A stretch of DNA of 64,000 nt, from NCBI GenBank assembly GCA_002255925.1, contig NKIH01000005.1, forward strand, positions 248,001 through 312,000, written 5' to 3'. The stretch comes from Burkholderiales bacterium PBB6 (GTDB taxonomy: Bacteria; Pseudomonadota; Gammaproteobacteria; Burkholderiales; Burkholderiaceae_C). This document shows, piece after piece, positions 1-64,000 of this stretch. A program made the translations under genes and the position numbers. Numbering within the stretch: the first letter of the stretch is position 1; each line of letters begins with the position of its first letter. Under the pieces are notes generated by a model. The model was not told the origin of the DNA and did not search any database. It saw nothing but the letters and a program-made list of their open reading frames with translations.

Positions 1-389
1 AACTTCAAGGCCAGCATCAGCACCACACCCACGGTGGCGTAGCTGCCCACGCGGGAGTCCTTCATGATGGCCATCACGCGCTCTGGCGTGTAGCCGCCGC
101 CGAAGCCGTCGCAGCTGTCCGCGAAGCCGTCTTCGTGGAAGGCGCCGGTCAACATCACGCCAGCGGCCATGGCCAGCAGCACCGCCACGGCCGCCGGCCA
201 CGCCTGCATGGCGGCCAGCAAGACCCCAGCAGACACACCGCCCACCAACCAGCCCACCGTCGGGAAATGCCGGGCGGACCGGTTCAGTTGATCGGGCGAC
301 CAACCCACCCACATCGGCACCGGCACCCGCGTGAAGAACTGCAGCGCCGTGAAGAACAGGCGAAGCTCTTCCTTCAACGGCGCGATCAT
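1..389 (-). CDS. cobS: Adenosylcobinamide-GDP ribazoletransferase (cobalamin synthase), C-terminus outside window
   Basis: CobS is an inner-membrane enzyme that joins adenosylcobinamide-GDP to alpha-ribazole, the last assembly step of the lower loop of cobalamin. Seen here: the N-terminal motif FFTRVPVP near residue 15 and the family hallmark [16 protein letters not shown] around residues 83-100, followed by IMKDSRVG. The ATG at 389 overlaps the cobC stop as ATGA, so translation is probably coupled. About 129 codons are inside the window; the gene runs off the left edge, so membrane helices and C-terminus cannot be judged. It is the ninth gene of the riboswitch-led B12 operon. Confidence 0.93.
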
Positions 390-1552
390 GCCGGCCGCTC
401 CTGGCGGTGGCTGCGCTGGCCGCCCACCTGCGCCCAGGCAGCGAACAAGGCGTCTTGTGCCGCCGGCGGCTGCGTCGATAACCTCAGCCAGCCGGGCATG
501 CCGAAGGAGCGCGCATCACGCAGCTTGATGCCGGCATCGCGCAGCAATTCGAGCCGACGCGGCACGTCGGCCACGGGCACTGGTGGGCGTGCCAGCCAGA
601 ACGGCGTCACCGTGTCGAGTTGCAGCCAACCCAACTCGTCCAGCCGCAAGCGCTGGCGCACTTGCCAGAGCCGCAGCTGCTGGCGCGCCTGCACCATCCA
701 GCCCTGGGTTTCAGGCAGAAGCCAGGCCTGCAGCATGCTCACGCCTTCGGCCGACATCACCCAGCTCGGGGCCAGCGCGGTCACCGCCCCCAGCACTGCC
801 GCGGGTGCGCTGCGCGGCGCCAGCAACATACCGGCGCGAATGCCAGTCAGGCCCAGGGCCTTGTTGGGGGTCATCAGTTGCCAGCATTGCTCGGCCACCG
901 GGGCCGGCACCGGGTCACTGCCCAGCAGGCGCAAAGGCTCATAGGCGCGGTCCAGCGCCAGCCAGGCGCCTTGCGTCTGCGCCAGGTCGGCCACGGCCTG
1001 CCATTCTTCAGCAGGCCAGCTGGCGCCGGTCGGGTTGTTGGGCTCGTTCAGCCAGACCAGCGCCGTGGCGCCGTCGCTGCGCAAGCCTTTCAACAAAGCC
1101 TGGGCGCTGGCATAACCACGTACCGGCAGGCCCAGCGCCTGCGCAGCAGCACGGTAGTCGCCATAGCCCGGCTCGGGCACCCACACCTGCCGGCGGCCCC
1201 GTTGCGCAGCGGCCAGGCTGAGACGGCGGATGGCCTCGCTGCTGCCCGCCGTGGTCAGCACCCGGCCGACCGCCATGGCGGCGCCGTCGCTGCCACGGTC
1301 AGCGGCCGCAGCCCAGGCCGTGCACAGGGCGGTGTACGAAGGGTCGGGGTATTGATGCCGCTGTGCCTTGGCCACCGCCTGCAGCACCGCGGGCGGTGCC
1401 TGCAAAGGGTTCGCATTCGTCGAGAAATCGAACTCGATCGGGCGGCCGTTGTCGGGGCCACCATGAATTGCAACGGGCGCCGCAGCGCTGGCGCCTGCAG
1501 AGGCAGCCACCTGCAAGATCCCTGACGACTGACGTTTCCATCCCAGGCGCAT
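386..1552 (-). CDS. cobC: Threonine-phosphate decarboxylase-like PLP enzyme (CobC/CobD family)
   Basis: Fold-type I aminotransferase-like enzyme, 388 residues. In B12 synthesis this family decarboxylates L-threonine-phosphate to (R)-1-amino-2-propanol phosphate, the linker attached by the next enzyme, CbiB. Visible: substrate-loop NEPNNPTG (169-176), the PLP-pyridine Asp in LALDRAYEP (D201) and the Schiff-base lysine in [10 protein letters not shown] (K231). The open frame extends upstream to 1957, but only the ATG at 1552 makes an ATGA overlap with the cbiB stop and gives a normal family length. Named cobC by the Pseudomonas convention (cobD in Salmonella). Confidence 0.9.
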
Positions 1553-2673
1553 CACGCAGCCCCTTTGCATAAAGCACTGACCCAAGGCGTGCACGCAGGC
1601 ACACCCCGGGGCCATGAAAACATGAGCGAGGTTGACCAAGCGGGCCAACAGGCAAGCCATGACACCAGCGCTGCTGCCAACCCCATGCTGGCCACACCCA
1701 CGCGACGCACCAGCGCAGCGCAGATCAGCAGCGCAGCCTGCACATCGTGCGACTGCGGCGCACGCCCATCCTCGTTCAATAAATACACACCCGGCTTGGC
1801 CAGGCGCACACCCAGCAGCAGCGCCATCGCGCCCATCGGCCATCCGCCGTTGGGCGAAGGCGTCTGCCGGGCCAACGCGGGCAGCGCCCGCCACACGCCA
1901 CGCGGCGCCAACGGCCAGCACAACATCACCACCGCCGTGAGCCGCGCCGGCAGCCACGACAACACATCATCCGCCCGTGCCGCCCACTGGCCCATCCAGC
2001 GCCGGTGGTCTTTGTAGCCCCACATGGCGTCAGCCGTATTGGCGAAGCGGTAGACCGCGGCACCCGGCAGGCCCGCCAGGCAGAACCAGAACAGCGGCGC
2101 CACGACCGAGTCGTTCAGGTTTTCAGCCAGGGTCTCGATCGCGGCCTCACGAACCTCCGCCTCGCTCAAGGCACTGACGTCACGGCTGACGAGGCGTGAG
2201 AGCTGCGTGCGACCGGCCTGCAACGACACCTGCAAGGCGGCATCCACCGCCGCCACTTCATCGCGCAGCATGCGCCAGGCGAGCAAGGGTTTGAGCAGCA
2301 CACCAATCAACGATGCTGCCGCGACAGTGGCGAGCAGCGCAGCCCACGGTGCGCCCGGAGCTGCGGCCACGGCCGCCATCGCCAGATCCATCAAGGACGA
2401 CTGCGCCAATGCCGCCAAAGCGCCCACCAACAACGCACCCATCCACCACGCCAGCGTGCCACCCACCCAGGCGGCCACGGGCGCGAGCCGGCTCAGCCGG
2501 GCGGTGAACCAGCCCAGGTAGCGGCCCATCGCGACCACCGGGTGCCAATGCACCGGCGGCTCGCCCAGCCAGCGGTCAATCGCCAACGCCACCACCAGGG
2601 CCAGGCACACGCTCATCAGGTCGAGCGCCCACAGCGGCTCGATCATGGCGGTGGGCCCATCCACAGGCAGCAC
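1552..2673 (-). CDS. cbiB: Adenosylcobinamide-phosphate synthase CbiB/CobD
   Basis: Integral membrane enzyme that attaches aminopropanol (phosphate) to adenosylcobyric acid. The 373-residue product has the family N-terminus DRWLGEPPVHWHPVVAMG (positions about 33-50), several hydrophobic segments, and the conserved stretch LSEAEVREAAIETLAENLND. I chose the GTG at 2673 because GAGGA sits nine bases upstream; an ATG nine codons later (2646) has no comparable site. It starts 12 bases after the cobT stop and overlaps cobC by ATGA. Called cobD in Pseudomonas nomenclature. Confidence 0.92.
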   Translation of the reverse strand: MLPVDGPTAMIEPLWALDLMSVCLALVVALAIDRWLGEPPVHWHPVVAMGRYLGWFTARLSRLAPVAAWVGGTLAWWMGALLVGALAALAQSSLMDLAMAAVAAAPGAPWAALLATVAAASLIGVLLKPLLAWRMLRDEVAAVDAALQVSLQAGRTQLSRLVSRDVSALSEAEVREAAIETLAENLNDSVVAPLFWFCLAGLPGAAVYRFANTADAMWGYKDHRRWMGQWAARADDVLSWLPARLTAVVMLCWPLAPRGVWRALPALARQTPSPNGGWPMGAMALLLGVRLAKPGVYLLNEDGRAPQSHDVQAALLICAALVRRVGVASMGLAAALVSWLACWPAWSTSLMFSWPRGVPACTPWVSALCKGAA

Positions 2674-2685
2674 GGAGTGGCGTCC

Positions 2686-3726
2686 TCAGTCCCGGCCCGA
2701 CACGCCGGCCTGGGCGAAGCTGGCCATGTCGCAGAGCACCGCGCACGCCGCACGCAGCAGCGGCACCGCCAGCACAGCGCCGGTGCCTTCGCCCAGCCGC
2801 AGGTCGAGGTGCAGCAAGGCGCTGCCGCCCAGGGCCTGCAACATGGCCGCATGGCCGGCTTCTGCGGACTGGTGGGCAAACACCGCATGGTCGATCACGG
2901 CCGGCGCCAGGGCCTTGGCCGCGAGCAAGGCGCTGCTGGTGATGAAACCGTCGATCACCAGCACCAGGCCAGCTTCGGCCGCGCCCAGCATGGCGCCGGC
3001 CATCATGGCGATTTCGAAGCCGCCGTATTCCTGCAACGCCAAACGCCCGTCCGTCAGCGTGCCGGTGCGGGCAGCGGCGCGCTCCAGCACCTGCAGCTTG
3101 TGGCGCAGGCCGGCGTCGTCCAGGCCCGTGCCCCGCCCTACCGCCGCAGCCAAAGGCACACCAGCCAGCTTGTGCAGCAGCATCGACGCCGCGCTGGTAT
3201 TGGCAATGCCCATTTCGCCAAAGGCCAGCACCTGGCAACCTTCGTTGGCCGCCTCGCGGGCCAGGCTGCGGCCCCGCTCCAGGGCCTCATCCAGCTGCGC
3301 GGCCGACATGGCCGGCTCCAGCGCAAAGTTGCGGGTGCCCATGGCCACCTTGGCATGCACCATGCCCGGCGCACCGGCAAAGTCATGGTTCACGCCGGCA
3401 TCCACCACCTGCACCGTCACACCCAGGGTGCGCGCCAGCACGTTGACGGCCGCACCGCCGCCCAGGAAGTTCATGACCATCTGCCAGGTCACTTCCTGCG
3501 GATAGGCGCTCACGCCTTCATGCGCCACACCGTGGTCACCGGCAAACACCATGACGCGCGGCGCCTGCACCGTCGGCCGCAGCGTGCCCTGGATGCGGCC
3601 GATCTGCAGCGCCAGCGCCTCGATGCGGCCAAGCGCGCCGAGCGGCTTGGTCTTGTTGTCGATCGCGTGGTGCAACTCGGCGTCCAGCGAGGTGGACACC
3701 GGCATGATGTGGAAAGGCAAGCTCAT
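2686..3726 (-). CDS. cobT: Nicotinate-nucleotide--dimethylbenzimidazole phosphoribosyltransferase
   Basis: Cytoplasmic enzyme that activates the lower-ligand base as alpha-ribazole phosphate. 346 residues, normal length. Diagnostic motifs are [12 protein letters not shown] near residue 25, [20 protein letters not shown] near 65-84, [13 protein letters not shown] near 90, and the catalytic glutamate in RLGEGTGA (E313). The start codon follows the cobO stop with a single intervening base, so the two are translationally linked. Presence of cobT with cobS, cbiB and cobC shows the operon can finish cobalamin from salvaged or late intermediates. Confidence 0.97.
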
Positions 3727-3727
3727 C

Positions 3728-4354
3728 TCAATACTCCAGGCCGGCCTGCGCGCGGATGCCTTGCTTGAAGGCGTGCTTGACCACCTTGACCTCGCTCACC
3801 GTGTGAGCCAGGTCGATCAACTCAGGGGGCGCACCGCGGCCGGTCACCACCACGTGCTGCATGGATGGGCGCGCTGCGATATCCGCCAGCACGCTGGCCG
3901 TGTTCAGGTATTCCTTGGCCAGCACGATGTTCAATTCATCGAGCACCACCAGCCCCACGTCTTCGCGCTGCAGCAGGCCGCGGGCGATGTTCCAGCCGGC
4001 CTCGGCGCGCTCGATGTCGCGGGCGCGGTTCTGGGTTTCCCAGGTAAAGCCTTCGCCGGTGACGTGATATTCCACCTCGTCAGGGAAGCGGCGGTAAAAG
4101 CGCTCCTCACCCGTGGGCGTGGCGCCCTTGATGAACTGCACTACCCCGACCTTCATGCCATGGCCGAGTGAGCGTGCCACCATGCCGAAAGCCGAGCTGC
4201 TCTTGGCCTTGCCCGGGCCGGTGATGACCAGCAGCACGCCGCAGTCGGTGTCAGCCGCCGCGATGCGGGCGTCCACCGCCGCCTTGGTCTTGATCATCTT
4301 GGCCTGGTGGCGCGCTTCAATGCTCTCTGCGGAGGTGTCTTGTTCGGTGCTCAT
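3728..4354 (-). CDS. cobO: Cob(I)yrinic acid a,c-diamide adenosyltransferase (CobO/BtuR type)
   Basis: ATP:corrinoid adenosyltransferase of the CobA/CobO/BtuR P-loop family, 208 residues; it makes the 5'-deoxyadenosyl upper ligand. The body is typical ([35 protein letters not shown]). The P-loop at residues 46-52 reads GPGKAKS rather than the usual GNGKGKS/T, keeping the lysine and hydroxyl residue but replacing Asn by Pro and Gly by Ala; I checked this against the base sequence. It lies between btuD (88-base gap) and cobT. The activity assignment rests on family membership; whether the altered loop matters is unknown. Confidence 0.93.
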
Positions 4355-4442
4355 GGCTTTAGTCCTCGGGAAACGGGTTCAACTCGTGCATCTGATCAAA
4401 CGGGGCGGGCCGGCAGGCAACACCCACGGGGGCCTTGGCAGC

Positions 4443-5249
4443 TCAAGCCGGCAACCACCAGCGCTGGCCTTGGGCTTCCACCGCACGCAAAGGGTGGCCA
4501 AACGCGGCGCTCAAATGGGCCTCGGTCATCACCTCGCCCACAGGCCCGGCCAGCGCAGCACCATTGCCGGTCAACAGCACCGCGTGCGTCGCCACGCGTT
4601 GCGCCAGGCTCAGGTCATGCACCGACATCACCACCGCGCGGCCGCGCTGCAGCACTTCGTCTTGCAAGAGCGCCAGCACACGCAGCTGCTGCGCCAGGTC
4701 CAGGTGGGCCAGGGGCTCGTCCAGCAAGGCCAGCGGCGGGTCTTGCGTCAACAAGGTGGCCAGCGCCACCCGCTGGCGTTCACCACCCGACAGTGTGGTG
4801 ACGTCACGCTGCGCCATCTCTGCCAGGCCCACACGCGCCAGGGCTTGCTGCGCCAGGGCAAGGTCGGCATCACCTTCCCAATGCCAGCGCGACAGGTGCG
4901 GGTGACGGCCCTGCAGCACCACGTCCAGCACCGGCGCGCTGAACGCGTCCTGCACCTGCTGGGGCACCAGGCCGCGCCAGCAGGCGCGCTCGCTCAAGGG
5001 CCAGGCGTTCAAGGGTCGACCACCGAGGTGCACCTCGCCGGCCTGAGGCGCACGCGCGCCGGCCAGCGTATGCAGCAGCTGTGTCTTGCCGGCGCCATTC
5101 GGGCCGAGCAGGCACCAGAACTGGCCGGGCAAGACCTGCATCGACAAGCCGCTGAACAGGCAGCGCGGCACAGCACCCGCCTGGGGCACCTCCACGCGCA
5201 AGGCCTGCACATTCAGCAGCGCGGTTTGGACGGGCGTCGCGGTGCTCAT
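4443..5249 (-). CDS. btuD: ABC transporter ATP-binding protein, vitamin B12 importer
   Basis: 268-residue nucleotide-binding subunit of a FecCD/BtuCD-type importer. Walker A GPNGAGKT (49-56), Q-loop in GLVPQQ, signature LSGGERQ (153-159), Walker B LALLDEP (173-179) and switch histidine in MSVHDLSL are all intact, so ATPase activity is expected. Its start overlaps the btuC stop by ATGA. Position between btuC and cobO, behind btuB and tonB, supports cobalamin as substrate. Siderophore importers share the same fold, so specificity comes from context rather than from the sequence. Confidence 0.92.
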   Translation of the reverse strand: MSTATPVQTALLNVQALRVEVPQAGAVPRCLFSGLSMQVLPGQFWCLLGPNGAGKTQLLHTLAGARAPQAGEVHLGGRPLNAWPLSERACWRGLVPQQVQDAFSAPVLDVVLQGRHPHLSRWHWEGDADLALAQQALARVGLAEMAQRDVTTLSGGERQRVALATLLTQDPPLALLDEPLAHLDLAQQLRVLALLQDEVLQRGRAVVMSVHDLSLAQRVATHAVLLTGNGAALAGPVGEVMTEAHLSAAFGHPLRAVEAQGQRWWLPA

Positions 5250-6265
5250 CGGCGGGCCCCGCGTCGCAGCAGCAGGATGAAGGTCGGCGCGCCCACCAGG
5301 GCAGTGATCACGCCCACCGGCAGTTGCAGCGGCGCTGCAATCGTGCGGGCCACCGTGTCGGCTGCCAGCAGGAAGGCGCCGCCCGCCAAGGCGCTGGCCG
5401 GCAGCAGCAGGCGCTGGTCATTGCCGATCAACAGGCGCAGGGCATGTGGCACCACCAACCCGACAAAACCCACCGTGCCAGCAGTGGCCACGGCCAGCGC
5501 CGCCGCCAGTGACGCCGCCACGTAGATGACGCCGCGCACACGCGCCACCGGCACGCCCAGCATCTGCGCCGGGCCGGGCCCGCGCAGCAGCAAATTCAAC
5601 TCGCGGCCCAGTGGCCACAGCAGCACACACAGCAAGGGCGGCGCCAGCAGCACCGGCCACGGCATGTCTGCGCCTGACAAATCGCCCAGCATCCAGAACA
5701 GCATGCCGCGCAGCCGCTCACCTGGGGCCAGCGTCAACAACAGGCTCACACCGGCCATGCTGATGGATGACACCATCACGCCGGTGAGCAACAACCTGGG
5801 CGAGCCGTCCTGGCTGCTCACGGCATCGATCCGGCCCATGTCATGGTGGGCCAGCACAAAGACGACCAGCACCACCGCCAGCGCACCGCCAAACGCCCCC
5901 AGGTGCACCAGCCACACGCCGCAGCCCAGCGCCAGCGCGCTCAAGGCGCCAAGGGCCGCACCGCCGGACAAACCCAGCACATACGGGTCAGCCAGCGGGT
6001 TGCGCAGCAGCACCTGCATCAAGGCGCCGGCCAGGGCCAGCAGCGCGCCGGTGGTCATCGCAGCCAAGGCACGAGGCAGGCGCAGGCGGTGGACGATGTC
6101 GGCCTCCGCGCTGTCGTCGGGCTGGAACAACCAGCCGGGCAGTTGTCTCAGGGGCAGGTTCGACGACCCGCTGGCCAGCGCCCACAGCAGCACCGCCGCC
6201 AGCAACACCATCAGCAGCCCCAGCACCGTCCAGGGGCGTGCGCCCCAGCGTTGCGACACCCTCAT
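5246..6265 (-). CDS. btuC: ABC transporter permease, FecCD family, vitamin B12 importer
   Basis: Polytopic inner-membrane permease of 339 residues in the FecCD/BtuC family, expected to form a homodimer with two BtuD subunits. Family landmarks: RLPRALAAMTTGALLALAGA near residues 63-82, NPLADPYVLGLSGGAALGA near 90-108, and GTVGFVGLVVPHALR near 270, a coupling-helix region that contacts the ATPase. Overlaps both tonB and btuD by four bases (ATGA). No periplasmic binding protein (btuF) is next to it in this window. Confidence 0.93.
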   Translation of the reverse strand: MRVSQRWGARPWTVLGLLMVLLAAVLLWALASGSSNLPLRQLPGWLFQPDDSAEADIVHRLRLPRALAAMTTGALLALAGALMQVLLRNPLADPYVLGLSGGAALGALSALALGCGVWLVHLGAFGGALAVVLVVFVLAHHDMGRIDAVSSQDGSPRLLLTGVMVSSISMAGVSLLLTLAPGERLRGMLFWMLGDLSGADMPWPVLLAPPLLCVLLWPLGRELNLLLRGPGPAQMLGVPVARVRGVIYVAASLAAALAVATAGTVGFVGLVVPHALRLLIGNDQRLLLPASALAGGAFLLAADTVARTIAAPLQLPVGVITALVGAPTFILLLRRGARR

Positions 6266-7134
6266 CGGGCCACCTCGGCCAAGGTGGTTTGCTGCACCGG
6301 CCCGTCGAGACGGAAGTGCAGGGTCACGGTCACCGAGGCCGAGACAGGCTCAGCGCCGCGCAGGGCGGGCTGGTAGCGCCAGGCGCGAACCGCATCGCGG
6401 GCCGCCACATCCAGCACCGCGACGCCACTGCGCCGCAGCCACTGCACCGAGCGCACGCGGCCCTGCTCGTCCACCTGCAACACCATCGCCACGGCGCCTT
6501 GCAGATGATCTTCGCGTGCGGCCTCGGGGTAGCTTGGCAAGGTGTTGGAGGCGACGGCCACGGGGGCGCGAAGCGGCAGCGCGTCGCCAGGCTGGCCGGG
6601 CTGCGCCGCCGGGGGCGCAGAAGCAGCATGAGCCCATGCCGAGCCAACCGCCGAAGAACGATCCGCGCCGGCTCGCGAAGCGACTGCAGAAGCCGAAGCG
6701 GCCGTCAAACCAGCCTCAGGCGTGGCGATCGGCGTGGCCCCCACGGCTGCCGGTGGAATAGACACAGCGGTCGACACCGTCTTCACCGCCCCCTGCCCAG
6801 GCTGGGCCGCTTTTGCAGCCGGCATCAACGCATCAACGGCCAGCGGCTTGGCCGACACCGACGGCAGCACTACCTTCGCCGCTCCGTCATCAGGCAACAG
6901 ACGCAGGTAGGTGATGCGCTCGCCAGAAGGACTCGCCCCTTCAGCTTGCGCAACGCCTTTTGCGCCCTCTGCCGCCGCGGCAAAGAGGCGCGGGGACGAA
7001 GACTGAAGGGCCAGGGCCATCACCCAGCCGTGCACACACAGCACCGCCAGCGCCAGGCCGGGTTGCGGCCGTCGACGCGCCCATCTGCTGAAGGCGGCTG
7101 GCCTGAACAGCGGGATGGAGGTGAGTGTCTGCAT
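6262..7134 (-). CDS. tonB: TonB-family energy transducer
   Basis: Periplasm-spanning energy transducer that links ExbB/ExbD to outer-membrane receptors. The 290-residue product has an N-terminal membrane anchor (LALAVLCVHGWVMALALQ, about 30-47), a long Ala/Pro-rich linker, and a C-terminal TonB domain with SYPEAAREDHLQGAV, VDEQGRVRSV and AWRYQPAL. The frame is open to 7272 but that would run through the end of btuB, so the ATG at 7134, 38 bases after the btuB stop, is preferred. Placement behind btuB suggests a TonB dedicated to B12 uptake; exbB and exbD are not in the window. Confidence 0.88.
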   Translation of the reverse strand: MQTLTSIPLFRPAAFSRWARRRPQPGLALAVLCVHGWVMALALQSSSPRLFAAAAEGAKGVAQAEGASPSGERITYLRLLPDDGAAKVVLPSVSAKPLAVDALMPAAKAAQPGQGAVKTVSTAVSIPPAAVGATPIATPEAGLTAASASAVASRAGADRSSAVGSAWAHAASAPPAAQPGQPGDALPLRAPVAVASNTLPSYPEAAREDHLQGAVAMVLQVDEQGRVRSVQWLRRSGVAVLDVAARDAVRAWRYQPALRGAEPVSASVTVTLHFRLDGPVQQTTLAEVAR

Positions 7135-7171
7135 GACAGGGCGATGCCGCTGGCTCAAACTTTCAAGCGGC

Positions 7172-9007
7172 TCAGAGCGCCGGCGTCCAGCGCAGGCTGA
7201 TCTGCGACGCCCGGCCCGGCGAGGCATATCCGATGGCCGTGGTGTAGGACTTGTTGGCCAGATTGGCCACACGCCCTTCCAGTTGCCATTCCGGCGTCAG
7301 TCGCCAGTTGGCGAATGCAGCCAGCAGGCCATAACCACCCATGCGCGAGGTGGCCGACTCACTGGCCGAGTCGAAGCGCTCGCCGACCAGGGTCCAGTCA
7401 GCGCCCACGCCCACCGCACCGATCTGGTGGGTCAGGTGCACGCCGGCATATTCACGGGCGCGGCGGCGCAGCTGCATGCCGGTGTCGCGGTTCTCGGGGT
7501 TCTGCACGGTGGCATTCAGCTTCACGCGGGTGTTGTCGCCCAGTGCGCCAGCCGCCGTGAACACCAGACCGCGGTTGCCTGCCTTGGCCACATTCGCCGG
7601 GTCGTAGGTCGGCGGCGCGTAATCAATCAGGTCACGCAGGTGGTTGTCGAACAGCGTGGCGCCAAACTGCCAGCCGGCGACGGTGGCGTCAGTGCCCAGC
7701 TCGAAGTTGGTCGAACGCTCAGGCTGCAGCGCCGGGTTGCCGAAACCCGGGTAGTACAGAAGGTTGAAGCTCGGGGCGCGGAAGGCCGTGCCGGCCGAGG
7801 CGCGCAGGCGCCAGGTGCTGTCTACCTGCCAGGCCGTGGCCAGCTGCGCGGTGGTGTGATTGCCGAACTGGCTGTTGCGGTCATGGCGCGCATCAGCCTG
7901 CACCGACACCGCACCGATCACCGTACGCCAGCCCAGCAGGCCGCTGCTCACGCGGCGCGAGGTCACGTCATAGGCCGTGTCGCTGTCCACCGACTGGCGC
8001 AGCCACTCCGCGCCAGCCGTCAAGGTACCGCCGCCCACATTGACGCGGTTGATCCAGCTGGCCTGGTCCTGAACGGAATCGATGTGGCCCGTGGTGGCGG
8101 TGACCGTTTCACCCTTGTCCCAGGTACGGCCCACACGCACTTCGCTGTTGACGCCTTCCAGCAGCGGGCCTTGCCATTGCAGGGCGGCCAGCTGGGTTTG
8201 CTGGTTCGTGTAGGTGTCGAGGGTCTTGCTGCCGTCATAGTGCAGCTTGCCCGAGGTGCGCAGCCAATGGGCGCTCACCTGGTGGCCACCGCCCAGTTGC
8301 TGCACGACACGCGCATTGGCGCCTCGCTGCAGGAAGCCGTCGCGGTCGGGGTTGTAGCTGAAGGTGTTGGCCGGGGTGGTGACGTTGAAGCCATCGGTGC
8401 TCAACACATTGGCGCCCAGGCTGATGTCGGTATCGCCGTGGCGGGCCACGTAGCTGCCCGACAGCTGACGCAGACCATCGTTGCCGGCCGTGACCAGCAC
8501 GCTGGCACCCGGCGAGCGCTTGGCGCCCTTGGTGAAGATCTGGATCACGCCGCCGATGGCGTCAGCGCCATACAGGCTGCTGGACGGACCGGCCAGCACT
8601 TCCACGCGCTCGATCAGCGCGAGAGGAATCGATTCCAGCGACGCCGAACCCAGCGTGACCGAGCCGATGCGCACGCCGTCCAGCAGCACCACGGTGTGGT
8701 CGCTGTTGGCGCCGCGCATGAACACGCTCGATGAGTGGCCGATGCCGCCATTGCTGGTGACTTCCACACCGCCGAGCGTGCGCAGCAAGTCAGTCAATGA
8801 GCCAGCGCCGGATTGGCGAATGTCCTCGGCGGTGATGACCTGGACAGGGCGCACCTGGGTGCCCAGAGCCTGCACGGCGCGGGCGGCCGTCACGACATAG
8901 TCGGTGCCGGTGTCCGTAGCGGAGGAGGAAGACGAAGACGATTGGGCCGTTGCCAGCGCATGGGCGCTCAGCAACACGGCCAGCGCGACAGGCGTGCGCA
9001 GGAACAT
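7172..9007 (-). CDS. btuB: TonB-dependent vitamin B12 receptor
   Basis: Outer-membrane TonB-dependent receptor of 611 residues that imports cobalamin. It has a signal peptide (FLRTPVALAVLLSAHALATA), a TonB-box-like DYVVTAAR, a plug domain with VQVITAEDIRQSGAG, VFMRGANSDHTVVLLDG, VEVLAGPSSSLYGADAIGG and VIQIFTKG, then a beta-barrel ending in ISLRWTPAL. The plug sequence matches the BtuB subgroup. The frame stays open to 9352, but that extension is riboswitch sequence; the ATG at 9007 starts the signal peptide. First gene of the operon and the direct output of the cobalamin riboswitch. Confidence 0.93.
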   Translation of the reverse strand: MFLRTPVALAVLLSAHALATAQSSSSSSSATDTGTDYVVTAARAVQALGTQVRPVQVITAEDIRQSGAGSLTDLLRTLGGVEVTSNGGIGHSSSVFMRGANSDHTVVLLDGVRIGSVTLGSASLESIPLALIERVEVLAGPSSSLYGADAIGGVIQIFTKGAKRSPGASVLVTAGNDGLRQLSGSYVARHGDTDISLGANVLSTDGFNVTTPANTFSYNPDRDGFLQRGANARVVQQLGGGHQVSAHWLRTSGKLHYDGSKTLDTYTNQQTQLAALQWQGPLLEGVNSEVRVGRTWDKGETVTATTGHIDSVQDQASWINRVNVGGGTLTAGAEWLRQSVDSDTAYDVTSRRVSSGLLGWRTVIGAVSVQADARHDRNSQFGNHTTAQLATAWQVDSTWRLRASAGTAFRAPSFNLLYYPGFGNPALQPERSTNFELGTDATVAGWQFGATLFDNHLRDLIDYAPPTYDPANVAKAGNRGLVFTAAGALGDNTRVKLNATVQNPENRDTGMQLRRRAREYAGVHLTHQIGAVGVGADWTLVGERFDSASESATSRMGGYGLLAAFANWRLTPEWQLEGRVANLANKSYTTAIGYASPGRASQISLRWTPAL

Positions 9008-9140
9008 GATGAGTGGACTCTTGAGAAGGCCACCCCGATCCGGGAATGAAGGAAACGGACGCAGGGAAGCACTCGCGGCGGCCCGCTTCCCCGCAGGCAT
9101 CCGCACACATGGCCCGACTGCTTGCGCAGTCAGACCCCCT

Positions 9141-9375
9141 GTTGGCCGGTATCCGGGCTGGCGGAGACAACCTGCGCCGTCTTCCCAAAAACCTGCTGAT
9201 CGGCGGTGTGCCGAAGCCTGGGCTTTCAGTGACGATGGGCGCAAGCGGAGGTTGTTTGACGACCTCGTCCGCTTACCGTTGCGGGGGCAGCGCAGGTTGG
9301 GATCGCCCCGTGGGGGTTCACCTTCCTGCTTCCCGTTTACCCCACATAACAACGAAGCATCATGCGGGCACCAAC
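9141..9375 (-). ncRNA. Cobalamin (AdoCbl) riboswitch
   Basis: Read on the minus strand, the leader of btuB contains the conserved cobalamin-aptamer blocks in order: GGTGCC near the 5' end, GGGAAGCAGG, a GCTGCCCCCGCAAC block followed by GGTAAGCGG, GTCACTG (B12-box-like), TTTTTGGGAAGACGG, and a closing AGCCCGGATACCGGCC. GTTGG at the 5' end pairs with CCAAC at the 3' end as P1. Between aptamer and btuB lie a perfect 6-bp hairpin at 9116-9131 and a GGGAAGC/GCTTCCC stem at 9064-9091, candidates for the expression platform. It should repress btuB and the downstream operon when cobalamin is plentiful. Confidence 0.93.
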
Positions 9376-9413
9376 GGCGTGAAGTTTATCACCGCATCGC
9401 TTGCACGAGGCTG

Positions 9414-10409
9414 TCAGTTGGTCAATGGATACAGGCCGCGCTGTCGCGCAAAAACGCGGGTCAGACCCAGCAGACCATCGATGGTTGGCGTGGCAACACC
9501 CACCCGCAAACCGATCTCACGGACGGCCGTGACGATGGCGTCCAGCTCGAGCGCGCGGCCCGCCTCCACGTCCTGCAGCATCGAGGTTTTGAAGGCCCCG
9601 AGCTTGGCGGTGACCTGGTGCCGATCTTCCGGCGTCTGGTTGATCGGACACCCGATTCGCTCCCCGATGGCCTGGGCCTCGCGCATGGCCGCTGAGCAGA
9701 AACCGATCAGCAGCGGGTCGGCGTGAATCTGCTCGATGTTGGCGCCCGTCAAGGCGGACACGGGGTTCATGGTGAGGTTTCCCCACAACTTGTACCAGAG
9801 GTCTTGCCGCAGGTGGGGTGACGCCGTCACGTCAAAACCAGCGCTGCGCAGCACCTCGGCCACCGCCTCGACGCGGGGTGACACCTCCCCAAACGCCTCG
9901 CCGATGATCAGCCCCTGCCCCATCTTGTGGCCCACCACCCCGGGCGCCACCGTGAAGGTGCTGGCGTGCACCACGCAGCCCACGACGTGCGACAGCGCAA
10001 TGGCCGCCCCGATGCGCCCGCCCGGATCAACGCTTTCCAGCGGCGCCTCCCCCACGTCGGGCAGACCTTGCAGGAACCACCACGGCACACCGTTCATCGC
10101 CGGCAGCACGATGGTGTGCGGCCCCAGCAGCGGCGCGATGTGGGCGGCCACGGCGCCCATGGCCGGGCCCTTCACCGCCACCACCACCAGGTCCTGCGGC
10201 CCCAGCTCTGCCGGATCAGCCACGGCACGCACCGGCGCGGCATCGACCAGCGCACGGCCCTGCGCGTCTTGCAGATTGAAACCCCGGGCCTGCAGCGCGA
10301 GCAGGGTGTCGCCCCGCGCCACGGCGCTCACCTCATGCACACCCAGGCTCGCCAGCCGCGCGCCGATGAAACCACCGATGGCGCCCGCGCCGTAAATGCA
10401 GATCTTCAT
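9414..10409 (-). CDS. 2-dehydropantoate 2-reductase family protein (PanE/ApbA fold)
   Basis: 331-residue NADP-dependent oxidoreductase of the ketopantoate reductase family. It has the N-terminal Rossmann motif YGAGAIGGFIG (6-16) and the family lysine in DLWYKLWGNLTMNP (K207) with a C-terminal helical domain. PanE reduces 2-dehydropantoate to pantoate for coenzyme A synthesis, but many genomes carry several paralogues with other 2-oxo acid substrates. No other pantothenate gene is nearby; the flanking gene 52 bases upstream is a GlcD-type dehydrogenase on the same strand, which fits a role in hydroxy/oxo-acid metabolism. Substrate is unassigned. Confidence 0.85.
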   Translation of the reverse strand: MKICIYGAGAIGGFIGARLASLGVHEVSAVARGDTLLALQARGFNLQDAQGRALVDAAPVRAVADPAELGPQDLVVVAVKGPAMGAVAAHIAPLLGPHTIVLPAMNGVPWWFLQGLPDVGEAPLESVDPGGRIGAAIALSHVVGCVVHASTFTVAPGVVGHKMGQGLIIGEAFGEVSPRVEAVAEVLRSAGFDVTASPHLRQDLWYKLWGNLTMNPVSALTGANIEQIHADPLLIGFCSAAMREAQAIGERIGCPINQTPEDRHQVTAKLGAFKTSMLQDVEAGRALELDAIVTAVREIGLRVGVATPTIDGLLGLTRVFARQRGLYPLTN

Positions 10410-10461
10410 GCTTGCTCTCAGTGAATGTGTGGGGACAGCGTCAGCGTGGAACGCATCGGCC

Positions 10462-11898
10462 TCAACGCGGCAGGAGTTTGCCGGGGTTCATCAGCCCGAG
10501 CGGATCAAAGGCCTGCTTGACTTGCAGCATCAGGCGGTGAGCCACCGGGTCGCGGTAGCGCAGCGCCTCGTCGCGCCGCAGCACGCCCAGGCCGTGCTCG
10601 GCGCTGATGGAGCCGCCCGCGGCTGCCACAGCGTCGTGCACCAGCGCGTTCAACGGTGCTTCCAGCGCGAGGAAGCCGCCCGCCGCAGCCGCTCCGCTGG
10701 CGCCTTCAGCGGGCGAGACGTTGTAGTGCAGGTTGCCGTCGCCCAGGTGGCCAAACACCACCAGGCGAACCTCGGGGAAGGCCTGCGCCACCGCGGCGCT
10801 GGTGGCCTCCACAAACGCCGCGATGCGGGAGATGGGCACCGAGATGTCGTGCTTGATGGTCTTGCCCTCGGCGCCCTGCGCTTCGGAGATGTTTTCCCGC
10901 AGCGCCCAGAGCGCCTGCCGCTGGGTTTCTGATTGCGACACCGCGGCGTCGAGCACCCAGCCCGCCTCCATCGCGCCTTCCAGCAGCGATTCAAGCGCCG
11001 TGCTGGCCAGCGCTGCACTTTGTGGATGGCTGACCTCCAGCAGCACGAACCAGGGCGCCGGTGTGGACAGCGGCGTCCTGCAGTTGGGCATGTGGCGCGC
11101 CACCAGCTGCAGGCACAGCTCACTCATCAGCTCGAAGGCCGTGAGCTGATCTGCCGCCTGCTGTTGTGCGTGCTGCAGCAACTGCAGGGCCGCGGCGGGC
11201 GTCTCCACAGCCACCAGCGCCACCGCCTGCCCGGCGGGCCGCGGGAACATCGTCAGGCTGGCCGCGGTGATGATGCCCAGCGTGCCTTCGGCGCCGATGT
11301 ACAGATCACGCAGGTCATAGCCGGTGTTGTCCTTGCGCAGGCCGTGCAGGCCATGCCACAGCTCGCCCTCCGGCGTCACTACCTCCAGGCCCAGACACAG
11401 GGCCCGCGCATTGCCGTAGCGCAGCACCTGCACGCCGCCGGCGTTGGTGGCCAGGTTGCCACCGATGGTGCAGCTGCCTTCGGCCGCCAGGCTCAAGGGG
11501 AACAGCCGGCCGGCCTCGGCTGCCGCCTGCTGCACGGCTGCCAGGGTCACGCCTGCCTCCACCACCAGGGTGTTGTTCACCGGGTCCACCTGCCGCACCC
11601 GGTTCAGCCGGCTGAGCGACAGCACCAGCGCGCGCCCGGTGTCATCCGGCACCGAACCACCCGACAAGCCGGTGTTGCCCCCCTGCGGCACCACCGGCAC
11701 CCGGTGCTGGTGGCACCAGCGCATCACGGCGCACACGCCGTCCACGGTGTCGGGCTGCGCCACCGCGAGCGCCGCGCCGTGCCAGCGGCCGCGCCAGTCC
11801 ACCAGAAACGGGGCAATGGCGGCGGGGTCATCACCCGGCAGCAACAGGCGGCCGGTGAACAGGCCCCGCAGAACATCCAGATCGGCGGTCTCAGGCAT
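10462..11898 (-). CDS. FAD-binding oxidoreductase, GlcD / D-2-hydroxyacid dehydrogenase family
   Basis: 478-residue flavoprotein of the VAO/PCMH fold. The FAD-binding half shows PVVPQGGNTGLSGGSVP and GNLATNAGGVQVLRYGN; the C-terminal cap shows VVFGHLGDGNLHYN and the ISAEHGLG signature with conserved His residues near the flavin. Family members oxidise D-lactate, glycolate, D-2-hydroxyglutarate or similar acids and pass electrons to quinone or ETF. It is followed on the same strand by the PanE-like gene, so the pair could form a small hydroxy-acid operon. The exact substrate cannot be read from sequence. Confidence 0.88.
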   Translation of the reverse strand: MPETADLDVLRGLFTGRLLLPGDDPAAIAPFLVDWRGRWHGAALAVAQPDTVDGVCAVMRWCHQHRVPVVPQGGNTGLSGGSVPDDTGRALVLSLSRLNRVRQVDPVNNTLVVEAGVTLAAVQQAAAEAGRLFPLSLAAEGSCTIGGNLATNAGGVQVLRYGNARALCLGLEVVTPEGELWHGLHGLRKDNTGYDLRDLYIGAEGTLGIITAASLTMFPRPAGQAVALVAVETPAAALQLLQHAQQQAADQLTAFELMSELCLQLVARHMPNCRTPLSTPAPWFVLLEVSHPQSAALASTALESLLEGAMEAGWVLDAAVSQSETQRQALWALRENISEAQGAEGKTIKHDISVPISRIAAFVEATSAAVAQAFPEVRLVVFGHLGDGNLHYNVSPAEGASGAAAAGGFLALEAPLNALVHDAVAAAGGSISAEHGLGVLRRDEALRYRDPVAHRLMLQVKQAFDPLGLMNPGKLLPR

Positions 11899-12012
11899 GG
11901 TCGGTCTTCAACAGGCTCATGGCGCCATCGTGCCGCAAAAACACGCCACAGCCGCTCAAGCGCCCCGGGAAAGATCAAGAACTCCCTGCCGTCAGAAACA
12001 AATGAAGGCGAT

Positions 12013-12033
12013 GGGGGTGACAGAATCACCCCC
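12013..12033. promoter_or_regulatory. Perfect 8-bp inverted repeat between divergent genes
   Basis: GGGGGTGA and its exact complement TCACCCCC are separated by five bases (CAGAA). It sits 24 bases before the ATG at 12057 and is followed directly by TATAAAAGATC. There is no T-run, and it lies in the promoter space between the flavoprotein gene (starting at 11898) and the zinc-ribbon gene, so an operator or a 5'-UTR hairpin is more likely than a terminator. Confidence 0.45.
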
Positions 12034-12056
12034 TATAAAAGATCAGGGATAACCAG

Positions 12057-12473
12057 ATGAATGAGGCTGATGCACAACGAGTGTGTGCAAAGTGCGGGTG
12101 TCACAACGACAAGCATGCCCACGCTTGCTGGAACTGTCGAACGGCATTGCCGCGAGCCCATGACACCCATGCGCTGGCCGCGGGAGCCGGGTTGCCCGAG
12201 CTGCTGCAACGCTTCGCTGGCCAGACCGTGCTGGTGAATGTCACCAACCCCCAGCAGCATGAAGCCGCCGAGCTCGTCGGCGTGCACGTCGATCACTTCT
12301 CGGTGAAGCCGCTGGCCGGTGGCACGGTGCACCACCTGCCCTACCAGTGGCTGCTGGCGGCGCGCGAGGTCATGGCCCAGCCGGGCGAACCTGACAGCGG
12401 CCAGCCCGCCGCACCGCAATTGCATCTGGACATCACCCGCCAGCCAGCAGACGGGGCCTCGCAGCCCGATTGA
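12057..12473 (+). CDS. Small zinc-ribbon protein of unknown function
   Basis: 138 residues. The N-terminus carries two CxxC knuckles (C10/C13 and C24/C27, spacer rich in His), a likely structural zinc site. The rest (FAGQTVLVNVTNPQQHEAAE onwards) looks like a small beta-rich domain, and the last 30 residues are Pro/Gln-rich and probably disordered. No motif gives a function. An AGGG eight bases before the ATG and the inverted repeat at 12013-12033 mark its 5' region. It faces away from the flavoprotein gene and is followed by the YiaA-type gene after 84 bases. Confidence 0.75.
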   Translation: MNEADAQRVCAKCGCHNDKHAHACWNCRTALPRAHDTHALAAGAGLPELLQRFAGQTVLVNVTNPQQHEAAELVGVHVDHFSVKPLAGGTVHHLPYQWLLAAREVMAQPGEPDSGQPAAPQLHLDITRQPADGASQPD

Positions 12474-12557
12474 GTTGAATCGGGCGAGCGGTTACACGCG
12501 GTAAAGTCGACGCAGCCCGACGCCTGATCGGGCGCTCACATTGCCGAGAGGAACTCC

Positions 12558-12992
12558 ATGTCAACCACGTCCGCCCGCCCCACCGGTGCCTTCATCGCCG
12601 CATCCTGGGCCGCCATGTTCATCGGCGCCGCCACCTACCTGGTCGGTCTGTGGAATGCCAACATGGCGCTGAACGAAAAGGGCTACTACCTCACGTTGCT
12701 GCTCTACGGGCTGTTCGCCGCCGTGTCGCTGCAGAAGTCGGTGCGTGACCGCATGGAAGGCATTCCCGTCACGAGCCTGTATTTCAATCTGTGCTGGGTG
12801 TCGATCGGCGCCTCGCTGACGCTGCTGGCCGTCGGCCTGTGGAACGCCACCCTGCTCGACAGCGAAAAGGGCTTCTACGCCATGGGTTTCGTGCTGAGCC
12901 TGTTCGGCGCGGTGGCCGTGCAGAAGAACGTGCGTGATGCCTCGTCGGCCAGCCGCCCGATGTCGCGCCGCGACCTGCCGCCGCAGGCTTGA
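12558..12992 (+). CDS. YiaAB two-helix domain inner-membrane protein
   Basis: 144-residue membrane protein with two copies of the YiaAB domain. Each has two hydrophobic helices and shares wording: [18 protein letters not shown] in the first half and [19 protein letters not shown] in the second, each ending in LFxAVxxQKxVRD. The family is found in E. coli as YiaA/YiaB, with no firm biochemical role. GAGAGGAA lies a few bases before the ATG. Followed 26 bases after its stop by the DUF1569 lipoprotein gene. Confidence 0.85.
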
Positions 12993-13018
12993 GACCTGGC
13001 CACACCGGGAACGCCACC

Positions 13019-13585
13019 ATGAACAGCGCATCAACTGCTGAACGCCGGCACCTGCTCGGCACCATCGCCCTGGGCATGATGGCCTCGGGCAGCGCCCTCA
13101 CCGCCGGTTGCAGCCAATCCGTGAGCAATGATCGGCAGTTGGTGTTCGGCACGCTGAAAGACGCTCTGCAAGAGCTCACCAAGCTGCCCAACCCCGCGCC
13201 CCTGCCCCCCGCCACGGCCTTGAACTGGGCCCAGACGCTGACGCACTGCGCGCAGAGCATCGAGTTCTCGATGACGGGTTTTCCGCAGCCGAAGTCGGCG
13301 CTGTTCCAGCGCACGGTGGGCTCTGCCGCGTTCCAGGTGTTCGCCTGGCGCGGCCGGATGAGCCATGACCTGGCAGAACCCATCCCGGGCGCCCCCGAGC
13401 TGGACCCGGCCCAGGCCATGGCCGATGCACAGGCCCGCCTGCGCCGCGCGGTCGATGCCTTCGAGCAGTGGACACAACCCCTGCAACCGCACTTCGCCTA
13501 TGGCGAGCTGAGCAAGCCGCAGTTCGAGCAGGCTCACGCCATGCACCTGGCCCAGCACCTCTCGGCCTTCCACAACGCGGCTTGA
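13019..13585 (+). CDS. DUF1569 domain lipoprotein
   Basis: 188-residue exported protein. The N-terminus has ERRHLL followed by a hydrophobic stretch and a lipobox-like LTAGC, so it is probably exported and lipid-anchored (a twin-arginine route is possible from the RR). The mature part matches the DUF1569 family pattern: TLTHCAQSIEFSMTGFP, and HFAYGELSKPQFEQAHAMHLAQHL near the C-terminus, with His residues reminiscent of the DinB-like four-helix fold. The frame is open upstream to 12989, inside the previous gene, so the ATG at 13019 is used. Function unknown. Confidence 0.75.
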   Translation: MNSASTAERRHLLGTIALGMMASGSALTAGCSQSVSNDRQLVFGTLKDALQELTKLPNPAPLPPATALNWAQTLTHCAQSIEFSMTGFPQPKSALFQRTVGSAAFQVFAWRGRMSHDLAEPIPGAPELDPAQAMADAQARLRRAVDAFEQWTQPLQPHFAYGELSKPQFEQAHAMHLAQHLSAFHNAA

Positions 13586-13596
13586 AGGCGGTCGAC

Positions 13597-14184
13597 ATGG
13601 GCAAGACTCGGCTGGAGGCGTTCTCCGACGGCGTGATCGCCATCGTCATCACGATCATGGTGCTGGAGTTGAAGACACCGCACGGCGGCACCTGGGATGC
13701 CCTCGCGCCCCTGTGGCCGGTGTTCCTCAGCTACGTGCTGAGCTTCGTGTATGTGGGCATCTACTGGAACAACCACCACCACATGCTGCATGCGGCGCAT
13801 CAGGTGACTGGCTCCATCCTGTGGGCCAATCTGCACCTGCTGTTCTGGCTGTCGCTGGTCCCGTTCGCCACCGGCTGGATGGGCGAAAACCATTTCGAGC
13901 CCCACACCACCGCCCTCTACGGCGTCGTGCTGCTGATGAGCGCCATCGCCTACTGGCTGCTGCAGCAACGCATCATGGCCACGCAAGGGCCTGACTCGGC
14001 ACTGGCCAAGGCCATCGGCCACGACTGGAAGGGCAAGCTGTCACCGCTGCTCTACCTCTCGGGCATCGGCTTGTCCTTCGTGCACCCGGGCCTGGCCATG
14101 GCCATGTATGTGGGCGCAGCGCTGATCTGGCTGGTACCCGATCGCCGCATCGAGCGCAGCCTGGCGTCACATCACAGCGCCTGA
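13597..14184 (+). CDS. TMEM175-family potassium channel-like membrane protein
   Basis: 195 residues, six predicted hydrophobic segments. The start of the first helix is the family signature RLEAFSDGVIAIVITIMVLE (residues 5-24), matching the RxxxFSDG motif of bacterial TMEM175 proteins, which form tetrameric potassium-selective channels gated by a hydrophobic constriction of first-helix residues. A second conserved spot is YWNNHHHMLHAA. GAAGG precedes the ATG, and the gene starts 11 bases after the DUF1569 stop, suggesting co-transcription. Channel activity is inferred from the family. Confidence 0.85.
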   Translation: MGKTRLEAFSDGVIAIVITIMVLELKTPHGGTWDALAPLWPVFLSYVLSFVYVGIYWNNHHHMLHAAHQVTGSILWANLHLLFWLSLVPFATGWMGENHFEPHTTALYGVVLLMSAIAYWLLQQRIMATQGPDSALAKAIGHDWKGKLSPLLYLSGIGLSFVHPGLAMAMYVGAALIWLVPDRRIERSLASHHSA

Positions 14185-14249
14185 CGCTGCGCCTGAAACT
14201 GGCGATGACGCTGCAGTGGCCGGCCTCATCGCCCAGCGACAATCCGGGC

Positions 14250-14633
14250 ATGAGTTTCACGATTTATCACAACGCCCGGTGCAGCAATTCGCGCGGCGCC
14301 CTGGCCCTGCTGAACGCCGCCGGCATCACGCCGGTGGTGGTGGATTACATGGCTACGCCTCCGAGCGCGGCCACCCTGACGCAGTTGCTTCACGACGCTG
14401 GGCTCACCGCCCGTGAGCTGATCCGCAGCAAGGAAGCCGCCTACGCCGAGCTCGGCCTTGATCGCCCGGAGCTCGACGACGTCGCGTTGATTGAGGCCAT
14501 GTGCGGCCACCCTGCCCTCATCAACCGGCCGCTGGTCAGCAGCCCGGTGGGCACCTTGTTGTGCCGCCCACCAGAGCGGGTGCAAATGCTCATCGACGCC
14601 TTCCTGGCCCAATCCACCGAAGGCGCCCGGTGA
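14250..14633 (+). CDS. arsC: Arsenate reductase, glutaredoxin-coupled ArsC type
   Basis: 127-residue ArsC/Spx-fold protein. The catalytic cysteine lies in YHNARCSNSRGAL near the N-terminus, and an arginine-containing RPLVSSPVG near residue 92 completes the arsenate site seen in the plasmid R773 enzyme. Reduces As(V) to As(III) with glutathione/glutaredoxin. There is no ars gene beside it; the true ars cluster is 25 kb away with a different, thioredoxin-type ArsC. Many chromosomal members of this family have no proven arsenate role. Its TGA overlaps the GTG of the next gene. Confidence 0.85.
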   Translation: MSFTIYHNARCSNSRGALALLNAAGITPVVVDYMATPPSAATLTQLLHDAGLTARELIRSKEAAYAELGLDRPELDDVALIEAMCGHPALINRPLVSSPVGTLLCRPPERVQMLIDAFLAQSTEGAR

Positions 14634-15955
14634 CCCAGCGCAGCCTGGCCCAGCTGCGCAGCGGCGAAGCAGCCGGCGCCCGCGTCTGGCGCATGCCGCA
14701 CCGCGACGGCGAGCCGCAACTCACCCAATTCCCCGAAGAGCTGCTGGCGCTGGCAGACACGCTGGAGGTGCTGGACCTCAGCGGCCATGCCCTGAGCAGC
14801 CTGCCACCCAGCCTCAGCCGCTTCACCCGCCTGACCGCACTGTTCGCGTCGTACAACCAGTTCGACCATTTGCCGGAAGTGCTGGGCGAGATGCCGGCGC
14901 TCAGCCAGGTCGGTTTTCGCAACAACCAGATTCGGCATGTGTCGGGCAACGCGCTGCCGGCACGCCTGCGCTGGCTGACGCTGACCGACAACCAGCTGGG
15001 CGAGCTGCCCACCGAAATCGGCCAGCGCCCGCTGCTGGAGAAGGTTGGGCTCGCGGGCAACCGGCTGCAGGCCCTGCCGGACAGCCTGGCTGATGCCGCG
15101 CGGTTGGGCTTGTTCCGCGTTTCAGCCAATCAACTGACCAACCTGCCGGGCTGGCTGACCGAGCTGCCCGAGCTGGCATGGCTGGGCTGGGGCGGCAACC
15201 CGGCTGACCGGCAACGGGTTCGCCCGGCCCCGCACGCGCCCGACATTGCCTGGCAAGCGCTGGAGCTGGGTGAGCTGCTCGGCCAGGGCGCATCTGGTCT
15301 GATCCACCGTGCAGTGTGGCGCCAGCCGGACGGCCAAACTCGCGATGTCGCCGTCAAGCTCTTCAAGGGCACGATGACCAGCGACGGCCTGCCCGATGAA
15401 GAAATGGCGGCGAGCCTGGCCGCCTCCGGACATCCGACGCTGATGGCGGCCATCGGCCGGCTGAAAGACCACCCTGACGGCACGCTGGGCCTGGTGATGC
15501 CGCTGCTGCCTGAGGGCTGGCGCGTGCTGGCTGGCCCGCCCAGCCTGGCCAGCTGCAGCCGCGATGTCTTCGACCCCACGCTCCGACTGCCTTTGCACGT
15601 GGCGGTGCGCATTGCCGCCGACGTGGGCCTGGCCGGCGCGCACCTGCACGGGCTGGGCCTGGTGCACGGCGACTTCTACGCCCACAACACGCTGTGGAAC
15701 GGTACCAGCGGCCGCGCGCTGTTGAGTGACCTGGGCGCTGCCTGTTTTGTGCCACCCGGTATGCCGGCGCACAAGCTGCAGCGCGTGGAAGTGCGCGCCT
15801 GGGGCCTGCTGCTGGGCGAGGTGCTGGCCTGCGTAGAGGGGGCCGTCCCTGCCGGGCTGAGCGCGCTGCAAGCCGCCTGCGTGCAGCCGGCCGTGCAACA
15901 ACGGCCCTTGCTGGCAGAAGCGGTGGCGGCGCTGCGCCCCTGGTCGGCGGACTGA
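14630..15955 (+). CDS. Leucine-rich-repeat protein with C-terminal protein-kinase domain
   Basis: 441 residues. Residues about 35-185 hold roughly six LRR units (LEVLDLSGHALSSLPPSL, LTDNQLGELP, LAGNRLQALP and others), followed by a compact kinase-like domain: glycine loop LGQGASGLIHRAV, ATP lysine in DVAVKLFKG (K243), catalytic loop HGDFYAHN (D348, N353) and a DFG-equivalent SDLGA (D367). All key kinase residues are present. Start is the GTG at 14630, which overlaps the arsC stop as GTGA; longer in-frame starts would sit well inside arsC. Substrate and ligand of the LRR are unknown. Confidence 0.85.
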   Translation: MTQRSLAQLRSGEAAGARVWRMPHRDGEPQLTQFPEELLALADTLEVLDLSGHALSSLPPSLSRFTRLTALFASYNQFDHLPEVLGEMPALSQVGFRNNQIRHVSGNALPARLRWLTLTDNQLGELPTEIGQRPLLEKVGLAGNRLQALPDSLADAARLGLFRVSANQLTNLPGWLTELPELAWLGWGGNPADRQRVRPAPHAPDIAWQALELGELLGQGASGLIHRAVWRQPDGQTRDVAVKLFKGTMTSDGLPDEEMAASLAASGHPTLMAAIGRLKDHPDGTLGLVMPLLPEGWRVLAGPPSLASCSRDVFDPTLRLPLHVAVRIAADVGLAGAHLHGLGLVHGDFYAHNTLWNGTSGRALLSDLGAACFVPPGMPAHKLQRVEVRAWGLLLGEVLACVEGAVPAGLSALQAACVQPAVQQRPLLAEAVAALRPWSAD

Positions 15956-15979
15956 GCCACCGACGCGGTCAGGGCAGCA

Positions 15980-16747
15980 TCACTGCCGCGCGAAAAACAC
16001 CCCGGCCATCACCAGGCCCGTCGTGATGACGATTGCGCGGACCACGGCCGGCGGCCATCGCCGGGCCAGACGCGCGCCCCAGAAACCACCTGCGGTGGTG
16101 GCCACCATCATCAGCGCGGCTTGCGGCCATTGCACCAGGCCGGCCGCGGCGAACGTGGCCACCGACAGCAGTGACAGCACCCAGGAGTTGAGGTTCTTCA
16201 AGGCGTTGCTAGTGTGGATGTCGCGCTCACCGGTGACGCTGTAAAGCGCCATCAGCAAGATGCCCAGACCGCCATTGAAGTAGCCCCCGTACACAGCCAC
16301 CAGCAGCAACCCTGCGCGCTGGCCAAGGCGGCTGGTTGACGGTGCATCGACCTGAGGTCGCCGGGCCTGACGCGCCGCCAGCCAGCGGGGCCCGAGCGCA
16401 AAGCAAGCTGTTGCGAACAGCAGCAGCCACGGCACCACCGCCGAGAACACCCGAGCCGGCGTGTTCAGCAGCAATGCCGCGCCCAGCGCACCGCCCGCCG
16501 CACAGATGGCGCCTTCCACCCACAGCCGCCGCCGCGGCAAGGCCGCCAACTCAGCCTTGAAGCCCAGCGTGCTGCCCAGGTAGCCGGGGGCCACCGCCAC
16601 CGCACTGGTGGCATTGGCGGCAATCGCCGGCACGCCGGTGAACACCAGCGCGGGGAAGGTCAGAAAGCTGCCACCACCGGCCAGCGCATTCAACACACCG
16701 GCGGCCAGGGCGGCCGTGCTCAACACGGCGATATCCATCAGGGTCAT
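15980..16747 (-). CDS. TSUP-family (TauE/SafE) membrane transporter
   Basis: 255-residue membrane protein with about eight hydrophobic helices. The N-terminal GVLNALAGGGSFLTFPAL and NATSAVAVAPGYLGS repeats, together with the second-half YGGYFNGGLGILLMAL, are typical of the sulfite exporter TauE/SafE family, which move sulfite, sulfoacetate or related organic anions. It is convergent with the LRR-kinase gene (24 bases between stops) and divergent from the peptidase gene. Substrate cannot be assigned. Confidence 0.88.
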   Translation of the reverse strand: MTLMDIAVLSTAALAAGVLNALAGGGSFLTFPALVFTGVPAIAANATSAVAVAPGYLGSTLGFKAELAALPRRRLWVEGAICAAGGALGAALLLNTPARVFSAVVPWLLLFATACFALGPRWLAARQARRPQVDAPSTSRLGQRAGLLLVAVYGGYFNGGLGILLMALYSVTGERDIHTSNALKNLNSWVLSLLSVATFAAAGLVQWPQAALMMVATTAGGFWGARLARRWPPAVVRAIVITTGLVMAGVFFARQ

Positions 16748-16862
16748 CCGCCGATTGTCGGGCCTGCTGGCAGGCAGTTAGCATGCGCCCGGCCTGACCA
16801 GGCCACAGCACCCGCCGCACGCACCCGCTGCACGCACCTTCTGCATCACGGAGATCCCGCGC

Positions 16863-19202
16863 ATGTTTCGCACGCCCACCTTCACGCCCAGTCCCTCGAT
16901 CGCCCGCGATACGTTCAATCTGAAGGCGGGCCGCATGCATCAGGGCGGCGTCATGGCGGCGTTGAGCCTGTGCGCCCTGCTGATGCTGAGCCCGCTGCCT
17001 GCCGCGGCCGAGCAATTGCAGATCGACCGTCTCGCCTCGGGTGCGTCGTTGAATGGCCCGCAGGCCATCCAGCCACAGGTCTCGCCCGATGGGCAGCGCG
17101 TCGGCTTTCTGCAGGGCGCGGCCGATGACCGGCGCCGCCTCGACCTCTGGCTGTTTGATCGCAGCACGGGCCGCGCAACCTTGTGGATCGACAGCCGCAC
17201 GCTGGGCAAGGACGGCCCGCTCTCGGCCACGGAAGCAGCCCGGCGCGAACGCACCCGCACCTCGGACGGCCGCGGCATCGCCCACTGGCAATGGTCGCCC
17301 AATGGGCAGCAGGTGATGCTCGGTACCGGACAGGGCGTGCATGTGGCCACGCGCCAGGCAGACGGCAGCGCCAGCATCAAGGCCGTGATGAAAGCCGACG
17401 ATGTGCAAGACCCACAGTGGTCTCCGCGCGGCCGCTATCTGTCTTTCGTGCGCCAACAGAACCTGCAGGTGCTGGACCTGCGCACCGGCCGCGTGCGTGC
17501 ACTGACCACCGACGGCCGCGGCACGGTGCACAACGCCGAAAGCGAGTTTGTCGCCCAGGAGGAGATGGACCAGCCGCGCGGTTACTGGTGGGCGCCCGAC
17601 GAATCGGCTGTGGCCTTCAAGCAGTTCGACGAAGGCGGCGTGCCCGAGCAGGCGCGCATCCGCATCGGCGCCAGCAGCATGCAGATGGAGCAGCAGCGCT
17701 ACCCGTTTGCCGGCGGCCCGAACGTGAAGCTGCGCCTCGGCGTGGTGTCCCTTTCGGGTGGCCTGGTGCGCTGGGTGCCGCTTGGCGCGAACCCCGACAT
17801 CTACCTGCCCCGCGTCAACTGGTTGCCCGACAGCCAATCAGTGAGCTTCCAGCGCCAGAGCCGCGACCAGCGCACGCTGGAGCTCATCAGCCACCATGTG
17901 GCCAGCGGTCGGCAGCAGCGGTTGGCGCTGGAAACCGCCAAGGCCTGGGTTGAGCTGCATGACGACCTGCATTTCCTGAAGCGCCAGCCTGCGTTCATCT
18001 GGGCAGCTGTACGTGATGGCCGCAAGCACCTGGAACTGGTCTCGCTGGACGGCCGGCGCCGCGTGCCACTCACCGCCGGTGACTGGCAGATCGACAAGCT
18101 GCTGGCCGTCGACGAAGCCGCCGGCGTGGCCTGGGTGGCTGGCGACACCGAGCCCGCCCTGGAGCGCCACGTCTGGCGCATCAAGCTGGACGGCAGCACC
18201 GCCCGCTCGCCTGAACGCATCAGCACGCCGGGCGCCTGGCACGAAGCCTCGTTCAGCCAGCACAGCGCCGGCCAGCCGCTGTGGGTGGATGTGTGGTCCA
18301 CACCCGACCAGCCGCCCCGCAGCGCCATCCGTGACGGCAACGGCCAGGCGCTGGCCTGGCTGGCAGAAAACCCGCTGGATGCGACCCACCCCTACCACCG
18401 CTACCTTGATCACCACGTCACGCCCGAGTTCGGCCAGGTGGCCGCGGAAGACGGCACGATGCTGAACTGGGAGATGCTCAAGCCGCCGGGTTTTGATGCG
18501 TCGAAGAAGTACCCGGTGCTGCTGTCGGTGTACGGCGGCCCCGGTGTACAGGTGGTGAAGCGGCAATGGGGTTCCGCCTGGAACCAGGCGCTGGCGCAGC
18601 GCGGCTACATCGTCTTCATGCTCGACAACCGCGGCTCTGACCGTCGCGGCCAGCGTTTTGCCGAGGCCATTGCCGGCCGCCTGGGTGAGGTGGAAGTGCG
18701 CGACCAGCTGACCGGCCTGCGCTGGCTCACCAGCCAGCCTTGGGCAGACAGCCAGCGCGTGGCCGTGCATGGCCACAGTTACGGCGGCTACATGACGCTG
18801 ATGCTGCTGGCCAAGTCGCCGCCGGGCACCTTCGCCTCGGGCATCGCCAGTGCGCCGGTGACGCAGTGGGAGCTCTACGACACCCACTACACCGAGCGTT
18901 ACCTCGGCCAGCCCGCGCAGGCCCAGCAGGCCTATGCGCTGAGCAACGTGCTGCCACTGTCAGACAAGCTCACCGCGCCGCTGCTGCTGGTGCACGGCAT
19001 GGCCGACGACAACGTGCTGCTGGCCAACAGCACCCAGCTCATGAGCCTGATGCAGCAACACGGCCAGCCGTTCCGCTTCATGGCCTACCCCGGTGCCACC
19101 CATGCCCTGGGCGGGCGCGACACCGCCTTGCACTACCACCGCCTGATCGCCCAATACCTGGACGAAACACTGGCTTCGAGCCCCGCATACACTGCGCGCT
19201 GA
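16863..19202 (+). CDS. Dipeptidyl-peptidase IV-type S9 serine peptidase, exported
   Basis: 779 residues. An N-terminal signal region (LSLCALLMLSPLPAAAE) sends it to the periplasm; a beta-propeller follows, then an alpha/beta-hydrolase domain. The N-terminus-recognition motif EFVAQEEMD (E233/E234) is that of DPP-IV (S9B), and the catalytic triad reads GHSYGGYM (S639), ADDNV (D715) and ATHALGG (H747). It removes X-Pro dipeptides from peptide N-termini. ATG at 16863 has GGAGA eight bases upstream; a second ATG at 16935 would also leave the signal peptide intact. Confidence 0.93.
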   Translation: MFRTPTFTPSPSIARDTFNLKAGRMHQGGVMAALSLCALLMLSPLPAAAEQLQIDRLASGASLNGPQAIQPQVSPDGQRVGFLQGAADDRRRLDLWLFDRSTGRATLWIDSRTLGKDGPLSATEAARRERTRTSDGRGIAHWQWSPNGQQVMLGTGQGVHVATRQADGSASIKAVMKADDVQDPQWSPRGRYLSFVRQQNLQVLDLRTGRVRALTTDGRGTVHNAESEFVAQEEMDQPRGYWWAPDESAVAFKQFDEGGVPEQARIRIGASSMQMEQQRYPFAGGPNVKLRLGVVSLSGGLVRWVPLGANPDIYLPRVNWLPDSQSVSFQRQSRDQRTLELISHHVASGRQQRLALETAKAWVELHDDLHFLKRQPAFIWAAVRDGRKHLELVSLDGRRRVPLTAGDWQIDKLLAVDEAAGVAWVAGDTEPALERHVWRIKLDGSTARSPERISTPGAWHEASFSQHSAGQPLWVDVWSTPDQPPRSAIRDGNGQALAWLAENPLDATHPYHRYLDHHVTPEFGQVAAEDGTMLNWEMLKPPGFDASKKYPVLLSVYGGPGVQVVKRQWGSAWNQALAQRGYIVFMLDNRGSDRRGQRFAEAIAGRLGEVEVRDQLTGLRWLTSQPWADSQRVAVHGHSYGGYMTLMLLAKSPPGTFASGIASAPVTQWELYDTHYTERYLGQPAQAQQAYALSNVLPLSDKLTAPLLLVHGMADDNVLLANSTQLMSLMQQHGQPFRFMAYPGATHALGGRDTALHYHRLIAQYLDETLASSPAYTAR

Positions 19203-19224
19203 CGCTGCGTCTGTCCGCAGCGTC
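19201..19224 (+). terminator. GC-rich hairpin immediately after the peptidase gene
   Basis: GACGCTGCG and CGCAGCGTC are perfect nine-base complements around a six-base loop, starting inside the stop codon of the peptidase gene. No T-run follows, so it is an atypical terminator or an mRNA 3'-end protector; it also separates the peptidase transcript from the FMN riboswitch that begins two bases later. Confidence 0.45.
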
Positions 19225-19225
19225 A

Positions 19226-19391
<166 letters not shown>

Positions 19392-19494
19392 CCTGGCCCA
19401 CTGGGGGCCGGCCTGCTTCCGTGCGGGTCGGTGCCGCAGCGGCCGGGTGCTTTCGTCGTGCCCTGATTCTGGCCACCTGTCTTTTGGAAGACCC

Positions 19495-19968
19495 ATGAAT
19501 CAGACTTCTGCTCCCACCCGCATCGCCGCCATCAGTGCCAGCTGGCACACCGGCATCGTCCACCAGGCGCGTGACGCGCTGGTCCACACCCTGTCTGCTG
19601 CCGGCCCTTCGGCCCCCGAGGTCGAGCACTTCAACGTGCCCGGCGCCTTCGAGATTCCGCTGCTGGCGCAACGCCTGGCGCGCAGTGGCCGGTATGCGGC
19701 CATCGTCGGCTTCGGCCTGGTGGTGGACGGCGGCATCTACCGCCATGACTTCGTGGCCACCGCGGTCATCGACGGGCTGATGCGCGCCCAGCTGGACACC
19801 GGCGTGCCCGTGTTGTCGGTGGTGCTCACGCCCCACCACTTCCACGAGCACGGCGAACACCAGGCCTACTTCAGCCGCCACTTCGTGACCAAGGGCGAAG
19901 AGGCCGCCCGTGCGGTGCTGCAAACGCTGGCCGTGCACCGCGAGGTCGACGCCCTGCTGACGCGCTGA
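19495..19968 (+). CDS. ribH: 6,7-dimethyl-8-ribityllumazine synthase, RibH2-like
   Basis: 157 residues. Lumazine synthase condenses 3,4-dihydroxy-2-butanone-4-phosphate with the ribityl-aminouracil to give the direct riboflavin precursor. ISASWHTGIVHQARDAL, NVPGAFEIPLLAQRLA and GGIYRHDFVATAVIDGLM resemble the RibH2 subgroup (decameric in Brucella) more than classical icosahedral RibH. ATG at 19495 has GGAAG five bases upstream and starts after the riboswitch; the open frame further upstream is leader. It stands alone, with no other rib gene next to it, so a housekeeping ribH may exist elsewhere. Confidence 0.93.
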   Translation: MNQTSAPTRIAAISASWHTGIVHQARDALVHTLSAAGPSAPEVEHFNVPGAFEIPLLAQRLARSGRYAAIVGFGLVVDGGIYRHDFVATAVIDGLMRAQLDTGVPVLSVVLTPHHFHEHGEHQAYFSRHFVTKGEEAARAVLQTLAVHREVDALLTR

Positions 19969-19981
19969 CGGCGTTGGCTGC

Positions 19982-20698
19982 TCACCCCGCCCGGTCGGCG
20001 TGCTGCGCCAGGGCGGCGGGGTCGAGCAGATCGATGCAGCCCCGGCGGCGCTTCAGCCAGCCGCGGGCTTCAAAGTCACCCAGCACCTCGCTGACGGTCT
20101 GGCGTGTCAACGCCAGCATCGCGCCCAGCTGGTCCTGCTGCACCTGCACGGTTTGCACGGCCGCATCGGCCTGCCACATGCCGTGGCCCTGCGCCATGGC
20201 CAGCAACCGCCGCGCCACCCGGGCCGGCGCAGGCAGCAGCACCAGGTCTTCCATGCCCGAGAACACCGCTCGCAGCTTCTCGGCCACCAGCTGGCCGAGG
20301 TAGCGCCACAGCGTCGGGTGCGCTTCCAGCACCGCCAGCAGGCGGTCCAGCGGCACATGCAGCAAGAGCGTGTGGCCCTGCGCCACCGCGTCATGGGTTC
20401 GCACGCCGCCGTCCAGCGTGGCGATCTCGCCAAACCACTGGCCCGGCACGATCACCCCGAGCAGCGCCTCACGGCCGCTGGGGGCCACGGCGCCCACGCG
20501 CACCGCGCCCTGCAACACGGCATACAGCCCGTCGTTGGCGTCTCCGCGTGAAAACAGGCGCTGTGCCGGCGCCAGCGACTGCGTGCGAGCCGCAGCCAGC
20601 AAGGCCTGCCGCGCATCGTCAGGGAGCGCAGCAAACCAGTGGCCACGCTGCAGCACATCGAGCTGCGCAGGCGGGTTATGGGCGGCTGAAGACGTCAT
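19982..20698 (-). CDS. Crp/Fnr-family transcriptional regulator
   Basis: 238 residues from the ATG at 20698 (an alternative ATG at 20761 adds 21). The N-terminal cyclic-nucleotide-binding-type beta-roll is seen in LFSRGDANDGLYAVLQGAVRVG and VPGQWFGEIATLDGG; the C-terminal winged helix has QDQLGAMLALTRQTVSEVLGDFEARGWL. There are no clustered N-terminal cysteines of an Fnr iron-sulphur type. No strong ribosome site distinguishes the two starts. It is convergent with ribH (13 bases between stops) and divergent from the Mpo1-like gene; targets are unknown. Confidence 0.88.
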   Translation of the reverse strand: MTSSAAHNPPAQLDVLQRGHWFAALPDDARQALLAAARTQSLAPAQRLFSRGDANDGLYAVLQGAVRVGAVAPSGREALLGVIVPGQWFGEIATLDGGVRTHDAVAQGHTLLLHVPLDRLLAVLEAHPTLWRYLGQLVAEKLRAVFSGMEDLVLLPAPARVARRLLAMAQGHGMWQADAAVQTVQVQQDQLGAMLALTRQTVSEVLGDFEARGWLKRRRGCIDLLDPAALAQHADRAG

Positions 20699-20892
20699 CA
20701 AGGGCAAAGAGGTTGAAGCGCTTGCGCGCCCGGCCAGGCACAACAGGGCAACCGGCGGCATGGTGAAAGGCGCAGCGCGCTACGGGTCTGCCCTCCCCCG
20801 GGCCGACCCTTGAACGTCGGCTGGCCGACAGACAGGCGGCATGGTGGCTCGCAACATGCCGGCACTTTTCACCACACACGTCGCTGGACAAC

Positions 20893-21420
20893 ATGAAAAC
20901 GCTCACCGATCACCTGGTTCAGTATGCCCGCTACCACCGCGACCGCCGCAACATCGCCACGCACTTCGTCGGCATCCCGATGATCGTGGTGGCCGTGACC
21001 GTGCTGCTGAATCGTCCGGCGTTCGACGTGAGCGGTGTGCCCGTCACGCTGGCCATGGTGGTGGCCGCCTTGAGCGCGCTGTTTTATCTGCGGCTCGACC
21101 TCACCCTGGGCGCCTTGATGACCGCGCTGCTGGTCGGTTCACTCGCCCTGGCCCGCATGACCGACAGCCTGCCCACCGCGCAATGGGCCGCGCTGGGCGT
21201 GGGCCTGTTCGTGGTGGGCTGGGTGTTCCAGTTTGTCGGCCACTTCTGGGAAGGCCGCAAGCCGGCCTTCGTGGACGACCTGATGGGACTGCTGGTGGGC
21301 CCGCTGTTCGTGGTGACCGAGGCCGGCTTTGCGCTGGGCCTGGGCAAGTCGCTGGAAGCGACCATCACGGAAGCCGCCGGTCCGGTTCGCGACGGCGCCG
21401 TCAAGGCACCATTGTCATGA
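20893..21420 (+). CDS. Mpo1-like (DUF962) membrane protein
   Basis: 175-residue inner-membrane protein with four hydrophobic helices. It carries the two family metal-binding stretches: RNIATHFVGIP near residue 20 and FQFVGHFWEGRKPAFVDDL near residue 115. Yeast Mpo1 of this family is an Fe(II) dioxygenase that alpha-oxidises 2-hydroxy fatty acids; bacterial homologues are presumed related, without direct proof here. Its last 20 bases overlap the 3' end of the convergent diguanylate-cyclase gene. Confidence 0.85.
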   Translation: MKTLTDHLVQYARYHRDRRNIATHFVGIPMIVVAVTVLLNRPAFDVSGVPVTLAMVVAALSALFYLRLDLTLGALMTALLVGSLALARMTDSLPTAQWAALGVGLFVVGWVFQFVGHFWEGRKPAFVDDLMGLLVGPLFVVTEAGFALGLGKSLEATITEAAGPVRDGAVKAPLS

Positions 21421-23122
21421 CGCAATCGCGGCCGGCGCGCTTGGCGCCGTACAGCGCCGCGTCAGCCCGGGCCAGTGCCGCCTGAACGTCGGTGTCGTCA
21501 TCGGCCAGCACCGTCACGCCGAAGCTGGCGGTGACAGGTCGAAGCGGCTTGCCGTCGGTGCCAGTGAAGGCCAGGCCAGAGATGCCCTGCCGCAGGCGCT
21601 GGGCCTGCTCACGCGCATCCTCGAGTGAGCACTGGCGCATCAGCACGAGGAACTCTTCACCGCCATAGCGCGCCACCACGTCACCGCGGCGGCAGAGCTT
21701 CGCGCACACCTCCGCCACGCCTTGCAGCACCGCATCGCCCGTGTCGTGGCCATGCTGGTCATTGATCTGCTTGAAGTGGTCGAGGTCGAACATGGCCAGC
21801 GCCAGAGGCACCGGGTCACGCAACCGCGAGATCAGGTGGTGCTCAGCCAGGGCGTAAAAGCCGCGGCGGTTGGGCAGGCCGGTGAGGAAGTCGGTGTTGG
21901 ACTGGTCACGCAACTGCTCAATCAACTGCTGACGCTCCTGCTCCAGCTGCTGCCGGTCCAGGCTCATCTGCCGCAGCACGTCGGTCGACCGCTGCAACTC
22001 GGCCACCTCATGGAAGCCCGAGCCCACGTTCAGCACCGGCGGCCACTCACCGCGCGTGAGCGCTGAAATCACGTTCGTCACGCTCAGCAGCGGCGACACC
22101 ACGCGGGAGTTGATCAACCACACGGTGCCCGCCAGCAGCAGCAGCGTCAGCAAGCCACCGGCCGCCAGCAGCGCGAACTGGCGACGGGCCCCCTCGTATT
22201 TCTCGACGGCCGAGCGTTCGGCGTCGGCCAGCAAGGTGTCGCGGAGGCTGATGATGGCGTCCATGCGCGGCACATAACGGGCAGCGAACTGCGCGGTGTC
22301 GACCTTGAAAGCCCCGTCGCCGCTGCCCGTGGCCACCTGCTCGTCGATGAAACGCGCGGCATCGCCGAAGTAGTCGGCTTGCATCGTCTGCGCTGCGTTG
22401 ATGCAGGCTGCATGGGTTTCGATGTAGCGGGTACGCAAGTCAATCAGCTTGCCCAGCTCATCAATGCGGCCGCGCAGCCGCTCGATCTCGAGGCGCTCCG
22501 CTGGCGTGAACACCCGGCGGGCGGTGATGGCCGGCGTGAACTGTGAACCGAGCCGCCCCGCGAGCTCACGAAGATCAGCCGCGTGGCGGGCCGCCGTGAT
22601 GTCGTCGGCCAGCTCAGGATAGGCCTGCACCGTGAGATCGGCCAGTTTGAGCGCCACTGGCTCCAGGTGGTCGATGACCTTGAACATTTCGCCCACGGCG
22701 TCATGCAGTGCGCCAGCTTCTCGCCGCGTCGGGGCTTGGGCTGCCAGCGCGTCCACCGCCTTGCGGGCCCGGCTGAGTTGCGAGGCGGCCTGCTGCACCG
22801 GCGTACGCACCAGCGGCTGCCCCTCCAAAGCCTGCTGAACCTGAGCCAGCGCGGCATCGGCGCGGGCACGGGCCTGTTTCAGGCGCTCTTGCTTGCCCGG
22901 GTCAGCCGGCAACTGGTCGCCGAGCACGCCGTTGGCGGGGCCGCGCTCACGAGAGGCCATTTCAGCGGACACGAGCAGGAGCTTGAACTGGCGCAGGGCC
23001 TGCAAGCCTTCGTCACTGCGGGTGACCTGCTGCCACTGGACCAGCAGCACCTGGATCAGCAGCGCTGCGATCAGCACCCCGATCAGGGTTTGGAGTCCAA
23101 CGAACAAGCTGCGCAGACGCAT
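21401..23122 (-). CDS. Membrane-bound diguanylate cyclase (GGDEF)
   Basis: 573 residues from the ATG at 23122. Residues 1-30 form a first membrane helix (LFVGLQTLIGVLIAALLIQV), a long helical periplasmic sensor region follows, then a second helix (LLAAGGLLTLLLLAGTVWLI), a HAMP-like linker, a coiled coil rich in Gln/Arg/Leu, and a GGDEF domain with intact RYGGEEFLVL near residues 484-493. It should make cyclic-di-GMP in response to an unknown signal. The frame is open to 23224, but the extra residues are unlike a signal anchor. Start is uncertain: no clear ribosome site. Confidence 0.88.
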   Translation of the reverse strand: MRLRSLFVGLQTLIGVLIAALLIQVLLVQWQQVTRSDEGLQALRQFKLLLVSAEMASRERGPANGVLGDQLPADPGKQERLKQARARADAALAQVQQALEGQPLVRTPVQQAASQLSRARKAVDALAAQAPTRREAGALHDAVGEMFKVIDHLEPVALKLADLTVQAYPELADDITAARHAADLRELAGRLGSQFTPAITARRVFTPAERLEIERLRGRIDELGKLIDLRTRYIETHAACINAAQTMQADYFGDAARFIDEQVATGSGDGAFKVDTAQFAARYVPRMDAIISLRDTLLADAERSAVEKYEGARRQFALLAAGGLLTLLLLAGTVWLINSRVVSPLLSVTNVISALTRGEWPPVLNVGSGFHEVAELQRSTDVLRQMSLDRQQLEQERQQLIEQLRDQSNTDFLTGLPNRRGFYALAEHHLISRLRDPVPLALAMFDLDHFKQINDQHGHDTGDAVLQGVAEVCAKLCRRGDVVARYGGEEFLVLMRQCSLEDAREQAQRLRQGISGLAFTGTDGKPLRPVTASFGVTVLADDDTDVQAALARADAALYGAKRAGRDCVMTMVP

Positions 23123-23262
23123 GGGAATGAAAGAAATGAACTTCTCTTGGAGGTCAGGCCGAGTGTGCGCCGGGTTCGGTGACTCGATGCTCAGGGTAGG
23201 CCCGAACGAGTCAACCGACGACAAATCCTAGTCGGGAATGCCCTGCGCTTAAGGGCGGAACA

Positions 23263-23742
23263 TCACCGGCTTTCGATCAGGCGGGTGCAGTCGTCTAGGA
23301 TTTGGTGTAGTTGCGCCACAAGTTCCGGACCCAATCGGTCATTGAGATCGAGCTGAGCGGCCTTCCAGGCGGCTTTCGCTGATGCGCGGTGCGCCCGGCC
23401 GGCCTCGGTGGCCACCACCAGGCGGCTGCGCCCATCCACCCCGGGTTGCACCTCCAGCCAACCGCGTTCCACCAGCGGCTGCAGGTTGCGCGTCAGGCTC
23501 GACGGCGTGAGCGTCAGGGCCTGCGCCAGATCCGACGGGCGCATGGGCCCGGCATGCACGACCTGGCTGAGCAGGCTGTATTGCGGCGCTGTGATGCCCG
23601 CCCCCGCCAGCAGTTCCGCGTCGTAGTGGCGCCCCACCACGCGGGCGAGTCGGCGCAGCTTCAGGTTGGTACACCCTTGTGGGCGTGCCACCACGTCGTT
23701 GGCGCCTGACGCGAGAGTGACAGGAACAGCGGGCTCAGTCAT
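23263..23742 (-). CDS. MarR-family transcriptional regulator
   Basis: 159 residues with a winged-helix MarR fold: ITAPQYSLLSQVVHAGPMRPSDLAQALTL contains the first part of the HTH, TPSSLTRNLQPLVERGWL the recognition helix, and VQPGVDGRSRLVVATEAG the wing. It is transcribed away from the thioesterase gene across a 50-base gap that contains a perfect inverted repeat, TTGTA-GA-TACAA, of the kind MarR proteins bind, so it probably represses itself and the thioesterase. Ligand unknown. Confidence 0.9.
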   Translation of the reverse strand: MTEPAVPVTLASGANDVVARPQGCTNLKLRRLARVVGRHYDAELLAGAGITAPQYSLLSQVVHAGPMRPSDLAQALTLTPSSLTRNLQPLVERGWLEVQPGVDGRSRLVVATEAGRAHRASAKAAWKAAQLDLNDRLGPELVAQLHQILDDCTRLIESR

Positions 23743-23749
23743 GATTCAA

Positions 23750-23761
23750 TTGTAGATACAA
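23750..23761. promoter_or_regulatory. MarR-type operator candidate
   Basis: TTGTA and TACAA form a perfect dyad around two central bases, close to the TTGTATnnATACAA form typical for MarR-family sites. It lies eight bases upstream of the marR start codon and 31 bases upstream of the thioesterase TTG, where bound protein would block both promoters. Confidence 0.55.
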
Positions 23762-23792
23762 CTTTCCACCCACACTCACCGAGGAGCTCGTT

Positions 23793-24338
23793 TTGTCACA
23801 CCACGACCAACCGGATCAGGCCGCCACCCTTGCACTCTGGGAAGCCGATGAGGCGCGTGTACGCGAACGGCTTGCCGCGCCCGGTGTCTCGCGCCTTGAC
23901 CAGATCGCCCACCTCGACGGCCTGGGCTTCTTCGAGGCCGTCAGCCGGGGCGAATTGCCGTCCATCCCCATCGGCATAAGCATGGATTTCTGCGCCGTGC
24001 ACTTCGAGCACGGCCAGGCGGTGTTCCAGGGCCGCCCGAGCAACAAGTTCCTGAACCCGATGGGCACGATCCACGGCGGCTGGATGGCCACCCTGCTCGA
24101 TTCGGCCGTGGCCTGCGCGATTCACACCACGCTACCGGTGGGTGTGGGCTACACCACGGCGGAGCTGAAGATCAGCTACGTGCGGGCGCTGACGCCCAAG
24201 GTGCCGCTGGTGCGCGCCATCGGCCAGGTCATCAACGCGGGCCGCAAGGTGGGTTTCGCTGAAGGACGGCTGGTGGGCCCGGACGGCAAGCTGTATGCGC
24301 ACGCCACCACCACCTGCGTGGTGCTGCAGCGCGATTGA
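23793..24338 (+). CDS. PaaI-family acyl-CoA thioesterase (hotdog fold)
   Basis: 181 residues; hotdog-fold thioesterase of the PaaI/4HBT group. The signature NPMGTIHGGWMATLLDSAVACA (about 88-109) holds the HGG helix start, and TTAELKISYVRAL is the following conserved strand. It probably hydrolyses aromatic or medium-chain acyl-CoA. The start is TTG at 23793, supported by GAGGAG six bases upstream; no ATG occurs in frame before the conserved region. Divergent from marR and probably under its control. Confidence 0.87.
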   Translation: MSHHDQPDQAATLALWEADEARVRERLAAPGVSRLDQIAHLDGLGFFEAVSRGELPSIPIGISMDFCAVHFEHGQAVFQGRPSNKFLNPMGTIHGGWMATLLDSAVACAIHTTLPVGVGYTTAELKISYVRALTPKVPLVRAIGQVINAGRKVGFAEGRLVGPDGKLYAHATTTCVVLQRD

Positions 24339-24357
24339 TGCGCCTCAGGCCCGCCCC

Positions 24358-25392
24358 TCAACGGGCCACCATCAAGCCTTCCTGAATGGCAATGCGCTCC
24401 AGCGCCTGCTCGAACAAGGCCCGGGCCGTGCCCGACACCTGGCCCAGATAGGCGTGCAGGTCGGCGTCTTCCGGGCTGCGGTGCTGGCATTCGGCGCTGT
24501 AGGCCTCGAAGTGCGACAACTGCATCAGCAACTCGGCCACGTGCCGCGGGCACTCACAGGCGATGGTGCTAGACAAACCTGCGAAGTCGGCGAGGGCGGC
24601 GTCGTCATAACGCCGCGGCGGCACCGGGCCAACCTCGGGCATCGCGGCGGTAGCACTGGCCGGCGCTGCAGCGGTTTCCAGGCCCATGCACAGGCTGTAG
24701 ATCCAGCGCCCGAGTGTCGTGTCGCTGACCGGCTCACGCTGCAGTGAGACCTTGGCCTCGCGCATCAAGTCGATCGCGAAGGCCGGCGCGAAGCCATACA
24801 CCACCGCCACCTGCCGCGCACCCAGGCGCTTGGCCAGGGCATGCAGCCGCTGCGGCCACTCGGCATGCAGGGCGGGCGCATGCACCAGCAGCACATCGCA
24901 CACGGCCTCGCCTTCGGTGGCCGCCAGGCTGGTCAGTGCGTCGTCGTCCAGCGTGGCGCCCAGCACCTGCAGCTGCCACGGGCCAGGTTGGCGGCGGGCC
25001 TGCGGCACACGCGCCACCCGCTCGCCCAGGTCTTTGCCCACCACGCCCACCCGCACCGCTGGCCGGGCGGCGGCGGGCTCCACCACCGACAACGCAGTGC
25101 GCGTGGTGCTGGCCATGGTGCTGGCGTGGGTGCTGGCCACTTCCTGGAGGGCCTCCACCGTCAGCGAAGCGACCGAGCTGATGGCGTGTCCCAGATCCAC
25201 CAGCTGCTTCACCAGCGCCAGCCGTTGCACATCGGCCGAGCTGTACAGGCGATGACCCGCCTCGGTGGTCGCAGGTGCGGCCACCTGGTAGCGCCGCTCC
25301 CAGATCCGCAGCGTGGCAACCGGCAGGCGCAGCATGCGGGCCACGGCACCGCTTCGGTAACGCGGCAAGTGCAGATCAGATTCAGCAACCAT
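24358..25392 (-). CDS. MerR-family transcriptional regulator with C-terminal sensor-like domain
   Basis: 344 residues. The N-terminal MerR winged helix reads RYRSGAVARMLRLPVATLRIWERRYQ with the wing AGHRLYSSADVQRLALVKQL. A middle domain (about 115-230) has an alternating beta/alpha pattern like the B12-binding domain of CarH/LitR regulators, but I see no DxHxxG cobalamin-ligand motif, so it may be a degenerate or different ligand domain. The C-terminus is helical (CECPRHVAELLMQLSHFEAY). ATG at 25392 is chosen because GGAG lies seven bases upstream. Divergent from the flavoprotein gene at 25514, a likely target. Confidence 0.82.
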   Translation of the reverse strand: MVAESDLHLPRYRSGAVARMLRLPVATLRIWERRYQVAAPATTEAGHRLYSSADVQRLALVKQLVDLGHAISSVASLTVEALQEVASTHASTMASTTRTALSVVEPAAARPAVRVGVVGKDLGERVARVPQARRQPGPWQLQVLGATLDDDALTSLAATEGEAVCDVLLVHAPALHAEWPQRLHALAKRLGARQVAVVYGFAPAFAIDLMREAKVSLQREPVSDTTLGRWIYSLCMGLETAAAPASATAAMPEVGPVPPRRYDDAALADFAGLSSTIACECPRHVAELLMQLSHFEAYSAECQHRSPEDADLHAYLGQVSGTARALFEQALERIAIQEGLMVAR

Positions 25393-25404
25393 TTTGACTC
25401 CAGT

Positions 25405-25427
25405 TTGAATCACCATATTGGATTCAA
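25405..25427. promoter_or_regulatory. Inverted repeat in the merR / flavoprotein divergent promoter
   Basis: TTGAATC and GATTCAA are perfect complements with a nine-base spacer, lying just upstream of the merR start codon in an AT-rich 121-base divergent region. A dyad of this size in the promoter fits autoregulation by the MerR protein; the reverse gene starts 87 bases away. Confidence 0.5.
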
Positions 25428-25513
25428 TGTCGCCATTATTAACTATTTGTCTTGGCTTTTGTCTTTGAATAATCCACAGTTCGAGCATTGACTCCACTCA
25501 TCGCGAAGACAAC

Positions 25514-26611
25514 ATGACCTCAACTCCCATGCACATCGCCGTCGTCGGCGCCGGCCTCGCCGGTGTCACCGCAGCCCGCGCCCTGCATGAGGGCGGCCAT
25601 GCCGTGCAGTTGTTCGACAAATCGCGAGGTGTGGGCGGCCGGATGTCGACCCGCCGCACCAGCTGGACGCCAGACGCACAGCGCGAGCACGCCCTCGCCT
25701 TTGACCACGGCGCGCCGTCATTCACCGCCACTGACCCGGCCTTTGCAGGCTTCATCCAGGATGCCGCCACCTTCGGCTGGGTGGCGCCTTGGGCACCGCG
25801 CATGGCGCCCGCCAGCCGCGCAGAAACAGCGACGCGCTGGGTCGCCAACCCCGACATGCCCGCGCTGTGCCGCCGGTTGGCGGGTGAGCTGCCACTGCAC
25901 CGCAGCGCCACCGTGACCGGCCTGGCCCGCGTGGCTGGCGGCGGCTGGCAAGTGCTGGTGGACCAGGTTGCACACCCCGGCACCTTCGACCGCGTGGTGC
26001 TGGCCATGCCGCCCGCACAGGCCGCCGCGCTGCTGCAGGCCCATGCACCCACCTGGGCAATGGCCGCCCGCGAAGTGGCGATGACGCCTTGCTGGACCGT
26101 GATGGCGGTCTTCCACCAAGCCGCGCCCGAGTGGGACGCGGCCGCCCCGAGCACCGGCCCGATCGCCTGGGCCGCGCGCCAAGGCAGCCAACCGGGCCGT
26201 GATGCACCCGACAACGACGACAACACCGCAACCGCAAGCGACACCCAGAACTGGGTCATCCAGGCCTCAGCCGCCTGGAGCGCCCAGCACCTCGAGGACG
26301 ACGCCGCAACGGTGAGCGCCGCTCTGCTGCAAGCCTTCCAGGCGCTGCCCGGGCTGGCGGCAGCCGAGGTGCAGTGGCAAACCAGCCACCGCTGGCGCTA
26401 CAGCGTGCCGCGCAACGCCCCGTGGGCGGGTGAGTGCACCGCCTGGACCGACGACGCGCTGGGCCTGGGCGTGTGTGGCGACTGGCTGGGCGGCGTGGGT
26501 GTGGAAGGTGCGTGGTTGTCCGCACAGGCGCTGGCCGACGCCTGGTGCGACGCAGACCCCGCAGCGCCCGGCCATTGCCACCCCAGCCCCGCGATGTTTG
26601 AAGCCGCCTGA
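25514..26611 (+). CDS. NAD(P)/FAD-dependent amine-oxidase-like oxidoreductase (COG3380 type)
   Basis: 365 residues. The FAD-binding N-terminus is canonical (HIAVVGAGLAGVTAARALHE at 6-25, then LFDKSRGVGGRMSTRR), and a C-terminal FAD contact is seen in GLGVCGDWLGGVGVEGAWLSA. This is the renalase-like, soluble flavoprotein group often found near photolyase and MerR/LitR-type regulators in other proteobacteria; here a MerR regulator is divergent. No photolyase is adjacent. Substrate unknown. The ATG at 25514 is used; an internal ATG at 25532 directly before HIAVVG is also possible. Confidence 0.87.
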   Translation: MTSTPMHIAVVGAGLAGVTAARALHEGGHAVQLFDKSRGVGGRMSTRRTSWTPDAQREHALAFDHGAPSFTATDPAFAGFIQDAATFGWVAPWAPRMAPASRAETATRWVANPDMPALCRRLAGELPLHRSATVTGLARVAGGGWQVLVDQVAHPGTFDRVVLAMPPAQAAALLQAHAPTWAMAAREVAMTPCWTVMAVFHQAAPEWDAAAPSTGPIAWAARQGSQPGRDAPDNDDNTATASDTQNWVIQASAAWSAQHLEDDAATVSAALLQAFQALPGLAAAEVQWQTSHRWRYSVPRNAPWAGECTAWTDDALGLGVCGDWLGGVGVEGAWLSAQALADAWCDADPAAPGHCHPSPAMFEAA

Positions 26612-26672
26612 GTGAACACGGCGCCACGGCGGCCGAGGTGAAAGTGCCCGCCGTCGCGACGACAATGTCGCC

Positions 26673-27329
26673 ATGCCCCACATGAACTCCCACGGCCAGA
26701 CCATCGCCGTCATCGACTTCGAGACCACCGGCATGGGCCCCCACATGGGCGCCCGGGCCACCGAAATTGCCGTGGTGCTGGTGCGTGATGGCGCCATCGT
26801 CGACCAGTACCAGAACCTGATGTACACCGGCGTGTGGGTGCCGCCCTTCATCGAGCAGCTCACCGGCATCAGCAATGAGATGCTGAGAACCGCACCGCCC
26901 GCAGAAACCGTGATGCGCGAAGTGGCCGCGTTCACGGCCGGTGTGCCGCTGGTGGCGCACAACGCTTCGTTCGACCGCACTTTCTGGCACGCCGAGATGG
27001 CCCGCGCCGGCATGCCGGCCGACCCGGCGCATGAGTTTGCCTGCACGGTGCTGCTGTCGCGCCGCCTGTACCCCGACGCGCCTGACCACAAGCTCGGCAC
27101 CCTGGCGCGGCACCACCACCTGCCGCGTGACGGACGCGCCCACCGGGCGATGTCTGACGCCATGGTCACCGCCCACCTGCTGCTGCGCATGCAGCAAGAC
27201 TTGGGCGAGCGCCACCCCGACCTGCCTGCCCATACCCACCGCAGCCACAGCTTGCTGTGCGCGCTGCAACGCACCCCGAAGCACCAGCTGCAACGCTGCA
27301 TCGAACGCCTCTGCCAGGCCGAAGCCTGA
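26673..27329 (+). CDS. DnaQ-like DEDDh 3'-5' exonuclease
   Basis: 218 residues with a DEDDh exonuclease core: ExoI IAVIDFETTG (D15, E17), ExoII VAHNASFDRTFW, and ExoIII HRAMSDAMVTAHL with the general-base His. This is the fold of the DNA polymerase III epsilon subunit, but the protein is a stand-alone copy without a polymerase-binding tail I can recognise; proofreading, RNase T-like or repair roles are possible. The following MFS gene starts eight bases after its stop. Confidence 0.87.
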   Translation: MPHMNSHGQTIAVIDFETTGMGPHMGARATEIAVVLVRDGAIVDQYQNLMYTGVWVPPFIEQLTGISNEMLRTAPPAETVMREVAAFTAGVPLVAHNASFDRTFWHAEMARAGMPADPAHEFACTVLLSRRLYPDAPDHKLGTLARHHHLPRDGRAHRAMSDAMVTAHLLLRMQQDLGERHPDLPAHTHRSHSLLCALQRTPKHQLQRCIERLCQAEA

Positions 27330-27336
27330 GCACGGC

Positions 27337-28473
27337 ATGCCCATGAACCAGATCGAGCGTGGCCTGTGGGCCAACCGCGTGCAGTTCTTCGTGCTGGGCG
27401 CCCTGATGGGCCACTTCGGCGCCCATGTGGCCAGCATCAAGCAGGTGCATCAGCTGAGTGACGGGCAGCTGGGCCAAGCCCTGCTGGCCGGCGCCTGCGG
27501 CTCAGCCGTCTGCCTGCTGACCGCCGGTACCTTGGTGCAACGCTGGGGCGCCCGGCGCTGCCTGATGGGCGCCGTGGTGGCCACGGGCCTGAGCCTCTCA
27601 GGCCTGTTGCTGGCGCCAAATGTGGCACTGCTGCTGGCGCTGATGGCCGCGTTCGGCGCTGCCACCTCGTTGCTGGACGTGGCCACCAACGCCGAGGGCT
27701 GCGACATCGAAGCCCGCGCCGGCCGCAAGCTGCTGAGCGGCCTGCACGGTATGTTCAGCGTGGGCGGCATGGCGGGCGCCTTGTGGGCCGCGCTGCTGCT
27801 GCAACTGGCCGTGCCGCCCGCCTGGCAGGTGGCCGGCACCGCAACTGCCTTGGTGATGCTGAACCTGGGCGCCAGCCGGTACATGGTGTCCGCGGCTTCG
27901 CATGGCGAAGCCGATGAGGCCCGCTGGCGCTTGCCGCGTGGCTCACTGCTGGTGCTGGGTCTGCTGGCTGCTGCCGGCCTGCTGGCGGAAGGGGCGATGT
28001 ACGACTGGACGGTGGTGTACCTGCGTGACGCGCTCGGCACCAGTGGCGCGGTGGCCGCCCTGGGCTACGCCAGCTTCTGCGCCGCGATGGCTGCAGGCCG
28101 GTTTGGTGGCGATGCACTGCGCACCCGCTTCCACCCTGCCGTGCTGCTGCGGGCCAGTGGCGCCTTGGCCGCCGTGGCCATGGCCGTGGTGCTGCTGATC
28201 GGCCATCCGCTGGCCACCGTACTCGGCTTCGCCGTGGTGGGCCTGGGCCTGGCGAACGTGATTCCGCTGCTGTTCATCGAAGCCAGCCAGCAGCCCGGCA
28301 GCACGCCGGCGGGCGCCATCGCGGCCGTCACCTCGGTGAGTTTTCTCGGCTTTGTCTCTGGCCCGCCGCTGGTGGGGGCGCTGGCACAGGCCAGCTCATT
28401 GCGGCTGGCGCTGGGGGTCATCGTGGCGGCCGCAGTGGCCGTGGCACTGGGCGCACGGGCACTGCGGCACTGA
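27337..28473 (+). CDS. MFS transporter
   Basis: 378 residues from the ATG at 27337 (another ATG six bases later is equally good); about twelve hydrophobic helices. The loop after helix 2 has LVQRWGARRCLMG, equivalent to the MFS GxxxDRxGRR signature, and the second half repeats it as GRFGGDALRTRF. The first residues (IERGLWANRVQFFVLGALMGHFG) and the TNAEGCDIEARAGRKLLSGLHGMFSVGGM stretch resemble the fucose-permease/YbjJ-like subgroup. Substrate not assignable. It may be co-transcribed with the exonuclease gene. Confidence 0.85.
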   Translation: MPMNQIERGLWANRVQFFVLGALMGHFGAHVASIKQVHQLSDGQLGQALLAGACGSAVCLLTAGTLVQRWGARRCLMGAVVATGLSLSGLLLAPNVALLLALMAAFGAATSLLDVATNAEGCDIEARAGRKLLSGLHGMFSVGGMAGALWAALLLQLAVPPAWQVAGTATALVMLNLGASRYMVSAASHGEADEARWRLPRGSLLVLGLLAAAGLLAEGAMYDWTVVYLRDALGTSGAVAALGYASFCAAMAAGRFGGDALRTRFHPAVLLRASGALAAVAMAVVLLIGHPLATVLGFAVVGLGLANVIPLLFIEASQQPGSTPAGAIAAVTSVSFLGFVSGPPLVGALAQASSLRLALGVIVAAAVAVALGARALRH

Positions 28474-28482
28474 GAAGCCCGA

Positions 28483-29331
28483 TCAGCCCTTGGACTTGCG
28501 GGTCGGCACGGCCTCGGGCAGGTCCTTCGGCGCCAGCGCGCGCACCTGCTGAACGAGGTTGTTGTGGGCATCAAGGAAGGCGGCGGCAATCACCTTGCCT
28601 TCGTTGGTATTGCTCCAGCCCATGCCGCCCAAGCCACCGCCCGCGCCCACGGCCAGGCCACCAATGCCCAGGTCGGTGGTGCGCGCTGCGCCAGTAGACG
28701 ACGACAGCTGCTCGGTGGTTTCGTTGTCGGTCAGCAGCAGCACCACCTGCGCCTCCTTGAACTTCACCTGCTCGGCGGCGCCGGCAAATTTGGCCAGGCC
28801 CGGAATGGCGGCGATCACGCCACCGATCTGGCGGCCGGCGTCTTGCTCCGAGAAGGTCAGGCTGGGCACCACGCTGTACTGCGCCATGATGCCGCGGCCC
28901 TTCTTCACATTGCCGTCGGCACGCAGGATGCCCTGATCCTTCAGCTCCTGCTCACGCACGGTGGCCTTCAGGCCGGCATTGCGGTCAACGATGCGGAAGC
29001 AGCCACTCTGCTGCATGATCACCCGCACCAGCGGCAGCGGTGATTCAGGCAAGCCACCGGTGCCGATGCCGGTGTAGCCGCCTTGGTTTTCCACCAGCGA
29101 AACCACCGCCACCGGGGTGTCGCACTTCACCAGCTCACGCGCGGCGTTGCGGGCACCCTCGGGGCCACCAGAGCCGCTGACGATGGAGCCACCTGCGCCC
29201 AGCTCAACGCCCTGCTTGCCGCAGCCCGCCAGCATGGCCGCGGCCAGCAAACCGGCAGGCCAGGCCTTCAACACGCCCGATGCAGGCCACCCACACGCCG
29301 ACCGATTGGCCAGCTGCTTCTCTTGCTTCAT
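28483..29331 (-). CDS. CsgG/HfaB-family outer-membrane lipoprotein
   Basis: 282 residues from the ATG at 29331. A signal peptide ends in the lipobox LAGC (LLAAAMLAGCGKQG), so the mature protein is lipid-anchored. The body follows the CsgG/HfaB pattern: PVAVVSLVENQGGYTG, the SGCFRIVDRNAG strand-turn, a regulatory ATVREQELKDQG segment, and a C-terminal glycine-rich stretch GIGGLAVGAGGGLGGMGW. CsgG forms secretion pores for curli; this protein has no csg neighbours, so a general surface-assembly role is as much as can be said. The frame extends to 29382 but the added N-terminus would bury the signal peptide. Confidence 0.78.
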   Translation of the reverse strand: MKQEKQLANRSACGWPASGVLKAWPAGLLAAAMLAGCGKQGVELGAGGSIVSGSGGPEGARNAARELVKCDTPVAVVSLVENQGGYTGIGTGGLPESPLPLVRVIMQQSGCFRIVDRNAGLKATVREQELKDQGILRADGNVKKGRGIMAQYSVVPSLTFSEQDAGRQIGGVIAAIPGLAKFAGAAEQVKFKEAQVVLLLTDNETTEQLSSSTGAARTTDLGIGGLAVGAGGGLGGMGWSNTNEGKVIAAAFLDAHNNLVQQVRALAPKDLPEAVPTRKSKG

Positions 29332-29495
29332 TCCGTACCTCTCCTGATGCTGCCTGCGTGCCGCCCCAAGCGGGCCAGGCACGTCCGTGCAGTCTGTGGG
29401 GCGGCACTATAGGGGGCGATGAGGCGCCCGCCCATCCCTCATGGCGGGTGGTGTTGCACGGCATGTAACCAACCGTCTCAGGCGGGTGGCAGACC

Positions 29496-32400
29496 TCAGG
29501 AACCAGCCGTCACCACCGGAATGCCCTTGAGCTGTCCGGCGCTGGCCACCTTGGGCTGCGGGCGCGGGTGGCGCGCCGGGTCCAGCCGGTGCAGCAGTTC
29601 GGCCTCGCGCGCCTGGGCCATCGCCACATTGGCCAGCTTCACATGGCCGAAGCCGCGCATCTGCAGCGGCACGGCGGCCAGTTGCAGGGCCAACGGATGC
29701 TGCTCAGGCGTCAGGCCGGGCAGCAGCGCCAGCACCTGCTGCTCGAAGCGGTCGATCAAGGCGCGCTCCATGCGGCGCTCTTCAGTGCGCCCAAACACAT
29801 CCAGGCGGCTGCCGCGCAGCGCCTTGCCCTTGGCCAGCACCGCCATTGCCCGCAGCAGCCAGGGCCCGAGCGTCACCTTGCGGGGCGGCTGCCCGTCACG
29901 GCTGCGGCTCAGCAGCGGCGGAGCCATGTGGAAGGCGAGTTGCAGATCGCCCTCGAACTGGTGGCTCAGGGCGGCCTGGAACTGCCCGTCGGTATAGAGC
30001 CGCGCCACCTCGTACTCGTCCTTGTAGGTCATCAGCTTCAGCGCGCTGCGGGCTACCGCACGGGCCAGCGGCTGGGCACCAATGCCGAGCGCCGCTTCGC
30101 GCTGGGCCACCTGGGTCACCAGCGCGGCCCAGCGCTGCGCCCAGCGCTCGTCCTGATACGCCGTGAGCTGCGCCACGCCTCGCGCCATCAACGCGGGCAG
30201 GCTGTCATCCACGGGCGCTGCGGCGGGCTCGGCACCGAGCGTGGCCAGCGCTGCTGGTTGGCCCGCGGCCAGACGCCCCAGGCTGAAGGCCTGCAGATTG
30301 GCGGGCACGGCCACGCCGTTGAGTTCGATCGCGCGGTGCATCGCCGCCAGGCTCAAGGGCACCAGACCGCGCTGCCAGGCATAGCCCATGGCCAGCACGT
30401 TGGCCGTCACGGTGTCGCCGAGAAAATCTTCGGCCAGTTGCTGGGCATCGAAAGTCTCTACCTGCTCATCGCCCGCCACGTGGCGCATCTTGGCCAGCAG
30501 CAGGTCCACTTTCAGGCTCGCATCGGGGTTGCGCAGGGATTCGGCCACTGGAATCTCGTGCACGTTCGCCAGCACCCGGGTGCGGCCGTGGCGCACGGTT
30601 TGCAGTGCATCGGCTGACGCGCCCACCACCACATCACAGGCCAGCAGTGCGTCAGCTTGCTGGGTGTCGATGCGCACCTGGTTCAGGCGCTCAGGCACAT
30701 CGGCCAGGCGCACGAAGCTGAGCACCGAGCCGCCCTTCTGCGCAAAGCCCATGAAGTCCAGCACGCTGGCGCTCTTGCCTTCCAGGTGGGCCGCCATGGC
30801 AATCACTGCGCCCACCGTCACCACGCCAGTGCCGCCCACGCCGGTCACCAGCAGGTCGTACGGGCCGGTCCAGGCATGCGGCGCCGGCAGGGCCAGGGCC
30901 GCCACATGGGCGTCAAAGGCCGCCTTGCCGGTAGACAACGCCCCGCTGCGCTTGCGCAAGCGCCCGCCCGTCACGCTGACGAAGCTCGGGCAGAAGCCCT
31001 GCGCACACGAATAGTCCTTGTTGCACGCGGTCTGGTCGATCTTGCGCTTGCGGCCCTGCGGGGTTTCCTGCGGCAGCACGGCCACGCAGTTGCTCTGCAC
31101 CGTGCAGTCGCCGCAGCCTTCGCACACCGCGTCGTTGATGAACAGGCGACGCGCCGGGTCAACCAGCTCGCCCTTCTTGCGGCGGCGGCGCTTTTCGGCG
31201 GCGCAGGTTTGCTCGTAGATCAGCACCGTCACGCCGTCGATCTCGCGCAGCTCGCGCTGCACCTCGTCCAGCTTGGCGCGGTCATGGAACTGCGTGCCGG
31301 CCGGGAAGCTGCCGTGCTGGCTGTCGTACTTGGTGATGTCGTCGCTCACCACCACCACGCGGCGCACGCCTTCGCTTTCCACCTGGCGCGCAATCGCGTC
31401 CACGGTGATGACGCCGTCGACCGGTTGGCCGCCCGTCATGGCCACCGCGTCGTTGAACAGGATCTTGTAGGTGATGCGCGCCTTGGCCGCCACGGCTTGC
31501 CGGATGGCCAGATAGCCCGAGTGGTAGTAGGTGCCGTCGCCCAGGTTCTGGAACACATGCGGCGTGCGGGTGAACATGGCGTGGCTGACCCAGTCCACGC
31601 CCTCGCCGCCCATCTGGATCAAACCAGCGGTGCTGCGGTCCATCCAGTTGGCCATGAAGTGGCAGCCGATGCCGGCCCGCGCGGTGGAGCCTTCCGGCAC
31701 CTTGGTGGAGGTGTTGTGCGGGCAGCCGGCGCAGAAGTACGGCAGGCGGCGCACGCTGTCGCTGTCGTTGCTGAGCAGCGCGGGCAAGGTGAAATCACGC
31801 ACATGCTGCAGGTGGTCGCCGATCACCGGGCTGGCTGCAAAGTGCCTATCAATCCAGTGCGCCACCAGCTCGATCAGTCGCGAGGGCCGCAGCTCACCCA
31901 CGGCTGACACCAGCGGCTGCCCCGCCGCGTCCTTCTTGCCGATGATGACCGGGCGCTGCGCCGCCGGTGCGTTGTAGAACAGCTCACGCAGTTGCTGCTC
32001 CACCACCGCGCCCTTTTCCTCGATCACCAGCAGCTCTTTGAGGCCCTGGGCAAAGGCCGTCATGCGGGTGGTTTCGATCGGATAGCTCAGCCCCACCTTG
32101 TAGAGCCGCACGCCCACTTCAGCCAGCATGTCGGGCGTGATCTCAAGCCGACGCAGCACCTCCATCAAATCCAGGTGGGCCTTGCCGCAGGTGACGATGC
32201 CCACCGTGGCTTGCGGGCTGTTGATCACCAGCTTGTCGATGCTGTTGATGCGCGCAAACGCAGCCACCGCGCTCAGCTTGTCCATCAGCCGCGTCTCGAT
32301 GCGCAGCGAAGGCAGGTCAGGCCAGCGGTAATGCAGGCCGTCGATCGGGTCAATGTGGCCGGTGGCGGCGCGCACGGCATCTGCGCTCTTCCAGCTGGCC

Positions 32401-33113
32401 GCACGGGCCTGCACATCGTCCAGGTTCACGGTGGCGCCGCTTTCCACCACTTCTGACAAGGCTGTGAAACCAACCCAGCCGCCGCTGAACCGCGAGAGTG
32501 CGTAGCCGTACAGGCCGAACTCCAGATATTCGGCGATGGTGGCGGGCGACACCACCGGCATGTGCCAGCTCTGCATGGCCTGGTCACTTTGGTGCGGCAT
32601 CGACGACGACACGCAGCCGTGGTCATCACCTGCCACCACCAACACGCCGCCATGGGGCGAGCTGCCGTAGGCGTGGCCGTGCTTCAGGGCATCACCGGCC
32701 CGGTCAACGCCCGGGCCTTTGCCGTACCACATGGCAAACACGCCATCGACCGTGCGCTGGGGGTCACTTTCCACCCGCTGCGTGCCCAGCACCTGCGTGG
32801 CGGCCAGCTCTTCATTGATGGCCGGCACGAACCGGATGCCCGCGTCCTTGAAGCGCGGCCCGGCCTTCCAGATGGCCTGGTCCACCATGCCCAGCGGAGA
32901 GCCGCGGTAGCCGCTGATGAAACCCTGGGTGTTCAGGCCCGCAGCCTCATCACGCTGGCGCTGCATGCGCATCAGCCGCAGCAAGGACTGCGTGCCCGTG
33001 AGGAACACCACGCCCGAATCAGCCCACAGGCTGTCAATCAACTGGTAGCTGGGGCGGGCGATGCTGGTGGTGTCGAGCAGGGTGTCAGGCAGGGTCGGGT
33101 TCATGGGCGGCAT
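29496..33113 (-). CDS. Indolepyruvate ferredoxin oxidoreductase family protein (fused alpha/gamma subunits)
   Basis: 1205-residue fused 2-oxoacid oxidoreductase. Order: N-terminal pyrimidine/PP domains (FISGYRGSPLGMVDQAI; EELAATQVLGTQRVE), a central TPP-binding region (GGEGVDWVSHAMFTRTPHVFQNLGDGTYYHSG, NDAVAMTGGQP), a cysteine cluster VCEGCGDCTVQSNC with a further CNKDYSCAQGFC for iron-sulphur binding, then the gamma domain (VTGVGGTGVVTVGAVIAMAAHLEG). It oxidatively decarboxylates aryl- or branched-chain 2-oxo acids to acyl-CoA in amino-acid catabolism. Such fused forms are common in aerobic Proteobacteria. An Lrp/AsnC regulator diverges from it. A second ATG at 33104 is an alternative start. 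Confidence 0.95.
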   Translation of the reverse strand: MPPMNPTLPDTLLDTTSIARPSYQLIDSLWADSGVVFLTGTQSLLRLMRMQRQRDEAAGLNTQGFISGYRGSPLGMVDQAIWKAGPRFKDAGIRFVPAINEELAATQVLGTQRVESDPQRTVDGVFAMWYGKGPGVDRAGDALKHGHAYGSSPHGGVLVVAGDDHGCVSSSMPHQSDQAMQSWHMPVVSPATIAEYLEFGLYGYALSRFSGGWVGFTALSEVVESGATVNLDDVQARAASWKSADAVRAATGHIDPIDGLHYRWPDLPSLRIETRLMDKLSAVAAFARINSIDKLVINSPQATVGIVTCGKAHLDLMEVLRRLEITPDMLAEVGVRLYKVGLSYPIETTRMTAFAQGLKELLVIEEKGAVVEQQLRELFYNAPAAQRPVIIGKKDAAGQPLVSAVGELRPSRLIELVAHWIDRHFAASPVIGDHLQHVRDFTLPALLSNDSDSVRRLPYFCAGCPHNTSTKVPEGSTARAGIGCHFMANWMDRSTAGLIQMGGEGVDWVSHAMFTRTPHVFQNLGDGTYYHSGYLAIRQAVAAKARITYKILFNDAVAMTGGQPVDGVITVDAIARQVESEGVRRVVVVSDDITKYDSQHGSFPAGTQFHDRAKLDEVQRELREIDGVTVLIYEQTCAAEKRRRRKKGELVDPARRLFINDAVCEGCGDCTVQSNCVAVLPQETPQGRKRKIDQTACNKDYSCAQGFCPSFVSVTGGRLRKRSGALSTGKAAFDAHVAALALPAPHAWTGPYDLLVTGVGGTGVVTVGAVIAMAAHLEGKSASVLDFMGFAQKGGSVLSFVRLADVPERLNQVRIDTQQADALLACDVVVGASADALQTVRHGRTRVLANVHEIPVAESLRNPDASLKVDLLLAKMRHVAGDEQVETFDAQQLAEDFLGDTVTANVLAMGYAWQRGLVPLSLAAMHRAIELNGVAVPANLQAFSLGRLAAGQPAALATLGAEPAAAPVDDSLPALMARGVAQLTAYQDERWAQRWAALVTQVAQREAALGIGAQPLARAVARSALKLMTYKDEYEVARLYTDGQFQAALSHQFEGDLQLAFHMAPPLLSRSRDGQPPRKVTLGPWLLRAMAVLAKGKALRGSRLDVFGRTEERRMERALIDRFEQQVLALLPGLTPEQHPLALQLAAVPLQMRGFGHVKLANVAMAQAREAELLHRLDPARHPRPQPKVASAGQLKGIPVVTAGS

Positions 33114-33165
33114 TGTTCGCCGCCCTGCCCCGGAAAGCCTTCTTCAATGCCACCGGGTTAGCACC

Positions 33166-33233
33166 GAATTCAGGAGAATTCATCGCTGATAACCTCGGTT
33201 TGATTGATGGATTTTCCTCACATTCAATGAATG
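33166..33233. promoter_or_regulatory. Operator candidates in the ior / Lrp divergent region
   Basis: Two elements lie in the 166-base divergent promoter. GAATTC occurs twice with a four-base spacer (33166-33171 and 33176-33181), and CATTC-AAT-GAATG (33221-33233) is a perfect dyad. Both match the AT-rich, repeated, dyad character of Lrp/AsnC targets. They are well placed to let the 33280 regulator control itself and the oxidoreductase gene. Confidence 0.5.
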
Positions 33234-33279
33234 ATGGAAATTCAGCCTGACTGCACCCCCATCAACATCCACAGCCACG

Positions 33280-33807
33280 ATGTCAGACCAACCCACCCTC
33301 GACCGCTACAGCCTGCACATCCTCACCGAGCTGCAACGCGATTCGCGCCAGACCGTGCAGCAACTCGCCGACGCCGTGGGCCTGTCGCCCACGCCTTGCT
33401 GGAACCGCATCAAGGAGATGGAGGCGGCCGGGGTCATCAAGGGCTACACGGCGCTGGTTGACCGGGAAAAGGTGGGGCTGAACCTCGCGGTCATCGTCGA
33501 GGCGAACCTCAGCCAGCACAGCGAAGAGCTGGTGCGGCGCTTCGAGGAAGCGGTGGCCACCAGCCCGCAGATCGTGCGCTGCCTGTCGACCACCGGCCAG
33601 GCCGACTACATCATGACGGTGCTCGTGGCCGACATCAAAGCCTACGAGCAGTTCCTGCACGACACCATCTTCAAACTGCCCGGCGTCACCCATGTGCGCT
33701 CAAGCATCGTGCTGCGCGAGCTGAAGGCCGAAGTGCGCCTGCCTGTGCCGCCGGCCAGCCCGCACGCGGCGCCGCTGCGGGCGGCGCGCAAGCGGGCGAA
33801 GGGGTGA
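33280..33807 (+). CDS. Lrp/AsnC-family transcriptional regulator
   Basis: 175 residues. The N-terminal HTH is LDRYSLHILTELQRDSRQTVQQLADAVGLSPTPCWNRIKEMEAAGVI, an Lrp signature; the C-terminal RAM/ligand domain includes SLxxTTGQADYIMTVLVADIKAYEQFL and VTHVRSSIVLRELK. These regulators respond to amino acids. Being divergent from the indolepyruvate oxidoreductase gene, it probably senses an aromatic or branched-chain amino acid and controls its breakdown. The tail is Pro/Arg-rich. It is the last high-GC gene before the cassette array. Confidence 0.92.
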   Translation: MSDQPTLDRYSLHILTELQRDSRQTVQQLADAVGLSPTPCWNRIKEMEAAGVIKGYTALVDREKVGLNLAVIVEANLSQHSEELVRRFEEAVATSPQIVRCLSTTGQADYIMTVLVADIKAYEQFLHDTIFKLPGVTHVRSSIVLRELKAEVRLPVPPASPHAAPLRAARKRAKG

Positions 33808-34156
33808 CGGCGCGTGGTGGCTGGCTCGTTGTGCCGGCGACCTCCAAGTTTTGACAGCCGGGCGTCGGCTCTGACAACTCGGTGCCAGCGTGGAGCGCAT
33901 TCGTTTGCCGAATTCCCTCAACTGAAAGTGGTCGGCAAGGCGCGCAGGTGCGGGGCGTCATGGCCTCTCGCCACAAGCGTGGATCTCGGCGAGAACTTGT
34001 AACAACGCGCTGCTTTTGTCGGAAATTTAATGCTGGTTGAATACGATGTCGAACGGGGGAAATTGTTTATGCGACAGACACTTAGTTGCACTCACCTAGT
34101 CGATTTTAGGGAGCAGCCTGCCTGGTTAGGTGGCGTATGCTGTCTGTGTAGAACAC
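33808..34156. other. Non-coding left flank of the cassette array
   Basis: About 350 bases without a convincing gene. The first half keeps chromosomal base composition; from about 34000 the sequence becomes clearly AT-richer. No piece of an integrase or transposase is recognisable in any frame. GTTAGGT at 34125-34131 and GTTAAGC at 34157-34163 both match the GTTRRRY core used by integron integrases, so the end of this stretch could be a remnant attI or the leftover half of an attC site. Confidence 0.55.
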
Positions 34157-34175
34157 GTTAAGCGTCAAGAGCCTC

Positions 34176-34589
34176 ATGTTCGCAATTGAATCGACCAATT
34201 CGAAGGGCTGGCGTTGGATTTCCGGCCTAGTCGCTACCCGAGCGGAGGCTGAACTTAATGTGTCAGCAGTTCCAGAATCGGGACGACACTTTCACAAGAT
34301 CGTGGACGTGCCGATAAGAGCATTTCCGGTTTTTCTGGTCGAGACCAACGGGTTTGAATTCGGAGGAATTGAGTTCGTGCGCCAACGACTTCGCCAAATC
34401 GAGCCGTCCGATGACCAAGACACCGTTCACTTCAATGTTTACGCCTTCACCTCTCGCTTCCTCCCCAAAGTGCCGGGGCGGGATGAAATGGGTGGAGTTC
34501 TTCACTGGCATGTCACCAACGACACGCTTACGTCACCGCGGGCAGAAGTGTTCGAGGCCGAACTGGCTGACATAGCGAATGACGCTTAA
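34176..34589 (+). CDS. Cassette 1 protein, unknown function
   Basis: 137 residues, soluble-looking, with no signal peptide or membrane helix and no motif I recognise. Mixed beta/alpha composition; an acidic C-terminus (AEVFEAELADIAND). The ATG is 19 bases after the left cassette core site, with no good ribosome site, and the TAA stop lies inside the R'' box of attC1. Base composition is lower in GC than the chromosome. Function cannot be inferred. Confidence 0.8.
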   Translation: MFAIESTNSKGWRWISGLVATRAEAELNVSAVPESGRHFHKIVDVPIRAFPVFLVETNGFEFGGIEFVRQRLRQIEPSDDQDTVHFNVYAFTSRFLPKVPGRDEMGGVLHWHVTNDTLTSPRAEVFEAELADIANDA

Positions 34590-34652
34590 CCTTTCATTGC
34601 AGCGGACCCGCGTCAGCTGCGCTGGCGGGCCCGCTGAATTTAAACGTTAGCC
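34584..34652 (+). repeat. attC1 recombination site
   Basis: R'' GCTTAAC (34584-34590), near-palindromic arms AGCGGACCCGC / GCGGGCCCGCT (one mismatch), R' GTTAGCC (34646-34652). 69 bases. R'' is the complement of GTTAAGC at the left edge of cassette 1, so the site belongs to that cassette. Its short GCGGACCCG arm differs from attC2-4. Confidence 0.88.
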
Positions 34653-34655
34653 GTC

Positions 34656-35063
34656 ATGCAAGCACCGCTACCCGTCGATCGCCTAGTTGAAGAATGGCTC
34701 TTATGGGCGACCTGGCAGCGTGACCCACAGAACCATGGTAAGCACAACGATGACCTGATCGGATTCGATGAGTTCGATTGGGTTGTGCGAAAGCACCCTG
34801 AACACGCATGGCAGTCCATCGTAGCGACCGCGTCGGATCCGAGAGCCGAGCCATTTCTTGGAGTTTTGGCTGCAGGCCCAATGGAAGATCTGCTTGGCTA
34901 TCACGGCCCATCGTTTATCGAACGAGTCGAAGTGGAGGCTCGCCGGAACCCACAGTTCGCGTGGATGCTTGGCGGTGTTTGGCAGTGTCAAATGTCGGAC
35001 GAAATCTGGGCGCGCGTGCAGAAGGTCTGGGATCGTCGCGGGTGGGATGGAATTCCGAAATGA
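34656..35063 (+). CDS. Cassette 2 protein, DUF6869-like
   Basis: 135 residues. Highly acidic/aromatic, with WLLWATWQRDPQNHGKHND near the start, a middle FLGVLAAGPMEDLLGYHGP, and a C-terminal WDRRGWDGIP. The overall pattern recalls small cassette-borne DUF6869 proteins; that match is from memory and weak. No signal peptide. ATG is three bases after the R' box of attC1, leaving almost no room for a ribosome site, so translation may depend on read-through from the cassette upstream or be leader-limited. TGA stop is one base before R'' of attC2. Confidence 0.78.
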   Translation: MQAPLPVDRLVEEWLLWATWQRDPQNHGKHNDDLIGFDEFDWVVRKHPEHAWQSIVATASDPRAEPFLGVLAAGPMEDLLGYHGPSFIERVEVEARRNPQFAWMLGGVWQCQMSDEIWARVQKVWDRRGWDGIPK

Positions 35064-35064
35064 C

Positions 35065-35175
35065 GGCTAACCGGTCGCTCGAGTGGACCGCAACCGGCTG
35101 GCCGCACTCCGCTCAGCAGTTGATCATCGCTTCGTGCGGCCAGCCGGTTTCGTCCCCTCAGCTCCAACGTTAGCC
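35065..35175 (+). repeat. attC2 recombination site (111 bp)
   Basis: R'' GGCTAAC (35065-35071) and R' GTTAGCC (35169-35175) are exact complements. Perfect 16-base arms AACCGGCTGGCCGCAC (35092-35107) and GTGCGGCCAGCCGGTT (35134-35149) form the inner hairpin. Nearly the same sequence recurs at attC3 and attC4. Confidence 0.95.
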
Positions 35176-35180
35176 ATCTG

Positions 35181-35624
35181 ATGCAGGCGTACGAATTCAT
35201 CGACGGTTTTCGAATGGTCATCGAGCGTTTCGGGCAGTGGCCAAGTTTTCACGACGGTGAAGTGCATCGCATCGTCTTGGATAGAACGTCCAATGCTTCG
35301 TGTGGTCGAAGCAGGCCCACGGTCGAGGTTCACGTTCGCGGTTGGATCATGGGGCCGGATGTCGACGCTGAAGGCTTCTACAAGCTGCGGAGCGACTCAG
35401 TTGTCGTATTCCTGTTTGAGGGCATCTTCGACCTAAAGCTTGAGGGCTTCAATCAACAGAACGTTCTCTCATCGCTGAACCTATCGATCGTCGAAGATTC
35501 CGAGGGCAGTGATCCAGCTTTGCATGTCGAGCTAGAGCACTGCTACCTCTTTGCCGGCGAATTCAGTGCTCGCAAAGCAAGGGTGGTTAGTGTGGCACCG
35601 TATGAGGCTCTGTCAGATGGCTAA
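35181..35624 (+). CDS. Cassette 3 protein, Imm50-like
   Basis: 147 residues. The N-terminal FGQWPSFHDGEVHRIVLDR closely follows the WPSFHDAEV motif of the Imm50 family, which was named from toxin-immunity loci, and the following beta-rich part (TVEVHVRGWI, LKLEGFNQQNVL, LHVELEHCYLF) fits. No cognate toxin gene is adjacent. Cytoplasmic. ATG six bases after the R' of attC2; TAA stop falls within R'' GGCTAAC of attC3. Confidence 0.8.
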   Translation: MQAYEFIDGFRMVIERFGQWPSFHDGEVHRIVLDRTSNASCGRSRPTVEVHVRGWIMGPDVDAEGFYKLRSDSVVVFLFEGIFDLKLEGFNQQNVLSSLNLSIVEDSEGSDPALHVELEHCYLFAGEFSARKARVVSVAPYEALSDG

Positions 35625-35729
35625 CCGGTCGCTCGAGTGGACCTCAACCCGCTGGCCGCGCTACGCTCGGCAGCCCATCATCGCTTCGCGCGGCCAGCCG
35701 GTTTCGGCCCCTCAGCTTCAACGTTAGGC
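35619..35729 (+). repeat. attC3 recombination site (111 bp)
   Basis: R'' GGCTAAC (35619-35625) overlaps the cassette 3 stop; R' GTTAGGC (35723-35729). R'' pairs with the GTTAGCC that opens cassette 3, not with its own distal R', as expected when cassettes of different origin are joined. About 90 percent alike to attC2 by eye. Confidence 0.95.
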
Positions 35730-35738
35730 CTCACCCAC

Positions 35739-36188
35739 ATGCATCTGCTCCTGCGACTCGGCGAGAGAGACGGCAAGCCCGACTACGAATCGGTTCATGT
35801 CGAACCTATCGCTGGCAATCGATTTCGAGTTCTCTACTCTCCCGGATTCGCATACGGCGTGGCGGCTGGCGATGAGCTTGAGGTTGATGAGGAAGGCAGA
35901 TACAGAGTTGTCGCCAGAGCTGGAAATCTCTCTGTCCGCCTTCTATGCGGCAGCGGGGTTGCTGACATCGAGCAGAGTTTGACCGAACAGATCGAGAGAA
36001 TTGGCGGACGCCTTGATGGACAAGTTCGTGCCGGTCTCGCATACACGATTCCCCTCAGTGTCGGCCGAGATGTGATCGGGCAGCTTTTCGCCAAAGCCAA
36101 GCAAGAGAATCCTAGTGCCCTCTGGGAGTACGGAAATGTCTACGATGAAGACGGCAAGCTCATGGAGTGGCTGCGCAGTGAGGCCTAA
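35739..36188 (+). CDS. Cassette 4 protein, DUF4265-like
   Basis: 149 residues from the ATG at 35739, ten bases after the R' of attC3 (an upstream in-frame extension to 35637 would translate the attC and is rejected). ESVHVEPIAGNRFRVLYSPG and GVAAGDELEVDEEGRYRVVA resemble the DUF4265 family core; the C-terminus YTIPLSVGRDVIGQLFAKAK completes it. Family function unknown. TAA stop lies inside R'' GCCTAAC of attC4. Confidence 0.82.
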   Translation: MHLLLRLGERDGKPDYESVHVEPIAGNRFRVLYSPGFAYGVAAGDELEVDEEGRYRVVARAGNLSVRLLCGSGVADIEQSLTEQIERIGGRLDGQVRAGLAYTIPLSVGRDVIGQLFAKAKQENPSALWEYGNVYDEDGKLMEWLRSEA

Positions 36189-36293
36189 CAAGTCGCTCGA
36201 GTGGACCGCAACCGGCTGGCCGCATTCCGCTCAGCGGTCAATCATCACTCCGTGCGGCCAGCCGGTTCCGGCCCCTCAGCTCCAACGTTAGGC
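36183..36293 (+). repeat. attC4 recombination site (111 bp)
   Basis: R'' GCCTAAC (36183-36189) and R' GTTAGGC (36287-36293) are exact complements, and R'' also complements the opening core of cassette 4. The inner arms AACCGGCTGGCCGCA / TGCGGCCAGCCGGTT are those of attC2. Confidence 0.95.
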
Positions 36294-36333
36294 CTCCGAG
36301 TTCAGACCTCTCTTACCCTCACTGCTGAGATTC

Positions 36334-36816
36334 ATGCCCACCAACTCCCTTGATGACCACGCCGTCCAGTATATGAATGCTGCTCGCGAAGGTCTCGCTG
36401 TGCAAACGTCGGCACATACCGCCACTTGGCACTTTGGAGAAGAGCTAACTTGGGCCGCCAATCTGGACACGGGAACCATAGTCTTCTCGTTCTCGGACGG
36501 AGTCACCGCCCCCGCTCCAATCCAAGTCGTCGGCAGCTACAACACAGCCGACGGCACGTTCCTTTGGGGGTGGGATCACCCATCAGTCCCTCAGGATCTC
36601 AGGAAGCATGCAGTCCTTGCAAGACAATGGGGTGAGAAGCATAGGGTACAAGCCTTCACTTCTCGCAAGGTTCAATGCACAGAAGACGACGCTTGGGGTT
36701 TTGCAGCAACAACGAACCGCTTGGCGCAAGCAAACGGTGTCTACCGGGGGCCAAGCGATACTGCGCGGTTCTTCATGACACTGGGCGAAATCACGCTTGC
36801 GCGCGCGGAGGCCTAA
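36334..36816 (+). CDS. Cassette 5 protein, DUF6882-like
   Basis: 160 residues, soluble. TWHFGEELTWAANLDTGTIVFSF, IQVVGSYNTADGTFLWGWDHPSVPQ, and a C-terminal GVYRGPSDTARFFMTLGEI follow the pattern of DUF6882 proteins (a W-x-W beta core followed by helices). Function of that family is unknown. ATG lies 41 bases after R' of attC4, the longest 5' space in the array. The TAA stop is part of the altered R'' of attC5. Confidence 0.82.
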   Translation: MPTNSLDDHAVQYMNAAREGLAVQTSAHTATWHFGEELTWAANLDTGTIVFSFSDGVTAPAPIQVVGSYNTADGTFLWGWDHPSVPQDLRKHAVLARQWGEKHRVQAFTSRKVQCTEDDAWGFAATTNRLAQANGVYRGPSDTARFFMTLGEITLARAEA

Positions 36817-36871
36817 ACCCTTCCTTCAAGCGGACCCGTCTACGGCTGTCTGCTTACGCCAAACGTTTGGC
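36811..36871 (+). repeat. attC5 recombination site, short and degenerate
   Basis: About 61 bases. The R'' position reads GCCTAAAC, one A longer than the expected GCCTAAC, and R' reads GTTTGGC, with T at the fourth base instead of a purine. Arms AAGCGGAC / GTCTGCTT have one mismatch. The opening CTTCCTTCAAGCGGAC is shared with the truncated attC6. Confidence 0.78.
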
Positions 36872-36892
36872 CTCACCAAGAACCTCAATCCC

Positions 36893-37363
36893 ATGACGCA
36901 CCGTTCTTATTCTTGTGCAAGTGCAATTTTCACTTTGCTTTTCGCACCACTGGCTTTCGGTCAGAACGCCGGACAGTTACCCAGCGGCAATTACCGACTT
37001 GAAGGCGAGTGCTCGAGAACCTTGTACCTTGGCGCAGAAGTCGCGCCAGAGTGTGATCATTTCTTGGGCATCAAAGTCGATGTCTCCGACAAGCCAATGT
37101 TCATCTTTCCCCTCAAAAATGGCGCTCGAGCGTGGTTCTTCGTAGCGTCACAACAAGAATCATCGAGCAAGGACCGTACCGTCTATGCAGTTGAAAAACT
37201 GTACGACCAAGCATTGAATGTCGAATTCTCATACCCGGCTGGAGAGTGCGAGGTCAACACAGGACCAATCGTGCGGTGCACCGTGTGGAAGGATCCAGAG
37301 CGAACCGTGAAAGCTCGGGAACTCGTTTTCTCGGGCTCTGGAAATTGGGCACGTGCGAAATGA
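36893..37363 (+). CDS. Cassette 6 secreted protein, unknown function
   Basis: 156 residues with a classical signal peptide (SCASAIFTLLFAPLAFGQ, cleavage probably after FG-Q), so the mature ~133 residues are periplasmic or surface. Two Cys pairs (GECSRTL, APECDHF; GECEVNTG, VRCTVW) may form disulphides. No known domain seen. ATG at 36893 is 22 bases after R' of attC5; an upstream in-frame start at 36797 would read through the attC. Stop is 10 bases before R'' of the cut attC6. Confidence 0.78.
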   Translation: MTHRSYSCASAIFTLLFAPLAFGQNAGQLPSGNYRLEGECSRTLYLGAEVAPECDHFLGIKVDVSDKPMFIFPLKNGARAWFFVASQQESSSKDRTVYAVEKLYDQALNVEFSYPAGECEVNTGPIVRCTVWKDPERTVKARELVFSGSGNWARAK

Positions 37364-37373
37364 AGCGAATGAG

Positions 37374-37398
37374 GCCTAACCCTTCCTTCAAGCGGACT
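37374..37398 (+). repeat. attC6, truncated
   Basis: Begins with R'' GCCTAAC (37374-37380) and CCTTCCTTCAAGCGGACT, the left arm found in attC5, then stops matching. No right arm or R' follows. The array therefore ends in a broken site, and the sequence to 37576 (about 180 bases) contains no gene or site I can name. Confidence 0.8.
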
Positions 37399-37576
37399 GG
37401 GAGCTTGTTTTAGTTTTGTGGACACTCCGACCTAACCGAAAAGACTAGCCCACCTGAACAACCAAGGCTGCCAAGCCACTCGCCAAAACGCCACCGACAA
37501 GCTCGCCCAATCGCCGCATCAAGTCATCAACCCACGGGCAAGGGCTTATTGAAACCCGGTTGGCAACAGCCACCGC

Positions 37577-38383
37577 TCAAACCGTGTGGAGCACCACTTC
37601 GCCCAGCCCAGCGAAGGCCACGCGCACGCGCTCACCAGGCACCAGCGGCGTCAGGCCGGTCCAGGTGCCGGTGGTGACCATCGTGCCGGCCGGCACAGTG
37701 GCGCCGTGGCGCGTCAGGTGGCGCAGCCACACCGGCAGCAGCCAGGTGGGCGTGCCCAGGGGGTGCGTGCCGACCGTGTTGAGGGCCGGGCGCGCGCCAA
37801 CTTCCTGCAGACATGGCTGTGCCGCCCAATCCAGCGCCGGCTGCCAAGGCAACCAGGGGCCGAACACCAGCGCGCCGTGGGCCAGAAAATCCGCCGCCTT
37901 CAATTCGGGCGTCAGCTCGGGTGTGTTCTGCCAGCGGCGGTCCACCACCTCCAGCGACACGGCCATCGCGTCAACCAGGGCCGCGGCGCCCGCCTCATCC
38001 AGATCAGCGGCCATCGCAGGCGTGACGTCGTGGCCCAGGCGCACGGCAATTTCGGCCTCCAGGCCCGGCGAGATGAAGCGCGACAGATCAACCACCACGG
38101 GCTCGCCGCTGTAACGGTGCACGCCGGCCGGCATCAAGGGCGCGTGGACCAGCGCCGCAGCGCGCGAACCAGCGCCTGATTTCCAGTACGCCGGCACTTC
38201 GCCAACTCCCCAGGCGCCCAAGGCCACGCCCGTGGCGTGCTGCACGGCAAAAGCGTCTTCCATCGTGGGCACCATGGCCGCAAAGGCCGGCGTGGGCGCC
38301 AGCGGCTGCACCGCCTTGCGGGCCGCCAGCAGGGGCTCGATCACGGGCGCAGTCAGGGCAGACAGTGGGTTCAGGGTGGACAT
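37577..38383 (-). CDS. 2-keto-4-pentenoate hydratase-like protein (FAH superfamily)
   Basis: 268 residues from the ATG at 38383. Resembles the hydratase/decarboxylase branch of the fumarylacetoacetate-hydrolase fold (MhpD/DmpE/DmpH): YWKSGAGSRAA, SPGLEAEIAVRLGHD with metal-binding glutamates, and a C-terminal VPAGTMVTTGTWTGLTPLVPG. These enzymes act in meta-cleavage pathways for aromatics. It has no such neighbours; downstream on the left is the cassette array, upstream is arsH. Metal ligands appear intact. Confidence 0.85.
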   Translation of the reverse strand: MSTLNPLSALTAPVIEPLLAARKAVQPLAPTPAFAAMVPTMEDAFAVQHATGVALGAWGVGEVPAYWKSGAGSRAAALVHAPLMPAGVHRYSGEPVVVDLSRFISPGLEAEIAVRLGHDVTPAMAADLDEAGAAALVDAMAVSLEVVDRRWQNTPELTPELKAADFLAHGALVFGPWLPWQPALDWAAQPCLQEVGARPALNTVGTHPLGTPTWLLPVWLRHLTRHGATVPAGTMVTTGTWTGLTPLVPGERVRVAFAGLGEVVLHTV

Positions 38384-38426
38384 GGTGCAACCAGGCAATG
38401 GGTAAGGAGGCTCGATTGTCGCAAGG

Positions 38427-39158
38427 TCAGATCGACCGCTGGTTCACCCGCTTCGACAAGGCCTCGGCGCTTTCCTTGCGCTCGCTGTATCGGTCGACCA
38501 GCACCTCACCCAGGTCACGCGTCAGCAGCGTGAACTTGACCAGCTCTTCCATCACGTCCACCACCCGGTCATAGAACGCAGATGGCTTCATGCGCCCGTC
38601 GTCCGTGAACTCGGTGAAGGCCTTGGCCACCGACGACTGGTTGGGAATCGTCAGCATTCGCATCCAGCGGCCAAGAATGCGCATCTGGTTGACCGCGTTG
38701 AACGACTGCGAGCCGCCGCACACCTGCATTACTGCCAGCGTCTTGCCCTGCGTGGGGCGCACGGCCCCCGACGACAGCGGAATCCAGTCGATCTGCGCTT
38801 TCATCACGCCGGTCATGGCGCCGTGGCGCTCGGGCGAGCACCAGACCATACCTTCTGACCACGCCGCCAAGGCACGAAGCTCCAGCACCTTGGGGTGATC
38901 ATCCGGTGCGCCGTCAGGCAGCGGCAAGCCGGCCGGATCGAAGATGCGCACCTCGCAACCCATCGCCTCCAGCAGACGGGCCGCCTCGAAGGTCAGCAGA
39001 CGGCTGTACGAGCGCTCACGCAGTGAGCCATACAGCATCAGGATGCGCGGCGCGTGCGTGGAGGGTTGTGGCAGCGCCAGTTGCTGCTGCTCGGGTACCT
39101 TGAACAAGGTAGCCTCAAGCGCTGGGAATGTGGCGTCGGGGAACAGGGGTTCAGTCAC
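38427..39158 (-). CDS. arsH: ArsH, NADPH-dependent FMN reductase / organoarsenical oxidase
   Basis: 243-residue flavodoxin-like enzyme. The FMN-phosphate loop [13 protein letters not shown], the [23 protein letters not shown] stretch and [21 protein letters not shown] are diagnostic for ArsH, which oxidises trivalent methylarsenicals and also reduces quinones or azo dyes with NADPH. Start is GTG at 39158; no upstream ATG. It is the last gene of the minus-strand arsR-arsC-aqpS-arsH cluster, 23 bases after the aqpS stop. Confidence 0.93.
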
Positions 39159-39181
39159 TCGAGGAGCTTTCGTTCAATCAA

Positions 39182-39838
39182 TCAAGACACGCGGGCAGAC
39201 AACACGCGGTGCACCCACACGGCCACCGCCGCACCCAGCAGTTGCGCCACCACGAAGGCCGGTGCGCTGGCGGGCGCGATGCCGGCAAAGCTGTCGCTGA
39301 ACATGCGGCCGAACACCGCCGCCGGGTTGGCGAACGAGGTGGACGCCGTGAACCAGTAGGCCGCGCCGATGTAGGCCGCCACCATGGCCGAAGCACGCCC
39401 AGCCGGCGCACGCAGGATGACCAGCAGCAAACCGAACGTGGCCACGCCCTCGGCCAGCCACTGGCCGTGGCCGGTGCGCAGCTTGGATGACATCTGGATG
39501 ATGGTCATGTCGAACATGCCGTGGGCCAGCCACGCGCCCAGCATGGCGCCCAGCAACTGCGCCACCACATAAGCAGGCAGCAAGCCGCGCGGCAACTCGC
39601 CCCGGAACGCCATGACCAGCGACACCGCCGGGTTGAAATGCGCGCCGCTGATCGGGCCGAACACCTCGATCAGGATGTACAGCCCGCCCACGGTGGCCAG
39701 CGTGTTGGCCAGCAGGGCCACCGCCACATTGCCGCCCGCCAGCCGCTCAGCCATCACGCCCGAGCCGATGACGATGGCCAGCAACAAGGCCGTGCCCAAC
39801 AGTTCGGCGAACAACTTCTGCCGCGCGCTGCAAGCCAT
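39182..39838 (-). CDS. aqpS: Aquaglyceroporin AqpS-like, arsenite channel
   Basis: 218 residues, MIP family, six helices and two half-helices with the pore motifs HFNPAVS and FANPAAV. In Sinorhizobium meliloti an aquaglyceroporin (AqpS) replaces ArsB and lets As(III) leave down its gradient after ArsC reduces As(V). The same role is likely since the gene lies between an arsC and arsH and no arsB or acr3 is in the window. ATG at 39838 has GAGG eight bases upstream; the frame is open seven codons more but enters arsC. Confidence 0.92.
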   Translation of the reverse strand: MACSARQKLFAELLGTALLLAIVIGSGVMAERLAGGNVAVALLANTLATVGGLYILIEVFGPISGAHFNPAVSLVMAFRGELPRGLLPAYVVAQLLGAMLGAWLAHGMFDMTIIQMSSKLRTGHGQWLAEGVATFGLLLVILRAPAGRASAMVAAYIGAAYWFTASTSFANPAAVFGRMFSDSFAGIAPASAPAFVVAQLLGAAVAVWVHRVLSARVS

Positions 39839-39848
39839 GGCCGACACC

Positions 39849-40352
39849 TCAGGAAGCACCGATGGTGTTCAGCGCAGCCAGCAGCTCGGCGCGGCTCATC
39901 GAGCTCAGCGGCAGCTGCAGCAGCTGCAACATGCGATAGCCGATGGCCTGGCGCGTCAGCTCGAACGCGCGGCGCTTGCCTTCGTCACCGCCTTCGGCGT
40001 TGGACGGATCGGGGTAGCCCCAGTGCACCTTCACCGGTTGGCCCTGGCCGCCAAAAAACACCGGGCACTGCTCGGCCGCGGCGCTGTCGCACACCGTGAT
40101 CACGATGGACAGCGGCGGCGCATCGGGCGTGGTGAATTCGTCCCAGCTCTTGCTGCGGTACTCGGCCACGTTCACCCCGGCGTTGGTCAGGGCCTCCAGG
40201 GCGAAAGGGTTGAGCCGGCCGCTGGGTGCGCTGCCAGCACTGAAGGCGCGCACGTCCTGGCCCTGCTGCCGGGCGAGGTGGTTGAGCATGCCTTCGCTGA
40301 GCACGCTGCGGGCAGAGTTGTGGGTGCAGAGGATGAGGACGTTGGTGGTCAT
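39849..40352 (-). CDS. arsC: Arsenate reductase, low-molecular-weight phosphatase type
   Basis: 167 residues. Phosphatase-type ArsC with P-loop CTHNSARS (C9-R15) and SAGSAPSGRLNPFA, SWDEF, TVCDSAAAEQCP, in which the Cys pair around residue 80-90 forms the disulphide relay resolved by thioredoxin or a mycothiol/glutaredoxin partner. ATG at 40352 is the first codon of the conserved start TTNVLILCTHNSARS; the frame extends to 40466 but would overlap arsR. It differs in fold from the ArsC at 14250. Confidence 0.93.
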   Translation of the reverse strand: MTTNVLILCTHNSARSVLSEGMLNHLARQQGQDVRAFSAGSAPSGRLNPFALEALTNAGVNVAEYRSKSWDEFTTPDAPPLSIVITVCDSAAAEQCPVFFGGQGQPVKVHWGYPDPSNAEGGDEGKRRAFELTRQAIGYRMLQLLQLPLSSMSRAELLAALNTIGAS

Positions 40353-40398
40353 GGTGTGCGGGTTGAGAGGCTGGGGAGCCAATGGCGCTGGTCTGCGC

Positions 40399-40746
40399 TC
40401 AGCAGCCGCAGGCGCTGGAGGTTGTGGAAGCAGTGGCTGATGCGTTCGCGGGCATGCACGCCTCACCCTCGCAGCAGTTCTCGGTCAGGAAGGCCAGCAA
40501 CTCGTGCATGTGCTCGAACGCCGCGCGGTACACCACATTGCGGCTCACCCGCTCCTGGCTCACCAGGCCGGCGTGGGTCAATTCCTTCAGGTGGAACGAC
40601 AAGGTGGCTGCGGGCAGCGCCAGCGCTTCGGCCAATGCCCCGGGCGTCAGGCCCTGCGGCCCGGCCACCACCAGCAGGCGAAACACCTTCAGACGGTGGG
40701 TTTGCGCCAAGGCGGCGAGCGAACGAACGACGTGCTTTTCTTCCAT
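40399..40746 (-). CDS. arsR: ArsR-family metalloregulatory repressor
   Basis: 115 residues with a small winged helix (GLTPGALAEALALPAATLSFHLKELTHAGLV). The expected As(III)-binding cysteines are not in the DNA-binding helix (which reads SFHLKEL) but at the C-terminus: C91, C92, C97, then a second pair C113/C115. Such C-terminal thiol sets are known in As(III)-responding ArsR proteins. It is first in the ars cluster and should repress it until As(III) binds. Confidence 0.92.
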   Translation of the reverse strand: MEEKHVVRSLAALAQTHRLKVFRLLVVAGPQGLTPGALAEALALPAATLSFHLKELTHAGLVSQERVSRNVVYRAAFEHMHELLAFLTENCCEGEACMPANASATASTTSSACGC

Positions 40747-40762
40747 AAGTCGAAAATTCTAT

Positions 40763-40778
40763 ATTTATGGAAATAAAT
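40763..40778. promoter_or_regulatory. ArsR operator candidate
   Basis: ATTTAT and ATAAAT are perfect complements around GGAA, in an AT-rich stretch that begins 17 bases upstream of the arsR start. ArsR-family sites are AT-rich dyads near the -10/-35 region, so this is the natural candidate for autorepression of the ars operon. Confidence 0.5.
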
Positions 40779-40861
40779 CATCCAGCGGTGGATTGATTTT
40801 CAACAGCACGACTCGCTCCGCGCACCTTCAACGCCCAACACTTGCCCGGCGGGCAAGGCAC

Positions 40862-41248
40862 TCAGGGGTGCGTGGTCGATCCAGACCGGCAGCGATGACG
40901 CGCCAGCCCGCCGGCGCCGGGCTCATCGATCAACTGCTGGCGGTCCGTCGACAAGCGCCAGCGGCGAACCGAGCGCATCACCTGCCCTTCACCTTGCAAT
41001 TGCGCGATGACGACGATCTGATCAGGCGACTCCACCAGCACCCTCACCACCGGCCCGGCCGATTCGTAGAACTCGACCCGACTCGGGCGAATGATCAGCC
41101 TGCCGTCACCGTCCGAGGTGCCACAGAGCGCCACATGGACATTCCACTCACCGACGAAGGCCGCGGGCACCCCATGGCCTTGCTCAACCGCACAGGCGGC
41201 ACCGCCTGCACAGGCCAGCGCAAGAGAAAACAACAAGCTGCGAAACAT
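40862..41248 (-). CDS. Small exported protein, unknown function
   Basis: 128 residues from the ATG at 41248. Signal peptide FRSLLFSLALACAGGAACA, cut probably after ACA. The mature domain is beta-rich (FVGEWNVHVALCGTSDGDGR, IIRPSRVEFYES, VRVLVESPDQIVVIAQLQGEGQ, RWRLSTDRQQLI), a lipocalin/THAP4-like small barrel pattern; two mature cysteines. No function assigned. The frame is open to 41317, but that start lies in the next gene. Confidence 0.75.
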   Translation of the reverse strand: MFRSLLFSLALACAGGAACAVEQGHGVPAAFVGEWNVHVALCGTSDGDGRLIIRPSRVEFYESAGPVVRVLVESPDQIVVIAQLQGEGQVMRSVRRWRLSTDRQQLIDEPGAGGLARHRCRSGSTTHP

Positions 41249-41267
41249 GGTGGGAAACCCAAGGCTG

Positions 41268-41699
41268 TCAAAAGTAGGTGTGCAAAAAAACGGCCGCCGG
41301 TACCGAGAGGCCAACAATCTTGTTCGTCGCCTGGCGATACAGCTTGAAGTGCAGTTCGGCCTCCGGGCTGTCGCCGCGCCCAGACAGACTCAAGGCCTTC
41401 AGCTCCACCCGACCCAGACGGCGTATCGCCCGCCCTCTGGATGCGATCGTGAGCGTCACTCTGGGTGTCTGCCGTTCAATGCCGGACCGTTTCGGGCAGG
41501 CTTCAACATGAACGACGACACCACGCGCCACCAGGCCCAGACCGCCTTCGTTTTCACTGTCGAACACGGCAATGTGGTCCCCGGGCCGCACGTGCTTGCC
41601 GCCATACATCGTCTTCTGCGCACCGAAGGTCCAGACATTGGCGGCGGCGTCCACTGCAGCGGCCTTGATGGCATACAGCAAGCTGCCCTCAGGTTCCAT
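41268..41699 (-). CDS. Conserved hypothetical protein, possible PUA/EVE-like fold
   Basis: 143 residues. VWTFGAQKTMYGGKHVRPGDHIAVFDSENEGGLGLVARGVV reads like the strand order of PUA-like (EVE) domains, where K-x-GD-x-hh..F..GxGhhA-G precedes a long middle region. No catalytic motif. ATG at 41699, five bases after the metallo-beta-lactamase stop (41705), so probably co-transcribed. Fold assignment is a guess. Confidence 0.65.
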   Translation of the reverse strand: MEPEGSLLYAIKAAAVDAAANVWTFGAQKTMYGGKHVRPGDHIAVFDSENEGGLGLVARGVVVHVEACPKRSGIERQTPRVTLTIASRGRAIRRLGRVELKALSLSGRGDSPEAELHFKLYRQATNKIVGLSVPAAVFLHTYF

Positions 41700-41704
41700 G
41701 GCCG

Positions 41705-42649
41705 TCACCTCCGTGGCGAACGCGCAGACGCGGCAGCCTCGGCCCGCTGCTTCGCCAGCTTGGCTTCGAAGTCTTCGCGGGCATCGGCCGCGTAGGCGCG
41801 GCACAGCGTCGGGTCGATCAAGGCTTCGGGCTCACCAGCGTCGCGCTTGGCCACACGCTCCCAGAAGTCGACCATGCCCGGATGCGGCGCCAGCGCGATG
41901 TCACAAGGCAAGCCCGCCACCTTGGCAAAACCCTTGTGGAAGTCCTGCACCACCGTCGGGTGCCGGGGATTGCCGACCAGCTTGAAATCAGGGGCAGACA
42001 GGCTGCCGACGAACACCAGGTTCAGGCAGCGCTGGCCCTCGCAAGAGCGCCAGGCCCAGGTGGTGTTGCCCTTGGTGTGGCCGGGTGTGGCGTGCGCCGT
42101 CATCACCAGATCACCCGAGCGCAGTTGATCACCGTCGGCCACGGCCCGGTCGACGCGCACCGGTGGAAACGGAAAGCGGTTGTTGTATTGCGGGTCTTCC
42201 TGCCCGCCGCGGGCCAGCAGCGGCGCATCGGCTGCACTCGCCACCAGGCGCGCGCCCGTGAGCTTCAGCAACTCGGTCAAGCCGCCCGCATGGTCACAGT
42301 GGGCATGCGAATTGACGATCCACTTGATGTCGCCCAGCTGGAACCCGAGCGTGCGGATGTTCTCCGCAATCAAGGACGCATGGCCGGGGATGCCGCCATC
42401 GATCAGCACATGGCCCGCGGGCGAGGTGATCAGAAACACACCCAAGCCCTTGGGGCCGACATGCCAGGTGTTGCCAAACACCCGGAACGGCCGCTGCGGC
42501 GCCACCCAGGATGGATCGTTCAAACACGTCGAAGCCACAGCGGCAGCAGGCGCGCTGCCCACCGATTCATGGGCCACGGCGGGGGCCGCGACAAGGCTCA
42601 AGGCGGATACCAAGCCAGCCAGGCCCGCAAGGGCCATCCAATTGATCAT
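41705..42649 (-). CDS. Metallo-beta-lactamase, subclass B3 type
   Basis: 314 residues from the ATG at 42649, with an N-terminal signal segment (LAGLVSALSLVAAPAVA). The zinc site has HAHCDH (H115, H117, D119, H120) followed by AGG, the third ligand in GHTKGNTTW, and HPGMVDF for the last His, so both metal positions match subclass B3 (L1, THIN-B). VLIDGGIPGHA is the conserved start of the fold. Substrate range unknown; some B3-like enzymes do not hydrolyse carbapenems. A hypothetical gene follows within six bases. Confidence 0.9.
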   Translation of the reverse strand: MINWMALAGLAGLVSALSLVAAPAVAHESVGSAPAAAVASTCLNDPSWVAPQRPFRVFGNTWHVGPKGLGVFLITSPAGHVLIDGGIPGHASLIAENIRTLGFQLGDIKWIVNSHAHCDHAGGLTELLKLTGARLVASAADAPLLARGGQEDPQYNNRFPFPPVRVDRAVADGDQLRSGDLVMTAHATPGHTKGNTTWAWRSCEGQRCLNLVFVGSLSAPDFKLVGNPRHPTVVQDFHKGFAKVAGLPCDIALAPHPGMVDFWERVAKRDAGEPEALIDPTLCRAYAADAREDFEAKLAKQRAEAAASARSPRR

Positions 42650-42726
42650 GAAACGCACGCCAGCCACCAACAACGAGGTGGACGAGTATCGCAAGGCGCG
42701 GCCGGTGCTTCGATGCGCCCGAAAAC

Positions 42727-43857
42727 TCAGGGCGCCGAAACCGTGATGGCCTTGCCCTTCACCGTCCAGCGCAGCGCATGGTGCGGACCGCCCGCCACCA
42801 GATTGCCAGCGCCCACGATCTGACCTTGATCGTTGATGCCGGTGGCGTAACTGTTGGTGCCGCCGGGGTAGTGGCCCAGTTGAATGACCTTGCCGCCGCG
42901 CCAAAGCACCGCGATGGTGAACACCCCAGGGCTGGGCGCCGGGGCAAAGCCCACCAAGTCACCCGCGTTGTTGATGCCGTTCACCTGATGGCCGTAGGCC
43001 GTTTTGCCGCCGCCCAAGGCCGGCAGCTTCTTCTTCACACCGTTGGTCCAGCTGACCGGGATGAAGCCCGGCAGGTAGCCCGCCATCAAACCGTTGTTGT
43101 TGATGTGGGTGGCCGCCCCGGGGCCGAGATCGGTGAACGTGCCGTTGCGCCAACTGAAGGCTTGGTACTGGTTGCCCACCAGCGCCTGCCCAACCACCAC
43201 GCCCGACGCATTGATGCCGCGCGCTTCGCTGAAGCGCTTGAACTCCGGCGCAGGCTCGCCGAGGAAGCCCAGGTCCACCAAGGAGCCGTCCGGCTGCCAC
43301 ACCACCGCGTGGATGTCGTCGTTTGCGTCTACTGACGAGCCGGCGATCTGCCCGGCGTCATTCACCGCCCAGGCCTTGCCAAAGCCAAAAGGCCCGAGCG
43401 CAGGCAAGGCGTAGCTTGTGCCCTGCGCATCCCACCGCACCGGCACCCAGTGCACCTTGGTGGCCTTGTAGTGGCCTACCACGTCACCGGCCAGGTTGAT
43501 GGACTGGATGTCCGGCAGGAAGCCAGCGCAGCAATGGCTGAATTCGCTGATCGCCAGGCCGTCCCACACCACCTGACGGTACTGGAAATCGACGGCACTG
43601 ATGGCGCGCCCCACCGTGCGACCGGCGTTGTTGATGGCGCTCGCGTCGGAGCCCAGGCCCACTGCCAGCTCCCCCATGTCCACCACCTTCACCTTGCCGG
43701 CGGCCTGCGCCCCCGCGATGTTCAGCGCTGACAAGCAAGCCAGCCCTGCCCACCGCCATCGGCTGGCCTGCTTCGACCGCTGACCTGCCCCGTGATCGTG
43801 TCGATTGGCTCGCATGCCGAAGGGCAAGTTGTTGCGCATCACGTCTTCTACGTCCAT
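42727..43857 (-). CDS. Secreted HAF-repeat protein
   Basis: 376 residues. Signal-like segment WAGLACLSALNIAGAQAA. The mature part repeats a ~45-residue unit with the kernel AxNxxGxxVGxA (AINNAGRTVG, INLAGDVVGH, VNDAGQIAGS, INASGVVVGQ, INNAGDLVGF, INDQGQIVGA), each followed by a strand with a Trp or Leu, as in HAF-repeat extracellular proteins. No enzymatic motif. GTG/ATG alternatives exist; the ATG at 43857 is used. Function unknown. Confidence 0.8.
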   Translation of the reverse strand: MDVEDVMRNNLPFGMRANRHDHGAGQRSKQASRWRWAGLACLSALNIAGAQAAGKVKVVDMGELAVGLGSDASAINNAGRTVGRAISAVDFQYRQVVWDGLAISEFSHCCAGFLPDIQSINLAGDVVGHYKATKVHWVPVRWDAQGTSYALPALGPFGFGKAWAVNDAGQIAGSSVDANDDIHAVVWQPDGSLVDLGFLGEPAPEFKRFSEARGINASGVVVGQALVGNQYQAFSWRNGTFTDLGPGAATHINNNGLMAGYLPGFIPVSWTNGVKKKLPALGGGKTAYGHQVNGINNAGDLVGFAPAPSPGVFTIAVLWRGGKVIQLGHYPGGTNSYATGINDQGQIVGAGNLVAGGPHHALRWTVKGKAITVSAP

Positions 43858-43961
43858 CGATGGTCTCCCGCTCTGTCTCGCTGCAGCCCGCCGAAGTTAT
43901 CCGGGGGCTGACTACGGACCAACCCCCAGAAACGCCGAGCACTCACCCCCGAGCGTGTTGA

Positions 43962-44026
43962 CAAACTGTGATCTGGCGCACAGTGCGGCCAAGCAACGGC
44001 TGCTACGGTTTGCTCATCACAGTTTG
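43962..44026. other. Spaced 11-bp inverted repeat in the HAF / DUF3562 divergent region
   Basis: CAAACTGTGAT (43962-43972) and ATCACAGTTTG (44016-44026) are perfect complements, 43 bases apart. The second arm ends 14 bases before the ATG at 44041 and the first overlaps a TTGACA at 43958-43963. Folding as RNA would occlude the 5'-UTR; as DNA they could be two half-sites. Confidence 0.45.
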
Positions 44027-44040
44027 ACGAGCACAGCACC

Positions 44041-44280
44041 ATGCCCAACCTGAATGACCAGCCCGCTGACCAGGCGCGCATCGTCGCGTCCCTGGCCTCC
44101 GAATGCCACGCCCCTGTCGCCGAAGTGGCGGCCTTGTACGAGCAGGAATGCTCGGCACTCGCCAGCTGGGCGCGCACCACGCAGTACCTGCACATCTTTG
44201 CCGCGCGCAAAGTCAGGGAGTTGCTGATGGGTCAGGGCCAGGAAGCCAGGGCCGACCTGGCCACACGCGTGGCGGCCTAG
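44041..44280 (+). CDS. Small DUF3562-like protein
   Basis: 79 residues, helical: LASECHAPVAEVAALYEQECSALASWARTTQYLHIFAARKVRELL. Conserved small proteins of this pattern (DUF3562) in Burkholderiales have no known function; a small helical DNA- or protein-binding role is possible. ATG follows the long inverted repeat. Next gene starts 82 bases later. Confidence 0.7.
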   Translation: MPNLNDQPADQARIVASLASECHAPVAEVAALYEQECSALASWARTTQYLHIFAARKVRELLMGQGQEARADLATRVAA

Positions 44281-44362
44281 CCAGCGGCGGTGACGCCGAC
44301 ACCAGCGCGTCACATTGATCCTCCAGACTCTCCGTCCCGCCATCAGGTTCGGAGCAGTTTGA

Positions 44363-46183
44363 TTGAAAGCCACCCTTGAGCATGTTGCAGAGGTGCGTGG
44401 GCTGATAGATGGCGGCGCGCTGCGGCCCCATTTCCAGCCCATCCTGACGCTGGCCGACGGCACGATCCATGGCCATGAAGCCCTGATTCGAACCCCGCCG
44501 GATGGCCGACTGAGCACCCCGGATGCGCTGTTCGCCCAGGCCAGGCTCGAAGGCATGTCGATGGAGCTGGAGCTGGAATGCCTGCGCCTGGCGCTGTCGG
44601 CCTGGTGCCGGCAACCCGGGCCGGGCCGGTTGTTCGTCAACCTCAGCGCCAGCACGCTGGTGCAGGTGCTCTCGCAACGCCAGCTCGGCCTGATCTTGCC
44701 GGCGGACGGCAACGGCACGCCGGGCGGGCTGGTGATCGAGCTCACCGAACACGAACACGTGGCCGACGTGGATGCGCTGGCCGTGGCGGTCGGCCGGCTG
44801 CGCCGCACCGGCGCGGTACTGGCGCTGGACGACTTTGGCGATGGCCGCTCCAGCCTGCGGCTGTGGTCAGAGTTGAAGCCCGAGATCGTCAAGATCGACA
44901 AGTACTTCACCCGCCAGATCGCACAGCACCCGGAGAAGGTGCAAACCATGCGCGCCCTGCGGCAGCTGGCGGAAACCTTCGGCTCCACGCTGGTGGCGGA
45001 GGGCATTGAAACCGAGGACGAAATGCGCCTCGTGCGGGACCTGGGCATCACCTGCGGCCAGGGCTGGCTGATAGGACGACCGCAGCCCCTGCCCGAGCAC
45101 CAGCCGGCCGCAGCTGCGCTTGCCGTGGTCAACAGCCGTGATCTGGCCGTCATCCCCGAGCGGCGCCGGCAGACGCAGCAGCGCGCGTCCACCTGGAGCC
45201 TGTTGATCGAAGCCGAGCCGGTCGAGCCCAGCCTGACCAACGAGCAGCTGTTCGAGCGCTTCGCCGCTGACGAATCGCTGGAATCGATGGCCGTGGTCGA
45301 CAAGGGCCGGCCGGTGGGCCTGCTGGGGCGCCAGAAATTCATGGACCGTTTCGCCAAGCCCTACTTCCGCGAGATCTACGGCCGCCAGCCCTGCATCACC
45401 TTCGCCAACCTGTCGCCCGGCATGGTGGATGTGCGAGCGGGTCTGGAGGAATTGACGGCCGTGCTGACGTCCGAGGACCAGCGCTACCTGTCGGATGGCT
45501 TCGTGATCACCGAGAACGGCCTGTACAAGGGCATCGGACGTGGGCATGACCTGGTGCGCGCCGTCACCGAATCGCGCATCGAGGCCGCGCGCCACGCCAA
45601 CCCGCTGACCTTGCTGCCCGGCAACATCCCGCTCACCCAGCACATCGCAAGGCTGCTGGAATCGGGCCGGGAGTTTGTGGCCAGCTACTGCGACCTGAAC
45701 CACTTCAAGCCCTTCAACGACATCTACGGCTACTGGCGCGGTGACGAGATGATCCAGCTGGCGGCGCGCTGCACCTCGCGCTTCGCCGATGCCCGCCGCG
45801 ACTTCGTCGGGCACGTGGGCGGTGATGACTTCGTGGTGCTGTTCCAGAGCGCCGACTGGGAAGCACGGTGCCAGTCCATCGTGGACGCCTTCAATGCCGA
45901 GGCCCGCCTGCTGTACGACACCGAAGCCCTGGCCGCCGGCGGGCTGCTGGCCGAAGACCGCTTCGGCACGCCGCGCTTCCACCCGCTGACCACCATGAGC
46001 ATCGGTGTGGTGCGGGTGCCTACCCACGATGAAGGTTATGGCCCCGAAGACGTGGCCGACGCCGCTGCGCAGGCCAAGCGCATCGCCAAGACCAAGGGGC
46101 TGGGCGTGCATGTGCTGACGGCGTCGCCAGACACCATCGGCACTGGCCGGCTGTTGCGGCAACGCACCCGGGCTGAGCCCTGA
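44363..46183 (+). CDS. EAL-CBS-GGDEF cyclic-di-GMP signalling protein
   Basis: 606 residues. Order is unusual: EAL first (HEALIR with E39, NLSAS, ELTEHEHVADV, LDDFGDGRSS, VKIDKYF, VAEGIET), then CBS-type domain(s) (about 285-410), and GGDEF last (HVGGDDFVVLF, 486-490). EAL ligands for metal and phosphate look complete, so phosphodiesterase activity is likely; GGDEF keeps GGDDF, so cyclase or GTP-sensing is possible. Cytoplasmic. Start is TTG at 44363, with GGAG eight bases upstream. Confidence 0.88.
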   Translation: MKATLEHVAEVRGLIDGGALRPHFQPILTLADGTIHGHEALIRTPPDGRLSTPDALFAQARLEGMSMELELECLRLALSAWCRQPGPGRLFVNLSASTLVQVLSQRQLGLILPADGNGTPGGLVIELTEHEHVADVDALAVAVGRLRRTGAVLALDDFGDGRSSLRLWSELKPEIVKIDKYFTRQIAQHPEKVQTMRALRQLAETFGSTLVAEGIETEDEMRLVRDLGITCGQGWLIGRPQPLPEHQPAAAALAVVNSRDLAVIPERRRQTQQRASTWSLLIEAEPVEPSLTNEQLFERFAADESLESMAVVDKGRPVGLLGRQKFMDRFAKPYFREIYGRQPCITFANLSPGMVDVRAGLEELTAVLTSEDQRYLSDGFVITENGLYKGIGRGHDLVRAVTESRIEAARHANPLTLLPGNIPLTQHIARLLESGREFVASYCDLNHFKPFNDIYGYWRGDEMIQLAARCTSRFADARRDFVGHVGGDDFVVLFQSADWEARCQSIVDAFNAEARLLYDTEALAAGGLLAEDRFGTPRFHPLTTMSIGVVRVPTHDEGYGPEDVADAAAQAKRIAKTKGLGVHVLTASPDTIGTGRLLRQRTRAEP

Positions 46184-46308
46184 ACCGCGCCATCACGACG
46201 ACGCAACCGCGCCGCGAACTCGCCTCGCCTCCAGCCATGCCCGAGGTGCTCGCTATCATGGCCTCCGCCCCTGTGCCGAGCACCTCCCTCACCCAGCACC
46301 CCAACGAC

Positions 46309-47328
46309 ATGGCCCCCCTCAATTACGGCTCGGACCCCCACGGCCTGATCTGCGGATTTCTGTTCACGCCCGATGCCCCGGGCCGCCCCATCTCGCTGGA
46401 CGAGGCGGTGGCATGGATCCGCCACGCTGACGCCGCAGAAACGCCCGTCTCGCCGGAATCATTCGTCTGGCTGCACTTCAACCTGAGCGACGCCTCGGCC
46501 CAGTCGTGGATGCGCTCGAACCTGGCGCTGGCGCCCGAGTTTTTCGAAGCCCTGCGCGAAGGCTCGCGCTCCACGCGCATCGAGGACGCCGGCGACCATC
46601 TGGTGGCGGTGGTCAACGATGTGGCCTACGAGTTTTCGTTCGAGCCATCGGAAATCGCCACGCTGTGGATGACGGTCACCGAACGCGTGGCGGTGAGCGC
46701 CCGCAGCCACCCGCTGAAGTCGATCGACCGTCTGCGCCAGGCCGTGCGCGAAGGCGGTCGCTTTGACTCGTCGCTCTCGCTGCTCATCCACCTGATGCAC
46801 GACCAGGGCGATGTGCTGGTGCGCATCGTGCGTGAAGCCACCGTGCAGGTCGACGCGGTGGAAGACACCCTCGAGCGCGGCCAACTGCAGCGCAAGCGGG
46901 CCGATCTGGGCAAGCTGCGGCGGGTGCTGGTGCGGCTTCAACGGCTGCTGGCGCCCGAGCCCGGCGCGCTGTTCCGCCTGCTGCGGCAGCCGCCGGCCTG
47001 GATCGCCGAGCGCGATCTGGACGAGCTGCGCCAGGGCACCGAGGAGTTTTCGCTGGTGCTGCGCGACCTGATGGCGCTGCAGGAACGCATCAAGCTGCTG
47101 CAGGAAGAAATCGCCGCGCAGGTGAGTGAACAAACCAACCGCAGCCTGTTCACCTTGACGGTCATCACCGTGCTCGGCCTGCCCATCAACATCTGCACCG
47201 GCCTGTTCGGCATGAATGTGGGCGGCATTCCGTTCAGTGAATCGCCCCACGGCTTCCTGATGATCTTCCTGCTGCTGATCATCTTCACCGGGCTGGCCGG
47301 CTGGCTGGCGTTCAGGCGCCGGGACTGA
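46309..47328 (+). CDS. CorA/ZntB-family divalent-metal transporter
   Basis: 339 residues from the ATG at 46309 (ATGs at 46237 and 46258 would add residues without conserved content). A large cytoplasmic domain, a long helix with many Leu/Arg repeats, and two C-terminal helices with the pore signature GMN (301-303), as in zinc/magnesium channels of the CorA superfamily. The N-terminus (GLICGFLF) and lengths match ZntB-type proteins. Metal choice not determined. Confidence 0.88.
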   Translation: MAPLNYGSDPHGLICGFLFTPDAPGRPISLDEAVAWIRHADAAETPVSPESFVWLHFNLSDASAQSWMRSNLALAPEFFEALREGSRSTRIEDAGDHLVAVVNDVAYEFSFEPSEIATLWMTVTERVAVSARSHPLKSIDRLRQAVREGGRFDSSLSLLIHLMHDQGDVLVRIVREATVQVDAVEDTLERGQLQRKRADLGKLRRVLVRLQRLLAPEPGALFRLLRQPPAWIAERDLDELRQGTEEFSLVLRDLMALQERIKLLQEEIAAQVSEQTNRSLFTLTVITVLGLPINICTGLFGMNVGGIPFSESPHGFLMIFLLLIIFTGLAGWLAFRRRD

Positions 47329-47349
47329 AGCGGCGCTGCGGCAGGAAGT

Positions 47350-48072
47350 TCAGCTACGACCCCGTGCGGCGATGCCCGCCGCAACAAACGCCGCCATCAC
47401 CGGCATCAGCGTGTTGACCACGCTGGCGCCGGCATCACCGCCCTGCAGTTGGCCCAGCGCCGCGGCAGTGGCCTCGAACGTGCTCAGCTGGTCTGGCCGG
47501 CGGGCCTTGCGCAGTGCGCGGTAGCACCCGGGCGGCGGCGCCAGCAAATTGCAACGCGGCAAGGCTTGCAGGGCCGGGTTGAGCTGCAGCATCTTCAGGC
47601 TCTTGCGCCAGGTGGCGTCCAGCACCACCAGTTGCCACTCCTCGGGGTGCGCCAAGGCGCCGGCTTGCGGCCCCTGTGTCGCCCAGGCCTCGTCAGGCAC
47701 GATCGGCGGTGCGGCAACGCCCACCACGGGCGGATACAGCAACAGGCTGCGCCGGCCCTCGGCCTGCAGCCAGCCCGCCAGCGCCTGAGGCTCAAACACC
47801 TCACCCACCTCCAGCTGGGCCCCAGCGCCCAGACACAGCTGCAGCAGGCGGGCGGTGCCCTTGGTCTCACCCACCTCCTTCGGGTGCTGCAGCAGCAACA
47901 CCCGAACCGGGCTGCGGGCGGGCTGCACCAGGCCGCAGACACACACCGGGCGAAGGCGCAGGCACATGGCGCAGCTCAGGCGGCGGCTGGCCCGGCTGGT
48001 GTTGATCGCCAAGCCGCTGGCCGCGTCTGTCGGCGGCAGCGCCGTCTCGGTCGTTGATGAATTTGGACACAT
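47350..48072 (-). CDS. DTW-domain tRNA-uridine aminocarboxypropyltransferase
   Basis: 240 residues. N-terminal zinc-type cysteines CAMCLRLRPVCVCG, then VLLLQHPKEVGETKGTARLL, and the family signature LDATWRKSLKML with DATW, followed by R-x-x-P-x-Q-L-S-T-F-E-A (RPDQLSTFEA). Members (TapT, DTWD) add acp groups from S-adenosylmethionine to a uridine in tRNA (acp3U47 in bacteria). Convergent with the transporter gene. Confidence 0.85.
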   Translation of the reverse strand: MCPNSSTTETALPPTDAASGLAINTSRASRRLSCAMCLRLRPVCVCGLVQPARSPVRVLLLQHPKEVGETKGTARLLQLCLGAGAQLEVGEVFEPQALAGWLQAEGRRSLLLYPPVVGVAAPPIVPDEAWATQGPQAGALAHPEEWQLVVLDATWRKSLKMLQLNPALQALPRCNLLAPPPGCYRALRKARRPDQLSTFEATAAALGQLQGGDAGASVVNTLMPVMAAFVAAGIAARGRS

Positions 48073-48126
48073 GGGGCGCGGATAATCGCACGCCTCACCC
48101 TGTGCCCAGCACCCGGAGCCTCTTTG

Positions 48127-48723
48127 ATGCCATTGCCCTATCTCGCCGTCTCGTCTGCCAACCTCACCCGTGCCTTGCTTGCCACCTCGCTGGCGCTGGC
48201 CCTGGGCGGCTGCAGCACCTGGGGCGGCGACAGCAAGAGCACCTCAGACAAGAAGGCCGCCGTCTACCTGAAAGAAGGCTTCGAGAACAACGAAACCTTC
48301 TCGCGCCTGTTCGACGCCCCGGTGGACGCCACCTGCGAGGCCGCCCGCCGCGCCCTGCTCAGCCAGGGCTATCTGCTCAGCACCGTGCGGCCAGATTTCG
48401 TGAACGGCAGCAAGAGCTTCCAGCCCGAGGGTGAAGTGCATGTGCAGATCACCTTCCATGTGGTGTGCACGCCCGAGGGCAAGGAAGGCCGCATCAGCAC
48501 CGCCTTCGTGAACGCCGTGCAAGACCGCTACGCGCTGAAGAAAAACGCCAACTCGGCCAGCGTGGGCCTGAGCGCCATCGGTTCGGTCTCGATCCCGCTG
48601 TCATCCACCGAAGACTCTCTCGTCAAGGTCGCCAGCGAAACCATCCCGGCCGGCCAGTTCTATGACCGGTTCTTCGCCCTCATGACCAAGCTCATGGGCG
48701 AGTCGGGCAACAGCACGAACTAA
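48127..48723 (+). CDS. DUF2242 outer-membrane lipoprotein
   Basis: 198 residues. Signal peptide with lipobox LGGC (LATSLALALGGCSTW). The remainder matches the DUF2242 family of Burkholderiales: AAVYLKEGFENNETFSRLFD, ACEAARRALLSQGYLLS-like stretch, and SVGLSAIGSVSIPLSSTEDSLVKV. Function unknown. ATG at 48127 is used. Divergent from the DTW gene. Confidence 0.87.
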   Translation: MPLPYLAVSSANLTRALLATSLALALGGCSTWGGDSKSTSDKKAAVYLKEGFENNETFSRLFDAPVDATCEAARRALLSQGYLLSTVRPDFVNGSKSFQPEGEVHVQITFHVVCTPEGKEGRISTAFVNAVQDRYALKKNANSASVGLSAIGSVSIPLSSTEDSLVKVASETIPAGQFYDRFFALMTKLMGESGNSTN

Positions 48724-48732
48724 ACAATCGTT

Positions 48733-48747
48733 TGTAGTCTGACTACA
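48733..48747. promoter_or_regulatory. Operator-like dyad upstream of the pullulanase gene
   Basis: TGTAGTC-T-GACTACA is a perfect 7-base dyad. About 85 bases on, TGTAGT..ACTAC appears again (near 48819-48838, with an eight-base spacer). Paired TGTAGT half-sites upstream of a starch-degradation gene fit a LacI-type sugar repressor. Confidence 0.5.
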
Positions 48748-48911
48748 CAACCGCCTCAAGACGAGATTTTTTACCTATGAAACGACCTGTTTCCTAGCGT
48801 AAGTACCAATTTAGAGATGTAGTTTTCTTTCACTACCATCGCGCCCAATTTGTAAGATGGGTACATGACCTGCCAATCCGGCCGGCGTCTGCCCACAACC
48901 AGGAGACGGGC

Positions 48912-51900
48912 ATGATGGGGCGATGGAGTAGTTGGTGGCGCCGGGCGCGCAGTTTGGCGGGGGCGGCCGTGGCGGCCGTACTCGTGGCGGCCTGCGGCGG
49001 TGCAGCCGAGCATTCGGGCACTGACGCGACGCTGTCGGTGGCCAACAGCAGCGACACCCAGACCATCCTGAACGCGGTGCCGGCCGAGCGCCGACGCGCC
49101 CAGTCGGCGGCTGCCAGCACCACGCTGCGCATCCACTACCGCCGCGACAACGGCGACACCGCCGGCTGGCAGATCCACACCTGGGGCGCCGGCCAGGATC
49201 CGGGCTGGAACCAGGGCTGGAACCCGACCAGCTCCGACAGCTTCGGCGCCATCTACGACATTCCGCTGAACGCCGAGAGCGGCACCGTCGGCTTCCTGCA
49301 CCACAAGGGTGACGAGAAGGACAACGGCGGCGGCGACCAGAGCTACACCCTCGCAGCCGGTGCCAACGAAATCTGGCGCCTGCAGGGCGACTCGACCAAC
49401 TACGCCCGCAACCCGCTGGAAGCGCAGGCGCCTGACGTCAACACGGTGCGCGTGCACTACGTGCGCTTCGGCAACGACCACGCCGACTGGGGCCTGCACC
49501 TGTGGGACGGCAGCGGCCTCGACACGGCTCGCCTGTCCAGCCTGAACATCGGCCAGTGGAACGCACCCGTGGCCTTGTCGGCCATGCCGAACTACGCCTT
49601 GAACGGCGGCGAGGCCCAGTTCGATCTACCCGTGCTGAACCCCCGCCAAGACAGCACCCGCCGCTCGGCCGAGTTCATCATCCACGGCATGCCGCCGAAG
49701 GAGAACGACAAGGACGGTCGTCCTGACAACATCCGCATCGATTTCGGCAGCCTCGCCATCAGCGGCCAGGTCGGCCATGTGTGGCTGGTGCAGGGTGATG
49801 CGCAGGTCTATTACGCCCTGCCCGACCTGCGCAAGGTCTCGACCACCGACGCCCGCGCCGTGTGGCTGACCAAGCGCCTGGTGCAGTGGCCCGCTGTGGC
49901 CAAGCAAGGCACGGTGCGCCTGTACTGGTCGGCCACCGGCCAGATCCAGGTCGCCAAGGACGCCCCCGTCACTGGCGCCGATGGTTTCATCACCCTCGAC
50001 CCGGCCTCCAGCGGCAGCGTGCCGGCCGATGCCGCCACCCGCTTCAAGTGGGTGGGCGCAGGCGCCGTGTACAACGTGCGTGACGCCGACGTGGCACGCC
50101 TGAACCGCCTGCACACCCACCAGCTGGTGCTGGTGCAGGAGAACGCCGACGGCCAGGCCCAGAACGCCACCACCGCGCAAGTGGCCGGTGCACTCGACGA
50201 CCTGTATGGTGCCGCCACCAACGTGCCTGATCTGGGCGTGACGGTGCGCAACGGAGCCACCACCTTCAAGCTGTGGGCCCCCACGGCGCGCAGCGTGGCC
50301 CTGTTCCTGTATGCCGACGGCCAAGGCCCGGCGACGGGTGCCACCGACATGGCGCTCGACCCCGTCACCGGCGTGTGGAGCCTGACCCGCCCGGGCGACC
50401 TGAGCGGCCAGTACTACCGCTTCGCAGTGCGCAACTTCGTGCGCGGCGTGGGCGTGGTGCGCCACCTGGTCACCGACCCCTACTCGCTGAGCCTGTCGCT
50501 GAACAGCCAGCGCAGCTATGTGGCCAACCTCGACGATGCGCGCCTGAAGCCTGCCGGCTGGGATGCCAGCACGCCGCCGGCCACCGTGGCGGCGTCGCCC
50601 GACATGTCGATCTACGAGTTGCATGTGCGTGACTTCTCGGCCAGCGACACCACGGTGCGCGAAGGCTGGCGTGGCAAGTACATGGCCTTCACGGCCGAGC
50701 ACTCGAACGGCATGCAGCACCTGCGTGCGCTGGCCAAGGCCGGCCTGACCGACGTGCACCTGCTGCCGGTGTTCGACCTGGCCAGCACGCCTGAAAAGGG
50801 CTGCGTTACCCCCACCCCGAGCGGCGCGCCTGACAGCGCCAGCCAGCAAGCCACCGTGGGCGCCAGCGCCAACGACGACTGCTACAACTGGGGCTACGAC
50901 CCCTGGCACTTCACCGCGCCTGACGGCAACTTCAGCACCAAGGCCGGTGACGGCGCCCGTCGCATCGTCGAGTTCCGCGCCATGGTGATGGCCCTGAACG
51001 CCGCCGGTCTGCGCGTGGGCATGGACGTGGTCTACAACCACACCAGCGCCTCGGGCATGAACGACCGCTCGGTGCTGGACCGCGTGGTGCCCGGCTACTA
51101 CCACCGCCTGAACGCGGTGGGTGGGATCGAGCAATCCACCTGCTGCGAGAACACCGCCACCGAAAACGCCATGATGGGCAAGCTGATGATCGACTCGGTC
51201 AGCACCTGGGCGCGGGACTATCACATCAGCTCCTTCCGCTTCGACATCATGGGCCACCAGCCGCGCCCGGTGATGGAGGCCCTGAAGGCCCGCGTGAAGG
51301 TGGCCGCCGGCCGTGATGTGCAGCTGATCGGCGAAGGCTGGAACTTCGGCGAAGTGGCCAACGGCGCACGCTTCGTGCAGGCCGACATGCTCTCGCTCAA
51401 CGGCTCGGGCATCGGCACCTTCAATCCGTTCATCCGCGACGCCGTGCGCGGTGGCAGCGGCTTCGACTCCGGCAACAGCCTGGTGGCCAACCAGGGCTTC
51501 ATCAACGGCCTCTGGTATGACCCGAACCCGCTGGGCCAGGGCCGCGGCAAGAACGAGCTGATGTGGCTGGGCGACCAGCTCAAGGCCAGCCTCGCCGGTT
51601 CGATCCGCAGCTTCGTCGTGACGACCCACTGGGACGCCACCCTGCCGCTGGAGCAGATCAACGTGGGTGGCCTGCCGGCCGGCTACGTGACCGATCCTTC
51701 CGAAGTGGTGAACTACGTCGAGAACCACGACAACCTGACCCTGTTCGACAACAACGTCTTCAAGCTGCCCACCAACACCAGCGCCGAAGACCGCGCACGG
51801 GTGCAAATCCTGGGTGCGGCCCTGAACACGCTGTCGCAAGGCATTCCGTATTTCCATGCGGGTGTCGACACGCTGCGCAGCAAGTCGCTGGACCGCAACA

Positions 51901-52442
51901 GCTACAACTCGGGCGACTGGTTCAACCGCCTTGACTGGACGTACGGCTCGAACAACTTCGGTGTGGGCCTGCCGCCGCAAGGCGACAACGGCAGCAGTTG
52001 GAGCGTGATGGGCCCGCTGCTGGCCAACGCGGCGATCCAGCCGGGCGCCGAGCAGATCAGCTGGACGCGCGATGCCTTCCGCGACCTGCTGAAGATCCGC
52101 GCCAGCACCACCCTGCTGCGCCTGCGCACGGCCGATGACATCAAGGCCCGCCTGCGCTTCCACAACACGGGCTCGCAGCAAGAGCCGACGGTGCTGATCG
52201 GCCAGGTGAGTGGCGCGGGTTATGCCGGCGCCAACTTCAGCCAGCTGGTGTACGTGGTGAACGTGGACAAGCAGCCCAAGCAGCTGGCTGTGGACGCCCT
52301 GCGTGGCCAGGCTCTGCAGCTGCACCCGGTGCACCGCGCACTGAAGGCCGCTGACCAGCGCGCCGCCAGCGCCACCTACGACAGCAGCACCGGCACCTTC
52401 AACGTGCCGGCGCGCACGGCGGTGGTGTTCGTGGCCCGCTGA
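48912..52442 (+). CDS. Type I pullulanase lipoprotein, GH13
   Basis: 1176 residues. Signal peptide with lipobox VAAC ([12 protein letters not shown]) anchors it to the outer membrane. Two N-terminal pullulanase-associated CBM41-like modules ([40 protein letters not shown]) and a CBM48-type module precede the GH13 barrel, whose catalytic regions are intact: DVVYNH (705-710), FRFDIMGHQ with nucleophile D778, GEGWNF with acid E808, and ENHDN with D940. It debranches alpha-1,6 linkages of pullulan, starch or glycogen. GGAGA precedes the ATG. No other amylase is in the window. Confidence 0.95.
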
Positions 52443-52506
52443 GGCCCGCGACACGGTTGATACGGGTTTCTCCCGAGCCCGGCGGGTATCATTCCGCCGG
52501 TTGGAC

Positions 52507-52533
52507 ACGCGGCCCACGGGCCGCGTTTTTTTT
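52507..52533 (+). terminator. Rho-independent terminator after the pullulanase gene
   Basis: CGCGGCCC and GGGCCGCG (52508-52525) form a perfect 8-base stem (nine with the outer A/T pair) with a two-base AC loop, followed by eight T. It ends the pullulanase transcript before yjdM. Confidence 0.92.
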
Positions 52534-52569
52534 GCTCGTAGCAAACCCACCTGCCCCCCCCAATCGCCC

Positions 52570-52908
52570 ATGTCTGTTGCGCCCGCCTGCCCCCAATGCA
52601 CCCTTGAAAACACCTACCCGGACGGCGACCAGTTCGTCTGCGCCGACTGCGGCTTCGAGTGGCCCCAGACAGAAAGCGCGCCTCAGGAAGAGGCCGATGC
52701 GGTGATCAAGGATGCCAACGGCCAGGTGCTGCAAGACGGTGATGCCGTGGTGCTGATCAAGGACCTCAAGGTCAAGGGCTCGTCCACCGTGCTCAAGCAA
52801 GGCACCAAGGTGAAGAGCATTCGCTTGGTGGGCGGTGACCATGAGGTGGACTGCAAGATGGACGCCGGCAACTTCATGTTGAAAGCGGCTTTCCTGAAGA
52901 AGGTCTGA
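52570..52908 (+). CDS. yjdM: YjdM/PhnA-type zinc-ribbon protein
   Basis: 112 residues. Zinc-ribbon N-terminus CPQCTLENTYPDGDQFVCADCGFEW followed by the conserved beta domain DANGQVLQDGDAVVLIKDLKVKGSS, LKQGTKVKSIRLV and DCKMDAGNFMLKAAFLKKV; almost the textbook family sequence. Once linked by name to phosphonate use (phnA), but its role is not established. Starts 37 bases after the terminator, seven bases before the AEC carrier gene. Confidence 0.95.
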   Translation: MSVAPACPQCTLENTYPDGDQFVCADCGFEWPQTESAPQEEADAVIKDANGQVLQDGDAVVLIKDLKVKGSSTVLKQGTKVKSIRLVGGDHEVDCKMDAGNFMLKAAFLKKV

Positions 52909-52915
52909 GCCCGCC

Positions 52916-53866
52916 ATGGAACAGATCCTGGCGCTGACGCTGCCCGTCTATCTCTTGCTCGGTGTGGGCTGGCTCGCCGTTCGCGGCGGCCTGTTCAACG
53001 CCGCCGACATGCGCGTGATGGGCAAGTTCGTCGTGAACTTCTCGCTGCCGGCGCTGCTGTTCCATGCGCTGGCCAGCCGCTCGATCAGCGAGATGCTGAA
53101 CCTGCGGTTTCTGGCTGCGTTCACGCTGGGCTCCCTCGCGGCCATGGCCTTGAGCGGCCTGTGGGCCTGGCGCGGCCGCAAGCGCCTGCCGGTGCTGGCC
53201 GTGCTGCAAGGCTGGGGCAGCGCGCATTCGAACACCGGCTTTTTCGGCTTCGCGATTGCGGCACCGCTGATCGGCCCGCCTGCGGCCGTGGCCTTCGCGC
53301 TGGCGCTGATGGTGGAAAACATGGTGATGCTGCCGCTGGGCCTGGCGCTGTCAGACGCCGCACATTCCCGCGAGGGTGGCAGCCAGTCGTTCAACCGCGC
53401 CTTCCGGAACGCCGTGTTCGGGCTGCGCCGCAACCCGATGGTGCTGGCGATTTTTGCCGGTGCCATTTGTGCGGTCTTCGGCCTGCACTTGCCGGCCTCG
53501 CTCACCAAGGCGATTGAACTGGTGGCCACCACCGCCAGCCCCACCGCACTGGTGGTGATCGGCGGCACGCTGGCCGGTTTCAGCCTCAGCGGCATGTGGG
53601 GCGACATCAGCAATGTGGCCGCGGCCAAGCTGCTGCTGCATCCGCTGATGGTGGGCCTGGCGATGTGGGCCCTCGGGCCGCTGGATGTGGCGCTGGTGAG
53701 CGCGGCCATCGTGTTTGCCGCCTCGCCGATGATGAGCATCTACCCCGTCATCGCCCAGAAATATGGCCACGAAGGGCTGGCCGCCGCCACCCTGGTGGTG
53801 ACGACGCTGACCTCGTTCGTGACCATGAACGCCGTGCTCTGGCTGCTGCCGCACGTGGTGGGCTGA
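52916..53866 (+). CDS. AEC-family (auxin efflux carrier-like) transporter
   Basis: 316 residues, ten hydrophobic helices in two halves. YLLLGVGWLAVRGGLFN and NFSLPALLFHALA at the N-terminus and ALVVIGGTLAGFSL, FAASPMMSIYPVIA in the second half are typical of AEC proteins, which export organic acids such as malate. Starts seven bases after yjdM and is probably co-transcribed. Substrate unknown. Confidence 0.88.
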   Translation: MEQILALTLPVYLLLGVGWLAVRGGLFNAADMRVMGKFVVNFSLPALLFHALASRSISEMLNLRFLAAFTLGSLAAMALSGLWAWRGRKRLPVLAVLQGWGSAHSNTGFFGFAIAAPLIGPPAAVAFALALMVENMVMLPLGLALSDAAHSREGGSQSFNRAFRNAVFGLRRNPMVLAIFAGAICAVFGLHLPASLTKAIELVATTASPTALVVIGGTLAGFSLSGMWGDISNVAAAKLLLHPLMVGLAMWALGPLDVALVSAAIVFAASPMMSIYPVIAQKYGHEGLAAATLVVTTLTSFVTMNAVLWLLPHVVG

Positions 53867-53908
53867 GGCTTGGCTCAATCCGGGGCCGTGGCCCCGGGCG
53901 CGAAGACA

Positions 53909-56218
53909 TCAGGCCCCGCGCGGGCCCTTGCGGTGGCCACCACCGCCGCCGCCACCTTCACGCGGCTTGCCACCCGGCCGGCCGCCGCGTGATTGCCACA
54001 GCGGCCGCTTGGCCTTGAGCTGGCGCTCGATGCCGTCGTTGAGCATGTTGCGCAGCTCCACCACCTCGTCGAGGTGGCCGTAGATGCCGGGGAAGCGCAG
54101 GTCCAGCCAGAGCCACAGCGTGCAGGCCCGCAGGGCTTGCTCCATGCGGTCGAGGCGGCTGTGGCCGTCCACGGTGTCGAGGAAGCTCGGGCGCCCGGCT
54201 TCACCGCGGCTGGCGTGCTCATGCGTCCAGCCGAGGAAGTCTTGCACCAGGTTCTCGGTGCGGGTGTCGACCGGCGCCTGGGCATACACGAAGCGCTCCT
54301 TCAACGAGAGCGACGCAGCGTTGCGGTCCAGCTCATCGGCCAGGCCCAACATCTGCTCCAGCTCCGCCACTTCGAAGTGGGCGTTGTCGAGCTTGAGCTG
54401 GTCCATGAACACGCTCAGCACCTCGTGCAGCCGGGTCTTGCCCAGGCGTTGCGAGATGGTGCTGACATGCCACCAGTTCGGCGCCACCGGCGCCTTGAAG
54501 TGGCGTGGCGCACGCGGCGTGCGCGGCAGCAGCTCCTTCAGCGCACGGGCGGCACCCGGCTCGGCTTCATGCAGCACGCCGGTGAAGCCTTCTTCGTGGA
54601 TGCCGTAACGGCCCGCACGGCCCGCAATCTGGTGCACCTCGGACTCGTTCAGCGGCCGGTCACCCACGCCATCGAACTTGGTCATGGTCGAGAACAGCAC
54701 GCGGCGGATCGGCAGGTTCAGGCCCATGCCAATGGCGTCGGTGGCCACCAGCAGGTGCGATTCACCGGTGGCGAAACGCTCGGCCTCACGCCGACGCACT
54801 TCCGGCGGCAAGGCACCATAGATCACCGAAACCGGGTGGCCGTTGGCCGCGATCTGGTCGCGCAGCATCAGCACCTCGCGGCGGCTGAAGGCCACCACGG
54901 CGTCGCCCTTTTTCAGGGCCTGCAGCGGCACCGGGCTGTGCAGCAGCTGCACATGTTGCTTGCGCTCGAATTCACGCACCACCACCGCTTCGCCGCACAG
55001 GCCCAGCAGGCTTTCGATGGCGGGCACGGCATAGGCCGAGCAGATGATGATGACCTCACGCGCCGGCACGCCCACGATGGCCTGGGTCCAGGCCCAGCCG
55101 CGGGAGTTGTCGAAGATCATCTGCGCTTCGTCGATCACGGCCACGTCGATGACGGTGCCCGTGCCCACCATTTCAATGGTCGACGACACGACGCGCGAGC
55201 CTTCGGCCGGCACGTTCTCTTCACCGGTCAGCAGCGAGCACGGCACGCCGCGCGCCACCAGGCGATCGCGGCCTTCCAGCGCCAGCAGGCGCAGCGGTGC
55301 CAGGTAAGCGCCATCCAGCGCACCGGCGAGCTTCTCGAACGCCGCGTAGGTCTTGCCGCTGTTGGGCGGGCCGACGAACAGCGTCACCTTGCGGCCCAGC
55401 TGGCGCGCCATCGGGAAGCTGTCGGGGTAGCCCTGGAAGGCCAGTTCATGGTTCAGGCTGGACAGCGTCTGCTGCTCATTGGCCTGACGCTCCCAGCGGT
55501 CCTGCGCGCGGGTGCAGGCCTGCTTCAGCGCATCAAGCGACTGCGGGCGCAGGCATTCGGCTTGCAGACGCGGCAGCAGCGAGTCCATCGCCTTGGCGTC
55601 GCACCATTCGCTGCGCTCGGCCAGGCCGTCAATGTGGGCGGCCAGCTCAGCCGCATGCGGCCAGCTCGGGTTGCCGGCGATGCCGGCCAGCAGCGCGCGC
55701 TTGTCGCCGTCCTGAAAATACAGCCACACCGGCTCGGAGGGCACTTCCAGGCGGAAGGCCACGCCCAGCGTGCCGGGCTTGGCCCAGGCCGGGTAGGTCA
55801 GCGGCAAGTGCTGGCGATACAGCCGGTCCCAGCCATCGCCCTGGCGCTGGATGCCGAGGGCTTCCAGCGTGGCGCTGCGCTCGATCATCAGCGCGCGGGT
55901 TTCGCGGCCGACGCCGAGGGTGTCGAGGTGGCGCAGGGCCGCGTCGATCAGGCCCGGCGAGATCCAGCGGCTCGGCCGCTGATGCGGCACGGCCTTCTGC
56001 AGCAGGATGAGACCCAGACCGTCGAGGTGGGTTTCAAAGCCGGGCGCGTCGTCCGGCAGGTAATCGGCCGGTTTGACGACCTGCGGCAGGTTGTAGGCGG
56101 CTTGCCGCACCCGCTCCATCTGCTCCGGCGTGATGTGGGCCGGCACGCGGTCGGCGTGGCGGGCATTCGGCAGGCGAAGCGTGACGGTGGGAGCAGGTGC
56201 AGGAGTGGCGTCGGTCAT
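53909..56218 (-). CDS. SUV3-like DEAD/DEAH-box RNA helicase with Gly/Arg-rich tail
   Basis: 769 residues. After a ~280-residue N-terminal domain, the helicase motor begins: Walker A GPPNSGKTYAAFEKL (282-289), LAPLRLLALE (motif Ia), VIDEAQMIFD (motif II, about residue 361), then the second RecA domain with VIYGALPPEVRRREAERFATGESHLLVATDAIGMGLNLP and HQIAGRAGRYG (motif VI). The pattern matches SUV3 of mitochondria and bacterial relatives. The last ~28 residues are RGGRPGGKPREGG-like, a typical RNA-binding tail. Probable RNA remodelling or degradation partner. Confidence 0.88.
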   Translation of the reverse strand: MTDATPAPAPTVTLRLPNARHADRVPAHITPEQMERVRQAAYNLPQVVKPADYLPDDAPGFETHLDGLGLILLQKAVPHQRPSRWISPGLIDAALRHLDTLGVGRETRALMIERSATLEALGIQRQGDGWDRLYRQHLPLTYPAWAKPGTLGVAFRLEVPSEPVWLYFQDGDKRALLAGIAGNPSWPHAAELAAHIDGLAERSEWCDAKAMDSLLPRLQAECLRPQSLDALKQACTRAQDRWERQANEQQTLSSLNHELAFQGYPDSFPMARQLGRKVTLFVGPPNSGKTYAAFEKLAGALDGAYLAPLRLLALEGRDRLVARGVPCSLLTGEENVPAEGSRVVSSTIEMVGTGTVIDVAVIDEAQMIFDNSRGWAWTQAIVGVPAREVIIICSAYAVPAIESLLGLCGEAVVVREFERKQHVQLLHSPVPLQALKKGDAVVAFSRREVLMLRDQIAANGHPVSVIYGALPPEVRRREAERFATGESHLLVATDAIGMGLNLPIRRVLFSTMTKFDGVGDRPLNESEVHQIAGRAGRYGIHEEGFTGVLHEAEPGAARALKELLPRTPRAPRHFKAPVAPNWWHVSTISQRLGKTRLHEVLSVFMDQLKLDNAHFEVAELEQMLGLADELDRNAASLSLKERFVYAQAPVDTRTENLVQDFLGWTHEHASRGEAGRPSFLDTVDGHSRLDRMEQALRACTLWLWLDLRFPGIYGHLDEVVELRNMLNDGIERQLKAKRPLWQSRGGRPGGKPREGGGGGGGHRKGPRGA

Positions 56219-56270
56219 GGAGGCAATAAAGAGGCGAACCCGCGATTGTCGCTGGTTCGCCGCGTCTTGC

Positions 56271-58349
56271 CTAACGTTGCCCGCGAACCTCGGCGGCCAG
56301 GGCTGGCGCGCCGAACACCGTTTCGAGCGAGCGGACGATCGCCATCGCGTCCACCGAGACGGCCCGGTCAGCCTCTTCGCGGTAGATGTAGCGGCCAGCC
56401 AGTGACTCGATGTTGCCGTCGAAGATCAGCCCGACCAGCTCACCCTGGGCGTTCACCAGCGGCGAGCCGGAGTTGCCGCCGATGATGTCGTTGGTGCTGA
56501 CGTGGTTCAGCGGCCAGCGGGCATCGACCTTGTCGCGCGCAGCCACCAGCGGGGGCGACAGCGTGAACGGCATGGCGTTGTCAAACGCATCCGCGCGGGC
56601 GTACAAGCCGCTGAAGGTCGTCTTCCACGGGTTCGTCGCGCCCTCGGTGCGGTAGCCCGCCACCTTGCCGTAGCTCAGGCGCAGCGTGCCGGTGGCATCT
56701 GGCGGCACCGAGGTGCCCAGCACCTGGAAGCGGATGGCCGCGATCTGCTCGGCCGCGCGTTGCAGCGGCGCGCCGATGTTCACGCGCTGGTACTGGCTCA
56801 GCTCTCGCAGCATCGGCGACACCGTGCGGGCCAGCACGATCATTGGATCGGTGGAGGCCTGGATGGCCGCCAGCTTGCCGGTGATCAGCGCCTCGCGCAC
56901 GGCGGGGTCAGCCAGCTTCGTGCCCCGCACCAGGCGCTCGGCTGCCGCACGCGGGGTGTCGGTGCCCAGCAAAGCCTTGACGAACGGATGGCCGGCGCCG
57001 AGGTTCGACTGCGCCTGGGTGAATTGCAGCGTCATCTGCTCGATCACCAGTTCCGGATAGACCGGAAAGCGCGAACGCAGACGGCGCTCGATCTGCGGCA
57101 GTGCGGCATCACCAAAGCCCGGCAGGCGGTCGGCCAGCGGGCGCTCGCGCTCTTGCGCCAGCTCCACCAAGCCACCGGCGCTGCCCAGCAGGCCACCCCA
57201 GCCCAGGTTCATGTAGGCGAGTTCGGCCTGACGCTGGCGGCGGCTTTCCACCGCCTTTTCAGCCAGCTTCCACGGGTCTTCGCCACCGGTGCCCAGGCGG
57301 GCCCAGGCCTGGCGCAGGGCCTGCTCGTCGGCCACCTTGCGGGCCAGCACATCCGGCGTCTTCAGGGCGAGGTATTCACCCGTCATCGCCTTGAGCCAGT
57401 TTTCGGTGCTGGCCAAGGGGCCTTGCGCCTGGCGGAAGGCCTCGGCAGAGCGCTGGCCGTAGGTCTTCAACAGCGTCTGGCTGGCGCGGGCCAGGGCCAG
57501 ACGCTGGGGCACGGTCACATCACGCTCGTATTGCAACTCCACCGCCGGGCGCAGGCGGTCGGTGCTGCCGGGGTGGCCGGTCACGAACACCGGGTCGCCT
57601 TCCTTCAGCGGCTTGCTGGCCAGCTTGAGCACGCCAGTCGATGCGGCGGGCTTGCCGTTTTCGTAGACGCGCGCAAACGCGTAGTCGAACGCAAAGCGGG
57701 GGAAGGTGAAGTTGTCGTCGTCGCCACCGAAGTTGGCGGCCTGCTCGGGCGGCGCGAACACCAGGCGCACGTCATCCCATTCCTTGTAGCGGTACAGGTG
57801 CACCACCGCACCGCCGTAGAGCGCCACGGTCTGGCAACGCAGGCCGGTGTCGCGCTCACACGCCGATTCCAGCGCGGCGCTGGCCGCGGTGCGGGCCGCA
57901 GCGCGGGCGGCGTCATCTGCCGTGCCCTTCGCGGCGTCGGTGATCTTGGCCGTGACGTCTTCCGACGACATCAGCACCTTGAGCACCGTACCCGGGCAGC
58001 GCAGCTCCTCGGCATGGGTGCGGGCGTAGAAGCCCTGGCCGTCGAGGTCACGTTCGGCCGTTGACAGGCGCTCTATGCAGCCGCGCGCCACATGGTGGTT
58101 CGTCAGCACCAGGCCGTTGGGCGACACGAACGAGCCCGAGCCACCACCAAAGTGCACCGAGGCACGCTGCAGGTGCGCCATCCACTCCGGCGTCAGCGTC
58201 AGGCCGTAGCGCTGACGCACCTGGGCGGTTGGGGGGTTGTCAAAGGTCCACATGCCCTCGTCGGCACGGGTGGAAGAGCTCAGGGCACACAGGCCCGCCA
58301 TCAAGAGCAAAGCCGCACGGGTGGTGGCTTTCGGGTTCAACCGAGTCAT
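56271..58349 (-). CDS. S46-family dipeptidyl peptidase (DPP7/DPP11-like), exported
   Basis: 692 residues from the ATG at 58349, with a signal peptide (AALLLMAGLCALSSSTRAD). A chymotrypsin-like fold split by a helical insert: TNHHVARG near H85/86, GDDDNFTFPRFAFD for the Asp, and IGGNSGSPLVNAQGE with catalytic S627. S46 enzymes release dipeptides with hydrophobic (DPP7) or acidic (DPP11) penultimate residue; the specificity residue was not identified. GGAGA about 11 bases upstream supports the start; the longer open frame to 59423 is a mirror of the Bug gene. Confidence 0.93.
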   Translation of the reverse strand: MTRLNPKATTRAALLLMAGLCALSSSTRADEGMWTFDNPPTAQVRQRYGLTLTPEWMAHLQRASVHFGGGSGSFVSPNGLVLTNHHVARGCIERLSTAERDLDGQGFYARTHAEELRCPGTVLKVLMSSEDVTAKITDAAKGTADDAARAAARTAASAALESACERDTGLRCQTVALYGGAVVHLYRYKEWDDVRLVFAPPEQAANFGGDDDNFTFPRFAFDYAFARVYENGKPAASTGVLKLASKPLKEGDPVFVTGHPGSTDRLRPAVELQYERDVTVPQRLALARASQTLLKTYGQRSAEAFRQAQGPLASTENWLKAMTGEYLALKTPDVLARKVADEQALRQAWARLGTGGEDPWKLAEKAVESRRQRQAELAYMNLGWGGLLGSAGGLVELAQERERPLADRLPGFGDAALPQIERRLRSRFPVYPELVIEQMTLQFTQAQSNLGAGHPFVKALLGTDTPRAAAERLVRGTKLADPAVREALITGKLAAIQASTDPMIVLARTVSPMLRELSQYQRVNIGAPLQRAAEQIAAIRFQVLGTSVPPDATGTLRLSYGKVAGYRTEGATNPWKTTFSGLYARADAFDNAMPFTLSPPLVAARDKVDARWPLNHVSTNDIIGGNSGSPLVNAQGELVGLIFDGNIESLAGRYIYREEADRAVSVDAMAIVRSLETVFGAPALAAEVRGQR

Positions 58350-58520
58350 CAGAAGGGGTCTCCGGTAAGAGCGCAAAGAAGGCCGAGACGCACAAGCCGT
58401 GCCGGGTAGGCCGAGGTTTGTGACAGGCCAGTGTCGGTCAAAACCGGCCGTTGTCGTGACATCTGCAGGTATTCTTGAATGCAGCGTTCTACCCAACCCA
58501 CATTCACACAGAGGACCCCC

Positions 58521-59513
58521 ATGAACCGCCACAGCGCCCACCGTCGTCACCTCCTCACCACCGTGCTGGCAGCCGCCGCCCTGGCCACCTGCGGCCTGGC
58601 GCATGCCCAGGTGCCGGCCGGCAAGACGGTGAAGGTGCTCGTGGGCTTCCCCGCAGGTGGCGGCACCGATGCCATCGCCCGCATCCTGGCCGAGCAGTTG
58701 AAGGACGAGCTGAGCGTGCCGGTGATCGTCGAGAACAAGCCCGGCGCCGGTGGCCAGCTCGCCGCCCAGGCACTGAAGACGGCAGCGCCTGACGGCACCA
58801 CCGTGTTCCTCAGCCACGACCACACCATCTCCATCCTGCCGCAGGTGGTGAAGACGCCGGGCTTCGAGCCGAGCAAGGACTTCACCCCGGTCGCCGGTTT
58901 CGCCACCTTCGTCAATGGCCTGGCTGTGTCGGGCGGCACCCCGGCCAAGAGCGTGAATGAATATGTGGGCTGGGTGCGTGGCACCGGCGGCGGCAAGGGC
59001 GCCGTGGGCGTGCCGGCGCCGGCCTCGGTGCCCGAGTTCCTGGTGAAGGTCATCGGCGACAAGTACAAGCTCGACCTGGTGGCCGCGCCCTACCGCGGCA
59101 GCGCACCGATGATGGCCGACATGCTGGGCAACCAGATCGCCGCCGGCGTGGGCTCGGTGCCCGACTTCATCGAGAACCACAAGAACGGCAAGATCCGCAT
59201 GGTGGCTGTGCTGGGCGAGAAGCGCCAGGCCGTGCTGCCAGACGTACCTACGTTCCATGAACTCGGCCTGACCGGCTTCGAGGACGTGCCCTATTACGGC
59301 GTGTTCGCGCCGGCCGGCACGCCGCGCGCCACCATCGACCAGCTCTCGGCCGCACTGGCCAAGGCCATCGCCAAGCCCGCCGTGGCCGAACGCCTGACCG
59401 CCATGGGCCTGAGCGTCGGCCACATGTCACCCGAGCAGCTGGGCCAGCGCGAACGCGCCTACACCGCCACCTGGGCACGCATCATCAAGGCGAGCGGGTT
59501 TCAGCCGCAGTGA
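58521..59513 (+). CDS. Bug-family tripartite tricarboxylate transporter substrate-binding protein
   Basis: 330 residues. Signal peptide (TTVLAAAALATCGLAHA). Mature protein is typical of Bug receptors, abundant in Burkholderiales: VKVLVGFPAGGGTDAIAR, VENKPGAGGQLAAQAL, APYRGSAPMMADMLGNQI and FAPAGTPRATIDQL. Periplasmic; binds a carboxylate and may work with a TctAB membrane pair elsewhere, or as an orphan sensor. ATG at 58521 is preceded by GAGGA. Divergent from the S46 peptidase gene. Confidence 0.95.
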   Translation: MNRHSAHRRHLLTTVLAAAALATCGLAHAQVPAGKTVKVLVGFPAGGGTDAIARILAEQLKDELSVPVIVENKPGAGGQLAAQALKTAAPDGTTVFLSHDHTISILPQVVKTPGFEPSKDFTPVAGFATFVNGLAVSGGTPAKSVNEYVGWVRGTGGGKGAVGVPAPASVPEFLVKVIGDKYKLDLVAAPYRGSAPMMADMLGNQIAAGVGSVPDFIENHKNGKIRMVAVLGEKRQAVLPDVPTFHELGLTGFEDVPYYGVFAPAGTPRATIDQLSAALAKAIAKPAVAERLTAMGLSVGHMSPEQLGQRERAYTATWARIIKASGFQPQ

Positions 59514-59661
59514 GTGACATGAACAACCGCGCTCAGGGTTCTTCCCAGCCCGGGTAAGTCACAGGCCCGCCCGGGTTCCTGCAGCCATGAAGCTGGCTCG
59601 CAGGGTCAACCCGGCCACACGACCCCGCTGATAGCCTCGCCCGGCTGTTTGTGGAGTCGTG

Positions 59662-61053
59662 ATGCCCGCCCCTTTTTCCTTCCTGCCCCGTGCGCCCATG
59701 CTGGCCGCAGACCACGCCTGGCTGCGCATGGAGCGCCCGGACAACCGGGTGATCATCCATCTCGCGTTGGTGGTGGACGGCCCCTTGCAGCTCAGTGCCG
59801 TGATGGCCTGCCTGTCTGACCGCCTGCTGAACTACCCCGCCTTCACGCACAAGGTGGTGCGATGCGGCTGGCGCAGCCAGTGGCAGGCCGACCCGCAGTT
59901 CCGGCTGGAGCACCATGTGCGCCAGTGCGTGGTGCCCGGCGGGCTGCAGCGCAGCGCCCTGAAAGCGTGGATGGCCTCGCAGGCGCATGAAGCGCTGCCC
60001 GCTGACCGCCCGCTCTGGGACGCCACGCTGGTGCACAACGTGGACGGCGAGCACAGCGCGCTGGTGATGCGGGTGCACCACGCTCTGGCCGACGGGGTGT
60101 CGCTGATGCACCTGATGCGCGAGCTGACCGATGTGGCGCCGGGCACGCCACGACTCGCACCGGCGCGCACGGCCCAGCGCAGCCCGCTGAGCCCAGCCAC
60201 GCTGCGACACCAGCCGTGGCGGGTGCTGGCGGACGCCTGGCGCCTGGCCACCCTGCCTGCTGACCGCCCCACCCTGCTCAAGGGTCAGCCCGGCATTCAC
60301 AAGTCGGTGGCCTGGTCAGAGTCGCTGCCACTCGCCCAGGTGCATGCGCTGGCCAAGACCCAAGGCACCACGGTGAACGACGTGATGCTGGCGCTGATCG
60401 CCGATGTGCTGCGCCAGGACCTGCGACTGCGCACCAAACCACGCCCCTCGGCGCCGATCCGCACGGTGGTGCCGATGAACCTGCGCCGCCACGGCGAAGA
60501 AGACCAGCTGGGCAACCGTTTCGGGCTGGTGGGTTGTGACCTGCCGGTGCATCTGTCGGACCCGCTGGACCGCCTGCGCGCCATCCACCGCGACATGCAG
60601 CAACTCAAGCATTCATGGCAGGGGCAGCTGGCGCTGGCCTTGGTGCAGGTGGCGGGCTGCCTGCCGCAGCGGCTGCAGGATGCGTTGCTGGGGCTGTGGT
60701 CGCGCCGCTGCACGGTCATCGTCACCAACGTGATCGGCCCGGCGGAGCCCCGCACCTTTGCAGGCGCGCCACTCGACGACCTGATGCTGCTGGTACCGCA
60801 GGGCATGACGGTGGGCGTGGGTGTGTCCATCGTGTCTTATGCCGGCCAGTTGCGGGTGGGCTTTCTGGTGGACACCAAGCTCATGCCCGATTGCAGTGGC
60901 GCCGCCGCCGGCATCAAGCCGGCGTTCGACCGTCTGCGTTACGCGGTACGGCGCGCGCCGACCGACCTGCGCGTCTGGCGCCAGTCACGCCTGAAGGAGG
61001 CCGGCAAGCGGCAGTTGAAAAAGGCCAGCCCGAAGGAGCAGCGCCAGGCCTGA
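59662..61053 (+). CDS. Wax ester synthase/diacylglycerol acyltransferase (WS/DGAT)
   Basis: 463 residues. The active-site motif HHALADG (H139-G145), with the second His as catalytic base, sits in the N-terminal domain; the C-terminal domain has PIRTVVPMNLRR and NRFGLVGCDLPVH, with ITNVIGP-like VTNVIGPAEP. These enzymes make wax esters or triacylglycerol as storage lipid. ATG at 59662 has GGAG five bases upstream (a GTG three bases earlier is possible). C-terminal tail is basic. No neighbouring lipid gene. Confidence 0.93.
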   Translation: MPAPFSFLPRAPMLAADHAWLRMERPDNRVIIHLALVVDGPLQLSAVMACLSDRLLNYPAFTHKVVRCGWRSQWQADPQFRLEHHVRQCVVPGGLQRSALKAWMASQAHEALPADRPLWDATLVHNVDGEHSALVMRVHHALADGVSLMHLMRELTDVAPGTPRLAPARTAQRSPLSPATLRHQPWRVLADAWRLATLPADRPTLLKGQPGIHKSVAWSESLPLAQVHALAKTQGTTVNDVMLALIADVLRQDLRLRTKPRPSAPIRTVVPMNLRRHGEEDQLGNRFGLVGCDLPVHLSDPLDRLRAIHRDMQQLKHSWQGQLALALVQVAGCLPQRLQDALLGLWSRRCTVIVTNVIGPAEPRTFAGAPLDDLMLLVPQGMTVGVGVSIVSYAGQLRVGFLVDTKLMPDCSGAAAGIKPAFDRLRYAVRRAPTDLRVWRQSRLKEAGKRQLKKASPKEQRQA

Positions 61054-61072
61054 GACCGGCGCAGAAAGGCCA

Positions 61073-61100
61073 AAGGCCCGACGCCAACGCGCCGGGCCTT
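61073..61100. terminator. Stem-loop between the convergent WS/DGAT and porin genes
   Basis: AAGGCCCG and CGGGCCTT are perfect 8-base complements with a 12-base loop. On the minus strand the stem is followed by TTGGCCTTTCT, a weak T-rich run; on the plus strand by TTGAGCC. Located between convergent genes, it may end both transcripts. Confidence 0.55.
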
Positions 61101-61130
61101 GAGCCACAACGTGCCTGTCAGGAGAACCGG

Positions 61131-62216
61131 TCAGAAGCGGTGACGCACACCCGCCTCCAGGGCCTTGGAGGTGCCGCCCGCGGCCATGCCTGCAGGCCCA
61201 TCGGTGACCACGACCTTGGCCGCGCCGTCATTGCTGATGCGGGCCAGCGTGCCGTACAGCGCAGTGCGCTTCGACAGGTTGTAGACATAGCCCAGGCCCA
61301 GCTGCGTGCTGTCGTTGGCATCAATCACGGTGCTGCCGACACGCCCGCTGAAATTGCTGCGCACCCAGGAGGCCTTCACCTCATGCGCGCCGAAGCTGCT
61401 GCTGGCGCTGGCCATCAGCAGGGCCTGCTTGCTGTCAGCCAGTTTGAAAGTGCGCCAGGCCAGGCCCAGCTTCACCGGTGCCAGCTGCAACTGCGCGCCC
61501 AGCACGCTGTCCTTGAAGCTGCCGGTGGTCGTCAGCGAGTTCCTGGTTTCGGTCTGTGCTGCCGCAATGCTCACATCGCCGAAGCTGTAACCCAGTCGAG
61601 CACCCACCACGCGGCCTCGGCCCGCGGTGGCATCACGGCCTTCGCCAGCCGCCAGCATCACGCCGCCTTCCAGACCACCCAGACCGCTCGGCAACAGCCA
61701 CTGCACGGTGTTGTCGGCGCGCACGGTAGTGTTGGCCGCGCTGCCGTAGGCCGACTTGATCGGGCCAGCGGGCGTGGCGGAAATCAGGTTGGCGGAACGG
61801 GCGGCGCCTACATAACTGAACGGATCAAGCCGCGTCCACACGGAATAGCTGGGCACGTAATCGCGGCCGAGGCGAGCCTCACCGAGGCGATCGTCCGTCA
61901 AGCTCACGGTGGCCCGGCGGTCCCAGAACTTGTCGGCCGTGGCCACGGCTCCGGTATCCACCAGCAGACCATGTTCCAGCGTGGCACCGGCTTTCAGGCC
62001 ACCACCCAGGTCTTCCAGCACCGACACGTTCAGGCGGCTGGTCGAGTTCGAGCCACTGACCACGGCGTTGGCCGAGCCCACACCGTCATTGCTGACGCGG
62101 CGCACGGCCACGTCGAGGATGCCCGAGATCGTGACCGAGCTCTGGGCGGCGGCTGGCACTGCCAGGGCACTGCCGAACACCAGGGCGCAGGCCCCGGAAA
62201 TAGACGCCAACTTCAT
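61131..62216 (-). CDS. Gram-negative porin
   Basis: 361 residues. Signal peptide (ISGACALVFGSALAVPAAAQ), then the porin start SSVTISGILDVAVRRVSNDG, beta-strand pairs with SRLNVSVLEDLGGGLKAGATLEHG, the eyelet-type L3 region near PFSYVGAARSANLIS, and a C-terminal aromatic EAGVRHRF that directs barrel assembly. Typical 16-stranded trimeric porin of Burkholderiales. Faces away from the LysR gene (142 bases apart) but on the same strand. Confidence 0.93.
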   Translation of the reverse strand: MKLASISGACALVFGSALAVPAAAQSSVTISGILDVAVRRVSNDGVGSANAVVSGSNSTSRLNVSVLEDLGGGLKAGATLEHGLLVDTGAVATADKFWDRRATVSLTDDRLGEARLGRDYVPSYSVWTRLDPFSYVGAARSANLISATPAGPIKSAYGSAANTTVRADNTVQWLLPSGLGGLEGGVMLAAGEGRDATAGRGRVVGARLGYSFGDVSIAAAQTETRNSLTTTGSFKDSVLGAQLQLAPVKLGLAWRTFKLADSKQALLMASASSSFGAHEVKASWVRSNFSGRVGSTVIDANDSTQLGLGYVYNLSKRTALYGTLARISNDGAAKVVVTDGPAGMAAGGTSKALEAGVRHRF

Positions 62217-62357
62217 TGTTTGTCTCCATGCATCGCGTGGTGTTCACCCCCGCCACAAAGCGCGACGGCGGCGCACCAACTGCAACGGCACGGTGTCGAT
62301 TCAAGGACTGAAAGGGAATTGCGCTTTCGGAAATGATTAATGCACAGCACGGATCAA

Positions 62358-63314
62358 TCAAGCCTTCTTGGTCGATTTGCGAATGAGCTCGGCTGCGGTG
62401 GGCAGCCGGCTGGTTGAGCGCCGACCCTTCACGCCCAGGAACAGGTCATAGAGCTGCTGCGCCGTTGGCGACAGCGGACGGCCCCGGCGACGGATCAAGC
62501 CCACACGGCGCGTGACCACCGGATCCACCAGCGGCACGCTCACAAGCAAAGGGTGATCCGGGCCCGGCATGGCCATCGACGGCACGGCCGCCACACCCAG
62601 GCCGGCCTCGACCAGACCGAGCATCGTAGTGACGTGCTGGGTCTCGTAAATGCTCTGCGGCCGACCGGGCACACCGGCCAGCGCCTGGTCCAGCAGCAGG
62701 CGGTTGCCGGACGCGCGGTTGACAGAGATGAAGTCGTAGTCGGCCAGCTGCGCCCAGGTCACGCGCCGCATGCCGGCGATCGGATGGTCGCGCCGGCAGG
62801 CCGCCACGAAGCGCTCTTCGGCCAGTGGCTTGAACTCCAGTTCTCCCTCTTGAGAACCCATGAAATTCACGCCGAAATCCGCCTCGCCACGGGCCACGGC
62901 GGCCAGCACTTCGTTCGCCCCGGCGTCATAGACGCGCACGCGCACCTTGGGGCTCATCTCGTGATAACGGCTGATCACCTGGGACAGGTAGTAGTAGACG
63001 GTAGAGGGCACGCAGGCCACCGTCACCTCGCCCATGCGCGTGGCCGCCACGCCGCGAATGCTCAGCAGGGTCGTGTCGAGATCGTCGAGCAACTCACGCA
63101 CCTTGCGCTCGAAATCACGCCCGACGGTGGTGAGCGTGACACGCCGCGTGGTGCGCTCCAGCAGCCGCACGCCGAGGGCCTGTTCGAGCTTGTCGATGCG
63201 GCGACTGAACGCGGGCTGAGAAAGGTGCACCGACTCCGCCGCCTTGCGAAAACTGCTCAGCTCCGCGACCGCGCGAAACGCGAGCAGGTCGTTCAGATCG
63301 AAATTGATGGCCAC
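62358..63314 (-). CDS. LysR-family transcriptional regulator
   Basis: 318 residues. N-terminal winged HTH LLAFRAVAELSSFRKAAESVHLSQPAFSRRIDKLEQALGVRLLERTTRRVTLT; C-terminal periplasmic-binding-protein-like effector domain with VTVACVPSTVYYYL and VEAGLGVAAVPSMA. Divergent from the tautomerase gene at 63406 across a 91-base AT-rich region, so it most likely controls that gene. The effector may be an aromatic catabolite. Confidence 0.93.
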   Translation of the reverse strand: MAINFDLNDLLAFRAVAELSSFRKAAESVHLSQPAFSRRIDKLEQALGVRLLERTTRRVTLTTVGRDFERKVRELLDDLDTTLLSIRGVAATRMGEVTVACVPSTVYYYLSQVISRYHEMSPKVRVRVYDAGANEVLAAVARGEADFGVNFMGSQEGELEFKPLAEERFVAACRRDHPIAGMRRVTWAQLADYDFISVNRASGNRLLLDQALAGVPGRPQSIYETQHVTTMLGLVEAGLGVAAVPSMAMPGPDHPLLVSVPLVDPVVTRRVGLIRRRGRPLSPTAQQLYDLFLGVKGRRSTSRLPTAAELIRKSTKKA

Positions 63315-63405
63315 GTGGCTGCTCCTGTTGATTGATGTTCAAAGCGGATTAGTCATTCTCAAACATGCAATTCACAAGTCAATAGGCTCTGCAGATCATG
63401 GCGGC

Positions 63406-64000
63406 ATGACACACATCATTCCTTGCGTCCTGATGCGGGCCGGCACCTCACGCGGTCCGTTTTTCATGCGGGACTGGCTGCCCGAAGACAGCACCGAGCG
63501 TGACCGCATGCTGGTCAAGGCCATCGGCGCGGCCGACCAGCTGCAGCTCGACGGCGTCGGCGGCGGCAGCACCCTGACCAGCAAGGCCGCCATCGTGTCG
63601 CGCTCCCTGCGTGACGACTGTGATGTCGACTATCTGTTCGCCCAGGTCGGCGTGGGCCAGCCCACGGTAGACACCCGGCCGAACTGCGGGAACATGCTCT
63701 CGGGCGTCGGCCCGTTCGCCATCGAGCAGGGGCTGGTGGCCGCCGCCGAGGGCGAGACCACGGTGCGCGTGTTCAACGTGAACACCGGCGCGCGCATCGA
63801 CGTGACGGTGCTGACACCCGAGGGCCGCGTCACCTACGAGGGCAACACCCGCATTGACGGCGTGCACGGGGCCGCCGCACCGATCCGCCTGAGCTTTCTG
63901 GATGCCTGGGGCGCGGTCACGGGGGCGATCTTCCCCACCGGGCAGCGCACCGACGTGATCGACGGCCTGCGCGTGAGCTGCATTGATGCAGCCATGCCCA
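63406..64000 (+). CDS. PrpF-family 4-oxalomesaconate tautomerase-like protein, C-terminus outside window
   Basis: About 198 codons are in the window. The start PCVLMRAGTSRGPFFMRDWLP, the stretch QLQLDGVGGGSTLTSKAAIVS and the cysteine of NCGNMLSGVGPFAIEQGL are the signature of the PrpF/GalD group, whose members tautomerise 4-oxalomesaconate in gallate and protocatechuate 4,5-cleavage or isomerise 2-methylaconitate. Divergent from the LysR regulator, suggesting an aromatic-acid catabolic operon that runs off the right edge. Confidence 0.88.
   Translation, partial: MTHIIPCVLMRAGTSRGPFFMRDWLPEDSTERDRMLVKAIGAADQLQLDGVGGGSTLTSKAAIVSRSLRDDCDVDYLFAQVGVGQPTVDTRPNCGNMLSGVGPFAIEQGLVAAAEGETTVRVFNVNTGARIDVTVLTPEGRVTYEGNTRIDGVHGAAAPIRLSFLDAWGAVTGAIFPTGQRTDVIDGLRVSCIDAAMP

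Follow-up and report, generated by a model that had tools for sequence, protein, structure and literature searches.

How does an array of six integron cassettes come to stand in a chromosome with no integron integrase gene (intI) beside it? The array lies in a stretch of 64,000 nucleotides of the genome of Burkholderiales bacterium PBB6 (hereafter the window). The first-pass annotation, made from the sequence alone, described it as a cluster of attC sites lacking integrase (CALIN), left behind by an integron that had lost its platform or seeded by an integron elsewhere in the genome. We examined the array, its flanks, the host genome and related genomes.

The cassette array

Six plus-strand open reading frames (ORFs) alternate with attC sites in the window, as first described. 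An attC pattern search over the genome recovered a single site, and we instead used a covariance model (R2) built for this analysis from 12 attCs, five of which are the window sites themselves. The five complete sites scored 53.6–70 bits with this model (E 6e-11 to 4e-15). In the rest of the window its one match at E up to 0.1 was on the mirror strand. All features lie on the plus strand: cassette 1 (34157..34645; ORF 34176–34589, 137 amino acids) with attC1 (34578..34658; 65.0 bits), cassette 2 (34646..35168; ORF 34656–35063) with attC2 (35059..35181; 70 bits), cassette 3 (35169..35722; ORF 35181–35624) with attC3 (35613..35735; 65.7 bits), cassette 4 (35723..36286; ORF 35739–36188) with attC4 (36177..36299; 69.6 bits), cassette 5 (36287..36864; ORF 36334–36816) with attC5 (36806..36877; 53.6 bits), and cassette 6 (36865..37398; ORF 36893–37363), the attC of which is reduced to its R''-L'' half. 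Bottom-strand folds were far better than those of shuffled sequences for attC1, attC2 and attC4 (z -6.2, -7.2 and -8.5), exceeded them more weakly for attC3 and attC5 (z -2.6 and -1.2) and were no better for the broken sixth site (z +0.75).

The 5' start of each of cassettes 1–5 is the exact reverse complement of its own 3' end, over 11, 12, 13, 12 and 11 nt, respectively. Cross-pairings between the ends of different cassettes span 3–11 nt, reaching 11 once (start of cassette 4 with end of cassette 6). Cassettes 1–5 each combine end complementarity, a 3' attC and an ORF, the marks of a gene cassette; cassette 6 has half an attC and a complement of just 7 nt with its own end and 8 nt with the end of cassette 4.

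A remnant of an insertion sequence interrupts the right attC: in place of the second half of the site stand 42 nt (37399..37440, plus strand), an element end of which the remainder is gone. The same 42 nt recur at six other places in the genome (83–100% identical); they match exactly, at 100% identity, the terminus of an element at C26:56–171, which occupies the corresponding position of another attC. A degenerate copy at C20:406589 opens a frame that matches HTH_Tnp_1 (38.7 bits), a domain found in orfA of IS3-type elements.

An attI without its integrase gene

Immediately before the first cassette we found an attI with its leader (33991..34159, plus strand; 106 bits with the attI model R3, described below), which the earlier reading had missed. 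The left boundary proposed there, 34157, is exactly the first GTT, and the cassettes start precisely at the attI core. The attI adjoins the cassettes as in a complete integron, and no intI adjoins the attI; a tblastn search of the 2 kb upstream returned no intI relic at E 1. The integrase profile TIGR02249 has a single match over cut-off in the genome, beyond the window but on the contig of the array, 279 kb from it; six others fall below cut-off, as do matches in 14 of 14 control genomes. As first described, the window itself holds no intI; the search for one elsewhere in the genome turned up one full copy (C26:2026–3087) that adjoins a same-family attI. The encoded IntI is about 70% identical to IntI1-like proteins, which we take to be IntI1; no intI1 lies beside the window array, as it would in a class 1 integron.

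Over 169 nt the window attI and leader share 80% identity with the attI next to this integrase gene. Two more arrays of this genome, located on C28 and C20, lack intI and are preceded by an attI; identity to the window attI is 83% for one and 76% for the other, so that four attI sites stand against one full integrase gene. At 34033..34048 (minus strand) the LexA-like box from the promoter of the lost intI survives in the window leader in decayed form, as CTGGTTGAATACGATG, compared with CTGGATGAATATACAG in the intI-linked copy of the genome; CTGT-N8-ACAG occupies this position in 8 of 14 aligned intI-linked copies.

With at least two attC sites (five complete and one half) and no integrase gene over cut-off nearer than 279 kb, the array is a CALIN by the definition of IntegronFinder. 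Descent from an integron that lost its integrase fits as well; the loss of the platform proposed at first does not, since attI and leader persist. Because they lie inside the window, the locus is an integron minus intI, neither a bare attC cluster nor the product of off-target seeding. At the level of sequence, an attI is present, intI is absent and the cassettes run exactly from the attI core.

attI sites across the family

With model R3, built from intI-linked attIs only, 82 of the 299 genomes examined in the host's family yielded attI leaders. Among genomes drawn from the class, 2 of 229 matched, both belonging to that family; reversed sequence gave 0 matches against 198 forward, the forward loci partly overlapping. 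No listed intI lies within 1.5 kb of 103 of the 150 R3 matches listed, which is an upper figure. Same-strand attCs follow downstream in 29 of 35 intI-less loci that we fetched. Two genomes assembled as one contig show the same excess, with four attIs and one intI (G271) and four attIs and two intIs (G163). More attI sites than integrase genes are thus found in related genomes too, and one enzyme may therefore serve several docking sites.

Several of these attIs adjoin remains of intI. One (L075) retains 158 amino acids of the N terminus, followed by a deletion, after which intI resumes for its final ~20 nt and the adjoining sequence for ~90 nt; another (L076) retains 87 amino acids. Further relics are N-terminal (97, 36 and 38 amino acids at L218, L225 and L236) or C-terminal (25, 29 and 51 amino acids at L227, L228 and L234). 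A search of three loci (L055, L068 and L091) against Rfam found nothing.

Decay of the leader and of attI

We measured decay against 15 intI-linked copies, as violations of columns in which at least 90% of them agree. In these copies leader and attI both show 2.9% violations. In 47 intI-less copies (only a half copy at C26:110 kb was left out) the leader, which is the intI control region, shows 25.6%, the LexA box 30% and the attI 9.9%; the leader is worse in 41 copies and the attI in 3 (p 8e-9 per copy, 3e-5 over 21 genomes). An earlier test on 30 hand-picked copies, mostly stronger matches, had given 22.8% and 6.7%, and its effect held in the larger set. Judged from these alignments, the intI control region of intI-less loci is decayed more than the attI site across the family. 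The part that is kept comprises the last 45 nt and the core.

We consider it probable that the window locus is a second platform, attI plus six cassettes, of a system with several attIs, from which intI was deleted and at which the distant IntI likely acts in trans. A complete integron would once have stood here and lost intI by deletion. The likely integrase is the full-length IntI whose gene adjoins a same-family attI 279 kb from here; it may still insert or excise cassettes at the window attI, the use of which by a trans-acting enzyme probably continues. More tentatively, and with rather less than even confidence, we suggest that integrons in this family are commonly distributed: one SOS-controlled integrase would serve several attI platforms in trans, platforms that shed intI would keep a working attI under selection, and storage and expression of cassettes would be spread over the chromosome.

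The locus could instead be a relic in which recombination stopped with the loss of intI, the attI has not yet eroded and the cassettes are fixed, some kept for their own function. The broken right attC of the window fits this, as do the additional changes that intI-less copies carry overall, attI included. Violations in attI are also similar in the 16 copies from genomes in which no intI was found (8.0%) and the 31 from genomes with intI (9.0%; p 0.78), as in the 30-copy test (p 0.32), so a well-kept attI is not necessarily one that an integrase uses in trans today. When the window copy is compared with the C28 copy, conserved columns show no significant shortage of differences (8 of 48 compared with 25 of 125, p 0.67). 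Against a relic stand the uneven decay, stronger in the leader than in attI, and the unrelated cassettes at a common platform described below, and we regard it as unlikely.

Conservation in genomes without intI would be accounted for equally if attI were kept as the holder of the cassette promoter Pc rather than through recombination, an explanation that we also think improbable. The part that is kept, together with the direct repeats seen over the whole set, resembles in layout the IntI-binding sites of attI1, where DR1 and DR2 have been named (PMC9892861). Across 44 attIs the best direct repeat matches at 8.6 of 11 positions, compared with 6.6 in shuffled sequences. In the window a possible pair 20 nt apart (34106..34136, plus strand; TTAGGGAGCAG and TTAGGTGGCGT, 7 of 11 identical) is alone no better than shuffles, and the best pair of this copy in the 44-attI comparison is a different one (8 of 11, at 22 nt). 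The window leader has no sigma-70-like match on the plus strand and one on the minus strand, in a simple consensus scan that can miss promoters.

Off-target insertion by the distant IntI at a chromosomal site other than attI is one route to a CALIN cited in PMC8618304 and could draw on the full IntI in this genome, but a whole attI leader rather than a chance GTT precedes the array, which speaks against the seeding first suggested and leaves this route barely credible. Equally far-fetched is misassembly of an array that belongs to the intI locus: contigs C26 and C28 do both begin within an insertion sequence in an attC, so that this assembly does break at such repeats, but the window array is interior to a 407-kb contig, a 20% difference separates its attI from the one linked to intI and the one-contig genomes show the same pattern.

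Possible cassette turnover

In one species pair an intI-deleted platform and both flanks are in common and the cassettes are unrelated. The two loci (L215 in G090, L228 in G194) share the left flank (87% over 2,447 bp), the right flank (90% over 3,559 bp) and a C-terminal relic stretch of intI (74 of 87 nt), which at L215 was missed by tblastn at E 1e-3 and recovered only through alignment to L228. Between their arrays (1,329 and 1,706 bp) blastn found nothing at E 1 and tblastx nothing better than E 0.05. This is a single pair, which would also fit if the two loci had lost different parts of a longer ancestral array.

Other candidates were not counted. Two pairs at shared intI-less attIs (L070/L072 and L071/L073, from G001 and G002) were set aside because at the attI core G002 has sequence matching an IS91-type element end (86% to L068 9955–10073, behind which frames match Phage_integrase and Y2_Tnp/Zn_Tnp_IS91). 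The pair L199/L212 (75% flank) was dropped because its leader aligns poorly. A 1.8-kb segment common to L198–L200 (99.7–100% identical) is probably an inserted element. In an empty-site comparison for the window locus, matches in the genus to the right neighbour (FAA hydrolase) did not exceed 53% identity.

Relation to known integrons

CALINs, as described in PMC9024848 and PMC8618304, share with the window array attC cassettes without an adjoining intI; the window array differs in having at its head an attI recognisable as one of the resident integron family. The one precedent that we found for an intI-less array with its own attI is in a Shewanella prophage, beside a complete integron (PMC9892861). 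That case is one prophage with a 28-nt attI, whereas here several chromosomal loci per genome, across a family, have a leader, intI relics and region-specific decay. In Xanthomonas, intI is likewise often inactivated, more CALINs lie at loci away from intI, and CALINs can be mobilised in trans by a functional IntI, according to the portion of PMC12444791 available to us, which reports no attI at the remote CALINs, unlike the window array. The class 1 system (IntI1–attI1) is similar in its integrase, at ~70% identity, and its GTTRRRY core; here the cassettes have no resistance assignment and attI occurs at several chromosomal loci.

If many CALINs have an attI of their own, they provide landing sites for which standard software makes no search, possible integration sites per genome are underestimated and the cost of an integrase is separable from the benefit of several arrays. 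Were the distributed arrangement true, many so-called CALINs would be working satellites. The loci named here make it directly testable whether CALINs are dead or served in trans.

Cassette content

The cassettes share no DNA with other fetched loci beyond attCs, and the cassette 2 protein has a 42% identical relative in an intI-linked array of G163. Four of the six proteins match Pfam families above cut-off: DUF6869 (cassette 2, 126 bits), Imm50 (cassette 3, 31.1 bits with a cut-off of 27.1), DUF4265 (cassette 4, 54 bits) and DUF6882 (cassette 5, 109.6 bits). The content had been called unassigned, which holds for the two proteins without a family and, as to function, for three of the four matched families, and not for the four Pfam matches as such. 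A PADLOC search gave no match at E 1 for any of the six. A reading of the cassettes as immunity genes would have the one Imm50 match as its basis; a literature search on integron cassettes with polymorphic-toxin immunity found none. The cassette 1 protein has no family above cut-off in Pfam, NCBIfam or PADLOC, and the cassette 6 protein none in the same three. The predicted structure of the latter is too poor for use (mean pLDDT 38); its N terminus, judged by eye, resembles a signal peptide.

A chromosomal integron without an integrase

The first-pass annotation had proposed six cassettes with attC sites at window 34157–37398 (+), and terminal complements, attC model matches and folding all bear out this array. 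Cassettes 1–5 each have, at their 5′ end, an exact complement of 11–13 nt to their own 3′ R″ region, a signature of integrated cassettes; in cassette 6 the complement to its own end is only 7 nt. Pfam families above cut-off were found in four cassettes (DUF6869, a weak Imm50, DUF4265 and DUF6882) and in neither of the remaining two, and no known defence families were found among the six proteins.

The integron integrase profile TIGR02249 had one match over cut-off in the whole genome of PBB6, on the window's contig and 279 kb from the array. This intI (C26:2026–3087) scores 471 bits in an open frame without internal stops, and the region upstream of it aligns with the bases that precede the window array. 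A DNA search of the genome with the 169 nt of the window leader and attI (33991–34159, +) returned four attI copies including the window's own; the others are at C28:1163–1331 (83% identity to the window leader), at C26:1827–1996 next to intI (80%) and at C20:166838–167007 (76%), and a partial fifth copy lies at C26:110 kb. The match stops at the cassette core GTT, and cassettes also follow directly behind the C28 and C20 copies. The window array is an integron with attI but no integrase, and loci of this kind number several in this genome and many in the family. The array's earlier designation as a CALIN, an attC cluster without nearby intI, is formally right but hides the attI at its head. 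For integrons with several or second attIs we found no related report in a literature that covers subscription journals thinly, the sole precedent found being a Shewanella prophage (available part of PMC9892861).

A ~370-bp cassette occurs repeatedly in the intI-linked and C20 arrays, both inside a single array and across the two, at 87–98% identity (L008 ~660–1830, L022 7008–8080).

At the right end of the window array, the attC of cassette 6 is interrupted after its L″ half by a 42-nt insertion-sequence end (window 37399–37440). Six further places in the genome carry this end at 83–100% identity (L008 130–172, L021 130–172, L024 6590 and 9042, L023 5405 and L025 2723), and all seven lie, as judged by eye, directly behind an apparent R″–L″ attC half, which suggests an element with attC as its target. 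Three copies continue into a transposase start, which in the degenerate L024 copy matches HTH_Tnp_1, and four diverge past the end.

Integrase-free attI sites in the family

Using model R3, built from 13 intI-linked attIs, we found 170 matches in 82 of 299 family genomes; TIGR02249 matched in 138 of the same 299 at E 1e-55, and attI matches outnumber intI matches in 57 of the 82. Among the 150 attI matches listed, 47 have an intI place no more than 1.5 kb away and 103 have none that close, the latter an upper figure because the 64 intI places used were those among the matches listed, all from genomes with listed attI matches, weaker intI fragments fall outside that set, and 18 of the 103 begin within 1.3 kb of a contig end (low ends only). 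Also among the matches listed, intI-free copies occur in 59 genomes, and 29 genomes combine them with intI-linked ones. R3 gave 0 matches on 1.85 Mb of reversed sequence versus 198 forward (overlapping loci counted repeatedly), and among 229 genomes sampled from the class only 2 matched, both from the host's family.

Within the genus, model R1, built from the four PBB6 copies, found attIs in 7 of 16 genomes (5, 3, 3, 2, 2, 1 and 1 per genome), and 14 of the 16 have intI above the curated cut-off. Three genomes (G002, G010 and G014) have their R1 copies away from intI, and in G002 the generic R3 found a further attI adjoining intI. A second platform in G009 retains 158 aa of intI with the same residues as the first copy, followed by a deletion, the last bases of intI and ~90 nt beyond; this platform is caught in the course of intI loss. 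The first G009 intI is itself split across two frames.

In G002, two intI-less attIs have the end of an IS91-type element precisely at their core (GTT|GAAC). The element occurs at L072 1–122, L073 1–117, L055 496–613 and L068 9955–12151, the last encoding Y2_Tnp, Zn_Tnp_IS91 and a tyrosine recombinase.

The 40 attI loci that we fetched comprise 20 taken chiefly from finished genomes and 20 selected as intI-free. By tblastn, five of the first 20 had intI (full in L198, L202 and L204) or a fragment (268 aa in L210, 94 aa in L217); the remaining 15 and the entire second 20, including L218 with its 97-aa relic, formed an intI-free set of 35. Six loci of the second 20 have a small intI relic beside them, N-terminal in three cases and C-terminal in the other three. 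At least one attC found by covariance model R2 lies downstream on the attI strand in 29 of the 35 loci (29/36 with L217 added, 28/34 with L218 removed), as do 66 of the 68 R2 matches; the two exceptions mirror sites already counted. No R2 attC was found downstream in L209, L220, L222, L224, L226 or L230; R2 was trained on PBB6 attCs, so these six may contain other attC types.

Decay of the leader and retention of attI

We aligned 47 intI-free copies (every fetched one but the half copy at C26:110 kb) with 15 intI-linked copies and scored the columns in which the latter are at least 90% conserved, taking the last 45 nt plus core as the attI region. The intI-free copies differ at 25.6% of conserved leader columns and 9.9% of those in the attI region; intI-linked copies, flattered by the comparison because they define the scored columns, differ at 2.9% in each. 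In the LexA box (consensus from the available part of PMC3108266), differences amount to 30% in intI-free versus 0.8% in intI-linked copies. The leader is worse in 41 intI-free copies and attI in 3 (p 8e-9 per copy, 3e-5 over 21 genomes, values that are indicative since the copies are mutually related). The contrast holds with gaps left out or with a threshold of 85%; a first test on 30 hand-picked intI-free copies gave the same picture, and among the four full PBB6 copies 7 of the last 41 columns vary versus 54 of the preceding 127 (p 0.003, likewise indicative). These alignments indicate that once intI is lost its control region erodes, and that the recombination site does so to a lesser degree. 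As far as the available text of PMC3108266 goes, loss of LexA control accompanies integrase inactivation.

Simple use of the retained sites in trans fits poorly with two observations: attI is kept equally well in genomes with no intI found and in the others (8.0% and 9.0% differences, p 0.78), and differences between the window and C28 copies are not depleted in conserved columns. Even so, we infer that the window attI is likely still acted on in trans.

Cassette change at platforms that have lost intI

L215 and L228 come from two congeneric species and have in common their left flank (87% over 2447 bp) and right flank (90% over 3559 bp). In L228, 29 aa from the C-terminus of intI remain encoded as a relic in the left flank; the matching stretch of L215 is identical at 74 of 87 nt, its relic so decayed that tblastn at E 1e-3 did not find it. 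From attI to the right flank the arrays measure 1329 bp (L215) and 1706 bp (L228); blastn at E 1 finds no match between them, and tblastx none better than E 0.05. For this one pair, the aligned sequences indicate that intI loss predates the species split and that the cassettes changed later. G194, the source of L228, has a full intI elsewhere; none was found at E 1e-55 in G090, the source of L215.

Two intI-free attIs of G143 (L206 and L207, ~148 kb apart assuming a circular record) are 99.5% identical over ~440 bp upstream, the mark of an intI-less platform duplicated recently, and have different first cassettes; G143 had no intI match at E 1e-55.

Other features of the window

Four consecutive genes at window 38427–40746 (−) match FMN_red, MIP (aquaporin-like), LMWPc and HTH_20; the set resembles an arsenic-resistance operon with arsH, aqpS, arsC and arsR. 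The window also contains an FMN riboswitch at 19224–19392 (+, 101 bits) and a cobalamin riboswitch at 9127–9390 (−, 83 bits).
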